From Candidatus Eremiobacterota bacterium (GTDB taxonomy: Bacteria > Vulcanimicrobiota > CADAWZ01 > Ess09-12), in assembly GCA_031082125.1 (NCBI GenBank), contig JAVHLM010000045.1:1-47177 (forward strand): 47,177 bases of DNA. The letters are read 5' to 3'. This document shows, one piece after another, positions 1-47,177 of the stretch. The notes under the pieces are model-generated. The model searched no databases. It had not been told where the DNA came from and saw only the letters and a list, made by a program, of their open reading frames with translations. How positions within the stretch are numbered: the first letter of the stretch is position 1; each line of letters starts with the position of its first letter. Both the position numbers and the translations under genes were made by a program.

Positions 1-84
1 TTGTGTCCACAATCTCCCACAGGCATTTTCATTGCGAGTTATGCAGGGCTCTCGTTTCTCATGATAGGCAATTTGAAAGATCTG

Positions 85-93
85 TGCTATAAT
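85..93 (+). promoter_or_regulatory. Extended -10 promoter (TGCTATAAT)
   Basis: The sequence TGCTATAAT is an exact extended -10 element (TGnTATAAT). No good -35 is seen at 17 bp, which is normal for extended -10 promoters. It lies about 80 bp upstream of the small ORF at 175 and just before a leader hairpin, so transcription probably begins near position 100. Confidence 0.5.
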
Positions 94-105
94 CGGTAAG
101 GCAGA

Positions 106-134
106 GGGCGGGCTCAGGGTTCAGAGCCCGGCCC
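106..134 (+). other. Leader hairpin (possible attenuator)
   Basis: GGGCGGGCTC (106-115) pairs with GAGCCCGGCCC (124-134), leaving an 8-nt loop and one bulged G. Three T residues follow. The hairpin would lie at the very 5' end of a transcript from the extended -10 at 85-93 and upstream of the start codon at 175. It could be an attenuator, an mRNA-stabilising leader or the terminator of a gene outside the window. Confidence 0.45.
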
Positions 135-174
135 TTTCAATGCTCCGAGCCATTTGAATAATCCGGGGAAGACC

Positions 175-558
175 ATGCGGAACAGGCAGATGCAATTCTT
201 ATTCCTGGTCACGCTGCTGGGAGTCCTTTACCTGGGGCTCCAGGCGGAAGGCTCTGTACCGCTCTGCTCTGCGGACAGCCATCTCCCCTCGGGCGCAGAG
301 GCGCTGTGGGCAAGACGCACCAGGCCGCTCTCCTCACTGTGCCTTACCGGTGAGCACTTTGACAATATCGCCCGAAAACTCGCCTCCGGGCGCCCTGCTG
401 GACAGCAAGGCGCCCTCATGGCGGCACCTTGCCAGCATTCAATATTGTGTTCCCTCTCATTCTCTTTGGGCCGGTACTTTTCTTCAGCTCTCATGGAAGC
501 CCTGTCATGTTCCCTCCTGTTGCGCGGCCCTCCTGATATCACCGCATCGGGGGCCTGA
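175..558 (+). CDS. Putative small secreted protein, unknown function
   Basis: A weak candidate gene. The ATG at 175 follows a purine-rich GGGGAAG and begins with a basic, then strongly hydrophobic stretch (MRNRQMQFLFLVTLLG), which resembles a signal peptide or anchor ending near residue 25. The remaining roughly 100 residues are rich in Ser, Leu, Ala and Cys and match no family I recognise; the composition could equally be a chance frame in GC-rich DNA. In its favour, the ORF is framed by an extended -10 at 85-93 and by a strong hairpin that overlaps its stop codon. A TTG at 154 in the same frame is a less likely start. Confidence 0.3.
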   Translation: MRNRQMQFLFLVTLLGVLYLGLQAEGSVPLCSADSHLPSGAEALWARRTRPLSSLCLTGEHFDNIARKLASGRPAGQQGALMAAPCQHSILCSLSFSLGRYFSSALMEALSCSLLLRGPPDITASGA

Positions 559-575
559 ATGCCGGCTCAGGCCCC
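550..575 (+). terminator. Terminator-like hairpin
   Basis: A perfect 9-bp stem, GGGGCCTGA (550-558) with TCAGGCCCC (567-575), has an 8-nt loop and is followed by TTCTGC. The stop codon of the small upstream ORF lies inside the left arm. The U-tract is poor. It separates the leader transcription unit from the antiporter gene at 647. Confidence 0.55.
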
Positions 576-646
576 TTCTGCACTGAGCCCTTCCCGGCAC
601 CACATTCCCGGAAAAATACCCTTATGGAGAAAAGGATACTCATACT

Positions 647-1858
647 ATGAAAAGATGGCTTGCCCTCATTCTGCTCCCCCTTGTGCCCCTTCCCTGGATA
701 GTGATGCGTATCGCCGGTATTCATCTCGACCCTGTCTCCGCGACGCTCCTCTCCGGTTTCTCTATCTTTGCCGCCGCCTTTCTGCTTTCATGGGCCGCAG
801 AGGTGGCCCAGCTTGACATCCCCCCCTCTATGGCGATTGCAGTCCTCGCGCTGATCGCCGTGCTGCCTGAATATGCCGTGGACATGGTCTTCGCCTGGAA
901 AGCGGGCAAGGATCCTGTCTATGCCCATTATGCCGTGGCGAACATGACAGGCTCCAACAGGCTCATTATCGGCGTGGCCTGGGCCCTCGTGGTGATCCTT
1001 TTCTGGTGGAAGTCGGGGAAGAAGTGCGTGCGCCTTGAGAGCCCCTACCTCTCGGCCCTTGTAGTCCTTCTCATGGCCACCGTGTATTCTTTTTTGATAC
1101 CCTGGAAGCGCTCCATATCGATCATTGACGGGGCGGTGCTCTTTTCATTCTTCCTTGTCTATCTCTACCTTGCCATGAAGGAGAAAGTGCAGGAGCCCGA
1201 GCTGGAAGGCCCCCCTGCCACGATAGCAATGGCGCCCAAGCTGTGGAGGAGAGTCATCACGGCTTTGATTTTTCTCTATTCCGCCCTGGCGATTTACGTG
1301 TCAGCGGAGCCTTTTGCCGAGGGCCTCATCCATATAGGCAAGACATATGGCATAGAGGAGTTCCTGCTCGTGCAGTGGCTCGCCCCTCTTGCCTCGGAAT
1401 CCCCTGAGTTCATCGTGGCGGCCATATTCGCGCTGAAGGGCAGCCCCAGCGCGAGCATCGGGACCCTTGTCTCGTCCAAGGTCAACCAGTGGACCCTTCT
1501 CGTAGGCCTGCTGCCTGTCGTCTTCTGCATCTCCTCCGCCAGGATTCACCCCCTTATGCTCGACGCGAGGCAGGTTGAGGAGGTCTTTCTCACTTCCGCC
1601 CAGTCGCTCTTTGCCGTCTCCATCCTGATGGACAGGAGAATAAGCCTTTTCGAGGCAGGATCGCTCTTTTCGCTCTTCATCGCCCAGCTTCTCCTCAACA
1701 CTACTGAGTCACGGCACATCTTCTCTTACATATATCTGGTGCTGGCGGTGCTGGTGGTCTTCAAGCAGCTCCGCTGCGGCGGGTACAAATGGGTCCCCGC
1801 GCTGTTCCGGATATGGAGGAAAAGAGCAAAACAGTCAGACAACTGCTCTGAATGCTGA
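647..1858 (+). CDS. Sodium:calcium antiporter family membrane protein (CaCA superfamily)
   Basis: An integral membrane protein of 403 residues with about ten hydrophobic segments. Two internal alpha-repeat motifs mark the Na+/Ca2+ (cation/proton) exchanger superfamily. The first is near residues 65-110, with LPEYAVD and NMTGSNRLIIG; the second is near 245-285, with ASESPEF and GTLVSSKVNQW. The acidic Glu in each repeat (LPEY, SPEF) is the expected cation-coordinating residue. A hydrophilic loop near residues 180-205 separates the halves. It probably exports Ca2+ or a related divalent cation at the inner membrane in exchange for Na+ or H+; the substrate cannot be read from sequence. A modest AAGGA precedes the ATG. 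It is convergent with the phosphatase gene that follows. Confidence 0.85.
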   Translation: MKRWLALILLPLVPLPWIVMRIAGIHLDPVSATLLSGFSIFAAAFLLSWAAEVAQLDIPPSMAIAVLALIAVLPEYAVDMVFAWKAGKDPVYAHYAVANMTGSNRLIIGVAWALVVILFWWKSGKKCVRLESPYLSALVVLLMATVYSFLIPWKRSISIIDGAVLFSFFLVYLYLAMKEKVQEPELEGPPATIAMAPKLWRRVITALIFLYSALAIYVSAEPFAEGLIHIGKTYGIEEFLLVQWLAPLASESPEFIVAAIFALKGSPSASIGTLVSSKVNQWTLLVGLLPVVFCISSARIHPLMLDARQVEEVFLTSAQSLFAVSILMDRRISLFEAGSLFSLFIAQLLLNTTESRHIFSYIYLVLAVLVVFKQLRCGGYKWVPALFRIWRKRAKQSDNCSEC

Positions 1859-1889
1859 TGATGAGAGATATGAATAAGGGAACAGGCGC

Positions 1890-2957
1890 TCAGGAATCCT
1901 CCCGCATGGCATCCCTGAACTGCCGGAGAGTGCAGGGAGTCTTTCCGCCTGTCCCCCGCACCACGAGATCTTTCCCGTTGAAGCGCACTTTGACATAGTG
2001 GCCGTCAGGGCGGCGGTAAAGCTCGAAGCATATATGTGACGCATAAGGCGCCTGAGAGTCAAGAGGGGTCCCCAGGGCGCTCATCACGGGCATAATTGTG
2101 GTGTCGTGGGCGGAGTAAAGGACAAGCCTGGCGCCCTGCGTGCCTTCGGCGGCCTTCTCCATATGGGCGGTCAGCGTCCGGAAAAACTCCCCCGTGACGA
2201 GGCGGCAAATCTCCCCGGGCCTGAATGCCTCGGCCATGGCCCACTGATAGAGCCTCACTATCTCACGGGCATCACTTTGGGTGAGCTCCCGGGGAATGGA
2301 TACTCCCTTCAGAAGCCTTATATAAAGGTTATCGCCGGGCTTGATGAGATCCTCCAGGCTGGTGACAGGCGCGCCGAAAAGGGCGCTCCACCGTGGGAAC
2401 TTGTGAGCGCATGTGGCGGTCATCTTTTTCCACTCATCGGTGGGATAGACCAGGGATTCCATCATCTGCTTCACCTTTTCCTTGTTTTTCTCGTAGCCCA
2501 AGAGAAGGGTGTTCTGGTCAGAAGGCAGGGTTCTCACGGGAACGGGCTGGTAAGCGCCGGGGAGGGCCGGGCTCCCGTCATCGAGAAGGGGCCCCGTACC
2601 GGGGGGATAGAGCCCGCAAAGGAACGACTGGGCGCTCATGATAGTCCGGTTCAGATCCGTTGAAAGGGCATGGATCATGTTGGGCTCATAGCGGGGGGGC
2701 AGGAGCTTGAGCTCATCGACATACCGGGCCCGGAGCTCTTTCCCCAGCAGATACTCCTGGTGGATGCCCAGAGGAGTGAGCTCTCCCAGGCCGAGCTTCC
2801 ATGGGCATGGATCCGCGGGGATGTCATTGACAGGGGTCCTGTCGCCATGCCTGATCAGCACCACCGTGAAAATAAGCCGGTCTCCTGCAATGGCTGAAGT
2901 CTGGCATAACCACAGCGCCAGGAGCAGCAGGATCAGCGTTCTGTTGAGTTTCAGCAT
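1890..2957 (-). CDS. Histidine acid phosphatase, secreted
   Basis: Histidine phosphatase superfamily, branch 2 (acid phosphatase/phytase type). The mature N-terminus carries VVLIRHGDRTPV, the RHGxRxP active-site motif whose His is phosphorylated. Near residue 280, YSAHDTTIMPV supplies the catalytic HD proton donor. A clear signal peptide (hydrophobic core LILLLLALWLC) indicates export, probably to the periplasm, where it would release phosphate from organic phosphomonoesters. Length (about 355 residues) is slightly short for the family but both motifs are present. Two ATGs compete: the one at 2957 is 7-8 nt from AAGGAG and fits better than the one at 2963. The gene stands alone between the antiporter and aspT. 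Confidence 0.87.
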   Translation of the reverse strand: MLKLNRTLILLLLALWLCQTSAIAGDRLIFTVVLIRHGDRTPVNDIPADPCPWKLGLGELTPLGIHQEYLLGKELRARYVDELKLLPPRYEPNMIHALSTDLNRTIMSAQSFLCGLYPPGTGPLLDDGSPALPGAYQPVPVRTLPSDQNTLLLGYEKNKEKVKQMMESLVYPTDEWKKMTATCAHKFPRWSALFGAPVTSLEDLIKPGDNLYIRLLKGVSIPRELTQSDAREIVRLYQWAMAEAFRPGEICRLVTGEFFRTLTAHMEKAAEGTQGARLVLYSAHDTTIMPVMSALGTPLDSQAPYASHICFELYRRPDGHYVKVRFNGKDLVVRGTGGKTPCTLRQFRDAMREDS

Positions 2958-3041
2958 GGGCATGGCTCCTTTCAGTCACCTGAGAGATCCGGGGGAAGCT
3001 CTCTTTCCATGAATTCAAAACGGGGAGCCTTCTCTCCTTTT

Positions 3042-3085
3042 GCAATGCTGAAACCGCATCTTTTTTCCCGGCGTTTCAACATTGC
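3042..3085. other. Intergenic inverted repeat
   Basis: GCAATG-c-TGAAAC (3042-3054) pairs with GTTTCA-a-CATTGC (3073-3085). The stem is 12 bp with one mismatch and the loop is 18 nt containing TTTTTT. It lies between the end of aspT and the phosphatase start, so it may end the aspD-aspT transcript or mark an operator. There is no U-tract beyond the stem on either strand. Confidence 0.4.
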
Positions 3086-3136
3086 GCAGAGCGGAGCGGC
3101 TGCAAATGGGATGCGGCTCTTAAGCCACTCGATTCC

Positions 3137-4849
3137 TTACAGCCTTGCCATTATGTTGATTATCAGGGAGCCGCATACGGTGATGAAGACATTCGCGAAT
3201 GCATAGGGGGCAGCGAACCCAAGGGCGGGCGTCGAGCTTTCCGCATCATCCTGGATGCTGAGAAGAGCCGCCGTGATGTCCCTTGCCCCGCAGCATGAGC
3301 CCAGGAGCAGTACAGGATTCATCTTCAGAACGAACTGCCCGAAAAGCAGGGCGGCGAAAGCAGGCAGAATTGAGACCGCGGCCCCGGCCAGGAACACGGA
3401 GAGGCCGGTGGATTTAAGGGCCTCGAAGGCGCTGGAGCCTGCTGAAAGACCGGTACAGGCAATGAAAAGGTTGAGGCCCAGGTCTGTCATGAGCCACAAC
3501 CCCCCCGCAGGTATCTGCCCGAAAGTAGGATGAAGAGACCTCAGCCACCCGCAAATCAGCCCGGCGACAAGGACGCCTCCTCCTATGCCGAGAGTGATCG
3601 CTATCCCTCCCAGCTTTATTGAGAGAAGCCCTATGAGGGTCCCAAGCGCGCAGCCCAGGCCCACCATGATAAGATCGGTCGCCGCGGCAGGACGTTCAGG
3701 GTAACCAAGGAATCCGGCAGCCCTCTCGACATCTTCCTTTTTGCCGGCGAGCTCGAGAATGTCGCATTTCTGGACTTCCGTGCCGGGAGCAATGGGGAGC
3801 CTGTGACCCTGCCGGGTAATTTTCTTCAGGAAAACGCCATGGGCCTCTTTCAATGTACCGACCTCACCCAGTGTCTTCCCGGCTACATCGCGATTGAGGA
3901 CACAGACTTCCATCACTTCCCCTTCAATTTCCATCATTTTCCCGTCAAAGACTTCGGGGCCGATTATGCCGGAAAGCTTGACGAATTCAGGCGGGGTCCC
4001 TGCAACGGCTATAAGGTTTCCTTTCTCAACAACAGTATCCGGCGCGGGGGCGATGATATCATTTCCGTTCCTGATCTTCTCAACAGCCATCATCGGCGGG
4101 AAGAGAGCCTCCAGCTCCCTCACTTTCCTGCCGCATGCTCCCTCGTTCTGCACCAGGTAGGCGCGCAGGCTTATCTGCTTTGCCCAGTTAAAAAAGCCGG
4201 GGCCTTCCTCGTCTCCCCCGCTGCCTCCTGCAAGCTGCTGCTCCAGCTTCTTCGCTTCGCTTTTCACATTCAAGCCTACCAGGCGGGGGTAGAGCTTCAG
4301 GAAAAGGATTGTACCGCCCGTCCCAAAGATATAAGTGATGGCGTAAGCAATGGCAACATGGCTCGAATAAACAGCTTTCTGTGCCTCCGGGAGCGCGAGA
4401 TGGCTTATTGCGCCCTCGGAGGTCCCAAGGCATGCCGAAGTGGTCATAGCGCCGGAGAGAATACCCGCGGCGGTTCCCGGGTCGAAGCCCAGGATCTTTG
4501 ACAGCACAATGGCGGTCGTGAGCCCTCCTGCCGCTACAATCAGGGCCATCCAGAGGTAATTGAGCCCCCCTTTTCTGAGCGCTCCGAAGAACTGTGGCCC
4601 CACCTTGTAGCCTATGCCGAAAGTGAACAGGCCAAAGCTTATGGTTTTGACCAGACCCGGCACTTCGATATCCATCTGTCCCATGATTATGGCCACCAGC
4701 AGCACGCTCGTCGTAGAGCCGAGTGCAAAGCCTCGAAACTTGAGCTTCCCCATGGAATAGCCCAGGGCAAGGGCGAGAAAAATGGCGACCTGGGGATAGG
4801 ACCGAAAGAATTCAATCACCGGATTCAGCGTAATCACCCCTTTTTCCAT
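3137..4849 (-). CDS. aspT: Aspartate:alanine antiporter (AspT-type)
   Basis: A 570-residue membrane protein of the aspartate:alanine exchanger (AAE) family. Several hydrophobic helices lie in residues 1-185, a large soluble region follows from about 190 to 385, and five or so helices finish the protein. The soluble part resembles two RCK/TrkA-C-like modules (for example IIAPAPDTVVEKGNLIAVAG, and a second copy near residues 305-365), which is the known AspT layout. It would exchange external aspartate for internal alanine, an electrogenic swap. It begins 18 nt after the aspartate 4-decarboxylase gene on the same strand, reproducing the aspD-aspT operon described in Tetragenococcus. The ribosome binding site is weak (GAG), consistent with translational coupling to aspD. 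The substrate assignment rests heavily on this pairing. Confidence 0.88.
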   Translation of the reverse strand: MEKGVITLNPVIEFFRSYPQVAIFLALALGYSMGKLKFRGFALGSTTSVLLVAIIMGQMDIEVPGLVKTISFGLFTFGIGYKVGPQFFGALRKGGLNYLWMALIVAAGGLTTAIVLSKILGFDPGTAAGILSGAMTTSACLGTSEGAISHLALPEAQKAVYSSHVAIAYAITYIFGTGGTILFLKLYPRLVGLNVKSEAKKLEQQLAGGSGGDEEGPGFFNWAKQISLRAYLVQNEGACGRKVRELEALFPPMMAVEKIRNGNDIIAPAPDTVVEKGNLIAVAGTPPEFVKLSGIIGPEVFDGKMMEIEGEVMEVCVLNRDVAGKTLGEVGTLKEAHGVFLKKITRQGHRLPIAPGTEVQKCDILELAGKKEDVERAAGFLGYPERPAAATDLIMVGLGCALGTLIGLLSIKLGGIAITLGIGGGVLVAGLICGWLRSLHPTFGQIPAGGLWLMTDLGLNLFIACTGLSAGSSAFEALKSTGLSVFLAGAAVSILPAFAALLFGQFVLKMNPVLLLGSCCGARDITAALLSIQDDAESSTPALGFAAPYAFANVFITVCGSLIINIMARL

Positions 4850-4867
4850 GGAGTTCTCGTGGCAGCG

Positions 4868-6457
4868 TCAATGCCGATCTGATTCCCAGCGCCTGTGGTA
4901 ATCGGCAAGCAGGTCACTGATGCCCCTGCCTATTTTTTCATAGGCTTCATCAGGAAGGTTCGCAAGCGACACGCGCACCGACATGCGGGGAGCATCAAAA
5001 CCGCCTCCGTCCATAAGGACAATGGATTTTTCCTCCGCAAGCCTCACCACGAAATCTATCGGCTCATTTCTCTCCACGAGGAAGCGGGCAAATTCATCGC
5101 CATACCTTGCTTTTGCAATGGCCGGAACATCGATAGTGGCATAATAGCGGGCCATATATTCATTATCGGGGACTGCAATGCCTACCGCGTCATAGAGCGT
5201 CCTGAACCTTTTCTTCACGATGCCCTGTGTGGCTTTTTTGTATTCACCCTTCCCGTCAACAAGGCAGAAAAGCGAAAAAAGGGCCATCATCACCTGCTGC
5301 GGCGTGGAGAGGCCCGCGGTATGGTGAAGCGCAACGGAGCGGCTGTCGGCAACCATTCTCTCTATCATCTTCATGGCGTCAGGATCAAGCTCCACATGCT
5401 CGTAACGGGCATGGAGCGCCTTCCTGTCCTCCTCCGGCAGCAATGCGATTTTCCTGTCCAGGACATTCTCTTCATGGAGAGCGATCACCCCGAGCCTCCA
5501 GCCCGTTGCACCGAAGTATTTCGAATAGGAATAGACCAGGATGGTATTATGAGGAGCCGCGGATGCCAGGGACCTGAAGCCGTTCACAAAGGTCGCATAG
5601 ACATCATCGGTAAGGATGATGAGATCCTTACGCTTCGTGGTAACCAGGCCGGCTATTTTTTGCAGCGTGCTTTCAGAGACTCTCACCGAAGCCGGGTTCG
5701 AGGGATTGATCAGGAAGAAAGCCTTTACGGAAGGATCTTCAAGTTTTTCAATTTCCTCATCGGGGAACTGCCAGGTGAGATTTTCATCCTGTTTTACTTC
5801 AAGCTCGACGAAGTCATAATCATTGAGCCGGGGAATCTCAATATAGGGTGTGAAGATCGGTGTCCCGATGGCGATCCTGTCCCCTCTGTGAAGGAGCCTG
5901 TTTTCCACGAGGGAGTTGAATATATAGGCCATCGCGGCGGTGCCTCCCTCAACGGCAAAAAGCTCGAACTTCCCCGGGGGAGGATTCCCGTTGAACAGCT
6001 CCTGATCAAGATATTTTCTCACAATCCCGGTGGTGTTCCTGAGCATCCTGTCAGGCGTGGGATAGTGATCGCCCATGATGGCGTCCACCATCTCTCCTAT
6101 AAAATCGTCGGCGTTGAGCTTGATCTCTCTGCAGGCATACTCATAGGCCTGCCCGAGGAAAGAGATTCCCGGGGCAGCCGGGTTTCTCTTCAGGAACTCT
6201 TCAAACCTCAGCGCGGCGCCCTTGCCCTCAGGCGACCCCCCGAGGCCGGGCAGGTCGAAAGCTCTCTTCGTCTCTTCGACGGCAAAGAGCCCCAGCTGGA
6301 AAAAAGCTTCTCTCGGCGTCGTCGCCACCCAGTTCGGGTTCCCCCTTCCGGCATTCAGCATCAACCGCTCCGTATGGTCCTCTGCAAGATCAATCAGCTT
6401 GTTTTTCAGCTCAAAAGGACTCAGGCTCTCGTATAATTTCTCTTCCGCGCTTTTCAT
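4868..6457 (-). CDS. aspD: Aspartate 4-decarboxylase (PLP-dependent, AspD)
   Basis: A 529-residue type I fold PLP enzyme with the length and hallmarks of aspartate beta-decarboxylase (L-aspartate to L-alanine plus CO2), which also has aminotransferase activity. SYSKYFGATGWRLG places the PLP lysine at about Lys313; ILTDDVYATF (about residues 281-290) carries the cofactor-binding Asp and Tyr; AGRGNPNW near residues 36-43 is typical of the family. Decarboxylation consumes a proton in the cytoplasm. Coupled to the electrogenic exchange by the adjacent AspT it yields a proton motive force and raises internal pH. AGGAG precedes the ATG by about 11 nt. The upstream outer membrane protein gene on the same strand is 82 nt away and need not share the transcript. 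Confidence 0.93.
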   Translation of the reverse strand: MKSAEEKLYESLSPFELKNKLIDLAEDHTERLMLNAGRGNPNWVATTPREAFFQLGLFAVEETKRAFDLPGLGGSPEGKGAALRFEEFLKRNPAAPGISFLGQAYEYACREIKLNADDFIGEMVDAIMGDHYPTPDRMLRNTTGIVRKYLDQELFNGNPPPGKFELFAVEGGTAAMAYIFNSLVENRLLHRGDRIAIGTPIFTPYIEIPRLNDYDFVELEVKQDENLTWQFPDEEIEKLEDPSVKAFFLINPSNPASVRVSESTLQKIAGLVTTKRKDLIILTDDVYATFVNGFRSLASAAPHNTILVYSYSKYFGATGWRLGVIALHEENVLDRKIALLPEEDRKALHARYEHVELDPDAMKMIERMVADSRSVALHHTAGLSTPQQVMMALFSLFCLVDGKGEYKKATQGIVKKRFRTLYDAVGIAVPDNEYMARYYATIDVPAIAKARYGDEFARFLVERNEPIDFVVRLAEEKSIVLMDGGGFDAPRMSVRVSLANLPDEAYEKIGRGISDLLADYHRRWESDRH

Positions 6458-6539
6458 CGCTCAAAATGCTCCTCTCGTTTATTACTGCGGGGAGATGCTG
6501 AAAAAGACCGCTCCCTCACTTCATTGTGGCTATTCGAAT

Positions 6540-7367
6540 TTATGGCTGGTGGCCGGGCTTGGGCCGCCTCTTTGCCGTTTTATCCTTTTCCGCGGGATCG
6601 CTGCTGTAAAAGGTAAGCCCCACCATGTACTGCCTTACCGGCGTCTGTGAATTCAGGCCGAAGCTCATTCCCAGGTCAAGGCTCCACGAGGCTCCGAAAA
6701 ATGTTCTTGTCCAGAGATCCGCAGTGGCAGTGGAGGAAGAATAGCCTGGGTTCGGGCTTTGCGTGCCATATATTTCAGTGCCGATGACAAAGTCGTCCGT
6801 AGGCGTATATTTCACGGCGAAACCGTAAAACGGCGAGGAAGCCCTCGGAATATCGGGGATATCTCCCCAGAAATTCTGGCCGTAATAGGCGCGGAAGTTG
6901 AATTTATTGACATCTGTCCCCAGTATCAGCTCTGCGGAATAATCTGTCGTGCCATTGCTCAATATACCGTTATTGATTGCCGTCGCGGGTCTTACGCCGC
7001 ATGCGGTTCCCAGCTTCGCGCTCCCAATCGGCATGATATAATATTTAAAGCCGAAATGGATATCATTGAGCCCCCGGGCGCCGCTGCTGCCGTCGGCGAC
7101 AAAGGAGTACGGCAGCTCAATGCCGAGCGCGAACCTGTCGCAGATACCATAATTCCCTCCCACACTGACGCCCCCGTTGCTCTGCGAATTCTGAGAGCCT
7201 GTATATTCACTCCAGGTATAACTTGAGAATATCTGGTAGGTATGTGCGGGCACAGGCTCCGGGCAGGGAACCTCATTCACTCCTGAACCGGGGTAGAAAG
7301 ACTGGGCATGCGCAGAAGCCGCGCATAAAAAAAACATCAGAAAAACAAGACTTATGGCTCTTTTCAT
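6540..7367 (-). CDS. Outer membrane beta-barrel protein
   Basis: 275 residues. A cleavable signal peptide (ISLVFLMFFLCAASAHAQ) is followed by alternating polar/apolar stretches rich in Gly, Tyr and Phe, ending near the C-terminus with a strand VRQYMVGLTFYSS typical of outer membrane barrels. The pattern of repeated strands (FALGIELPYSF, DIHFGFKYYI, FYGFAVKYT, FGASWSLDLGMSFG) suggests a 10-12 strand barrel like the putative transporter / phenol-degradation MetA-like group. After the last strand is a basic tail (KTAKRRPKPGHQP) that would lie outside the barrel. No substrate can be inferred. It supports a diderm envelope for the host. Confidence 0.72.
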   Translation of the reverse strand: MKRAISLVFLMFFLCAASAHAQSFYPGSGVNEVPCPEPVPAHTYQIFSSYTWSEYTGSQNSQSNGGVSVGGNYGICDRFALGIELPYSFVADGSSGARGLNDIHFGFKYYIMPIGSAKLGTACGVRPATAINNGILSNGTTDYSAELILGTDVNKFNFRAYYGQNFWGDIPDIPRASSPFYGFAVKYTPTDDFVIGTEIYGTQSPNPGYSSSTATADLWTRTFFGASWSLDLGMSFGLNSQTPVRQYMVGLTFYSSDPAEKDKTAKRRPKPGHQP

Positions 7368-7750
7368 CTCACACGCACTCTCTTCGGGAAATCAGCAGAT
7401 TTTCTACAGGACTTCTTTATTGAGGAGCGCGTGCAGGGTATGAGGAGGAGTGCGAAGCCCAATAGAAATGACTTGTATTACGAAACATATTCTTTACTTT
7501 ACGCGCCTTCTCCTTCTCTACAAATCTTCAGTAACTTTTACCGACATTTCCTCTATGGAAAAATCACAAAAGAAGGGATCACTTTTCAGGGGACGCCGGG
7601 GGATGAAGACTGGGTCTCACCTGCCGGAAGTCCTTTTGTTTCCATTTCGAAAATAATGAGCAGGTCCCCCTTTACAACTTCTCTCCATGTCGGTATATTG
7701 ATAACAGGGTAGTATGTGTTTTTGTTGCATTCAACCAGGAGGTACATGAT
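7368..7750. other. Intergenic stretch, lower GC, no supported gene
   Basis: This 383-bp region is visibly more AT-rich than its surroundings. Short open frames exist on both strands (plus 7431-7712, minus 7586-7768) but they overlap each other and neither has a ribosome binding site or recognisable motif. The minus frame contains the protein-like string PVINIPTWREVVKGDLL, which could be a remnant. The last bases hold AGGAGG at about 7738, the ribosome binding site of the next gene. Confidence 0.4.
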
Positions 7751-9268
7751 ATGGACCCGCTTGCACAATTAAGAATGACTGATTCGATGGCCGTCGATTT
7801 TACGCAGTTCATGTCCGGCCCCCAGAGGGCCGTGGGGCTTGGAAGCCTGGGAATGGAAGGGGTGATGGCGCAGCAGTTCTCTCCCTACGGAAATGATATG
7901 GCCATGTTCTCCCAGGACCTCACAGATCAGGCCACCGCCGGCTTCATGCCTGCCTACGCGCAGCAGATGGCTCCCATGGGCCTCAACGGCGGCATGGGCA
8001 TGGTCCCCGGCTTCGGCGGAATGATGGCCTCCATGAATCCCCAGCAGCAGCAGATGCAGCAGATGATGCAGATGATGATGATGATGCTCATGACAATGAT
8101 GCAGATGATGCAGCAGAACGGAATGGGAGCGCAGCAGGGCCAGGGTAATCCTTTCCAGAACGGGTTCAACTCACCCCTCGGCATGGTCCCCCAGCAGGCG
8201 ATGGGCCAGCAGCCCATGATGGCCAATCCTTATCCCTCGCAGAGCAGCGCCCCGTCAAGCAGCCATGCGCCCCAGTATTCACCGCAGAACAATCATTCCT
8301 CACCGAGCTCTTCGGGGTCCCACGCTCCGCAGAACAACGTCAAGGACCCCCAGGGCGATGAAAACTTCATGAGCGACGATCCCAAGGTCCAGCAGGCGAA
8401 ACAGAAGGCCGATGCTTCAGGGCAGAAGGTCCAGGACCTCGAGAGCAAGGTGAAAGAGGATCAGAACCAGGTGCAGCAGGCCTCGCAGAAAGTCCAGCAG
8501 GCAGGCCAGAAGGTCCAGTCAGCCCAGGGAAAAGTGCAGAGCGCCCAGGACAAGGTGCAGCAGGCCCAGCAGCAGAAAGCGCAGCAGTCTCAGGAAACCG
8601 GAGCAACGGCTTCCCCGCAGGCTCCTGACAACGGCGCAGTGGAAGCTGCCCAGAATGAGCTGAAGTCAGCGCAGCAGGAGCTGAATGCCGCAAAACAGGA
8701 AGAGGCACAGGCCAAGCAGGAGGAAGCCAAGGCCAAGTCTCAGCTCCAGCAGGACCAGTCTCAGCTCCAGCAGGCCAAGCAGACTGCCCAGCAGGACAAG
8801 GAGGCGGTGAAGCAGGCCCAGCAGGAGGCCTCGGAGAAGCTCAAGGAAGAGGGAGCCAAGGACCGTCCCAACGGCCTCAAAGGGATCAAGGAGGAGTTCG
8901 GCGCTCCCGGCAAAAACCAGGTGACCACCAAGATGCCTGCCGGCCCTGACGGGAAGATGATCAACGTCACATGCCACGAAAAAGTCGCTGACCGCATGAA
9001 GGCCGCTTTCGAGGAGATCAAGGCCAAGGGCCTTTCAGACAACATAGACTCCTTTGACGGCTGCTATAATTACCGGAACAAGAGGGGTGGCTCATCGCTC
9101 TCAATCCACTCGTGGGGGATCGGCTTCGATATCAACGCCGGCGCCAATCCCATGGGGAGCTCCCGCCAGACTGCGGGCCAGCGCGAGCTTGCCCAGGTCT
9201 TCGAGAAGTACGGCTTCCACCAGCTGGAGAACGACCCCATGCACTTCCAGTTCGCCACGGGGTACTAA
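7751..9268 (+). CDS. Met/Gln-rich coiled-coil protein with C-terminal M15 peptidase domain
   Basis: 505 residues in three parts. Residues 1-190 are extremely rich in Met, Gln, Pro and Gly, with MQQMM-type repeats at about 95-125. Residues 205-375 form a Gln/Lys/Ala-rich heptad region (repeated KVQ and KQEEA units), predicted coiled coil. The C-terminal 120 residues resemble peptidase M15 (VanY/endolysin-like D,L- or D,D-peptidases): SIHSWGIGFD gives zinc ligands His453 and Asp460, and ENDPMHFQF gives His498. Such enzymes cut peptidoglycan stem peptides. There is no signal peptide, so export would need another route or cell lysis. The ATG at 7751 follows an excellent AGGAGG. A strong terminator follows the gene. 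The peptidase assignment is good; the role of the long low-complexity arm is unknown. Confidence 0.85.
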   Translation: MDPLAQLRMTDSMAVDFTQFMSGPQRAVGLGSLGMEGVMAQQFSPYGNDMAMFSQDLTDQATAGFMPAYAQQMAPMGLNGGMGMVPGFGGMMASMNPQQQQMQQMMQMMMMMLMTMMQMMQQNGMGAQQGQGNPFQNGFNSPLGMVPQQAMGQQPMMANPYPSQSSAPSSSHAPQYSPQNNHSSPSSSGSHAPQNNVKDPQGDENFMSDDPKVQQAKQKADASGQKVQDLESKVKEDQNQVQQASQKVQQAGQKVQSAQGKVQSAQDKVQQAQQQKAQQSQETGATASPQAPDNGAVEAAQNELKSAQQELNAAKQEEAQAKQEEAKAKSQLQQDQSQLQQAKQTAQQDKEAVKQAQQEASEKLKEEGAKDRPNGLKGIKEEFGAPGKNQVTTKMPAGPDGKMINVTCHEKVADRMKAAFEEIKAKGLSDNIDSFDGCYNYRNKRGGSSLSIHSWGIGFDINAGANPMGSSRQTAGQRELAQVFEKYGFHQLENDPMHFQFATGY

Positions 9269-9292
9269 GACCGGAAAAAAAAATTCCATGGA

Positions 9293-9329
9293 GCGCTCCA
9301 TCGCGGCGATGGGGCGCTTCTTTCTTTTT
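9293..9329 (+). terminator. Rho-independent terminator, probably bidirectional
   Basis: An 11-bp stem (GCGCTCCATCG at 9293-9303 with CGATGGGGCGC at 9307-9317, one G-U pair) closes a 3-nt CGG loop and is followed by TTCTTTCTTTTT. A run of nine A residues just upstream (about 9275-9283) supplies a U-tract for the opposite strand. It sits between the convergent M15-peptidase gene and the pseudopilin operon and can serve both. Confidence 0.85.
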
Positions 9330-9350
9330 CCCGGGAAGAGCCTGTCCCCA

Positions 9351-9980
9351 TCAAAAATTATGCAGGTCATTCACGAAGAAATTCTTGCTTACCTTGAAGT
9401 CATAGGTGGCCGAGCCCCATGCCCTGCAGGTGGTCATTGAATAAGAGTAGTGGGGAGGCGAGAGGGTGAGATCAGCAGTGACCTGAAAGGAGGCAACATT
9501 CTTTGCCACGGCCCGGCCCCTGATCTGTTTTGAGCTTATGGCCGGCACCGATGAGGGTTCGCTTGCAAGCCGGCTCCTCACGAGCACGTAAGGCCCCGTT
9601 CCCGAGGGCTGCGCCTGGGGATCGAGGGTGAGATAGTAGAGGATCCACGAGCTCCATGGGGTTCCCTCCCCATGGCTTGTGTAATCTCCCTGCATGTCCC
9701 TCGGTGAAGGGAAATAGATATAATTCTTTGTCGTGTCAGAGGGAGCTGAGAGATGAATGTCGCTTTCAGTCTTGGAAGCCTCTTTGAAGTCCCTCGCAAA
9801 GCGGTCCAGGCCCATCACGGCATTGCTCTGGACATCCCGCTGGGCATTGAGGGCGTTGAAGTTTTTTATAGAGGAGAAGAAAAACACCGTGAAAGCCACA
9901 AGGATAAGCGAAAAGCAGCACATGCTCACGAGGATCTCTGCAAGGGTAAAGGCTTTCTCTGCTCCAGTGGGCTTCCTCAT
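9351..9980 (-). CDS. Prepilin-type pseudopilin (PilW/GspJ-like)
   Basis: 209 residues. The N-terminus AEKAFTLAEILVSM is a class III prepilin signal: cleavage after Ala in the A-F-T-L-A-E context, Glu5 of the mature protein, then a hydrophobic helix of about 20 residues (SLILVAFTVFFF). Most prepilins have Gly at -1; here Lys-Ala precedes Phe, a mild deviation. The globular part is a beta-rich minor pseudopilin with no family-specific motif I can name. It is the last gene of a three-gene operon (spacing 2 nt to the previous gene), whose order resembles the minor pilin sets PilX-PilV-PilW. It would be processed by a prepilin peptidase and enter a type IV pilus or type II secretion pseudopilus. 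Confidence 0.8.
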   Translation of the reverse strand: MRKPTGAEKAFTLAEILVSMCCFSLILVAFTVFFFSSIKNFNALNAQRDVQSNAVMGLDRFARDFKEASKTESDIHLSAPSDTTKNYIYFPSPRDMQGDYTSHGEGTPWSSWILYYLTLDPQAQPSGTGPYVLVRSRLASEPSSVPAISSKQIRGRAVAKNVASFQVTADLTLSPPHYSYSMTTCRAWGSATYDFKVSKNFFVNDLHNF

Positions 9981-9982
9981 GG

Positions 9983-10492
9983 CTACTGCCCCCTGTAGAC
10001 CTTGGTGCTGAGCTTGTAATCCCTATAGAGCCGGGTCCCCGTCTGGTCGGTCGTGGGGCGCCCCGATTCATCCCAGAAGATGAGGATCGAGACTTTCATC
10101 AGGTCGGGAATATCATTACCATATATGTCCTTGTCTGTCTCCGCCATCACGCAGCGGTGAAACTCAATCTCATGAAAACCGCCTGCGGTGGTGCCGTCGT
10201 TCCCTGCGCTGAATTTATCGGAGTAATTGTCATAGACATCCTTGTTGAGATAAGTGGCCTGGACCGTGTCCCAGGGAAGGGCACGGAGCTCATCGGCCTT
10301 CTCTTCCGCCCAGGAGGCGGCAAGGTCCTGGTGGGCCGTGTTCACCATCTTCGCCCTTGAATAAGGAATAACGACGCCGAGGGAAAAGAGCACAAGGAGA
10401 AGGATGCCCATGGCGATCACTATCTCCAGCAGGGAGAAGCCTTCGCTCCCACCGGGAGAATGACCGCCTGTCCTGCTTTTCGGGGAATTCAT
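9983..10492 (-). CDS. Prepilin-type pseudopilin (PilV/GspI-like)
   Basis: About 169 residues from the ATG at 10492. GGSEGFSLLEIVIAMG is a textbook prepilin cleavage site (Gly-1, Phe+1, Glu+5) followed by a hydrophobic helix (ILLLVLFSLGVVI). The remainder is a small globular domain with EEKADELRALPW, often seen just after the helix in PilV-like proteins. The reading frame stays open to an ATG at 10597 that overlaps the previous gene's stop by 16 nt; that start would place 50 residues before the cleavage site, which is long for a prepilin leader, so 10492 is preferred. No clear ribosome binding site supports either. It belongs to the pseudopilin operon. Confidence 0.8.
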   Translation of the reverse strand: MNSPKSRTGGHSPGGSEGFSLLEIVIAMGILLLVLFSLGVVIPYSRAKMVNTAHQDLAASWAEEKADELRALPWDTVQATYLNKDVYDNYSDKFSAGNDGTTAGGFHEIEFHRCVMAETDKDIYGNDIPDLMKVSILIFWDESGRPTTDQTGTRLYRDYKLSTKVYRGQ

Positions 10493-10581
10493 AATTCCGC
10501 AGCCCGTTCCTTGTGCCTGGTTACTGCAATGGTTCTGCGGGGACAGTGCGGATACCTTCAGCCGGCCTTTCAAGAGAGGCT

Positions 10582-11859
10582 TTACTGCTCCTGCCATGAG
10601 AGGATGCGGGCACCGGTGTAGACAGGCACTCCTGACGAGCGTATCTCGCTGTCATGGGCAAAGACCTTTCTCGCCATGATGGTCGCGTTGACTGAGGAGT
10701 TCACCAGGCTGACGGAAAAGTCATCGGGGTCCTTGCCGCCTATGATGACCGGTGAGGGCTTCGAGGGATCCTCAAGCTCCACCTTGCAGTTGGTCAGCGC
10801 CGCATTGAACTTGAAGTCACCCAGCAGAGCCACCAGGTTGGTCTCCAGGTTTCCGACAATCGCCTCCCAGAAGGGATCGCCGTTATCTTCGGTGAGCTCT
10901 GACAAACTCGGAGTGGAAATCCATTTCTGGAGGCCTCCCGTTAAAAATATGTAGGTAGGCGTGCCCCCGGACCCCGAATTTTTAATAAGGAAGGTATAGT
11001 TGGAAAGCTCCGCCTCCCCGGTGAACCATTTTCCCGGGGTGAGCGGTATGGTCTGGGGCGACACATTCTTGCCGCTCACATTCGGAATTTCCTTGATGCT
11101 CTCGTCGCTTTCGTCGTAGTGCTCAAAAGCAAGCTCGGACATCTTTGTCTTCTCCGGCTGGCAGTTTACCTTCTTTCCCCCGAAGAGCTTGTAAATCCAG
11201 TTGGGAAGGCCCGGCTCCCATTTGCATGATTCGGGCCTGTACACGTTGAAGGACTTCCCCGTTTCCAGATCCCCCGTCTTCTTTCCCTTGACGATATAGT
11301 AGTCTCCCTTGATATTGGAGGAGATATCGCCGCCCACGTCGGTGTCCACTATCCCAAGGAAGCCACCATTGCTGCCGTCGCCGCAGATGTAGAAGGGATC
11401 GAGACGGTCACGCCTGAATGACGCAGAAATATCCTTCTCCCATTGATGATGGAGCGCGGGGTCCTTGAAGTAGCCGCTTGAAGCCACCCTGCACTCAGTA
11501 TCGCTTATTTTCTCTATCCTCACGGTAAAAAAAGCGCCTGTCCCCGCCAGGGGAGCCTCATACTCGAGGTACTGCTCGGCGGGTGTTGCTTCGTGGAGGA
11601 TAAGGGCTCCGGCAGGAAGGGGGGCCATATTCAGCGAGTCCAGGGTGTTCCAGTCATACCAGCTGTTCACCAGGTATCTGGCCTCCTGCATGCCCGAGAG
11701 TGCCGCCTGCCTGGTGACTATCTCGCTGTTCCTCTTCAGGGAATAGCGCATCTGGCTCGTGGTGATGCCTACGACGGTGACGGCAAGCACTATCACCACA
11801 AGGATGATCATCAGCATGGTGGCGAGGGCAATGCCCCGCTGCTTCGCTGTGTGCCTCAT
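10582..11859 (-). CDS. PilX-like minor pilin assembly protein
   Basis: 425 residues. It begins MRHTAKQRGIALATMLMIILVVIVLAVTV. QRGIALATMLM resembles the PilX/GspK start (normally Q-R-G-x-x-L), where Glu5 is replaced and the protein caps the pseudopilus tip. After the single helix comes QAALSGMQEARYLVNSW, typical of this family. The long C-terminal part is predicted beta-rich, includes a Cys pair (CKWEPG, CQPEK) and has no known domain that I recognise. It is the first gene of the three-gene pseudopilin operon. A purine-rich GGGGGCAGAG precedes the ATG. Confidence 0.75.
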   Translation of the reverse strand: MRHTAKQRGIALATMLMIILVVIVLAVTVVGITTSQMRYSLKRNSEIVTRQAALSGMQEARYLVNSWYDWNTLDSLNMAPLPAGALILHEATPAEQYLEYEAPLAGTGAFFTVRIEKISDTECRVASSGYFKDPALHHQWEKDISASFRRDRLDPFYICGDGSNGGFLGIVDTDVGGDISSNIKGDYYIVKGKKTGDLETGKSFNVYRPESCKWEPGLPNWIYKLFGGKKVNCQPEKTKMSELAFEHYDESDESIKEIPNVSGKNVSPQTIPLTPGKWFTGEAELSNYTFLIKNSGSGGTPTYIFLTGGLQKWISTPSLSELTEDNGDPFWEAIVGNLETNLVALLGDFKFNAALTNCKVELEDPSKPSPVIIGGKDPDDFSVSLVNSSVNATIMARKVFAHDSEIRSSGVPVYTGARILSWQEQ

Positions 11860-11976
11860 ACTCTGCCCCCATGCAAGAAAATACCATGAAGCATCATGGT
11901 CCCTTTGATAAAATTATCACAGATTTTTCAGAATAAGTAAAGGGGGGGGGCAGGGCCGGCAGTACTCGGTCGAAAG

Positions 11977-12058
11977 GAGTATTCTCCATACTCATATCGG
12001 AACATTACCGGTACCCATCCTGCAGGATGATAAAGCCCCTCTTTTATGTTATTATAAT
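11977..12058. promoter_or_regulatory. Divergent regulatory region: inverted repeat and -10 box
   Basis: Between the divergent pseudopilin operon and the kinase gene lies a small inverted repeat, GAGTAT-TCTCC-ATACTC (11977-11993), with a half-site-like AGTACTC just before it at 11961-11967. A perfect TATAAT follows at 12053-12058 on the plus strand, without a recognisable -35. A run of nine G residues is at 11942-11950. The arrangement would suit control of one or both transcripts, but no regulator is identified. Confidence 0.3.
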
Positions 12059-12143
12059 CTAGGGAGGGTCTACCTGGGGGGTTTTAAACCACGTACACCT
12101 CAAATGCCATCACATCCCTCACTCAATAGAGAGGGGCGGGAGC

Positions 12144-13397
12144 ATGAAAAGACCAGGTGTCATGCGGAGGCCGGAATACCACGCGCGAAGCCATCAGAAC
12201 AGCCGCCTTTCAGCCCTGAAAGGGATAAGCGGCCACAATGAGAGCGAGCACAAATACAGGAACCTTTTTGACAACGCTCCCATCTCCCTCTGGGAAGAGG
12301 ACTTCTCCCAGGTCAAGGCGGTCATGGAAGCGATCCGCAGGACCGGAGTGAATGATTTCAGGACATACTTCGACACCCATCCCGAGATGGTGCTCGAGCT
12401 CGCCTCGCTTGTCAGGATAATGGACGTGAACCTGAAGACCCTCGAGCTTTACCGGGCAAGAAGCAAGAGGGAGTTCCAGAAGAACCTGAACACCTTCTTC
12501 TGCCTTGAATCATTCGATGAGGTCAAGGAGGAGCTTGTCGCCATCGCCGAAGGCAGGACGGAATTTGAAAAAGAGTCAGTAAACCAGAATATCGACGGCG
12601 AGAAGCTTTACATCTACCTCCGCTGGTCCGCCGTTCCCGGCTACGAGGGATCCCTTGCCAGGGTGATCATCTGCATCATGGACATCACGGCCCAGAAACT
12701 TGCAGACGAGAGGCTGGCAGGCACGCGCAATGAATTTCTTTCCATTCTCTCCCATGACCTGAAGAGCCCCCTCGCCTCCATACTTGCCTATACCTACCTT
12801 ATCGGAAAGATCGCCAAGGACGTGCCCGACGTGTCGAGAAACGTTGCCATCGTGAAGGACATCGGGCACTTCATGCTCAATATCATCAACAATGTAGTGG
12901 AAGCCGACCAGATAGAGTCTGACAGCGTCATATACTCCTTCGAGGATATTCCTCTTTCCATGCTTTTCAGGGAGCTCTCCGAGACCTTTGAGGGCCTTGC
13001 CAGCCTCAAGAAGATCACCATCACCTGGAAGTGCGACAACGGGACCATGGTCCATATCGACAGTACAAGGATAACCAGGGTGTTCCACAATCTCATCATC
13101 AATGCACTGCACCATACCCTCGAGGGAGGGCGCATCGAAATAGAGGCCGCCACCCAGGGAGAGAGAGTGGGGTTGAAAGTCTCCGACACCGGCCGCGGCA
13201 TGAGCCCCGAGATCAAGGGGCGGGTCTTTGAAAAATTTGCCGCCGGGCAGAAGGGACAGAAAGGCACGGGCCTCGGCCTCTATATCGTAAAGAAATTCCT
13301 TGAGGGGCATGGATCATCCATTGATCTGGAGAGCACCCCCGGCAAGGGGACCACCTTCAGATTTACCCTTCCCCTGGGAGCCTCACCCGGGTTCTGA
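12144..13397 (+). CDS. PAS-domain sensor histidine kinase
   Basis: 417 residues, cytoplasmic (no membrane segment). A PAS domain spans about residues 38-185 (starting YRNLFDNAPISLWEEDFS). HisKA follows, with LSHDLKSPLAS placing the phosphorylated His at about residue 204. The HATPase_c domain has an N-box (NLIINALHHTLEGG), G1 (DTGRGM) and G2 (GTGLGLYIVKKF). All catalytic elements are intact. No response regulator lies next to it, so it is an orphan kinase; the signal it senses is unknown. Its neighbours on both sides are pilus or secretion genes on the opposite strand, so a link to pilus regulation is possible but unproven. The ATG at 12144 follows GGGCGGGAG. Its stop is 2 nt from the convergent GspF-like gene. 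Confidence 0.93.
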   Translation: MKRPGVMRRPEYHARSHQNSRLSALKGISGHNESEHKYRNLFDNAPISLWEEDFSQVKAVMEAIRRTGVNDFRTYFDTHPEMVLELASLVRIMDVNLKTLELYRARSKREFQKNLNTFFCLESFDEVKEELVAIAEGRTEFEKESVNQNIDGEKLYIYLRWSAVPGYEGSLARVIICIMDITAQKLADERLAGTRNEFLSILSHDLKSPLASILAYTYLIGKIAKDVPDVSRNVAIVKDIGHFMLNIINNVVEADQIESDSVIYSFEDIPLSMLFRELSETFEGLASLKKITITWKCDNGTMVHIDSTRITRVFHNLIINALHHTLEGGRIEIEAATQGERVGLKVSDTGRGMSPEIKGRVFEKFAAGQKGQKGTGLGLYIVKKFLEGHGSSIDLESTPGKGTTFRFTLPLGASPGF

Positions 13398-13399
13398 CA

Positions 13400-14728
13400 T
13401 TAAAACGCATTCATTGCCGCATAGATAGGCACGAACATCGAGAGAAGCAGGATCGAGATCACGATGCCCAGAACCACTATGGCCATGGGCTCCACCAGCT
13501 TCGTGAAGGCCGCGAGAAGGCTGTCCAGCTCAAGCTCAAAGATGACGGCGGTCTTGCTCAGCACCTCGGGGAGCTCGCCGCTCTCCTCCCCCACTGTCAC
13601 CATGGCCACCATGGTCCGCGGGAAAATGGCGGGGAACATCCCCATGCTGTCTCCCAGGGTGTCCCCCTCCATCACAGAGTCGGCAATGCTCAGAAAGGCT
13701 CTCCCGATCACAAGGTTTTCGCAGGTGTCGCCGGCCATCTCGAGGGCTTTTACAATGTGCTCTCCTGATTTGGTGAGGCATGAAAGCATGATGGCGGCGT
13801 GGGTGAGGACCGCTTTCCTCTTGATCTCGCCCATCACGGGGATTTCCAGGATGAGCCTGTCCCAGAGGAGCTTTCCCCCCAGGGTCCCGGAAAGATAGAT
13901 GAAAAGATAGACCACCGTGAGCACCGCGATGACTGCCGAGGGGATAAAGATGTACCACTTTCTCATGCACTCCCCCAAAGTTATTATTATCTGGGAGTAA
14001 AAGGGGAGCTTTACCGACATGTCCTTCACCAGCGTGGTGAGCATGGGGAGTATCCAGTAGAACACGGCGCCGCATATGAGCATGCCGACACAGAAGACAA
14101 TGAAGGGGTAATTAAGGGCTGCCCTTACCTTTTTGCCGAGAATGTACTCCTTTTCCAGCACGTCGGCGAGGTACCAGAGCCCCTCGCTGAAAAAGCCTCC
14201 CTTTTCCGAGGCTCGCACGATGCTCCTGTGGAAGTTTGTGAAAACGGCGGGAAAGAGGCCCAGGGCTTCGGAAAAGGACTTCCCCTCCTCAATTGCCTTT
14301 TTGATGGCGTGAAAGATCATGGCAAGGGAGGAGCTTTCCGCCTGGGCTTCCATGATTGAGAGGGTGTTCCGGACATTGAGGCCGCTCTTCGCCATCATCG
14401 AGAGAGCCTTGAAAAAGGTGATGAGGTCCTTGATCCTGAGGCGTGACGGCAGAAAATCCTGCCTCTGGGGAATCTTCTCAAGCAGCAGGATGAAGCGGGA
14501 CTTTTTTTCAAGCATTCTCACGGCTTCATTGAGGCTCCCTGCCATTATCTGCCCTTCCTTCACCTCTCCACTGGCATCGCGGATCTTGTAGGTGAAGCGG
14601 GCCTGCTGGGGCATCGAGCCGCTGTGAGCCTCGCTGACGGAGAGCGCCTGCTTCAGGAAACTGCCTGCTTTTTGGATCATATACGCAGTATTCTTGGGGT
14701 CTCGGGCAATACCTTCTCCAGGCACCAT
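13400..14728 (-). CDS. Type II secretion / type IV pilus platform protein (GspF/PilC-like)
   Basis: An inner membrane platform protein. After a short extension, MPQQARFTYKIRDASGEVKE (from an ATG at 14614) is the family's usual N-terminus. Two T2SSF domains follow (about residues 95-215 and 300-425 of the long form), each with a helical bundle and a membrane hairpin such as FIVFCVGMLICGAVFYWIL and the C-terminal MAIVVLGIVISILLLSMFVPIY. It would recruit the assembly ATPase that drives pseudopilin polymerisation. No GspE/PilB ATPase is in the window. The start is uncertain: 14728 adds 38 residues, and neither start has a convincing ribosome binding site. It follows the 14771-15184 gene by 42 nt on the same strand. 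Confidence 0.9.
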   Translation of the reverse strand: MVPGEGIARDPKNTAYMIQKAGSFLKQALSVSEAHSGSMPQQARFTYKIRDASGEVKEGQIMAGSLNEAVRMLEKKSRFILLLEKIPQRQDFLPSRLRIKDLITFFKALSMMAKSGLNVRNTLSIMEAQAESSSLAMIFHAIKKAIEEGKSFSEALGLFPAVFTNFHRSIVRASEKGGFFSEGLWYLADVLEKEYILGKKVRAALNYPFIVFCVGMLICGAVFYWILPMLTTLVKDMSVKLPFYSQIIITLGECMRKWYIFIPSAVIAVLTVVYLFIYLSGTLGGKLLWDRLILEIPVMGEIKRKAVLTHAAIMLSCLTKSGEHIVKALEMAGDTCENLVIGRAFLSIADSVMEGDTLGDSMGMFPAIFPRTMVAMVTVGEESGELPEVLSKTAVIFELELDSLLAAFTKLVEPMAIVVLGIVISILLLSMFVPIYAAMNAF

Positions 14729-14770
14729 TGTTTTGAGGAGCGCTCCGGGGAGGAGGCGGCAGGGGAGGGA

Positions 14771-15184
14771 TCAGAAATTGCTGATATAGGTAAGGGTGCC
14801 CGTGCCTTTGTTGAGCTGCACCTTCTCGGTGAGGGTGGCGTCGGGATCGGAGTTTTCGTCGATCTGGGCCATCTCGTAGAACAGCTCTTCCGCTCCGGAG
14901 GCTTCCCCGGTCTTTTTGAACCTCACCAGGGTGCCTTCATCACAGGTCTCCATCTCCTTGAGGTCCCTCGTTGCCGGATCAAAGAGCATCTTCCCGATAC
15001 CATTGTCGGGATCTTTGAACTCTACGAAGCCGTCGGCGGGGTTCGCGTCGAAGCCCGGCGCGTTGTCATTTTCCATCAGGGTCCGGGCGCGGTTGTGGAT
15101 CTCCTTCATCAGGCTCTGGGAGCGCCTCATGGCTTCCGCCTCGGCGGGCGTCTGGATATTGTTCACGTTGAAAGTGATATGCAT
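14771..15184 (-). CDS. Conserved-looking hypothetical protein upstream of GspF-like gene
   Basis: 137 residues, soluble and acidic, with no signal peptide and no motif that I recognise. It opens MHITFNVNNIQTPAEAEAMR and contains a repeated-strand pattern (GFVEFKDPDNGIGKMLFDP, GTLVRFKKTG) suggesting a small beta-rich domain. GAGGAG lies 8 nt before the ATG, a strong translation signal. Only 42 nt separate it from the GspF-like gene on the same strand, so the two are probably cotranscribed and it may be an accessory secretion or pilus factor; that is inference from position only. Confidence 0.7.
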   Translation of the reverse strand: MHITFNVNNIQTPAEAEAMRRSQSLMKEIHNRARTLMENDNAPGFDANPADGFVEFKDPDNGIGKMLFDPATRDLKEMETCDEGTLVRFKKTGEASGAEELFYEMAQIDENSDPDATLTEKVQLNKGTGTLTYISNF

Positions 15185-15312
15185 GGGCTTCTCTCCTCAT
15201 ACTGACATAATCAGAGAATTACTCATTGTAAGAGTTCTGAACACCCTGTGCCATATCCTTCAGCTCTGCAAAAGCATGGACAAGACTCGTCTATATCAAC
15301 TGTCCAGATTTT

Positions 15313-15496
15313 TCACCGGGAGAGGTGAATCCCTGAGGCAAAGTCTGCAAGATCCCTCACAGCGGTAAAGGCCGAATTACCTCCTCCCACGACGGCACCC
15401 GACTGCCGCGGCATAGAGAGCTGCCGACACGGCTGCCGGGCCGCCGCCCACGATGATCACCTCACCCTGTATCTTCCCTGGCCTCTTATTGTTGCT
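15313..15496 (-). pseudogene. Collapsed thioredoxin-reductase/AhpF-like flavoprotein remnant
   Basis: Two short out-of-phase stretches on the minus strand each carry a diagnostic nucleotide-binding motif. The first (about 15496 down to 15415) reads GEVIIVGGGPAAVSAALYAA, the FAD-binding N-terminus of TrxB/AhpF-like enzymes. The second (15405 to 15313) reads SGAVVGGGNSAFTAVRDLA then DFASGIHLS, the NADPH-binding motif of the same proteins. In an intact enzyme over 100 residues separate these motifs; here they abut with a frame change, so the middle has been deleted. The redox CxxC segment is absent. The 5' part overlaps, in another frame, the end of the glycine-rich gene at 15457-15858. Confidence 0.65.
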
Positions 15497-15858
15497 GAGC
15501 CTGTGCCCTGGCCCCTGAAACAGCCTCTTCCGACGGCCCATGATTTCGTACTTGTTCCCGAAGTGGTGACGATGCCATTGCCCATGTAGAGGGTTCCGCG
15601 CTGGTTTCCTATCGTCATGTTCGTCTTCCTGCCGTAGCCTGAAACCTGGGTGGCCTGGCCCTGGGGGACAAAAAGCAGTCCGCTGCCCCCGGTGGTTACC
15701 GTACCGGAGCCGTTTATCACTGCACCGCCGCTTCCTCCTGTCGAGAGAACTCCGTTCCCGTTGAAGTTTACCGCTCCCCTTGCCGTATCATCGGCAAAGA
15801 GCTGCCCTGTCATCAGCACTCCCAGGGCGATTACCACGAAAACCATCATTTTTTTCAT
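15457..15858 (-). CDS. Small secreted glycine-rich repeat protein
   Basis: 133 residues from the ATG at 15858, which has an excellent ribosome binding site (AAGGAGGATGGAGTT). A signal peptide MKKMMVFVVIALGVLMTGQLFA is followed by a mature protein made of short Gly/Thr/Val repeats (NGNGVLSTGGSGG, NGSGTVTTGGSGL, MGNGIVTTSGTS), a beta-rich, adhesin- or shell-like pattern. No enzyme motif is present. Its last dozen codons overlap, in a different frame, the start of the thioredoxin-reductase remnant, so its present C-terminus (RGQGRYRVR) may have been created by the deletion that destroyed that gene. Confidence 0.7.
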   Translation of the reverse strand: MKKMMVFVVIALGVLMTGQLFADDTARGAVNFNGNGVLSTGGSGGAVINGSGTVTTGGSGLLFVPQGQATQVSGYGRKTNMTIGNQRGTLYMGNGIVTTSGTSTKSWAVGRGCFRGQGTGSATIRGQGRYRVR

Positions 15859-15995
15859 AACTCCATCCTCCTTTTTCTCCCTTAGACTCCCCACCCATGA
15901 AAAAGTCACGGAGGATATAAAAAAAATCTGGCACAGGGCATTCTATGTCCGGGAAAGCAGACTCCCAGAATGGGGGAGAGGTGAATGCCCCTTTT

Positions 15996-16868
15996 TCAGG
16001 GGGCGTCATAGCTCACCACGTAGAGCCTCTGTTCGGGCCCGAGCTCCAGGTTTGAAATCCAGTTTTTCACCTTCCGGGTTTCCCAGATAAGGCTTCCCGC
16101 CTCGGGCTCATACCTTGCCAGGCCGCCCCTGGATTTCACATAGAGGGCATTCCCTCGAAGCCAGGCGCCCCGGAGAGCAGGCTGCCACCCGAGGGAACCC
16201 GCTGATTCCCACAGCTCCTTTCCGCTGTCAAGATCGAAAGCGACGAGGCGGGAACTGCGCCCGAAGAAGGCATATCTGCCGGCAACGGCAAGCTGAGGCT
16301 CCATGACCAGGGTGCCGCGGCCTGCTCCATGGACTTTGTACACGCCGGGAATTTCAGTACGAATCGAGCCTTGAGAGGGATCAAGAACTGCGAAGACTCC
16401 ATTGAAATCATCGTCACCCACCCCTGCCTTTCCCTCCGTGGGGAGGAGGCCGAAGCTGAGAAACACGAGCCTGCCGCCGGAAGGGGTGAAGTATTTGAAG
16501 GGAAAGGCGCGAACGGCTTTATCGCCGTAATGCCGGGGAGCCGGCACCTGGAAATCCCGGCTCCCTTTCTTATAAACTAAATCCGGCACTATTTCCTCCT
16601 CCCATTCCCTGAGGCTGCCGAGAAAAGGAAATGACTCCCTGTTCTTAAGGCGGGCATCCTCAAGCCTGTCAAAGACAAGGACCTGCCCTTTCTCGATCAC
16701 GGTGACCCATGGGGGCCCGAAATCCACCGCACCGGCCGGGCTGATAAGAAGAGCAAGAACTGAGACTGACAGGGCCGCTGAGATCAACGCTGCGCTGAAA
16801 AAACGAGTCATTTCAACTATGATGGTTGTCCAGCGGGAGTGAGGCGGACATTTCTTCTGGCCGGTCAT
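15996..16868 (-). CDS. Secreted PQQ-like beta-propeller protein
   Basis: 290 residues. The ATG at 16868 has GGGAGGATT directly upstream; an internal ATG at 16811 would shorten the n-region but lacks a ribosome binding site. The signal peptide core is AALISAALSVSVLALLISPAGA. The mature part has repeat units of PQQ-like type such as LVAFDLDSGKELWES and LARYEPEAGSLIWETRKV, indicating a small, perhaps incomplete, propeller (four or so blades). No PQQ-binding residues can be identified and it is probably structural or regulatory, not a dehydrogenase. It is followed by the glycine-rich secreted protein on the same strand. Confidence 0.72.
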   Translation of the reverse strand: MTGQKKCPPHSRWTTIIVEMTRFFSAALISAALSVSVLALLISPAGAVDFGPPWVTVIEKGQVLVFDRLEDARLKNRESFPFLGSLREWEEEIVPDLVYKKGSRDFQVPAPRHYGDKAVRAFPFKYFTPSGGRLVFLSFGLLPTEGKAGVGDDDFNGVFAVLDPSQGSIRTEIPGVYKVHGAGRGTLVMEPQLAVAGRYAFFGRSSRLVAFDLDSGKELWESAGSLGWQPALRGAWLRGNALYVKSRGGLARYEPEAGSLIWETRKVKNWISNLELGPEQRLYVVSYDAP

Positions 16869-17042
16869 AATCCTCCCTTAAGAGACAGGGTGAGGTTTTC
16901 CAGGAAATGCTTCCACGGCTCCAGTCACAGATCCTCTCTCCTGTGACCAGAATCCGCGGGAGGGCAGCAGGGCTCTTCAGCGTGGCGGGGTACCCCCCGG
17001 AGGCTGAAGAACCTGGGGGCTTTCTGTGAATATAGGAGTCTG

Positions 17043-17165
17043 TCACCACTTCAGCGAATTGTCATTGATATGGTCACGGAGCACCTCAAGATTATCGCCA
17101 TGAATGACCAGCAGGTCCTGGGGATACTCCCTCCAGAGAGCGGCGGCGCGCAGGGATTCAAAGGC
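17043..17165 (-). pseudogene. Possible DNA methyltransferase N-terminal fragment
   Basis: The minus strand encodes AALWREYPQDLLVIHGDN followed by LEVLRDHINDNS, then Leu-Lys-Trp and a stop. The string GDNLEVLRDHIxDxS closely resembles the N-terminal S-adenosylmethionine motif region of type III / site-specific adenine DNA methyltransferases, which normally continues with VDLIYIDPPFN. That catalytic DPPF motif is absent: the frame ends right before it and nothing downstream resumes it. It overlaps the head of a P-type ATPase fragment on the opposite strand. The match is short, so the family call is tentative. Confidence 0.35.
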
Positions 17166-17382
17166 CCGGCGGGAGCTTCTCCTGCCGGGCCCGTTGCTGC
17201 TGGCGGGCACAATTTTCACAGTGCTGGCCACCCTTCTGCTTCCCTTCACCCCCCTGGGTGCGCTTTTTCAGTTCCAGCCCCTTCCCCTTCACTTTTATGC
17301 GGGGCTGGTGGTCATCCTTGCGCTTTACATAGTCACTGCAAAGGTAGCCAAGTATGTTTTTTACAAGAAAATTGTTCCATAA
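17158..17382 (+). pseudogene. C-terminal remnant of an Mg2+-type P-type ATPase
   Basis: This frame encodes two hydrophobic helices separated by LPFTPLGALFQFQPLPLHFY and ending KVAKYVFYKKIVP-stop. This is the very C-terminus of magnesium-translocating P-type ATPases (MgtA/MgtB-like), where the sequence P-Y-T/S-P-L-G-x-L-x-x-F-x-P-L-P between the last two helices is characteristic. Everything upstream that makes an ATPase (DKTGT phosphorylation site, nucleotide-binding domain, other helices) is missing, and the DNA immediately upstream encodes something else on the other strand. It is therefore a gene stump of about 70 codons. Confidence 0.65.
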
Positions 17383-17438
17383 AGCCATCGCTGGCCTTAT
17401 GGAGCCTCTTGAGCCATGAAAAGAAAGGAGGGGATACG

Positions 17439-17927
17439 ATGAAGAACAACGGGCACCGGGCATCTGCCTTTTTCTGGGCAGTTCTCCTGCTTTTCATCTG
17501 CTTCCAGAAGAGCACCATTCCCGCAGCCGCGCAGGCTCCAGGCGCGACGATTGCCGGGGTTGTCACTGCTTCCGATGCAGGCAAGCTTATCACGATCCAT
17601 GGGACCATCGGCGGACAATGCCAGGTGATGACAGACTCCACATTCTGGAATGAGTACCGGGTCCTCAATAACGGGATGAGATTAAGCGGCATTGAAAGCG
17701 CGAAGGGAGCTCAATGGGTGAAAAAAGGGGCCGAGGTCGATATCACTGGGAGGCTCAGCTCCGTAGGGGAGCACATCGGCGTGGAGAATCAGAGATACTA
17801 CCCCGGATACTATGTATTTTCAGTGAGCGAGGTCAGGCCCTGCAGGAGCAGAGCTCATAAGGCGACAGTATTCAGGGTTTCCGAACAGCCTCCCCGGACG
17901 GGTCCCCAGCCTTCCCGCAAGCCCTGA
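17439..17927 (+). CDS. Secreted small protein with possible OB-fold, C-terminus altered
   Basis: 162 residues from the ATG at 17439, preceded by AAAGGAGGGG. A signal peptide (FFWAVLLLFICFQKSTIPAAAQA) leads into a roughly 100-residue domain with GKLITIHGTIGGQCQVMTD and KKGAEVDITGRLSSVGEHIG, a strand pattern like bacterial OB-fold nucleic-acid- or ligand-binding domains. The domain seems to finish at about VFSVSEVRP. The last 30 or so residues (CRSRAHKATVF onwards) are Arg/Pro-rich, unlike the rest, and are antisense to a rhomboid remnant, so the natural stop codon was probably lost in a deletion. Confidence 0.65.
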   Translation: MKNNGHRASAFFWAVLLLFICFQKSTIPAAAQAPGATIAGVVTASDAGKLITIHGTIGGQCQVMTDSTFWNEYRVLNNGMRLSGIESAKGAQWVKKGAEVDITGRLSSVGEHIGVENQRYYPGYYVFSVSEVRPCRSRAHKATVFRVSEQPPRTGPQPSRKP

Positions 17928-18143
17928 AAAGACAAAAAGGGAGAGATAGCGCGCTCTTCCATAAAACTGCTCCAGAGGGATGCCCACAATGGTGAGGCAG
18001 AACATGTTGATCACAAGGTGGCTGATGCCCAGATGGAGGAATACGGATCCCATGAGGCCGTATGTCACCAGGGGCGGGGATTCCTGAGCGCCGGGATCAC
18101 CCCTTTCGCTCCGTGGGCTTTCATTTTCATCGGGGCTTTCCAT
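17820..18143 (-). pseudogene. Truncated rhomboid family protease
   Basis: 107 codons. The ATG at 18143 overlaps the 3' end of the molybdenum hydroxylase gene by 17 nt. A hydrophilic head leads into SVFLHLGISHLVINMFCL, then GIPLEQFYGRARYLSLF and VFSGLAG, the second and third helices of rhomboids, including the conserved FLHxGxxHLxxNM and the Gly-Arg loop. The frame then ends without the catalytic Gly-x-Ser-Gly, the second-helix partner His or the last helices. It cannot be an active protease. Its 3' end coincides with the altered C-terminus of the convergent secreted-protein gene, consistent with one deletion that joined the two. Confidence 0.65.
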
Positions 18144-20940
18144 TGAGCTTCCTTTTACCAGGGGGTACTGACGGGTGGAGCTCAGCCCATTTTGTCCCTG
18201 CCGGCAGGTCCTTTACGCGGCATCCCGTAGCATCGTGGATGGCGTTTATCACCGCCGGGGTTATGGGAACACAGGTGACTTCGGCGAAGCCCTTCATACC
18301 GTAGGGGCCCTCAGGGAAGGGAACCTCGACGGCCACTGAGACTATCTCGGGGGCCATCGAGGCGTCAGGGACACCGCACTTCAGGAATGTGTCATTGAGG
18401 GCACGGCCTTCCACGAGGGGCCACTCCTCGGTGAGGGCATAGCCTATCCCCATCATCACGCCGCCTTCTATCTGGGCCTCCACGGCGCGCCTGTTCAGCA
18501 CCTTGCCCACGTCATGGCAGGCGATGACTTTCAGGACCTTGATGTCGCCCCTCTCCTCATCGACTTCGACCCAGGCGGCATGGGCCCCGGCAGAAAAGCC
18601 CCAGTGGGCCTTTCTGCTCCTGAACCCCGGTGTGCCCCAGGCGCTTTTTTCTCCTGGCGGAGGGAAGGCCACAGTTTCAGGAGGGAAGTACCTGAATGAG
18701 GCCGCGAGGGGGCAGCCGAGGTCCCCGAGAGCGATGGAACGGCGGGAGTCTGCCGTCCTGAGGAGCGGGCCGTCCAGAAACAGGGCGGCAGGCTCGGCAA
18801 TGCCGAGCCGCCCGGCGGCAGCCTGGCGTACCGATGAGAGGAGGCTCCTGCAAGCCGTCATGACGGCATTTCCCGTCATGACGGTCTGCCTTGAGGCGCT
18901 CGTCGAGCCTGTATAGGGAGTCTCCGCGGTGTCAGCCGTGATGACGGATATCCTTTCCTTGGGGATGCCGAGGGCCGAGGAGGCAATGGTGAGCGTGCCC
19001 ATGAGGGCCCCCTGGCCGAGCTCATGATGGCTGATCCTGACGGTGAGGTCCCCGCCCGGAGAGAGCTCCACGTCTGCAGCGGCGCTCTCGGGGACATGGT
19101 GGCCGAAGCCCATGTTCTTGTAACCGCAGGCGATGCCGAGGCCCAGCTTTCTTCCTTTCCCGGGGCGCGGCGGGGGAGTCTCCCTGAGGACGTCCCTGAG
19201 GGCCTCCAGAGTCTCTACGACGCCGAGCATGCCCGGCTCGATGACCTGGTCCGCAGCGTTGGGGAGGCCCGGCCTGAGGGCGTTCCTTATGCGGATCTCA
19301 ATGGGGTCAAGGGAGAGCTTCCGGGCCATCAGGTCTACCATGGACTCCATGGCAAAGGTGACCTGGTTCGCGCCAAAGCCTCTCATCGCCCCCGAGGGCA
19401 CCGCGTTGGTGTACCAGCTTTTGCCGTCAATTCTCACGGAGGGTATGAAATAAGGGCCTGCGGCAAAGATGGCCATGTTCTGTATGATCTCCAGGCCGCA
19501 GGAAGCATAGGCCCCCTTGTCTATCTCAAGCGACGCGTCAAGGGCCAGGAGCTTTCCCTCCCGATCCGCTCCCAGCCTGTACTGCATCGCCACGGGATGG
19601 CGCTTGACATGGACCATTATGGATTCTTCGCGGGAGAGCGAAATTTTCACCGGGGCGCTGCACTTGAGGGCACCGAGGGCAAGGCAGGCCTGGAGCACCA
19701 GCTCCCCTTTCGCGCCAAAGGCCCCTCCCACGGGGATCTGGATAATCCTTATCTTTTCCTCAGGGATCGCCAGCGCTTCAGAGAGCTCCGCCCGGTTGCT
19801 GAAGGCATCCTGGGTGGCGATCTCAATGAGCAGGCCGCCGGTGCCGTCAGGGTATGCAAGGCCCGCTTCAGGCTCAAGGTAAGCATGCTCGATCCTGGGG
19901 GTGAAGAAACGCTCTTCAATGACGGCGTCGCAGCGGGAGAAGGCTTCATCGACATCTCCGCGCTCAAGCCTCACGTGGCGGAAAAGGTTGCCCTTCTTCT
20001 CCTCATGGACGAGGGGCGCCCCGGGCCGCCGGGCCTCTTCCACAGTTCTCACGGGCACAAGATCCTCGAAGACCATGATGATTTTTTCAAGGGCTGCCCC
20101 GGCCGCTTCTTCGCTCTCGGCAAAGACGCAGGCGACGGGATCGCCGGGAAAGCGTGTCTTATCTCCCACGGCGAGCAGGGCGGGCTGATCGCGCTCGATG
20201 CAGCCGATCCTGTTGGTGCCCCTGATATCACGATAAGTGACCACGGCCCTGACGCCCGGGTGTGCCTCAGCCTCTTTGCAGTCAAGCTCCCTCAGCAGGG
20301 CGTGCTCCCTCCCGGACCAGAGAATCCTGCCATAAAGCATGGACTGGCGGACGAGATCGTTCCCGTATTTCAGGGCCCCTCTCGCCTTCTCCCCGGCTTC
20401 AGCCCGCCTGACGCTCATATCCTCTGAGCCCCCGGCAAGGGGAGCTTCCCCTCCGCTGATGCGGGCCGCAGCATCCTTTACGGCGTCCACGATCTTCTTA
20501 TAGCCGGTGCAGCGGCAGAAATTCCTGTGCCTGGCGAAATGGGCCTTGATCTCCTCTTCGCCCGGCGAGGGGTTCTCCTGGAGGAGCGCCTTTGCGGACA
20601 TTATCATTGCCGGCGTGCAGAACCCGCACTGAATGGCACCGTTATCGACAAAGGCCTGCTGGAGGGGATGGAGGGGGCCGCCCGGGGGGCTGAGGCTTTC
20701 GATGGTCTCCACTATGGCTTTCTGCAGCCGGGGTGAGGAGAGCGGGATCACACATGATCGGACGGGATCGCCGTTCAGAAGGACCGTGCAGGCGCCGCAG
20801 TGGCCTTTCCCGCAGCCACTCTTGGCACCGGTGAGACCCCGTCTCTCCCTGAGATACCAGAGGAGCGATTTATCTCCGGGGACCTGGTCTTCTACGGGGG
20901 TGCCGTTGAGAGTAAAGGTGAGGTGAACAAGAGGTTTCAC
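18127..20940 (-). CDS. Molybdenum hydroxylase (xanthine dehydrogenase / aldehyde oxidoreductase family), 2Fe-2S and Mo domains fused
   Basis: About 937 residues in one chain. Residues 1-85 are a plant-type [2Fe-2S] domain (Cys45, 50, 53, 65) and 90-165 the second [2Fe-2S] domain (CGFC at 107-110, CRC at 144-146), numbered from an ATG at 20946. The molybdopterin-binding part follows from about 185, with GGAFGAKGE, AMRGFGANQ, HHELGQGALMGT and, near the end, YGMKGFAEVT, whose Glu is the active-site base. It has the layout of Desulfovibrio-type aldehyde oxidoreductase or selenium-dependent xanthine dehydrogenase-like proteins: no FAD domain and no FAD subunit gene nearby, so electrons must pass to another acceptor. 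GGGAGG abuts the ATG at 20946 but is ideally spaced for the GTG two codons later, taken as the start. No maturation (XdhC-like) gene is nearby. Confidence 0.9.
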   Translation of the reverse strand: MKPLVHLTFTLNGTPVEDQVPGDKSLLWYLRERRGLTGAKSGCGKGHCGACTVLLNGDPVRSCVIPLSSPRLQKAIVETIESLSPPGGPLHPLQQAFVDNGAIQCGFCTPAMIMSAKALLQENPSPGEEEIKAHFARHRNFCRCTGYKKIVDAVKDAAARISGGEAPLAGGSEDMSVRRAEAGEKARGALKYGNDLVRQSMLYGRILWSGREHALLRELDCKEAEAHPGVRAVVTYRDIRGTNRIGCIERDQPALLAVGDKTRFPGDPVACVFAESEEAAGAALEKIIMVFEDLVPVRTVEEARRPGAPLVHEEKKGNLFRHVRLERGDVDEAFSRCDAVIEERFFTPRIEHAYLEPEAGLAYPDGTGGLLIEIATQDAFSNRAELSEALAIPEEKIRIIQIPVGGAFGAKGELVLQACLALGALKCSAPVKISLSREESIMVHVKRHPVAMQYRLGADREGKLLALDASLEIDKGAYASCGLEIIQNMAIFAAGPYFIPSVRIDGKSWYTNAVPSGAMRGFGANQVTFAMESMVDLMARKLSLDPIEIRIRNALRPGLPNAADQVIEPGMLGVVETLEALRDVLRETPPPRPGKGRKLGLGIACGYKNMGFGHHVPESAAADVELSPGGDLTVRISHHELGQGALMGTLTIASSALGIPKERISVITADTAETPYTGSTSASRQTVMTGNAVMTACRSLLSSVRQAAAGRLGIAEPAALFLDGPLLRTADSRRSIALGDLGCPLAASFRYFPPETVAFPPPGEKSAWGTPGFRSRKAHWGFSAGAHAAWVEVDEERGDIKVLKVIACHDVGKVLNRRAVEAQIEGGVMMGIGYALTEEWPLVEGRALNDTFLKCGVPDASMAPEIVSVAVEVPFPEGPYGMKGFAEVTCVPITPAVINAIHDATGCRVKDLPAGTKWAELHPSVPPGKRKLNGKPR

Positions 20941-21099
20941 CGCCATCCTCCCTGAATATGCCTTTGGGGAGTAGATTCAGGCTCCCCGCCAAATATCCTT
21001 CTCTTCCGGAGGGAAGGGCCCGGGCAGGAACTGCGCGCCGACGCACGAAACCATACAGGAAACAGGCATCGCATCAGATAAGCAGAATGGAGCACCACA

Positions 21100-22524
21100 G
21101 TGAAAAGATTTCTCCTCATTGAAGCACAGAAGCTCTGGGAGCTCGACCTGCCCGTCCACAAGACCATCATCCCCCTCGACCTCGTGCAGCCCCTGGGGCT
21201 TGCACAGATTGCGTCCATCATAAGGCAGCGCTATGCCGACGCCCGGATCCGGATCCTGGACCTGAGGCTCCTGAAGAACGACTTCTCCACCCTTCCGGGG
21301 CTCATCAGGGACTTTGAGCCCGAGTTCATAGGCTTCAGGACGGTGAGCCGCGACAGCATTTTCATGAATGACATGGTCAGGATGGTCAGGGCGCTGATGC
21401 CCTCGGCCCTCCTGGTGGGCGGGGGGCCCCATGTGACGGCCATGAGGGGAAGAGTGATGGAAGAGGCCCCCTTCGATTTCGCCGTCTTCGGCGAAGGGGA
21501 GATCACCTTGCTTGACCTTCTCTACCACCTAGACGAAGGGGGTGACATGGGCGAGGTAAAAGGCCTCATATACCGCGATTCAGAAGGAAGAATCCGAGAG
21601 AACGCACCCCAGGACACAATCGACGACCTGGACAGCCTCCCTATGCCGGCCTGGGACCTGGTGGACCACGAACAATATTTTAAAGCCATGTATTACCCAC
21701 TGATACCGGCGTACCTGAACGCCCGGCGCGAGGTGGTCTCCATCTTCACCTCCAGGGGATGCCCTTACAAGTGCACCTTCTGCCACAACATCTTCGGGAA
21801 GCGCTTCCGCGCCCGGAGCCCTGAGAAGGTCGTCGAGGAGATTGAATACCTTTACACAGCCTTCGGCTGCAGGCAGTTCGACTTCAGGGACGACATTTTC
21901 AACCTGGACAAGAAGCGCGTTCACCGGATATGCGATCTCATCATCAAGAGAGGCCTCGATATCAGGATGGCCTTCCCGAACGGCATCAGGGGAGACATCA
22001 TGGACGAGGAGCTGATCCTGAAGCTCAAGGCGGCGGGAATGTTCAGGTGCACCTACGCGCTTGAGACGGCCTCACCACGGCTCCAGAAGATGACCAGAAA
22101 GAACATTGACCTGGATAAGCTCAGGCATATCATACGCTTCACGTCGGCCCAGGGCATCATTATAAGGATTTTTGTCATGCTGGGGTTCCCCACGGAGACC
22201 CGCGAGGAGATGAGAGAAACCCTCGAGTACGCCTTTGACCCGGCCATCGACTTCCTGATACTGAACACCGTGAATCCCTTTGAAGGCACCGAGATGGCCG
22301 AGAGCCTCAGGGCGAGCGGCGTCAACCTCGACGAGTTCCGCGACAAGTACGATTACCTGGAGGCCCGGATGAGCGTGAGCGAGGTGAGCGCCCAGGAGCT
22401 CCAGGCCATTAAAGACGACGCCGTCAACAGGTTTTTTTCCGAGGAGCGCTTTGCCATGATGGCTGAGAAACTTACGCGCCATATTCCAGCAAGGAAGGTA
22501 ATGGCACCCTCGGCTCAGAAGTAG
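21100..22524 (+). CDS. Cobalamin-binding-domain-type radical SAM enzyme (copy 1)
   Basis: 474 residues. The N-terminal 150 form a Rossmann-like B12-binding-type domain (PLDLVQPLGLAQIASIIRQ, LLVGGGPHVTAM, FAVFGEGEITLLDLL). The radical SAM core follows with SRGCPYKCTFC, giving the [4Fe-4S] ligands Cys221, Cys225 and Cys228. A C-terminal region of about 150 residues (starting near ALETASPRLQKM) completes the usual B12-radical SAM layout. The DxHxxG motif for base-off cobalamin is not evident, so B12 binding is not assured. Reactions in this family include methylations of unactivated carbon or phosphorus and ring contractions. The start is GTG at 21100 with GGAG about 8 nt upstream. A close paralogue follows 6 nt after the stop; the molybdenum hydroxylase is divergent. 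Confidence 0.9.
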   Translation: MKRFLLIEAQKLWELDLPVHKTIIPLDLVQPLGLAQIASIIRQRYADARIRILDLRLLKNDFSTLPGLIRDFEPEFIGFRTVSRDSIFMNDMVRMVRALMPSALLVGGGPHVTAMRGRVMEEAPFDFAVFGEGEITLLDLLYHLDEGGDMGEVKGLIYRDSEGRIRENAPQDTIDDLDSLPMPAWDLVDHEQYFKAMYYPLIPAYLNARREVVSIFTSRGCPYKCTFCHNIFGKRFRARSPEKVVEEIEYLYTAFGCRQFDFRDDIFNLDKKRVHRICDLIIKRGLDIRMAFPNGIRGDIMDEELILKLKAAGMFRCTYALETASPRLQKMTRKNIDLDKLRHIIRFTSAQGIIIRIFVMLGFPTETREEMRETLEYAFDPAIDFLILNTVNPFEGTEMAESLRASGVNLDEFRDKYDYLEARMSVSEVSAQELQAIKDDAVNRFFSEERFAMMAEKLTRHIPARKVMAPSAQK

Positions 22525-22530
22525 AGAAAT

Positions 22531-23928
22531 ATGAAAAGATATCTCCTTGTGGAAGCCCAGGAATTCTGGCACGTTTACATCGAAGGCTTCAAAGCCGATG
22601 TGCCCCTCGATGTCGTGCAGCCCATCGGCCTCGTTCAGCTTGCGGCCATGATAAGGGAGAAAGACAGTGATGCCGAGATACGCATCATAGATCTCCGGCT
22701 CTATAAAAAAGACTACCATGGGCTCGAAGAGACGGTGAAAGAGTTCAACCCCGAGTTCGTGGGCTTCCGCGTGGTGAGCCGCGACTCACTTTTCGCCAAC
22801 GGAATAATCAAGCTCTTCAGAACCCTTCTTCCGAAAGCCGTTCTCACGGCCGGGGGCCCCCATGTGACGGCCTGGATGGGAAAGGTCATGGAGGAGGCGC
22901 CCCTGGATTACGCCGTCTTCGGCGAGGGCGAGATAACACTCATCGATCTCCTCGAGCATATAGAGACCGGCGGAGGGTTCGGGGAGGTCCAGGGCCTCAT
23001 TTACCGGGACGCCAGCAGCGCCATCCAGGTCAACGAGCCAAGGCCCTTCATCCAGAATCTGGACATCCTTCCCCTCCCCGCCTGGGACCTCGTGGAACAC
23101 CAGAAATATTTCGAGTTCATGTGGCTCCCCAAGGTCCCCGTGTACCTGAGCGCAAGACGTGAGGTGGTCTCTATCTTCTCATCGAGGGCCTGCCCCTTCA
23201 ATTGCACATTCTGCCATAGCATTTTCGGCAAAAAATTCCGTGCCCAGAGCCCCGAAAAGACGGTGACGGAGATCGAGTACCTCTACAAGGTCTTCGGCAT
23301 AAGGCAGTTCGACTTCAGGGATGATATATTCAATTTCGACAAGAAGAGGGTCCACGCCATCTGCGACCTTCTCATCGAGAAGGACCTTAAAATAATGATG
23401 AACTTCCCCAATGGCCTCCGGGGCGACATGATGGACGAGGCCCTGATCCTCAAGATGAAGGCCGCCGGGATGTTCCAGGCCACCTATGCCCTGGAGACCG
23501 CTTCACCGCGCCTGCAGAAGATGATCAGGAAAAACATCAACCTGGAGCGCCTCCGCGAGGCAATCCGCTTCACCTCGAAGCAGGATGTCCTCATAAAGCT
23601 CTTCGTCATGCTCGGATTCCCCACGGAGACAAAGGAAGAGCTTCAGATGACCTGTGATTTCTCGCTTGACCCCGCCGTGGACTTCGCCATTATCCATTCC
23701 GTAAATCCCTTCGAGGGGACGGAGATGGCGGAAACCCTCAAGAAAGAGGGCGTTGACATCGAGAAATTCAGAGATAAATACGATTACCAGTCTTTGAACT
23801 TCAACGTGAGCAGCGCTACCCTGGAAGACCTCAGGAAGACCAAGGAGCACCTCATAAATGACTTTTTTACCGATGAGCGCTTCGCGACCATGATAAGGAA
23901 ACTGATGCTCTACATGCCCCGCAGGTAA
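22531..23928 (+). CDS. Cobalamin-binding-domain-type radical SAM enzyme (copy 2)
   Basis: 465 residues, colinear with the preceding gene along its whole length and clearly a tandem duplicate. Shared blocks include GGGPHVTA, FGEGEIT, RQFDFRDDIFN, YALETASPRLQKM and VNPFEGTEMAE. The radical SAM motif is SRACPFNCTFC (three Cys intact). The N-terminal B12-type domain is equally present. It starts 6 nt after the first copy's stop without a clear ribosome binding site, so it is probably translationally coupled and the two proteins may act together or as a heterodimer. Differences are spread through the chain, so the duplication is old enough for separate functions. Confidence 0.9.
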   Translation: MKRYLLVEAQEFWHVYIEGFKADVPLDVVQPIGLVQLAAMIREKDSDAEIRIIDLRLYKKDYHGLEETVKEFNPEFVGFRVVSRDSLFANGIIKLFRTLLPKAVLTAGGPHVTAWMGKVMEEAPLDYAVFGEGEITLIDLLEHIETGGGFGEVQGLIYRDASSAIQVNEPRPFIQNLDILPLPAWDLVEHQKYFEFMWLPKVPVYLSARREVVSIFSSRACPFNCTFCHSIFGKKFRAQSPEKTVTEIEYLYKVFGIRQFDFRDDIFNFDKKRVHAICDLLIEKDLKIMMNFPNGLRGDMMDEALILKMKAAGMFQATYALETASPRLQKMIRKNINLERLREAIRFTSKQDVLIKLFVMLGFPTETKEELQMTCDFSLDPAVDFAIIHSVNPFEGTEMAETLKKEGVDIEKFRDKYDYQSLNFNVSSATLEDLRKTKEHLINDFFTDERFATMIRKLMLYMPRR

Positions 23929-23944
23929 GGCTCCACAGGCTCCG

Positions 23945-25150
23945 CTAGAGAATCGCGAACTTCTCGTTCCTGATGATGCCGTCCCAGTACTCCGTCACGG
24001 TGCCGTCGCGCAAGAGTATATCCAGGTTCAGGGCCTTGGTCTCCTCGTAATCCATGGTGTGCTTGTCGGGCCACGAGAAAATGACATAGACGAAATTGGG
24101 CTCAACGAGGCCCTTCTTTTCCGCCGCATCCTTATAAGCCTGGATATTTCTGGCATTCTCTTCACCGATGTACCGGGCAAGATACCGTGTCATGCTCTCG
24201 GGACCGTTCTTTTTATAGCCAAGCTTCTCTCTGATGATGGGATGCTCGAGGAAGGCGTAGTAGTCGAAATCAAAGAGATAGGTATTAGGGAACCACATGG
24301 TGGAGGTCCAGAACGCCATGAGGTACTCGTAAGGCATCCTTATCTCCCTTGCCAGGTATTTGACGAAGTCCGAGAGATAGATGTCCTTCTCACCCATGCG
24401 GCGCCCTATGCCTGTGGCTACGCGGGCCCTTATCTGGTAGATGAAATCATTGTTTTCCAGGGCGTACCTGGTGAGCTCACCAAGCTGATCGTCATTGATG
24501 CCCCGGACCATCGTGTACGAGAGCTGGCAGAAGATGCCGCCCACTTTCTTCAGGTTCTCCAGGCCTTTCAGCTTTGTCTCCAGCAGGTTGGCATTCTCGA
24601 TCTTTGTGAAAGACTCTTCATTGAGGCCGTTGCAGGAGAAATTGACAAGGGTGCAGCCCGCTTCCCTGATCTTCTCCACAAAGCGGATATCGGCGAGCTT
24701 CACGCCGTTGGTGACAATGCCGGCTATTTTTCCCTGGGACCTCACATAGCTGATTATCTCCAGGAGATCTTCTCTCGTGGTGGGCTCGCCGCCCGAGAGC
24801 GTCACCGTAGCGCCGCGATACTCCCTGATGGCCTTCTTGAGCTCGTCAAGGGTGAAATCAAGGCTTGTGTCCCTCTCGGGGAGATAGCAGAGATGGCACT
24901 TCAGGTTGCATCCATGGGTGATGTTGATCATCAGGGTCCTGAAAGGATAGGGACAGGGATCACTGACGCGCTTCACCGAGATGACCCGCCTGAAAAAATC
25001 TACATCCCTCTCAAGCACCCCCTTGGTCACACCGTGTTCAGGGCAGCTCTTAAGAATGACGACCTTGTCATTCTCGGCGATGACCTGGGCATCCACTTTC
25101 CTGTAACACTCACTGCACAGGCCTGTGGTCTTCTCTTTTAATATTTCCAT
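23945..25150 (-). CDS. Radical SAM enzyme with N-terminal Cys-rich domain (Tes/MJ0619-like)
   Basis: 401 residues from the ATG at 25150, which has GAGGT upstream; an ATG at 25186 adds 12 residues. Residues 12-40 carry TGLCSECYRKV and LKSCPEHG, a metal-binding knob like that of archaeal MJ0619 methylases and tetraether lipid synthase (Tes). The radical SAM core follows with THGCNLKCHLCYLP (Cys81, Cys85, Cys88) and LSGGEP at about 119. The C-terminal part (about 290-400) lacks the long extra clusters of Tes, and the protein is shorter than Tes, so lipid coupling cannot be assumed. It is convergent with the two B12-type radical SAM genes, 16 nt away. Confidence 0.88.
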   Translation of the reverse strand: MEILKEKTTGLCSECYRKVDAQVIAENDKVVILKSCPEHGVTKGVLERDVDFFRRVISVKRVSDPCPYPFRTLMINITHGCNLKCHLCYLPERDTSLDFTLDELKKAIREYRGATVTLSGGEPTTREDLLEIISYVRSQGKIAGIVTNGVKLADIRFVEKIREAGCTLVNFSCNGLNEESFTKIENANLLETKLKGLENLKKVGGIFCQLSYTMVRGINDDQLGELTRYALENNDFIYQIRARVATGIGRRMGEKDIYLSDFVKYLAREIRMPYEYLMAFWTSTMWFPNTYLFDFDYYAFLEHPIIREKLGYKKNGPESMTRYLARYIGEENARNIQAYKDAAEKKGLVEPNFVYVIFSWPDKHTMDYEETKALNLDILLRDGTVTEYWDGIIRNEKFAIL

Positions 25151-25293
25151 GGGGACCTCTTTTCTTCTGTCGATTTCTGGAAGCATTTATGAATATGCCT
25201 TCTTTCCCTGAACAGCGCGGAAAAAAAGGCAACAGGCTGAAGCCGATGACTCAAGCGATGGGTCCCGCTTCCCGCAATCCCTTCTCTGCCCCT

Positions 25294-26001
25294 TCAGAGG
25301 AGCCTCTCTATCTCCTTCTCCAGCTCATCGGCGCTGAAGCGGCCTTTTCCCCCGGATTCAGCGGCAAGAGCCACGGAAAGGACTCCCCCTGCAATGCGGC
25401 AGCTCTTCATGCCTGCTGCCGAAAGCCTCACTTCGCGCACCTTTGCCGAGAGCTCTGAGCGGCCCAGATCATCTGAAGCGGTGCGGATCATCGCTTTCTC
25501 AAGGGCGTCAAGCTGCTCCTTCAGAGCCCACATGGCGCCGTCAGACGAGGGAAAGGCATCCCACTCGACCGATACGGCGAGTGCATGGCCCAGTTTTTCC
25601 GCAAGAAGGCGCGAGTGCTCCTCGGCTCTCCTTTTCAGGTCCAGGCGGGTGGGAGGCGTGCCACCGGGGGGCACCTCGAGGCTTCCTCCAGAGAGGGGGC
25701 TCACCGCCTTCTGCGCTCCATGGACGGTGAGAGCCTCAATGCTTGACATCATGACATAAAAGACATCATTGGTGGCAAAGCCCGAGTGATCTGCCGGCCT
25801 CAGCGTCACTGCCCGGCTCCCTCCAGAGGTCTTTTCCTCGACGCCGGTGAGATATCCCTTGACATCACGCCCCGAATTGAGGTGAAGGGTGAGGAGAAAC
25901 AGGTCATTGTCAGAGGCCTGTGTCCTGGCGGCGAGCTCCTCGAGGATCTCGTGAGGCTTCCGGGGAGGGAGCCTGTTGAGGATTGAGCCTTGTGTGTCCA
26001 T
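25294..26001 (-). CDS. Hypothetical protein, unknown family
   Basis: 235 residues, soluble. An N-terminal region (about 1-90) contains LTLHLNSGRDVKGYLTGVEE and a later VFYVMMSSIEALTVH, which together look like an LSm/SH3-like small beta-barrel. A proline/glycine linker near 110-120 (PPGGTPPTRL) leads to a helical C-terminal half ending in ADELEKEIERLL. No enzyme motif is visible. AAGGA is 7 nt from the ATG. It starts 12 nt after the stop of the 26014-26424 gene on the same strand, so the pair is probably an operon. Its function is unknown. Confidence 0.68.
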   Translation of the reverse strand: MDTQGSILNRLPPRKPHEILEELAARTQASDNDLFLLTLHLNSGRDVKGYLTGVEEKTSGGSRAVTLRPADHSGFATNDVFYVMMSSIEALTVHGAQKAVSPLSGGSLEVPPGGTPPTRLDLKRRAEEHSRLLAEKLGHALAVSVEWDAFPSSDGAMWALKEQLDALEKAMIRTASDDLGRSELSAKVREVRLSAAGMKSCRIAGGVLSVALAAESGGKGRFSADELEKEIERLL

Positions 26002-26013
26002 GCGCTTTCCTTC

Positions 26014-26424
26014 TTACAGCTTTTTAGAAATCACTTCGACCACGGCTTTTGTGCGGTCTCTCACGTCGTCGATATTGGTGGTGGGAAGGTGATCGATGGT
26101 GAGCACGCCGCCGTCGAAGTTGATGGCTGAGCCGGCGGAGTAATTCCCCATCCTGTTGCAGATGACCACTTTCTTGAGGCCGGCGCGGAGTGCTTCCTTA
26201 CCCATGTCGTCAATGCATATCTCCTTGAAGCCGTTGATGAGAGGCTGGAAATATACCTTGGGAAAAGAGTCCTCGTAAAGATGGGTCATTTCCTCGATAC
26301 CCAGGGACTCCCAGTCAATCTCCATTGCCACCTCGAATGCGGCGGCCTCGTCAACCTTCTTTTTCAGCCCCGGAAAGATGTCATCCTGGAATTTCTTTAC
26401 AGCCCTGCGCTCCTGAAGTCCCAT
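26014..26424 (-). CDS. Hypothetical protein, unknown family
   Basis: 136 residues, soluble and acidic, mixed alpha/beta: a helical N-terminus (AVKKFQDDIFPGLKKKVDE), then EVAMEIDWESLG, then strands KKVVICNRMG and GVLTIDHLPT, ending in a helix (RTKAVVEVISKKL). No motif that I can assign. The ATG has a near-ideal AAAGGAGGACTG upstream. It is the first gene of a pair with 25294-26001 and its upstream region contains two tandem 21-bp repeats, so its expression may be regulated. Confidence 0.72.
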   Translation of the reverse strand: MGLQERRAVKKFQDDIFPGLKKKVDEAAAFEVAMEIDWESLGIEEMTHLYEDSFPKVYFQPLINGFKEICIDDMGKEALRAGLKKVVICNRMGNYSAGSAINFDGGVLTIDHLPTTNIDDVRDRTKAVVEVISKKL

Positions 26425-26439
26425 GAGCAGTCCTCCTTT

Positions 26440-26481
26440 TTATAAGTGTCACTCTCTAATTTATAAGTGTCACTCTCTAAT
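26440..26481. repeat. Two exact tandem 21-bp repeats upstream of 26424 gene
   Basis: TTATAAGTGTCACTCTCTAA plus T occurs twice in perfect tandem (26440-26460 and 26461-26481). On the minus strand each copy contains GTGACACTTATAA, and the inner copy ends just before the ribosome binding site of the 26014-26424 gene. A 21-bp period is two helical turns. It could be a double operator or a recent slippage duplication of the promoter -10 region. Confidence 0.8.
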
Positions 26482-26514
26482 TTACATGCCGCCCCCCGAT
26501 GTTCCTGCTGTTAT

Positions 26515-28707
26515 TCAGAGCACGAGGGGAAGAAGGAGCATGAAATCAAAACCTTTCCCGTCCTCCCCCTGGCTCCCTGGAATGTAGCGGATGACTGAGC
26601 CGCCTGAGTCGTGGACGCCAAGGGCAAGAAAATGCTTCCCCCTAAGCCGTTGCGGGGGATAGTAATAGACCTGGTCCTCGGTGATTTCACCGGTGCGCCA
26701 TTTCGAGGTGCCGGATTTTCCCCCCAGCGTGAAGAAGCTGGTGGTCTTCTCCGGCATGACTTTTCTATACCTTTCATCAAGCAGGATGAGAGACGCCAGG
26801 ACGTCGCGGGGGATCTCCCTCAGGGCTTTCCAGTAAAAGCAGAAAGTGAGCTTTTTCCGGTACACGGCGCTCACCTGCTGGGGGGGAAGCCGGTAGCCAA
26901 GGAACTGGAGCTCACCGCCAAAGGTTCCGTCGTTGGCAATCCCCCTGAAGACACCGGGAGGCAATGCCTTGACCGTGACAGCCTTCCTGAAGCCCTTTAT
27001 CCGGTATGGGAGGGCATCGGTGGGCACGACGGCCATCGGCCTGAAAAAAACGTCGGGGAGGTAAGGCTCAAGCGTCACGTCGCCCATCAGCAGCACTTCG
27101 GGGTATTTGTCCTCGTCGATGCTGTCGCCGCCTATAAAAAGGGGAATACCGCCGGAGAGGCTCCTCTCGAGGTCTTCCTTGAGCAAGGCGTTCTTCTGGA
27201 GGGCCTGCCGCGAAGGAACTGCACCGGCAGTAATGCGCTCCATGACAGAGATATCGGGACTTTTCACAAGAAGATGCTTTGCCGCCACGGCGGCATCATA
27301 ACGGTTGAAATAGGTGACAAGCTGCTGGAGGATGAGGGAGCTGTATATGATCGAGCGGGGCGGGAGAGCGCCGACGATGGCCCGCGTCGGCTCATAACAG
27401 CTCACCATGGCGCGGCCGTTCACAAGAGGGAAGTTCTTCGCGAGAAGCCAGAGCGGCAGCACAAAAATCGCGAGCACAAGCATCGCTGACAGCGGGAGTC
27501 TTGCGCGTCCCGAAAGGGCAAGAAGAGGGCCTTCCAGGATACGGAGATAGAGCGCCAGGGCGCCGGCGGCAGCGAGCACAAGGTAGAGCAGCAGCGAGGG
27601 AAGGGCAAAGGAGGTGTTGGCGCCCTGCCCCTCCATGGCGCTGAGCGTGAGAAACGGCAGGGTAGTTGAGAGAAAGAGAAGCACAAGAAGGGAGAGAACC
27701 TTCGCTCTTGTGGAAAAGCGGGAAAGTCCCTCCCCGCGGCGCGGGAACAGCAGCACTATCGTGAGGACAAGAGCGGCGAGAAAGAGGGCAAGCGTCACGG
27801 GAGGGAGCTGAGAAAGCACTATATTCCGAAAATAGGGCACTATATTGGAAAAAAGCCTGCCGATGCTGAACATGGGGCCTTCGCGCCAGGGGCTCCCGCT
27901 CATGTAGGCGGCGAACCACCGGGGAGACCCCGTGGCGATGCCCTTCATCACGGCGGTGGGATGAATGAAGGGAGGCACCGAGGCGAGGGCCCAGAGATAA
28001 TAGAGGTAGGCGAGCAGGCCGGGAATCACCAGAAGCAGGGAGAGGAGCCTCTCTTTTGCGGTGGTCTTCTCAACAGGGCAGAGGAGCAGAAAAAGAAGAA
28101 GGGGCGCCGCAAAGGTGAGGGCATTCAGGATGCTCGTTCCCATCATCAGGCCCGCGCAGAGACTGCTCAGGGCAAGCCACTTTTTCCCGCCCCTTTCCAG
28201 GAAGAGAAAGGCGAAATAGAGCGACATCGCCATGAGGAACATGAAAAAAGTGAAGACCTCGGTGATGACGGCGTGGCTCCAGAAGAGCCCTGAGATCCCG
28301 AAGGTGCAGGCTGCGGCAGAGGCCAGGACCAGGAGCGGCAGGGCGGCGCACCGGGGAAAGATCAGGGACAGGGCCTTCCGTGAGAGGATGAAGACGGCCG
28401 CTCCGGCAAGGGCCCCGAAGAAGGCGGAAAAGAGGTTCATGGCATAAGGGAGGGGGAGAAAAAAGAGGACCGCGCAGAAAAGCCTTGCCGCGATGAGGTA
28501 GAGGGGATGGCCCGGCGGGTGGTCGATGCCCCCCGTGGAGGCACAGAGGGCATACTCGAGGGCATCCCACGTGTTGTAAGGCGTGGAGGTCCCCCAGTCA
28601 GGGGTAAGGGTCGCAAGGTAAAGGGCAAAGAAGAGCAGGGCAAGGATGGCGGGAACCAGGCCTGTTGAGCGGCCTCTTTCCTGGGTCGGGATCGACTGGC
28701 TCTCCAT
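26515..28707 (-). CDS. DUF2723-type multi-pass membrane protein (glycosyltransferase-like)
   Basis: 730 residues. Residues 18-430 hold about eleven hydrophobic helices; the last 260 residues are a soluble, mostly periplasmic domain with beta-rich stretches. NTWDALEYALCASTGGIDH and PPGHPLYL at about 46-71 match the DUF2723 signature: an acidic pair in the first external loop followed by H-P-P-G-(Y/H)-P-L-Y. This fold belongs to the GT-C-like group (related to O-mannosyltransferases), so transfer of a lipid-linked sugar to a protein or glycan outside the membrane is a reasonable guess, not proven. AAGGAG is about 7 nt from the ATG. No other glycan gene is nearby. Confidence 0.82.
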   Translation of the reverse strand: MESQSIPTQERGRSTGLVPAILALLFFALYLATLTPDWGTSTPYNTWDALEYALCASTGGIDHPPGHPLYLIAARLFCAVLFFLPLPYAMNLFSAFFGALAGAAVFILSRKALSLIFPRCAALPLLVLASAAACTFGISGLFWSHAVITEVFTFFMFLMAMSLYFAFLFLERGGKKWLALSSLCAGLMMGTSILNALTFAAPLLLFLLLCPVEKTTAKERLLSLLLVIPGLLAYLYYLWALASVPPFIHPTAVMKGIATGSPRWFAAYMSGSPWREGPMFSIGRLFSNIVPYFRNIVLSQLPPVTLALFLAALVLTIVLLFPRRGEGLSRFSTRAKVLSLLVLLFLSTTLPFLTLSAMEGQGANTSFALPSLLLYLVLAAAGALALYLRILEGPLLALSGRARLPLSAMLVLAIFVLPLWLLAKNFPLVNGRAMVSCYEPTRAIVGALPPRSIIYSSLILQQLVTYFNRYDAAVAAKHLLVKSPDISVMERITAGAVPSRQALQKNALLKEDLERSLSGGIPLFIGGDSIDEDKYPEVLLMGDVTLEPYLPDVFFRPMAVVPTDALPYRIKGFRKAVTVKALPPGVFRGIANDGTFGGELQFLGYRLPPQQVSAVYRKKLTFCFYWKALREIPRDVLASLILLDERYRKVMPEKTTSFFTLGGKSGTSKWRTGEITEDQVYYYPPQRLRGKHFLALGVHDSGGSVIRYIPGSQGEDGKGFDFMLLLPLVL

Positions 28708-29027
28708 TTCAGCTCTCCTTATTCCCCCGCTTCAATGATGGCTTCCCGCCACGCCCCCCCCCGGAGTATCCGGGGCATGCTGCAGGATGGCTGATACGGA
28801 AGGGAAAGCTCGCCGATTATCAGCGCTTCTATTGAAGTTCGAGAGAAAGGGGGGGCCTCCTTTCTGCCATGATGAGCGGGACCGGCGCCTGTGCATGGCT
28901 TCGGTGATACTCTCACACATTACCTGCCACAAAGAGTTTTTCGGCTCAAATATTTTCCGCCCGGCGGCAGACCGGCTCTGAAACGCGGGGAAACAGGCCC
29001 AATCCTTCGCTGGCTGCCGCCTTATGA
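28708..29027. other. Intergenic stretch without supported gene
   Basis: These 320 bp lie between the divergent membrane protein and HNH genes. They contain the ribosome binding site of the membrane protein gene (AAGGAG near 28717). Short plus-strand frames are open here but none shows family motifs; part of the region may once have encoded the missing N-terminus of the HNH protein. Homopolymer runs (CCCCCCCC near 28754, GGGGGG near 28850) are present. Confidence 0.4.
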
Positions 29028-29042
29028 CCTTCAGGGTCCTTT

Positions 29043-29876
29043 TTGGCCTCTTTGCCCCTTTCAGGCCCTCTGGAGGGCAGGATCGCAAAGAGCGCCCTGC
29101 GTCATCTCTCGAGGGTCGCGACGCCTGAGAACGAGTGCTGGTGGCTCACCATTGCAGAGGTGCGCTCTTTGTGCGGCCTCGAGAGGGAAGTAAAAAGGGC
29201 CCTCGCCGAAGGGAAGGCCGGATCGGCGGCCCCTTCCGACGACGCTCCCGAAGCTAGGGATGAAGGCACGATGATGTATTTCAGCGTGCCACCCTCTCTT
29301 GCCCTCACCTGGGACTTCGCCCTCTCCCTCTTCAGGGACAGGTGTTTTGAGAAGCTCTGGAAGTATTTCAGCGATGTCGATGAGCTGCGCGACGCCGAGG
29401 CCAGCATGGAAATTGAAAAAGATTCCTGTCTGTGTGCGGGCCTCGGAAACCAGTCGGGGAGCGATCATCTGTATGCAGGGGCATGCAATGGGAAAGAGCA
29501 GGCAGCCCATCACCATAAAATCCTCAAACGTGACCGGTTCCGCTGCCAGGCCCCCGGCTGCCGATGCCGCCGCAACCTCCACGTGCACCATATCATCAGG
29601 CGCTCCCAGGGGGGCACTGATGACCCCTGGAACCTCATCACCCTCTGCGAGGCCTGCCACCTCCACCTGCTCCATGGCCTCAGGACTCTCACCATGAGCG
29701 GCAAAGCGCCTTATGATCTCACCTTCACCTTCGGCTCCCTCTCTGGAGGGACCCCTTTCCTGGTCTATGCAGGGGGGGCCGGCGGGGATCTGCGGCGCGT
29801 GACGCCGGAGTCTCCCCGGGTTCCTGAGGACTGCGCACGCAATACCTCTTGCCTGCCCGCAGAAGATCATGTATAA
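29043..29876 (+). CDS. HNH endonuclease domain protein, N-terminally truncated
   Basis: 277 codons from a TTG. The C-terminal half has a complete HNH nuclease: RDRFRCQAPGCRCRRN, then LHVHHIIRRSQGG and NLITLCEACHLHLLHG, with the zinc Cys pairs, the HH pair and the final H. The N-terminal part, from GRIAKSALRHLSRVATPE, matches the middle of the DUF222-like HNH family, which normally has another 100 or so residues before that point. A stop (29025) and no ribosome binding site lie immediately upstream, so the gene has lost its start. It may still give a nuclease domain from an internal ATG at 29271, but I regard it as a probable pseudogene with an intact catalytic part. Confidence 0.68.
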   Translation: MASLPLSGPLEGRIAKSALRHLSRVATPENECWWLTIAEVRSLCGLEREVKRALAEGKAGSAAPSDDAPEARDEGTMMYFSVPPSLALTWDFALSLFRDRCFEKLWKYFSDVDELRDAEASMEIEKDSCLCAGLGNQSGSDHLYAGACNGKEQAAHHHKILKRDRFRCQAPGCRCRRNLHVHHIIRRSQGGTDDPWNLITLCEACHLHLLHGLRTLTMSGKAPYDLTFTFGSLSGGTPFLVYAGGAGGDLRRVTPESPRVPEDCARNTSCLPAEDHV

Positions 29877-29877
29877 T
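29849..29877 (+). promoter_or_regulatory. Sigma-70-like promoter for the propeller lipoprotein
   Basis: TTGCCT (29849-29854) and a perfect TATAAT (29872-29877) are separated by 17 bp. The promoter lies inside the last codons of the HNH gene and would start transcription near 29884, giving a leader of about 120 nt before the ATG at 30003. Confidence 0.65.
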
Positions 29878-30002
29878 TTATGGTAAGCTTTCTCAGCGGC
29901 CTGACAATTTAGGACTGAACTGCTTCCGGTTCCAGGGAGAGAAGGCTCTCCGGAGTGACAGAAAGCGATTCAAAACGCCAATTCAAAAGAAACGAGGTTC
30001 TC

Positions 30003-31745
30003 ATGAAAAACAACCAGGTCGGGATGTGGTTTCTCGTTTCCCTCATTGCGGCATGCTTGTTCTCCCTCTTCGTTCCCGGATGCGGAGGAGGAGGCGGGGG
30101 CGGCGCCGCAGGAGGCATCGGGGGCTTTGCGGGCGGCGCGAGGATCGCGAGGATCGCCATCACCCTTCCCTTCCCCCAGAAAGGCGCCGCGGGAGTCGTC
30201 AGGCTCAGGGGCACCATACCGGGGGGCAGGGACGAGTTCCTCCTCAGGGAGATCCCCGCCGGCACGACATACTTCGCCATATATATTTATGAGCGGGGGA
30301 CAACCGATGAAGCCGTCCCCCCCGTGCGCGTTGACAGGCCCGCTTCGGGAACCACTGCCACGGCCATCATCGACAATGTGCCCATCGGCTGGAAGACCAT
30401 ACGGATCCTCGCGAGCAACGCGTCCAACGAGGCCCTCGCCGAGGCCTTCTATGACATCAATGTCACCACCGGCGACAATCCCGAGGTGACCATGACCCTC
30501 ACCCCCACCCTGTCGCCCCTTCCTTCACCTTCGCCGATGCCGACGCCGACGCTCTCACCGTCGCCGACGCCTGAGCCATCGCCGTCTCCGACGCCCTCCC
30601 CCGTGCCCTCTCCGCAGCCTCCGGGGCCGGGGCCTAACCCGTCACCCACCCCGACTTCGTCGCCCGGAGCGCTGAAGTGGAGCTGCAGCCTCCCCGGCTC
30701 AGGCGCTAATTTGTACTTTTCTTCGCCTGCCATCGCATCGGACGGCACCCTCTACGTCGGCAGCTATGACAAAAAGCTCTATGCATTGAGCGCCTCGGGA
30801 ACCCCCCTGTGGAGCTTTTCCACAGGCGGCATCATAACTTCATCTCCCGTCGTGGGAAGCGACGGCACCGTCTATGTGGGCAGCCAGGACACTTATCTCT
30901 ATGCATTGAGCGCCTCGGGAACCCCCCTGTGGAGCTATCAGGCATCAGCCGCCTTCGATGGGGGGGGACCCGCTGTCGGCAATGACGGCTCAAACGACAT
31001 CATCTATGCGCCCTGCACTGACGGCTGGCTCTATGCCATCAATTCATCGGCACCGAGCTCCGCGATGTGGAGCATGAGCCTCAGCAGCAGCCTGGTATCC
31101 AATCCCGCTATTGACAGCACAGCCGGAACCATCTATATGGGGACATGGAGCGGCCACCTGATGGCCTTTTCAGTTTCTGACGGTTCGTTGAAATGGGACT
31201 ACACAGCCGCGGGGACTATCAAGGGAGGCCCCTCGGTGGGAAGCGGCGGCACTGTTTACACCGGCGCCACCAACGCCCGTCTCTACTCAGTCACCTCATC
31301 GGGCTCATCGAACTGGAGCTTCTCTTGCGATGCCATAGAAAGCCAGCCTTCCGTGGGAAGCGACGGAACCATCTATGTGGGAACTAATAGTTCCCCCTAT
31401 GGTTTCATGTACGCCATTAACCCCTCGGTGTCAGGATCGCTGAAGTGGAGCTATTCCACAGGGCCGGTGAAGTACTCAGCGGCGGCACAGGGAAATGACG
31501 GCACTGTGTACGTAGGCACGATGGACGGGAAGCTCTACGCCCTCTGCGCCTCGACAGGCACCCCGAAATGGAGCTACAGCACAGGCAACTATTTCTACTG
31601 CTCTCCCACCATCGGGAGCGACGGCACCATCTACATAGGCGCTTACAACGGCGTGTTCTACGCCATATACGGCAACGGCGGGGGCCTCGACACCGGGAGC
31701 CCATGGCCAAAGTTCGGCCGAAACATCAAGAACACCGGCAGATGA
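30003..31745 (+). CDS. PQQ-like beta-propeller lipoprotein
   Basis: 580 residues from the ATG at 30003 (GAGG upstream). A lipoprotein-type signal, LVSLIAACLFSLFVPGCGGG, gives a probable acylated Cys. A beta-rich domain of about 130 residues follows, then a Pro/Ser/Thr linker of some 60 residues, then a propeller of about eight blades (about 220-570). Each 40-residue blade has the pattern G-x-D-G-T-(V/I)-Y-V-G-S then LYAL-x-x-x-x-G-x-x-x-W-S, the PQQ-like (quinoprotein) repeat. There is no PQQ-binding signature, so a scaffold or binding function at the cell surface is more likely than a dehydrogenase. Two blades have almost identical DNA, showing recent amplification. A terminator follows. Confidence 0.82.
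   Translation: MKNNQVGMWFLVSLIAACLFSLFVPGCGGGGGGGAAGGIGGFAGGARIARIAITLPFPQKGAAGVVRLRGTIPGGRDEFLLREIPAGTTYFAIYIYERGTTDEAVPPVRVDRPASGTTATAIIDNVPIGWKTIRILASNASNEALAEAFYDINVTTGDNPEVTMTLTPTLSPLPSPSPMPTPTLSPSPTPEPSPSPTPSPVPSPQPPGPGPNPSPTPTSSPGALKWSCSLPGSGANLYFSSPAIASDGTLYVGSYDKKLYALSASGTPLWSFSTGGIITSSPVVGSDGTVYVGSQDTYLYALSASGTPLWSYQASAAFDGGGPAVGNDGSNDIIYAPCTDGWLYAINSSAPSSAMWSMSLSSSLVSNPAIDSTAGTIYMGTWSGHLMAFSVSDGSLKWDYTAAGTIKGGPSVGSGGTVYTGATNARLYSVTSSGSSNWSFSCDAIESQPSVGSDGTIYVGTNSSPYGFMYAINPSVSGSLKWSYSTGPVKYSAAAQGNDGTVYVGTMDGKLYALCASTGTPKWSYSTGNYFYCSPTIGSDGTIYIGAYNGVFYAIYGNGGGLDTGSPWPKFGRNIKNTGR
30777..30936 (+). repeat. Intragenic direct repeat (40 bp, 120 bp apart)
   Basis: Forty bases beginning CTCTATGCATTGAGCGCCTC are identical at 30777-30816 and 30897-30936. 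The distance, 120 bp, is exactly one 40-codon propeller blade. Other blades differ in DNA, so this pair was duplicated or homogenised recently. Confidence 0.85.
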
Positions 31746-31757
31746 GAAATGGGGATA

Positions 31758-31785
31758 GGGGGCCGGGATTACAGGGCCCCCTTTT
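31758..31785 (+). terminator. Rho-independent terminator
   Basis: GGGGGCC (31758-31764) pairs with GGCCCCC (31775-31781) across a 10-nt loop and is followed by TTTTCTTTC. It ends the propeller lipoprotein transcript and overlaps the last codons of the convergent mechanosensitive channel gene. Confidence 0.8.
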
Positions 31786-33352
31786 CTTTCTCTATCCAGA
31801 TCTTCCTCTGGGGGAAGGGAATCTCCACCCCTTCGCGGCCGAACCGGAGCAGGACGCGCCTGTTCAGCTCCCGGCCCACTTCCCACTGCGCAAGGGGAGC
31901 GGTCTTCACGAGGGCTCTCAGCATGACGGCGCTCTCCGCAAGCTCCTGCACACCGCTCAGAACCGGCTTCTTCTCCAGTTTTTCCGGCCAGGCCTCAGCG
32001 AGGCCTTCTATCTCTTCAAGTATCAGAGCGAGGCACCTGTCAGGATCGGAGCCGTACGCGACGCCCACCCGGAAATCGGTGTTGGCCCATTCCCGGGAGT
32101 GGTTCTTCAGGCGGTTCAGCATCCCGTTGGTCACGATGGAGAGGCCGCCGTCGATCTCCCTGATCTGGGTGGACCGGAGATTGAAGCTCACCACTGTGCC
32201 GGATACGGGGCCGGCCTCAATCCAGTCGCCGATGCTGAAATAATCTCCCAGCAGGATGTTGATGCCGTAAAAATAGTCTATCAGGATGTCCCTGCCGATT
32301 ACGCTGAGGGCGATGCCGGCGAGACCGGCGCCTGCGAAGAACTGGTGGACCGGGACTCCGACGGCGAAGAGGAACCATGCCGTGCCCCATATCACCGCCA
32401 CCGTCCCGATCAAGAAACGCCCCCCCTGGGTCAGGGTGGCGATCCTCTGCTCCTGGCGAGCCTCGCTGAGGTGTCCCTTCCTGTAAGACTTGATGTAACG
32501 CTCAAAAATCAGGCAGCTGACCTGGAAGAGCAGGTTCATCAGGGTGCCGATCAGAAGAGCGAGGAACACGGGGCGCAGCGCTCCCCGGCCGAGTGTGGCA
32601 GCCATGGGCTTCAGGAACGGATGGAGAAAGAAGCAGGCTGACAGCCACCCCAGCCATATCAGGAGCTTGAGGGACCATGCCGGCGAGCGCATCCAGCGCC
32701 TTGCCGCCGCATCGGCGAGCACATGGAGGAGCAGGCAGAGAAAGAAGAGCATGGAGACAATATAGGGATAGTTTCTCAGATACACGGGAGATCGCAGCAA
32801 TGCCTCGCCGGCAAGATCCATCTGCAGCAGGTGCTTCCACTGCTCAGCGACCTGGTGCTCCAGCCGCTTCTTCGCTTCATCGGAGAGCCTTCCGTAATAT
32901 TCCGGGCAGTCGGCGGCCAGCACGGTCACGAGGGGTTTCCCGCCAACGGCCACTCCCGTGACACCGGAATAGTCCTTCACCTCCACCTCGGGCACCTTGT
33001 CCCCCAGCCCGGTAAGGATCTGGTGGTACTGGGCCGCCACGATGCCCTCCCTCTCCAGCGCCGTCATCTTGTCGGTGCTTCCCAGCCTGAAAAGAAAGGG
33101 GCGGTCGAAGGGATTCAGGCCCCACTCACGGGGCTTTGCGGGAGGCAGGGGAAGGTTGGGGTCCGGCGCCGGTTGCGAAGGCAGTGAGAAGGTCACCCCG
33201 GAATCCTTTGAATTCCCGCCCCCGGGGTTCAGAGCGCCGGTGACAATCATGCCGGCTATCGCCACAACAAAAAGAATCCTGTTGGTAGTCAGCTTCAGAT
33301 TCATCTTTTTTTTCACCGGCGCACCTGCCTTCCCAGGAAGAGGCTTTCTCAT
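31769..33352 (-). CDS. Mechanosensitive ion channel, MscS family
   Basis: 527 residues. An N-terminal helix (ILFVVAIAGMIVTGAL) precedes a periplasmic segment of about 120 residues, then about five membrane helices. The MscS core begins with the glycine/alanine-rich pore helix AGAGLAGIALSVIGRDI, continues through GINILLGDYFSIGDWIE and ends in the beta/alpha-beta cytoplasmic cage (TDFRVGVAYGSDPDRC). These are diagnostic. It would open under membrane tension to release solutes on osmotic downshock. Weak AGGA upstream of the ATG; an internal ATG at residue 16 is an alternative. The larger periplasmic and extra-helix part makes it one of the long MscS relatives, not the minimal 286-residue form. 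Confidence 0.9.
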   Translation of the reverse strand: MRKPLPGKAGAPVKKKMNLKLTTNRILFVVAIAGMIVTGALNPGGGNSKDSGVTFSLPSQPAPDPNLPLPPAKPREWGLNPFDRPFLFRLGSTDKMTALEREGIVAAQYHQILTGLGDKVPEVEVKDYSGVTGVAVGGKPLVTVLAADCPEYYGRLSDEAKKRLEHQVAEQWKHLLQMDLAGEALLRSPVYLRNYPYIVSMLFFLCLLLHVLADAAARRWMRSPAWSLKLLIWLGWLSACFFLHPFLKPMAATLGRGALRPVFLALLIGTLMNLLFQVSCLIFERYIKSYRKGHLSEARQEQRIATLTQGGRFLIGTVAVIWGTAWFLFAVGVPVHQFFAGAGLAGIALSVIGRDILIDYFYGINILLGDYFSIGDWIEAGPVSGTVVSFNLRSTQIREIDGGLSIVTNGMLNRLKNHSREWANTDFRVGVAYGSDPDRCLALILEEIEGLAEAWPEKLEKKPVLSGVQELAESAVMLRALVKTAPLAQWEVGRELNRRVLLRFGREGVEIPFPQRKIWIEKEKGAL

Positions 33353-33398
33353 GGCGCCCTGAAAATCCTTTCATGGCCAGGTGTTTACAAACTGGAAA

Positions 33399-33427
33399 TT
33401 GCATTCCGGGCGGCGTGATCATATAAT
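33399..33427 (+). promoter_or_regulatory. Sigma-70-like promoter
   Basis: TTGCAT (33399-33404) and TATAAT (33422-33427) are 17 bp apart. A transcript starting near 33434 would run into the propeller gene at 33506, which has GAGGTG 6 nt before its ATG. The spacing and -10 are identical to those of the promoter at 29849-29877. Confidence 0.6.
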
Positions 33428-33505
33428 ATGAGCAATGGCTTTCACATCGCAGGAGGCGCCCATTGCAGGGCGATGAAAATCTTTCCAGAGGAATGAGGTG
33501 ATTCC

Positions 33506-34702
33506 ATGATAGATCCGCTGCGTCCTTTCTCTTTAAGCCAGGTGACCAGAGGGGCGCTCCCGCTGTCTTCCAGGACACCTTCCGCGGACCAGGAATCCCC
33601 CGTCATGGCGGACTCTTCTGAAATAAGGGGCCTCGAGCCTCTCCAGACCCCGAAGGATGCCGTGAAGACTCTCGCGGAGAGCTTCGGCTATGCCGAGTTC
33701 CCCCAGGTCTCGCCCGACGGCGAGAAGGTGATCTTCAACGTCGTGGGAGATTACACGACCTCCCAGATGCTCGAGATGGACCTCAAGGGGAAGCACATCC
33801 GCTCCCTTTTCACCGGCGAGCCCGTCACCAGGGAAAGCCTGCCCGCCTTCCTGGAAAAGCACCGGGGGAAGATTGACGAGCAGGGGACATGGTCGCAGGA
33901 CGGCAGGCACATCTTTTACCGCTCAAACGAGAAGGGGACTTTCGGCATCGGCCGCTTTGACACAAAGACCTCCTCGCGGGAGCTTGTGCTCCATGACCCG
34001 GGGCAGAACCTCAAGCACCCCGTGGAGACCCACGAGGGCTTCATCATCGGGTACGGCGGCCCGCCGTCAGAAAAGTACCTCACCTCCGAGAAGTACTCCA
34101 ATATCTTCATAGGCGATCCCGCAGGCCACACCTATCATTTCATCACTGACTCCGAAGGAGCGGCAGCCTACAAGCACCCCTCGGAGATGAAGGGAGTCAT
34201 CGTGGCCCACAAGGAGATGAAAGGCCCCGCTGAGGCCACGTCGGACCTTATCACCATTGATCCCGCCACGGGTAAAGAGATGAATCTGACGAAAACTCCT
34301 GACTCCGACGAGCGCCATCCTTTTTATCACAAAAAAAGAGACCTTATTGCCTTCCACTCAGACGAGTCGGGCGACAAGAACCTGTGGCTCGCCACTCCCG
34401 ACGGCAGCAGAAGATGCCAGCTCACCTTCTACGGCAAGGCCGCCCAGTCGCCGTGCTGGACGCCTGACGGCAAGAAGATTGTCTTTGTCAAAAAGCTTGA
34501 GAGTATTCCCGAAGGCGAGCCCTTTTACCACCGCGAGGCCGACATCAGGGTGATTGACGTCAAGGACGCCCTCAAGGACCTGGCCCACCAGGCAAAGAAG
34601 CGCCTGAAAAGCGCCGAGAAGCACGGGGCGGGGAGCGAGGCTCTTGAGCAGGCCAGAGCGGAACGTGACACCTACAAGTTTTTTCTCAAGCGCTTCGAGT
34701 AA
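33506..34702 (+). CDS. TolB-like (WD40-like PD40) beta-propeller protein
   Basis: 398 residues with no signal peptide. After a 45-residue Ser/Pro-rich head come repeats of PD40/TolB type: FPQVSPDGEKVIFNVVGD, GTWSQDGRHIFYRSNEKGTF, HPFYHKKRDLIAFHSDESGD and SPCWTPDGKKIVFVKK. The pattern (S/T)-x-D-G-x-x-(I/L)-x-F in each blade is clear, and about six blades are present. The C-terminal 60 residues are a charged helical region (LKDLAHQAKKRLKSAEKHG). Lacking an export signal and Tol partner genes, it is unlikely to be TolB itself. The start has a good ribosome binding site (GAGGTG). Another propeller gene follows 93 nt later. Confidence 0.8.
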   Translation: MIDPLRPFSLSQVTRGALPLSSRTPSADQESPVMADSSEIRGLEPLQTPKDAVKTLAESFGYAEFPQVSPDGEKVIFNVVGDYTTSQMLEMDLKGKHIRSLFTGEPVTRESLPAFLEKHRGKIDEQGTWSQDGRHIFYRSNEKGTFGIGRFDTKTSSRELVLHDPGQNLKHPVETHEGFIIGYGGPPSEKYLTSEKYSNIFIGDPAGHTYHFITDSEGAAAYKHPSEMKGVIVAHKEMKGPAEATSDLITIDPATGKEMNLTKTPDSDERHPFYHKKRDLIAFHSDESGDKNLWLATPDGSRRCQLTFYGKAAQSPCWTPDGKKIVFVKKLESIPEGEPFYHREADIRVIDVKDALKDLAHQAKKRLKSAEKHGAGSEALEQARAERDTYKFFLKRFE

Positions 34703-34795
34703 AAGTCCTTCGCCTGCGTGAGGGAAGCTGCCGCGAAAGTAACCTTGCAGGCACCATGGCGGACAAATGAGACTGTATTTGATGAGGAGAGCTTT

Positions 34796-36241
34796 ATGGA
34801 CATAAAACCTCTATCCACCGGAACTTCAAGGAGGGAGTCGCCTCCGCTGCCGCCTGCCGGGGAGAATGGGCAGCCCCCTCAAGACACGTTCGAGAAATCG
34901 GACCCTGCAGCGAGCACCGGGCCCCAGGGCCGCAGGTTCACCTCTCAGGAGGTGGGAAAGGCCCTCCTCTCGCCGGACAAGAAGGAGCTGGAAGAGAAGA
35001 TAGTCAATGCCCGTGTCATATGGGACTTTGAAAAGAAGGACTCAACAGCCTGCGACACTGTCTTCGACAAGGAGAGGAAAACCCTCTACACAGGAGTGGG
35101 CACGAGGGACCAGTGGTACCTCACGGCATTCAACCCTGACGGAACAGTGAAATGGGCCTTCCTGGACGAGCCCGCGAAGAGCTCGCCGGTCCTTGACGGC
35201 GAGGGCAACGCCTATATCCGCACGGCGGGGAATCTCTGCGCCCTGGATAAGGACGGGAAAAAGCTCTGGAGCTACCCCACCTCGGGATTTTCAAGCTGGG
35301 ATGACACTCCCCCCGCCATAGGCCCAGATGGCACCGTCTATATCATCAGGGGAAACCCTGAAGGCATGGGCACCTCTTCACAGAATCTCAGGTTCCAGGC
35401 CGTCAAGGACGGAAACCTGCTCTGGCACTACGACGCCATCGGTGACCCCACGGGCGACCCAAGGGCCATGGTGGGGCGCGACGGCACTGTCTACCTCTCG
35501 GCGTCAAAGGCGCAGAAAAAACCGGGGGGATGGTTCTCCTCCGGGGAAATCAAGGAGAAGGACTTCCTCATCGCGCTTAAGCCCGACGGAAGAGAAAAGT
35601 TCAGGGTCCCCGTGGAGTCCTGGCCTTCCTACACCCATGGCAACATCGCCGAGGGGCCCGACGGCTCGATTTACGCGTGCCACGGCGAGAGGAACCTCTC
35701 GTGCTACACGCCCGGCGGAAAGCTGAAATGGACCTACACCCTCAATGAGAAGGTGACGGGGGCCAATGGGCACGCCCGCCTCACCCAGGTCCCGGCATTC
35801 GACGAAGAGGGCTCCCTTTACCTGGCCTCCGACACCAGCGCCGCCTATCCCGAGGGGTACCTCGTGAAGCTCGACGGGAACGGGAAAGAGCTCTGGAGCA
35901 AAACAATCAAGGGCGGCTTCGCCTCGAAGCCCCACATGGGGCCTGACGGGAAGCTCTACGTGAGCGCCCATACGGGGGAGCTCTGCCTCTTTGACAAAGA
36001 CGGCGGGGATAAGGGCACTCTCAGGGCAGGGGAGATCTCGAGCAACAACTTCTCCTTCGGCGAGGAGGGCGTTGTCTATCTCAACAACTACGACAGGATC
36101 ATCGCCTTCCAGCCCGACATCGGCAAAATGCCCGGCGATGGTGAAAGCTCCCCTGAAAGCCCTGAGCCCCAGGCTCCCAAGGTGCTGGAGGAAGAGGACT
36201 TCGTCATCATAGGGGGCGTGAAGCTGCCCAAGGGAAAATAA
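34796..36241 (+). CDS. PQQ-like beta-propeller protein without signal peptide
   Basis: 481 residues from the ATG at 34796 (GAGGAG 6 nt upstream). The first 60 residues are disordered and rich in Pro, Ser and Gly. The rest is a propeller of about seven PQQ-like blades (for example GTVKWAFLDEPAKSSPVLDG, NGKELWSKTIKGGFASKPH, GKLYVSAHTGELCLF). No signal peptide is seen, unlike the 30003 protein. The C-terminus, EEEDFVIIGGVKLPKGK, is a short tail separated from the last blade by a Pro/Glu linker; the same tail (VVIGGVKLAKKG) ends the damaged small gene at 38405. Such shared tails can be sorting or docking signals, which is only inference here. It is convergent with a lipoprotein gene, 10 nt away. 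Confidence 0.8.
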   Translation: MDIKPLSTGTSRRESPPLPPAGENGQPPQDTFEKSDPAASTGPQGRRFTSQEVGKALLSPDKKELEEKIVNARVIWDFEKKDSTACDTVFDKERKTLYTGVGTRDQWYLTAFNPDGTVKWAFLDEPAKSSPVLDGEGNAYIRTAGNLCALDKDGKKLWSYPTSGFSSWDDTPPAIGPDGTVYIIRGNPEGMGTSSQNLRFQAVKDGNLLWHYDAIGDPTGDPRAMVGRDGTVYLSASKAQKKPGGWFSSGEIKEKDFLIALKPDGREKFRVPVESWPSYTHGNIAEGPDGSIYACHGERNLSCYTPGGKLKWTYTLNEKVTGANGHARLTQVPAFDEEGSLYLASDTSAAYPEGYLVKLDGNGKELWSKTIKGGFASKPHMGPDGKLYVSAHTGELCLFDKDGGDKGTLRAGEISSNNFSFGEEGVVYLNNYDRIIAFQPDIGKMPGDGESSPESPEPQAPKVLEEEDFVIIGGVKLPKGK

Positions 36242-36251
36242 GCGCCAAGCT

Positions 36252-36944
36252 TCACCGGCCCCAGCAATTGGCGTCCTGGTCATCTATGGAGACCCAGAAC
36301 CTGCCGTCAGTGCTTACCTCTCCATAGGCCCAGAAATTCCAGCCGCCCCTCCGGAGGGTATCGCTTCCCGGCCACGTGTCGCCATGAAACTTGTCCTTGT
36401 CCATTCCCGGGCACACCAGTCCGTCGTGAAACTCCGCCATCCGGTAACCCTCACCGCAGCTCTTGCGGCAGTAATCATTGGCCGCTTCAAGGGAGGTGAG
36501 TTCCGTTCCCCTGATTGGCGGCGTGAGCTTGACGCGTCCCCCTGACCATCCGCGGTAATACTCCTTATCCATCGAACCGCCGGTTCTATCGACGGCGTAG
36601 TTGGGCCTTGGAAGGCTCTCCTTCTTTATGGCAAGCACCGGGAGGGACTCGGTAATGAGCGTATCGCCGTGATAGGGATCGCCTCCTCCCAGGCCTGCCA
36701 GCACAATGCCAAGCTCCGGATCCTTCTTGTGGAACTTCCAGGTCATGGCCTTTTTGCCGGGCTGCGGGGCCTGCTGCACCTGCTGCTGCTGCTGGCTCTG
36801 TTGCTGCTGCTGTCCCTGCACCTGGCCCCCCTGGCCCTGAACCTGCTGGCCGCCCTGCACGCTCACCGCCGAGCGGTCGCCCAATGCCTGGCACCCCGCC
36901 AGCAGCAAAAGGATACAGAGCACAATCACTGTTGAGCTTTTCAT
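36252..36944 (-). CDS. Lipoprotein with Gln-rich linker, unknown function
   Basis: 230 residues. IVLCILLLLAGCQALG is a lipoprotein signal with lipobox LAGC (acylated Cys18). Residues 30-65 are a Gln/Gly linker (QGQGGQVQGQQQQQSQQQQQ). The remaining 165 residues form a domain with four or five Cys (YCRKSCGEG, GLVCPGMD, DANCWGR), aromatic and Gly-rich, which could be disulphide-linked: GYRMAEFHDGLVC resembles the C-type-lectin-like or DUF1554-like pattern, but I cannot assign it. AGGA precedes the ATG. An inverted repeat is 20 nt upstream of the start. Confidence 0.72.
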   Translation of the reverse strand: MKSSTVIVLCILLLLAGCQALGDRSAVSVQGGQQVQGQGGQVQGQQQQQSQQQQQVQQAPQPGKKAMTWKFHKKDPELGIVLAGLGGGDPYHGDTLITESLPVLAIKKESLPRPNYAVDRTGGSMDKEYYRGWSGGRVKLTPPIRGTELTSLEAANDYCRKSCGEGYRMAEFHDGLVCPGMDKDKFHGDTWPGSDTLRRGGWNFWAYGEVSTDGRFWVSIDDQDANCWGR

Positions 36945-36963
36945 CGCGCGTTCCTCTCAATCT

Positions 36964-36984
36964 CAGGGAGGAATGACCTCCCTG
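36964..36984. promoter_or_regulatory. Inverted repeat in leader of lipoprotein gene
   Basis: CAGGGAGG-AATGA-CCTCCCTG is a perfect 8-bp inverted repeat. It lies 20 bp upstream of the lipoprotein start codon on the minus strand, between likely promoter and ribosome binding site. It can be read as an operator or as an RNA hairpin that could hide or mimic a ribosome binding site (GGGAGG). Confidence 0.45.
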
Positions 36985-37097
36985 GTACAATAGACAGTCA
37001 ATCTCCCCGGTAACGAAGGTTTCTTTCCCTGTAGGATATTACATGAAGCCCTGGAGTGATCCTGCAGCGGGCAGAGGAAGTCCGGGAAAATCACCCT

Positions 37098-37880
37098 CTA
37101 TTTTTCAACGTTCTTCTCCACTTCCTGCTTTTCCAGGGCCTTCAGGGCCTTTCCCCTGCCTTCTTTTGCCTTTGTGCATCCTGCATCAAGCGCAAGAGCT
37201 TTTTCATAGCATTTGAGGGCGTCGCTGTACTTTCCCTGGTCATAGAGGGCCATTCCCTTGTAAGTCCAGAGGTCGGGATTGTCGCCGAGGAACTCCGCCG
37301 CCTTGCCGAAGCATGTGACGGCTTCATCGTATTTGAACTGAACGTAAAGGGTCTTTCCCTTTTCAAAGAAGGCGAGGCCCTTGTTGGTGGAGGCTTTCTG
37401 ATAGCCCGGGTCCAGGTCAAGAACCTTATCGAAGCACTTCAGGGCGTCATCGTAGTTTTCAAGCTCGGCGAGGGCGAGACCCTTGATATTCCATGACGCT
37501 TTATTCTGAGGCTCCTGTTTCAGGACATTGTCGAAGCACTTTACCACATCGCTGAACCTGCCCAGCTTCACCAGCACGAGGCCTTTATTGTACCAGCCGT
37601 CAACGGAGTGAGGATTCAGCTCCAGGGCCTTATCGCATGAAGTAAGAGCCTCCTGGTATTTCTCCAGGCTATAGAGGGAAAGTCCCCTGTTGCACCAGGC
37701 CTCCGAGAGTTCCGGGTCGCCTTCCAGGGCCTTATCATAGCATTTTACCGCGTCCCGGTACTTCCCCTGATCAAAAAAATCATTTCCCCTGGTGAACCAT
37801 TCTTTGGGAGACTCGGCAGAAACTACTGAAAACGCAAGAAAAAGAAAAGACAGAATGAGAAGCACCGAGCGTCTGAACAT
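37098..37880 (-). CDS. Secreted TPR repeat protein
   Basis: 260 residues from the ATG at 37880 (AGGAGG about 9 nt upstream). A signal peptide, SVLLILSFLFLAFSVVSA, is followed by about six tandem TPR units of 34 residues, for example AWCNRGLSLYSLEKYQEALTSC..., each with the W-x-x-x-G-x-x-x-x-x-x-x-x-Y/F-x-x-A-x-x-x-(F/Y/C) consensus. The N-terminal unit starts EWFTRGNDFFDQGKYRDAVKCYD. The fold is a protein-binding superhelix; no partner can be deduced. A promoter with a perfect TATAAT lies 35 bp upstream. Confidence 0.85.
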   Translation of the reverse strand: MFRRSVLLILSFLFLAFSVVSAESPKEWFTRGNDFFDQGKYRDAVKCYDKALEGDPELSEAWCNRGLSLYSLEKYQEALTSCDKALELNPHSVDGWYNKGLVLVKLGRFSDVVKCFDNVLKQEPQNKASWNIKGLALAELENYDDALKCFDKVLDLDPGYQKASTNKGLAFFEKGKTLYVQFKYDEAVTCFGKAAEFLGDNPDLWTYKGMALYDQGKYSDALKCYEKALALDAGCTKAKEGRGKALKALEKQEVEKNVEK

Positions 37881-37914
37881 TTCGGGTGGCCTCCTTTTAC
37901 TATCAAGTGATTCA

Positions 37915-37943
37915 ATTATAAGGCCATAGGGAGAAAAAGTCGG
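37915..37943 (-). promoter_or_regulatory. Promoter of TPR gene
   Basis: On the minus strand a perfect TATAAT (37920-37915) is preceded, 17 bp upstream, by CCGACT (37943-37938), a poor -35. It would start transcription near 37908, 28 nt before the ATG. Confidence 0.45.
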
Positions 37944-38043
37944 TGCTCCACGGTACAGCGTTCCGCATGGAGGACCGGCTCTCTCCTCATAGGCCCCCTT
38001 TTCTACCGGATACCATTCCTGTATGGAATTACAGCGGTTCTCA

Positions 38044-38052
38044 TGGTACAAT
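38044..38052 (+). promoter_or_regulatory. Extended -10 element upstream of the 38190 small gene
   Basis: TGGTACAAT is an extended -10 (TGnTACAAT) and TGGAAT at 38024-38029 is a weak -35 with 17-bp spacing. It points to the damaged small gene at 38190 and the following gene at 38410. Its presence suggests the locus is, or recently was, transcribed. Confidence 0.4.
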
Positions 38053-38189
38053 CAATTCAAAGATCAGCGCAGGGAGCCATTCGGGGGGCGATGCCGCCGG
38101 AAGCACCTCCCGGGCGCGAAGGAGGATCGCGATGACTGCAGTCTTGCAAGTTTCACAGAACGGCTTTACCATAGGGGAATCTGCAGAAA

Positions 38190-38405
38190 ATGGATCATTC
38201 CGAAAAAAACGGATAAATTCGTCACAGGCGAGCTCACAAGAGAGCAGAAGACACTGAAAAAACGCTTGAGCGGAGACAATCGGCGCGCTCCAGCCTGATC
38301 TCCAGGATTATCGAGGAGGAGCAGAGAAGGACTGACGGCCTGAAGGTCGAAGAGGATCAGGAGGCCGTCGTAATCGGCGGCGTCAAGCTTGCCAAAAAAG
38401 GATAG
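38190..38405 (+). pseudogene. Small charged protein gene with two compensating frameshifts at A-runs
   Basis: The ATG at 38190 reads MDHSEK, then a run of seven A residues (38203-38209) and a premature stop. Shifting frame at that run gives TDKFVTGELTREQKTLKK, up to a second run of six A residues (38257-38262). Shifting back there gives TLERRQSARSSLISRIIEEE and ends VVIGGVKLAKKG at TAG 38405: a continuous, strongly helical 71-residue protein. Without the shifts no frame covers it. The tail matches that of the 34796-36241 propeller protein. It has an upstream extended -10 and ends 4 nt before the next gene. It may be a pseudogene, an assembly error in homopolymers, or a gene expressed by polymerase slippage on A-runs. 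Confidence 0.55.
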
Positions 38406-38409
38406 CCCG

Positions 38410-39117
38410 ATGAACTCGCCAGGCCAGAACAGGGCTCTGTTGTTCGCAGCGGAAGAGGCCTCGAAGCACCCCGAGTGGAGCGAGTATGTCCTTTACTGCA
38501 GGGCCAGGGAAAAAGGCCTCAGAAAAGAGGCTTTCGCGCACCTTGACACCTTTATCGCCTCCACCGGGCAATGGCCGGAAGAGCTGAAAAGGGATTTCGC
38601 CACGTGCCTCCTCACCTGGTGCGAAACGCTCATGGATGCCGACTACGGCCCCTTCCCGGGAGCCCTCAAGGAAAAGGTGATAAAGCCCGTGATGGAAAAA
38701 TGGTGTGACGAGGAGACTGCCTCGTCGGCACCCTTCCGCTGGTACGGTATCCATTTCAACAGCCCCGCCCATCTTGAAAAGGCCCTCACCCTCAATCCTC
38801 TTGATGACAGGGCCAGGATCGCCGTCATCACCTCCCTCGCGGAGAAACTGGGCCACTCTGTCCACCACCTGCCCGATTCCTATATCGGCGACCCTGAAGA
38901 AGACATGAAATGCTGCGCCATTGCCGAAGACCACATACGGAAGCTCTCGGAGCCGATATTGAAACGCTACTGGGAGAAAGAGCTCAAGGGCATCTCAGAG
39001 CTGATCGGGAATTACCTCGAATGGAAGGCCTCAGGCCATGGAAATCTCGCAGTCTGGGGACGGGAGCAGGGGAAACGGGTGGATTCAGGGGTCAAGGCGT
39101 ATTATTATGAGCGATAG
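38410..39117 (+). CDS. Hypothetical protein, unknown family
   Basis: 235 residues, soluble and mostly helical. HPEWSEYVLYCRAREKGLRK at about 20-40 is a conserved-looking opening, followed by AFAHLDTFIASTGQWPEELK and, near 110, PFRWYGIHFNSPAHLEKALTLNPLDDRARI, a TPR-like helix pair. Later come CCAIAEDHIRKLSEPI and YLEWKASG. I do not recognise the family; the phrase pattern is that of a conserved domain of unknown function. The ATG at 38410 is 4 nt after the stop of the damaged small gene, so the two are probably one transcript. A small zinc-ribbon gene follows 18 nt later. Confidence 0.75.
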   Translation: MNSPGQNRALLFAAEEASKHPEWSEYVLYCRAREKGLRKEAFAHLDTFIASTGQWPEELKRDFATCLLTWCETLMDADYGPFPGALKEKVIKPVMEKWCDEETASSAPFRWYGIHFNSPAHLEKALTLNPLDDRARIAVITSLAEKLGHSVHHLPDSYIGDPEEDMKCCAIAEDHIRKLSEPILKRYWEKELKGISELIGNYLEWKASGHGNLAVWGREQGKRVDSGVKAYYYER

Positions 39118-39135
39118 CCTGAAAGGCAGTGAGCT

Positions 39136-39423
39136 TTGATCCGGGCAGTCAACCTCGAAGCAATTGCCCTGCGGGGCGCCACAATATGCGGCAATGATGA
39201 TTTCCAGATCTATATCTGCACCCGATGCGGAAATCCCGCCCTTTATAATGCAGAGACTCTTCAGCTTTATCTTGATCCCTGCAATCTCAGGGAGGTAAAG
39301 CTCTACGGAGAGGATCCCGTCACATGCCCGCAGTGCAGCTCCCGGGAGTCTTTTCAGAGCGCTCCCGGTGACAGGGAAAAAGCGCTGCTCGACGGGCCAT
39401 GGAGTTTTGCTCTTGTCCCCTGA
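39136..39423 (+). CDS. Small zinc-ribbon protein
   Basis: 95 residues starting at a TTG (no ATG is available in frame; AAAGGCAGTGAG lies just upstream). Two Cys pairs, ICTRCGN at about 27-33 and TCPQCSS at about 63-69, form a zinc ribbon. Between them is a hydrophobic strand region (ALYNAETLQLYLDPCNLREV). It has no nuclease or polymerase motif. It is the last gene of the plus-strand group after 38410 and ends at an inverted repeat. Function is unknown; nucleic-acid or protein binding is typical of such ribbons. Confidence 0.65.
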   Translation: MIRAVNLEAIALRGATICGNDDFQIYICTRCGNPALYNAETLQLYLDPCNLREVKLYGEDPVTCPQCSSRESFQSAPGDREKALLDGPWSFALVP

Positions 39424-39445
39424 TAAAGACAGAGAATCCCGGGCA

Positions 39446-39481
39446 GCCCCTCTCTCGTGACGGAAACCTCAGGAGAGGGGC
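39446..39481. terminator. Terminator-like inverted repeat between convergent genes
   Basis: GCCCCTCTC (39446-39454) pairs perfectly with GAGAGGGGC (39473-39481), loop 18 nt. It lies between the convergent zinc-ribbon gene (ends 39423) and the membrane protein gene (ends 39469), overlapping the last codons of the latter. No U-tract follows. Confidence 0.45.
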
Positions 39482-40401
39482 CTCTCAGGGGTTTCAGAAT
39501 CGGCGGGAGGAGCGGCGGGAAGTACCGGCGACTTTCCCTGACTGCGTCTCTTCAGGAAATATCTTGTGATGCCGGCGAGGAGCGGCGGCGCCACGAGGAT
39601 CGCGGCAAGAGTGGCAAGGAGAAAAAGCGATTTTATGGCGCCGGCCCAGAAGATCCACTTTGTAGCCTCTCTTTCGAAGTAAACCCGCGAGACAGCCGAT
39701 GCAATCTCCTTCACGGTGACAGTCCCGTCGCTGTCTGTCGAGTTGTCAGTCTTTGCGAGCTCTTCGCAGAGCCTGTAGATGATATCGCCGCTGTCGCTTG
39801 CGGCAGCATAGACCATCCAGGAGATGGACCGCTCCATGACCACTACGGCTGTCACACGGAGAAAGCCGTTCTCCACCGAAGGGATATAACCCTGGATTTT
39901 TTCCACCGAGACCTCGGCAATATGACGGGGGACAATGGTCTTGATATACGAGATGGGAACGGTTTTTTCGCCCTCCATGAGGCCCCGGGCATAGAGGAGC
40001 TGCTCGCTGCTCCCCATTCCCTGAGCCGATTTCTCCTGCATCACGACAGCAACTGCTATTGCCTGGAATGCAAGCTCACCGGCCTTCACCCCCAGGTGCT
40101 CATGGGTCACCACATAGATGCAGGCAGAGGTGGTGCCCATCACAAGGCCGGCGGCACCTGACAGGAACGGAATGGTGAAAACCCACACAAGAAGCACGAT
40201 GAACCTGATGAGAGGGTCTGCCCCGGGATGAACCTCAAGCCAGCGCTTTCGCGCCACGAGACGGTACCAGAGCAGGAAGACCGCTATTCCGAGTGCCAGG
40301 CCGAGGGCCGTAAAGCCTGCAAGGCGGAGAAGGACACCCGGGGCATTGCGCCCCGCGGCCAGAAGAAGCTGCCTGAGAATCTCAAGTCCATGAGATGCCA
40401 T
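39469..40401 (-). CDS. Multi-pass membrane protein, unknown family
   Basis: 310 residues from the ATG at 40401. Three hydrophobic helices: FTALGLALGIAVFLLWYRL at about 30-48, FIVLLVWVFTIPFLSGAAGL at about 65-90 and LFLLATLAAILVAPPLLAGI at about 265-285. Between the second and third is a cytoplasmic or periplasmic domain of some 170 residues with helices and short strands (QGYIPSVENGFLRVTAVVVM). The C-terminus is a charged, Pro-rich tail. No catalytic motif is recognised. GGGAG lies about 12 nt before this ATG; a start at 40458 is possible but adds a Cys-rich stretch with no support. Confidence 0.7.
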   Translation of the reverse strand: MASHGLEILRQLLLAAGRNAPGVLLRLAGFTALGLALGIAVFLLWYRLVARKRWLEVHPGADPLIRFIVLLVWVFTIPFLSGAAGLVMGTTSACIYVVTHEHLGVKAGELAFQAIAVAVVMQEKSAQGMGSSEQLLYARGLMEGEKTVPISYIKTIVPRHIAEVSVEKIQGYIPSVENGFLRVTAVVVMERSISWMVYAAASDSGDIIYRLCEELAKTDNSTDSDGTVTVKEIASAVSRVYFEREATKWIFWAGAIKSLFLLATLAAILVAPPLLAGITRYFLKRRSQGKSPVLPAAPPADSETPERPLS

Positions 40402-40565
40402 ATTTTTCCCGCTCCCGGCTGCACAGATGCCTCGCTCAAAGTCCTGACAGCCTGGCATTTCAATGCTTCAACGATATTCTTCCCTGCCCGCGGAATCATT
40501 CCTGCTGCAGGATTTGCCTCCAGTGGAGAGAAAAAGTAGCAACAGCACAGACCATGGAGGTGGCA

Positions 40566-41612
40566 ATGAAGCACAGCCTGAAGACCGGCATATTTTTCTC
40601 CCTTCTCTTGTCGCTTTTTCTCCTCTTCCCGCGCGGGCCGCTCTCCGCCGGGGAGAGTATTCCGCCTCACCAGCTCAAGATACAGACTGACAGCGGCACC
40701 TACGGGAAGTGGGCCATAGAGCTTTGGCTTAATGACAAGTACGTCACGAAACTTGAAAAGCGGGCAGACATTGACATCACTCCTCATCTTCAATGGGGCA
40801 GAAATGCCATCACCCTCAATGCCGACTGGAAGGAGGAGACCCTGCCGGTCCGCCTTTTCATAGGGGCAAAGCGGGGAGGCAAGTGGATGACCTCTTACAG
40901 CTATAACAGGAGAGACAAGGGTCAGGAGGTCATCAAACAGGTCATCACAGTGCCGAGGGGCCTTCCCGAGGAGCCGGCCGTGGAAGGGCAGTATATCATG
41001 AAAGTTGAAGCCGACACGGGCACCATGGGCTCATGGACCCTGATGCCCTACATTAACGGCCGCCAGGTGGGGACGTACGGAGCCTGGGCCGATGCCGACG
41101 TGACGCCTTTCGTCATCCCGGGCAGAAACAAGGTGGTGGTGAAGGGTGAATGGAAAAGGGACACCCACAAGGTAAAGCTCACCATCGGGAGATCGGCCGG
41201 CTCATCATGGAACACGGTGGTGAACTTCGCCCACGGCACATGCGGCGCCGTGAGCAAGAGCTTCCAGTTTGACGCCAGGGGCCTGGCCGCCGCCGCGCCC
41301 CGGACCATCGAGAAGAACCATATCCTCAAGGTGATCGCCGACACGGGTACTTACGGCAAGTGGGAGATCGAGGTCCTTGTCAACGGGGAGATCGTGCAGA
41401 CCGTCACCGCCTCCACGAGCATCGACCTCAATGAGCACCTGAAGCCGGGGAAAAACACCGTGTCGGTGAAGGCCCACTTCAAGGAAGATACCTCTCATGC
41501 CGTGACTCTCACCATCGGCGCGGAGAAAAACGGCAAGTGGGCCACCCTCTTAAGCTACGTGAACCGCAAAAAAGGCACGTACAACAAGGAATTCACCATC
41601 ATCGCGAAATAG
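40566..41612 (+). CDS. Secreted protein of three tandem about 105-residue repeats
   Basis: 348 residues from the ATG at 40566 (GGAGGTG 4-5 nt upstream). A signal peptide (GIFFSLLLSLFLLFPRGPLSA) precedes three copies of one domain at about residues 36-130, 143-238 and 252-346. Each opens LK(I/V)xxDTGTYGKWxIE or close variants, continues with xNGxxV, a D-I-T/D-L turn before GKN-x-V-x-V-x-A, then W/H-K-E-(E/D)-T and x-L-x-I-G-A-x-x-x-G-x-W. The pattern is a beta-sandwich of Ig-like/carbohydrate-binding size. It has no catalytic residues I can name, and is likely a binding or structural protein. The convergent 41555-41875 gene overlaps its end by 58 nt. Confidence 0.78.
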   Translation: MKHSLKTGIFFSLLLSLFLLFPRGPLSAGESIPPHQLKIQTDSGTYGKWAIELWLNDKYVTKLEKRADIDITPHLQWGRNAITLNADWKEETLPVRLFIGAKRGGKWMTSYSYNRRDKGQEVIKQVITVPRGLPEEPAVEGQYIMKVEADTGTMGSWTLMPYINGRQVGTYGAWADADVTPFVIPGRNKVVVKGEWKRDTHKVKLTIGRSAGSSWNTVVNFAHGTCGAVSKSFQFDARGLAAAAPRTIEKNHILKVIADTGTYGKWEIEVLVNGEIVQTVTASTSIDLNEHLKPGKNTVSVKAHFKEDTSHAVTLTIGAEKNGKWATLLSYVNRKKGTYNKEFTIIAK

Positions 41613-41875
41613 GCGCGCCCTTTCACGCCATCTTCAGGTGAGCCTTTGCCGGGCTCCTCATAGTTCAGGCCAAATATGTTCTTCAGGATATTGCCGATAG
41701 GAGCCCCTTCCTCCTCTCCCTCGGCGAGGGCTTCCGAAGAGAGGTCCTCCCTGTCGGTGGCGCCCGGTTTTTCACCGTCACCGGCGGCCTTTGCAGGGCC
41801 TGCGGAGGGCTTTCCCATCGCATTGAGTGCTCCACGGGACATTTCCAGGATCGTGCCGCCAATCATGTCAATCAT
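41555..41875 (-). CDS. Small hypothetical protein, acidic and low complexity
   Basis: 106 residues. ILEMSRGALNAMGKPSAGPAK leads to an acidic stretch (DREDLSSEALAEGEEEGAP) and then GNILKNIFGLNYEE. The last 20 residues are antisense to the end of the three-repeat gene and may be a read-through extension. CAGGAGG lies about 11 nt before the ATG. No family is recognised. It could be a small regulatory or cytoplasmic helper; confidence that it is expressed is moderate. Confidence 0.5.
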   Translation of the reverse strand: MIDMIGGTILEMSRGALNAMGKPSAGPAKAAGDGEKPGATDREDLSSEALAEGEEEGAPIGNILKNIFGLNYEEPGKGSPEDGVKGRAYFAMMVNSLLYVPFLRFT

Positions 41876-42279
41876 TTCTCATGAGCCTCCTGTGGAAATT
41901 TCCTACAGTATCAGCTGTTGCCACATTTATTCATGCAATGGTGGGCAATGCCCCTCCGGTGGATCCTCCGCAGCTAGGCTCCATTCCTGGAGCGCATCTG
42001 GGCTCGCCTGCCTCTTTTGCCACAACTCGCCCTTTCGGACTCAGACAGTGGCAAAAGGATCGGCTGGCTTGCGCCCGATGCTCTTGCCATGAATTCCAAA
42101 GCCTCTCCGGATTCCAACCGAAGGGGCCTGGAACCCACCAAGGCTGCCGATGGAACAGTATTATGTAAAGGCGGCGGGAGTCTTGAAAGGATCCTGGGCG
42201 AATAGAGGGAATCACCTCAGAAAGCGAAATTCATTGCCTTGGCAGGCGAAATTCACCAGTAGTGTCACAGGAGGCTCTC
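41876..42279. other. Intergenic stretch without supported gene
   Basis: These 404 bp between the divergent 41555-41875 and 42280 genes contain overlapping short frames on both strands but no recognisable protein motif. The right end holds a pair of direct repeats (42224-42255) and a strong AGGAGG at 42269. Confidence 0.4.
42224..42255 (+). repeat. Direct repeat GCGAAATTCA, 22 bp apart
   Basis: GCGAAATTCA occurs at 42224-42233 and 42246-42255. The 22-bp phase places both copies on the same face of the helix, 25 bp or more upstream of the start codon at 42280. This could be a two-site operator within the leader or promoter of that gene. Confidence 0.5.
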
Positions 42280-42711
42280 ATGAAAAAGATGGTGATAGTG
42301 ATTGTGCTCATTGCAGCGTCCGTGCTGTGGGCAGCCCCGGCCCGCGGCCAGGGGGCTCAGAACTTCGTGGGGATATGGGCCGTCGATTATGAAAGGACCA
42401 TGGAGGAGGCGAAGAAAAGCCCGAAGTATAACGCCAAAGAGGCGGCAGCGATGGGTGAGATGATGAAACGCCTGATGGCGACCATGAAAGTGGAATTCAC
42501 CACCCGGGAGATGATATACCACAGGGGAGGAAAAACGAATGCCATTCCCTACACGGTGAAGTCAAACGACGGGTCAAAGACCATCCTCTCCTGCAAGGCA
42601 CCACGGAGGGACTTTGAAGTCGTGGTCACCATCAGAGAGGGGGGCCTCATGAATTTTAAATCTTCGGGCTCCGATGATATGGATTACTATATCTGGAAGC
42701 GCGGCAAGTAG
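42280..42711 (+). CDS. Small secreted protein, unknown function
   Basis: 143 residues from the ATG at 42280, 5 nt after AGGAGG. A signal peptide, VIVIVLIAASVLWAAPARG, precedes a domain of about 115 residues with NFVGIWAVDYERTMEEAKKS and a strand series (VEFTTREMIYHRGG, IPYTVKSNDGSKTILSC, FEVVVTIREGG) like small lipocalin/calycin-type or DUF4488-like beta proteins: F-x-G-x-W at the mature start is the lipocalin-type opening. That is a fold guess only. A strong hairpin follows the gene. Confidence 0.75.
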   Translation: MKKMVIVIVLIAASVLWAAPARGQGAQNFVGIWAVDYERTMEEAKKSPKYNAKEAAAMGEMMKRLMATMKVEFTTREMIYHRGGKTNAIPYTVKSNDGSKTILSCKAPRRDFEVVVTIREGGLMNFKSSGSDDMDYYIWKRGK

Positions 42712-42743
42712 CGCCGCTCCGGCATGCACAAGGGCAAAAACAC

Positions 42744-42773
42744 GGCAGGGGCGGGAAATCCCTCACCCCTGCC
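42744..42773 (+). terminator. Terminator-like hairpin
   Basis: GGCAGGGG (42744-42751) pairs with CCCCTGCC (42766-42773), and the loop holds a further GGG-AAAT-CCC pairing. The stem is very stable but is followed by GGCCGCTCTT, not a U-tract. It ends the small secreted protein gene. Confidence 0.55.
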
Positions 42774-42962
42774 GGCCGCTCTTCCTGGCTGCCCGAATCC
42801 CGGCGGCCCTGCTCACCTCCCCCGTCTCAGAGGCTCTGCTTCTTTTCCCACCCCGGACGCTGCTTATTTTTTCCACCCTCCCCTTCATAGCTATCATATC
42901 ACTTCTCCCGGTGAAAATATGTGAAAGGTGATACATTCCTGAGGCTGGGCCCGGGCTGCCAC

Positions 42963-42991
42963 TTGGCAAAACCCGGTTTTCATGGTATTGT
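42963..42991 (+). promoter_or_regulatory. Promoter giving a leaderless transcript
   Basis: TTGGCA (42963-42968) and TATTGT (42986-42991) are exactly 17 bp apart, with an added TGG (extended -10) at 42983-42985. The ATG of the GNAT-toroid gene is 6 nt after the -10, so transcription should start at or within a base or two of the start codon. No ribosome binding site is present. Confidence 0.6.
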
Positions 42992-42997
42992 GGCACC

Positions 42998-44494
42998 ATG
43001 GAGCCTCTTACCCTGGCACGGCCGTCACTTGAGCTGAAAGATCGCTACCTTGCGGCAATGGAAGAGCTTCCACCGGAGCTCAGAGATAACGCGACGCTTT
43101 ACCTCTGCCTCACCTCCGGCGACCTGAGAAGGGATTTCCCTGCATATCTCCGGCGCCTCGAGGCCCTCGCAAGCCCGGGGGAGAGAGTGCTTGTGCCTGC
43201 CGTCGAGTACTGGGCCCTCGCTGAAGGAGACTTCGTGGGCCGCATCTCCCTGCGCCTCCATCTGAACGGCAACCTCAGCAGGCTTGGAGGGCACATCGGC
43301 TATGAGGTCCGCCCCTCGGCACGCACCAGGGGATACGCAACGCAGATGCTCCGCCTGTGCCTGCTTGAAGCGCGGCGCCTCGGCCTTATGCGGGTCCTCC
43401 TCACCTGCGACGAGACCAATAGTGCCTCCCGCCGCGTCATAGAAAAAAACGGCGGCGAGGAGATACCTTCACTGCCGGGAGGGAGCGGCGCCCCGCGGAA
43501 GCTCCGATTCTACATCAGCACCGTTGACCACAGCAGGGAGGTAGAGGAAGCGGTCTCGCAGAGCCTCTCATACCTTGGCTCAGGGAAGGTGATGGACGAT
43601 CTCGGGCGAGATCCTTACTGGCCGAAATGGACCGCCCCTTGGTGGCATATGATGGCCCTCCATGAAGCAGGCCTCTCGCACCGGATTCCCCGCCCCGCCA
43701 TTTCCGCAATGAGTGAGCGCCTCTCGTCCCACTACCTTCACCACTTCCCCCTCACGGAGGAGGAGATCCCCGCAGGGGCCGATCCTTACCGCCACATCAT
43801 CTGCCACTGCGCCATGGGGACAATGGCAAGGCTGCTGAGGGAGGAAGAAGGTGAGTTTCCTGCAAGGGCTCCCTGGGTGAGGGAATGGATAGAGCGCTAC
43901 CAGATGGCAGACGGCGGCTTCAACTGCGACGAAGGGGCCTACACCAGGCCGCGGCCCGTGAGCTCGATAGAGTCCACCCTTCCCATGCTGGAGCTTCTTC
44001 TCACCCTTGTGCGGCTTGACGGCATCCCCTTTATTGAGCACCTCGAGCGGGGCTGCGAGTACCTGATGGCCCACAGGCTCGCAAGGAGCGCCAGAAGCGG
44101 CAGGATCCTGAATTCCTCGTGGCTCGGCCCGCTTTTCCCGCGGTTCTATAATTACGACATCCTGAGAGGCCTTCAGCTTGTTGCGGAGTGCAGCGCTTCC
44201 CTGGGATTCCCCGGGAACATTGAGAGCCTTGACGAACACCTTGAGACTGTGGAGCGGTGGTTTTCGGGGGAGAGCGCCGGCGCCCTGAGGAATTACCGGG
44301 AAGGTCAGTCCCTTCTTCCCGCCGGAGATGGATCGTGGGGCCCGGGACATTCGATGACTTTTCCTCTCCTTGATGCCCTCTCGGCAGGGCAGGAAGGGCT
44401 GAAATACCTCGCCTGTCAGTGGAGGAGGACCATGTGGCTCACAGGGAGGCTTCCCTCCTACGAAGAGGGAGGGAATGCCCCTTCATTGAAATAA
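42998..44494 (+). CDS. GNAT acetyltransferase fused to alpha/alpha-toroid (prenyltransferase-like) domain
   Basis: 498 residues. Residues 1-170 are a GNAT acyltransferase: strands then ARTRGYATQMLRLCLLEARR (the R/Q-x-x-G-x-A acetyl-CoA loop, about 109-128) and LTCDETNSASRRVIEKNGG. Residues 180-490 are an alpha/alpha-toroid like prenyltransferase/squalene-cyclase repeats: RDPYWPKWTAPWWHMMALHE, CHCAMGTMARLL, YQMADGGFNCDEGAY, SSIESTLPMLELLL, PRFYNYDILRGLQL. The aspartate motif of squalene-hopene cyclases (DxDD) is absent, so cyclase activity is unlikely. An acyltransferase acting on an isoprenoid or protein substrate is possible. The start has no ribosome binding site and a promoter 6 nt upstream. 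Confidence 0.85.
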   Translation: MEPLTLARPSLELKDRYLAAMEELPPELRDNATLYLCLTSGDLRRDFPAYLRRLEALASPGERVLVPAVEYWALAEGDFVGRISLRLHLNGNLSRLGGHIGYEVRPSARTRGYATQMLRLCLLEARRLGLMRVLLTCDETNSASRRVIEKNGGEEIPSLPGGSGAPRKLRFYISTVDHSREVEEAVSQSLSYLGSGKVMDDLGRDPYWPKWTAPWWHMMALHEAGLSHRIPRPAISAMSERLSSHYLHHFPLTEEEIPAGADPYRHIICHCAMGTMARLLREEEGEFPARAPWVREWIERYQMADGGFNCDEGAYTRPRPVSSIESTLPMLELLLTLVRLDGIPFIEHLERGCEYLMAHRLARSARSGRILNSSWLGPLFPRFYNYDILRGLQLVAECSASLGFPGNIESLDEHLETVERWFSGESAGALRNYREGQSLLPAGDGSWGPGHSMTFPLLDALSAGQEGLKYLACQWRRTMWLTGRLPSYEEGGNAPSLK

Positions 44495-44524
44495 TGACCC
44501 AGGGGAGCAAAGGAGGACCCGCTC

Positions 44525-45835
44525 ATGGCAGTGAGGCTTTTTCTGCAGGCCCATAGCAAGCCGAAAGGTTTCTTCGGGGCAAAGCCCCAGAAGAGCGACA
44601 TCCTCTCACATGTCAGGCAGGCCTTCGAGGGCGCCCTCACGGACCCGCTCATGAAGAAGTTCTTTCTCTTTGATCTGCAGGATGACAGGATGCTCCTTGT
44701 GTTCCACCCTGCCGAAGATCCTGTGGAGTTCTCCTTCGGCGAGGGAGAGAGGCTCCTCTGCTCGGCAAAAACGAATTCAGCAGGGCCGGGCTATCACGCT
44801 TTCCTCGTGGAAACCCTTGAAAAAGTTGCTGAGGAATGCAGGCTCACGTGGGAGTGGAGAGATCCGGAAGGCGGGCCGGGAGATGAAACGGGCTTCCCGG
44901 AGCACCGAAATTTTGCCGGGGTGCAGGAGAGAATGCTGGACTGGCTCCGGAACCTCGCAGGCACTGTCCTGGAAAGCTACGGCTCCAGCCAGACAAAAAA
45001 CCTTCAGATATCTCTTCCCACAGACATTCTCATCGAGGGGGATTACTTTGCCGCCTCGCCCATGGGATTCTGGCCCGTGGAATGGTTCGAGAAAGTGCTG
45101 ATAGCGGATGCCGAAGGGCTCATTTCCCTGGGGTCACGCTTTTTTCCCTGGTGGAACAAGGGAATTGACGGGCTCTTCTGGAAGAACTGCGGCCTTGCCA
45201 TGGCGTGGTTCGATATCCCCTGGCATCATCCGGCGTCCGATGACGAGGAATCCAAGTACAGGCTGGTTCTGGAGTGCTTTGAGAGGGCAAGGCTCCTGGA
45301 CGGCGCCCTGGCCCTGCCTGAAGAAGAAATCATGGAGATCAGGGCACTTCTTGAAAAGCCGGCTTCAGAGCGGCCCGCCCCCCCGAAACCCGGCCTCATT
45401 GGCTTTAAAAGGGGTATGGTGCGCCAGTTTCTGGGAGGACCCTGGTCCATTGCGCTGCCCGGGTATTTCTATACCGACAGCAACAGAGAAGGCACTGAGC
45501 TTATTTTCTGGTTCGGTGGCAGGTCGGTGCAGGCCTCTTCCATCACGGCGGAGCCCAGGCCCGGCGATGAGCTCACCGCAGAGGCGATGCTCCCTGAAAA
45601 GGATCGGCTTCATCCCCGGTGCCGGGAGACTATTGATTACAGGAAAAATGACCTCGCCGGGTGGGCACAGGTATTTCCCAATGAAGACCAGCAGGGAGGC
45701 TTTGTACTGCAGGGCTATACGGCAGCGCCTGGCAACCTGTGCATTGTAAGCATCTGCTTTGATGAAGGGCCTGACAGGGAATGGGCAGTGAGCACCTGGC
45801 AGAGCATCGAAAAGCACTCCGTGCATAACCGATAG
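44525..45835 (+). CDS. Hypothetical two-domain protein, unknown family
   Basis: 436 residues, no signal peptide. The N-terminal part (1-150) has ILSHVRQAFEGALTDPLMKKFFLFDLQDDRMLLVFHPAED. A middle segment (170-285) includes aromatic-rich GFWPVEWFEKV, FFPWWNKGIDGLFWKNCGLAM and AWFDIPWHHPASDDEE. The C-terminal third, from about 300 (FLGGPWSIALPGYFYTD), is a beta-rich domain. The whole looks like a conserved but unassigned family. GGAGG lies upstream of the ATG; spacing to the GNAT-toroid gene is 30 nt, so the two are probably one operon and may act on a shared pathway. Confidence 0.75.
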   Translation: MAVRLFLQAHSKPKGFFGAKPQKSDILSHVRQAFEGALTDPLMKKFFLFDLQDDRMLLVFHPAEDPVEFSFGEGERLLCSAKTNSAGPGYHAFLVETLEKVAEECRLTWEWRDPEGGPGDETGFPEHRNFAGVQERMLDWLRNLAGTVLESYGSSQTKNLQISLPTDILIEGDYFAASPMGFWPVEWFEKVLIADAEGLISLGSRFFPWWNKGIDGLFWKNCGLAMAWFDIPWHHPASDDEESKYRLVLECFERARLLDGALALPEEEIMEIRALLEKPASERPAPPKPGLIGFKRGMVRQFLGGPWSIALPGYFYTDSNREGTELIFWFGGRSVQASSITAEPRPGDELTAEAMLPEKDRLHPRCRETIDYRKNDLAGWAQVFPNEDQQGGFVLQGYTAAPGNLCIVSICFDEGPDREWAVSTWQSIEKHSVHNR

Positions 45836-45874
45836 AATATGCCACAGAGCGTGCCCTGCGGCAGCTGCTGATTC

Positions 45875-46288
45875 TCAGTCGTAGTCGGGCTCTCCAAGCT
45901 CCGTGACGAGGTACTCTTCGCCGCCGCATTCCTTCAACATTGCGGCGATCTCGGCATTTGCCGCCAGGTGCAGGGGGACCGCTCCCTCCAGATTGGCCAC
46001 ATAAGGTATCGCTCCGTTGGCAATGAGGCGCTTCACTATCTCCGTGTGGCCGTTCTGAGAGGCATAATGAAGAGGGGTGGCACGCCACCTGTCGAGGATA
46101 TTCACCGAAGCACCCCTGGAGATGAGGAAAGTCACCAGGTCATTATGCCCCCTCTGCGAAGCCCAGTGGAGAGGCGTTGTCGCGTTGCTGTCCTTGAGGT
46201 CCACGTTGACCTCATGGCTGCTGATGAGCTCCTTCACCCTCTGGGGCTGATTCTCTGCCATTGCTTCAATGATATCCAGCAGACACAC
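45875..46288 (-). CDS. Ankyrin repeat protein
   Basis: 137 residues from a GTG at 46288, which has GGAGG 5 nt upstream; a longer frame to an ATG at 46393 adds 35 residues without a ribosome binding site. Four ankyrin units: NQPQRVKELISSHEVNVDLKD, TTPLHWASQRGHNDLVTFLI, ATPLHYASQNGHTEIVKRLI and AVPLHLAANAEIAAML. The T-P-L-H-x-A-x-x-x-G-H signature is perfect in the second and third. The fold binds other proteins. It is a single-gene unit, convergent with the 44525-45835 gene. Confidence 0.85.
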   Translation of the reverse strand: MCLLDIIEAMAENQPQRVKELISSHEVNVDLKDSNATTPLHWASQRGHNDLVTFLISRGASVNILDRWRATPLHYASQNGHTEIVKRLIANGAIPYVANLEGAVPLHLAANAEIAAMLKECGGEEYLVTELGEPDYD

Positions 46289-46445
46289 TTGTTCCTCCGG
46301 GAAACTCCAATTTCTGCCATCAGTCTGGCACCCACAAGGTTTTCCAAAGCATGAATGTTCTCCTGCCTCCGGAAAACTGGGTGCCCGCACCATGGAGCAT
46401 CGATAAGATAACAGGGCAGCGCAAAATGTTTACCTGCTGTTCATC

Positions 46446-46502
46446 CCTGTAAGAACCCTGTAAGGCACCTGTGAGGGTCCTGTAAGGGGGGGGTGGTATC
46501 AT
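46446..46502 (+). promoter_or_regulatory. Four phased CCTGTAAG repeats before an extended -10 (PhoB/OmpR-like box)
   Basis: CCTGTAAG occurs at 46446-46453, 46457-46464 and 46479-46486, and CCTGTGAG at 46468-46475: four copies with an exact 11-bp period. An extended -10, TGGTATCAT, follows at 46494-46502, its TATCAT starting 10 bp after the last repeat. There is no -35. Direct repeats with an 11-bp period placed 10 bp from the -10 are the classic design of promoters activated by winged-helix response regulators (pho box). The spacer is a run of eight G residues and TGG. Confidence 0.65.
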
Positions 46503-46542
46503 GAGCCCATAAAGCACGAGATACCAGAAGGAGGAAAATAAA

Positions 46543-46983
46543 ATGGCAGACATCAGCATCCAGCCCAGGACAGCTTACGCGGGACCTTACGGCGGTTACG
46601 GCGAATACGGCGGGGCCGCAGGAGTGAGCGCCGACGGCACAAAGGGCGCAATCGGCGGGGCGGGCTACCACGTGGGACCCAACGGCGGCGTGAGCGCCGG
46701 AGCAGGGTTCGCAGCGGCAGGCCCCAACGGCGCCATCGGCGGATTCGCCGGCGCTACCGACAATCCCTATGTGTCAGGATCGGCGAAAGGCGGCTTTGCC
46801 TTCAATGCCGCCACCGGTGAGTTCGACTCGGCCAACAGCGCCCAGTGGACCAACAAGACCACCGGCGAGAGCCACTCAAGGTCCGTTGAGAAGAATCTCC
46901 AGCTGGGCCAGGGCGGCACCATATCGGTGACCAGGGACGGCGTGAACCAGACCTACACGATTCCCCCGAGACCTACGGAGTAA
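46543..46983 (+). CDS. Glycine-rich low-complexity protein
   Basis: 146 residues from an ATG with an excellent ribosome binding site (AAGGAGGA). The first 85 residues are Gly/Ala/Tyr-rich repeats (GPYGGYGEYGGAAGVS, GAIGGAGYHVGPNGGVSAGAG). The rest is more ordinary (FAFNAATGEFDSANSAQWTNK, GGTISVTRDGVNQTYTI), with a beta-rich pattern. No signal peptide is seen. The protein resembles short structural, shell or spore-coat-like proteins in composition but matches no family I know. Its promoter holds four phased repeats, and a hairpin follows the gene. Confidence 0.8.
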   Translation: MADISIQPRTAYAGPYGGYGEYGGAAGVSADGTKGAIGGAGYHVGPNGGVSAGAGFAAAGPNGAIGGFAGATDNPYVSGSAKGGFAFNAATGEFDSANSAQWTNKTTGESHSRSVEKNLQLGQGGTISVTRDGVNQTYTIPPRPTE

Positions 46984-46998
46984 TCCTTAAATCTGCAG

Positions 46999-47039
46999 AG
47001 GAAGAGGCGCCCGACACGCTCCCCCGGACGCCTCTTCCT
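46999..47039 (+). terminator. Terminator-like hairpin
   Basis: AGGAAGAGGCG (46999-47009) pairs perfectly with CGCCTCTTCCT (47029-47039) across a 19-nt loop. It begins 16 nt after the stop codon of the glycine-rich gene. A U-tract is lacking. Confidence 0.6.
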
Positions 47040-47177
47040 GCTGTACTGCCCCCGGAAAAGGGAATCCCCTTCACGCTTTTGTGAGAGCGTTCGTTTCCTG
47101 CCTTTCCGAACCCGCTTTCCGGGGAATCTACAGGTCAAGAGCCATGAAATCTTTCCCCCGCAAAAAACATTCCGCCC

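Follow-up and report, generated by a model that had tools for sequence, protein, structure and literature searches.

The pho box overlaps the -35 region of the promoter (PMC3348028). The same is true of operators bound by the SARP activators, which recognise direct repeats spaced at 11 or 22 bp. The box of AfsR consists of two 11-bp repeats, extends from -40 to -19 and overlaps the -35, and the AfsR dimer that it binds engages region 4 of the sigma factor (PMC10936776). In the case of PimR the heptamer is CGGCAAG with 4-bp spacers (PMC5930380), and the number of repeats in known SARP operators is two or three, the genes activated being antibiotic clusters of actinomycetes (PMC10972967). For comparison, the boxes of phoA, pstS and phoB were recovered from E. 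coli genomes, and the annotation of phoA was checked. All three are head-to-tail heptamers at 11 bp with a C-T-G-T core, separated by 10 bp from -10 elements whose assignment we take to be established knowledge.

In this study we focused on a repeat array at positions 46446-46502 of the window, by which we mean the whole stretch of 47,177 nucleotides analysed (contig C45). Its heptamer period, its C-T-G-T core and its distance from the -10 are those of the E. coli boxes, although the heptamer is CTGTRAG here and CTGTCAT there. With the operators of AfsR, PimR, DnrI and ActII-ORF4 it has in common the 11-bp heptamer repeats overlapping the place of the -35, and the PimR heptamer differs from CTGTAAG at two positions (PMC5930380). 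What sets this array and its relatives apart from SARP operators is the number of repeats, which is four, the nature of the targets, and candidate regulators that carry receiver and HD-GYP domains.

The repeat array and its target gene

Four half-sites can be read on the forward strand. The first two, both CTGTAAG, lie at 46447-46453 and 46458-46464; they are followed by CTGTGAG at 46469-46475 and CTGTAAG at 46480-46486. The period is exactly 11 bp over all three intervals. The original prediction had implied four copies of CTGTAAG, which is correct for copies 1, 2 and 4, the third differing by one A to G change. Tandem Repeats Finder also lists 46446-46488 with a period of 11, and CTGTAAG-N4-CTGTAAG with up to two mismatches occurs three times in the window, each time at the array, against a mean of 0.12 and a largest count of 2 in 100 shuffles. 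A forward-strand spacer of 10 bp (46487-46496) leads from the last heptamer to the TATCAT of an extended -10, TGG TATCAT (46494-46502, +). Half-sites 3 and 4 together span the place of the missing -35, where the best match to TTGACA is 2/6 at spacers of 15-19 bp. The four phased repeats, the lack of a -35 and the 10-bp gap had all been predicted, and these readings agree with them.

Downstream of the promoter, a Shine-Dalgarno sequence, GGAGG (46530-46534, +), precedes the ATG at 46543 of a gene for a 146-amino-acid Gly-rich protein (46543-46983, +), one of a family of four genes found in this genome only. The gene is followed by a hairpin (46994-47045, +) with no strong run of T's. A block of 577 bp holding array and gene (46429-47005) recurs without any change on contig C30 between different flanks, and the C30 copy looks like a recent duplicate. 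The hairpin differs between the two copies, with changes on both sides that leave its stem intact; this preservation supports the earlier view that the Gly-rich gene forms a single-gene unit. The divergent ankyrin-repeat gene (45875-46393, -) lies outside the duplicate. Elsewhere in the window, at 26439-26484, there is a perfect 21-bp tandem repeat of TTTATAAGTGTCACTCTCTAA in 2.2 copies.

Related arrays elsewhere in the genome

The genome searched comprises 7.43 Mb in 69 contigs and is 97.6% complete. A scan for further instances had been named beforehand as the result that would count against the prediction if empty, and it returned seven more arrays. CTGTAAG-N4-CTGTAAG with at most one mismatch gave 19 matches against 1 for a backward-pattern control, and a three-copy pattern with at most three mismatches gave 12 against 0 for the reversed pattern. 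The three-copy matches collapse to arrays on contigs C45 (the window), C30, C18, C36, C11, C25 and C27. An eighth, on C28, came from a pattern that joined two half-sites to a -10 and required a gap of 10; it reads CGGTGAG, CTTAAAG, CTGTGAG, CTGTGAG, a gap of 10, and TATAAT. It was outside the training set of the weight matrix and scores 38.8 against a maximum of 9.7 in shuffles of the same sequence, and across the 262 kb scanned all eight arrays appear in the correct register with scores of 38.8 to 59.3. At least eight promoters (seven independent and one duplicate) therefore combine four CTGTRAG-type half-sites with a TAnnnT -10 at 10 bp; the scanning was pattern-based and weaker members may be missed, so this number is a lower bound. 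The spacer is equally long and the half-sites number four, as had been claimed for the window, in 8/8 arrays. Three of the seven independent arrays, all upstream of paralogous genes, may have a common origin.

The six independent arrays found by their repeats alone, from which the C30 duplicate was left out, allow the promoter to be defined more closely. TAnnnT occurs exactly 10 bp past the last heptamer in 6/6, at gaps of 0-9 in none, and at any other gap within 0-24 at most once, the background rate being 20 in 2409 positions (0.008 per position). Their 24 half-sites all share G3, T4 and A6; C1, T2 and G7 are conserved in 21-22, and position 5 holds either A or, in eight, G; unlike the heptamers, the 4-bp spacers between them are not conserved. 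No -35 above 2/6 matches was seen at any of the six. Two other repeats were rejected: C2:23430 falls within a coding frame resembling leucyl-tRNA synthetase, and C23:109135, upstream of a FecR-domain gene, is a weak match of two half-sites with a 9-bp gap that was excluded from the count.

Genes downstream of the arrays and their conservation

An array precedes all four Gly-rich family genes of the genome (C45, C30, C18 and C36). Signal peptides are not evident in the family, which has no match in PHROGs or the PDB; the window protein has none in Pfam, and its single-sequence AlphaFold model (mean pLDDT 46) was not usable. The C18 member carries DUF1521 with a GDPH motif; NopE1, a type III-secreted protein, and a homologue from Vibrio have this domain (PMC6506597), which is mentioned for other proteins too. 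Arrays also head four transcription units unrelated to this family. On C11 the target is an uncharacterised protein of 186 amino acids, and on C27 a beta-propeller-type protein of 198. The C25 target, for which no homologue was confirmed, is listed at 340 amino acids, but the ATG of that listing overlaps the -10, so translation must in fact begin further downstream. The array on C28 lies 211 bp upstream of the first gene of an operon, which encodes a GAF histidine kinase and a SARP-like regulator with receiver, HD-GYP, TPR and BTAD regions.

Two further observations were made in the course of this survey. A protein of 914 amino acids, consisting mostly of R/E-rich repeats (RERVQDRREEKPESL), is encoded at L020:1367-4111, in a gene divergent from that of the C11 array. 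Matches to FHIPEP, the FlhA/SctV export gate, occur at about ten loci (L095-L102, G000:C9:115001 and C2:222441); one of these is an ordinary flagellar flhA with an flhB-like gene next to it, and several others match the cytoplasmic part only, with no export neighbours within the short stretch examined.

Outside this genome, no orthologues of the Gly-rich proteins were confirmed in GTDB contigs and none were found in 57 genomes of the phylum, the closest genomes compared belonging to the same order as this bacterium. The array plus -10 pattern, run on 149 genomes of the phylum, gave single matches in five others, and control matches were likewise single; the three-copy pattern matched once in each of three relatives, which is roughly what chance would give. 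Array matches in relatives are scattered and at about chance level. One of these single, chance-level matches is nevertheless well placed: in G005 (L054:1490-1560) three CTGTNA-type repeats at 11 bp lie upstream of a TolC-like gene that adjoins a histidine kinase.

A model for the operator

Winged-helix operators are expected to consist of direct repeats that recur once per helical turn, overlap the place of the -35 and stand at a fixed distance from the -10, and the arrays have all of these features. It is suggested here that the array is an activator operator replacing the -35 of a sigma70-type promoter, a reading to which we would assign a probability of roughly 0.8 and which concerns the operator and not the identity of its regulator. 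Four tandem winged-helix domains of the OmpR/PhoB superfamily would occupy the CTGTRAG half-sites along the same face of the DNA, probably as two head-to-tail dimers. The promoter-proximal pair would cover the place of the missing -35 and keep RNA polymerase and region 4 of sigma in position over the isolated -10, which stands 10 bp downstream of the array. The same architecture could drive at least eight transcription units, namely four Gly-rich paralogues, three unrelated proteins and one kinase-regulator operon. The sequence itself establishes the arrays, their fixed distance from the -10, the absence of a -35 and the set of promoters; we infer the protein, the number of dimers, the positive sense of the regulation and the signal.

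A site lying over the -35 region could also block RNA polymerase, and the repeats might instead be the operator of a repressor, or a tandem duplication of no consequence. This is improbable when it is considered that no array promoter has a -35, that the 10-bp gap is fixed across unrelated promoters, and that the heptamers are conserved while their spacers vary freely. Still less credible, and in our view very unlikely, is a true Pho box through which PhoB switches on the array genes at low phosphate. The layout is identical to that of the E. coli boxes: at least two heptamers at 11 bp end 10 bp before the -10 and replace the -35. The arrays differ in always having four copies. Against this reading, none of the eight promoters lies upstream of a phosphate gene; in this 7.4-Mb, 97.6% complete genome PhoU is absent, the best ABC ATPase scores 177 against a PstB cut-off of 343, and 0/9 OmpR-type response regulators reach the PhoB equivalog cut-off of TIGR02154 (296.2), the best, on C32, scoring 262.7. 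The link to phosphate in the original prediction is not upheld, and the arrays are unlikely to mark a phosphate regulon. Its assignment to a PhoB/OmpR-family activator site fares better, in that the fixed gap and the lack of a -35 agree with a winged-helix operator; the SARP/BTAD alternative had been overlooked.

Candidate regulators

Candidates for the winged-helix protein that may bind the arrays are the nine OmpR-type response regulators and six proteins with a BTAD region. In the arrays the last repeat lies 10 bp from the -10 in the CTGTRAG register, where about 8 bp would be expected of a SARP operator in its published register; when counted by 11-mers the distance equals that of AfsR, where 6 bp separate the last 11-mer from the -10 (PMC10936776). 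Spacing alone cannot separate a response regulator from a SARP, because both groups of activators use the same layout.

The six proteins, each of about 850 amino acids with receiver, HD-GYP, TPR and BTAD regions, are encoded at L020:4818-7418, L121:2294-4840, L122:2611-5169, L123:4497-7076, L124:3952-6528 and L125:2989-5535, and several of the genes come after those for GAF histidine kinases. No paper was found in the literature combining response regulator, HD-GYP, BTAD and SARP. Such a gene is near two of the seven independent arrays: it belongs to the operon on C28, and on C11 the array gene converges on another, itself adjoining a histidine kinase. None was seen at the remaining arrays, and the BTAD genes on C20, C19, C26 and C5 have no CTGTRAG-type array upstream. 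The chance of two of seven arrays falling in BTAD loci is about 0.001, a rough count to be taken as a guide, since its window sizes were set once the adjacency had been noticed. From this proximity we consider the chances evenly balanced that the regulator is one of the six. It is possible, at somewhat less than even odds, that it is instead a classical two-domain regulator of the OmpR/PhoB type and that the SARP-like operon on C28 is merely one of its targets. The heptamer and gap do match the E. coli boxes (CTGTCAT, N10), nine such regulators are available, and a C25 regulator, with CTTAC-N6-CTTAC repeats in its own promoter, lies together with its kinase about 1.1 kb from an array; that regulator, or those on C32 and C2 with recognition helices that appear PhoB-like by eye, would be the candidates. 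However, one adjacency in seven is near chance (0.058), no OmpR-type regulator gene was found to carry a CTGTRAG-type array, and the repeats in the promoter of the C25 regulator itself are in the opposite orientation. Since the C28 array heads, and the C11 array adjoins, a kinase and BTAD pair, a SARP-like regulator is the slightly better candidate.

The repeats at the C25 regulator belong to a second type of promoter, with CTTAC/TTACA repeats mostly in 11-bp steps, in the opposite orientation, and a -10 about 9 bp away in three cases. Four were noted, at L025:6055-6125 (the C25 regulator), L025:8550-8620, L094:1433-1530 (C33, -) and L062 upstream of 4915 (a regulator at C28:21 kb), and in two cases the gene that follows is for an OmpR-type response regulator. 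The one on C33 (L094:1377-1480, -) faces an intergenic gap with a G+C-rich hairpin followed by T's, which could be a small RNA or merely a shared terminator. Read on the reverse strand, the arrays themselves give CTTAC-N6-CTTAC, similar to CreB-type operators (TTCAC-N6-TTCAC); the core differs and this is a resemblance only.

Implications

The arrays appear to define a small and seemingly undescribed regulon of at least eight promoters in this uncultured bacterium, judged from their sequences, although the kind of promoter is already known. A single odd repeat has in this way become a regulon that can be tested. The layout of the pho box is not diagnostic of phosphate control, its spacing being common to OmpR-type response regulators and SARP/BTAD activators. 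We tentatively suggest that a phosphorelay ending in the receiver-HD-GYP-TPR-BTAD proteins might activate the Gly-rich family through four-repeat, PhoB-like boxes and feed back on its own kinase-regulator operon. If true, SARP-type control would here extend beyond antibiotic synthesis, to a regulon in a phylum that has received little study. The arrays may offer a first handle on the roles of the orphan Gly-rich family and of the six receiver-HD-GYP-BTAD regulators.
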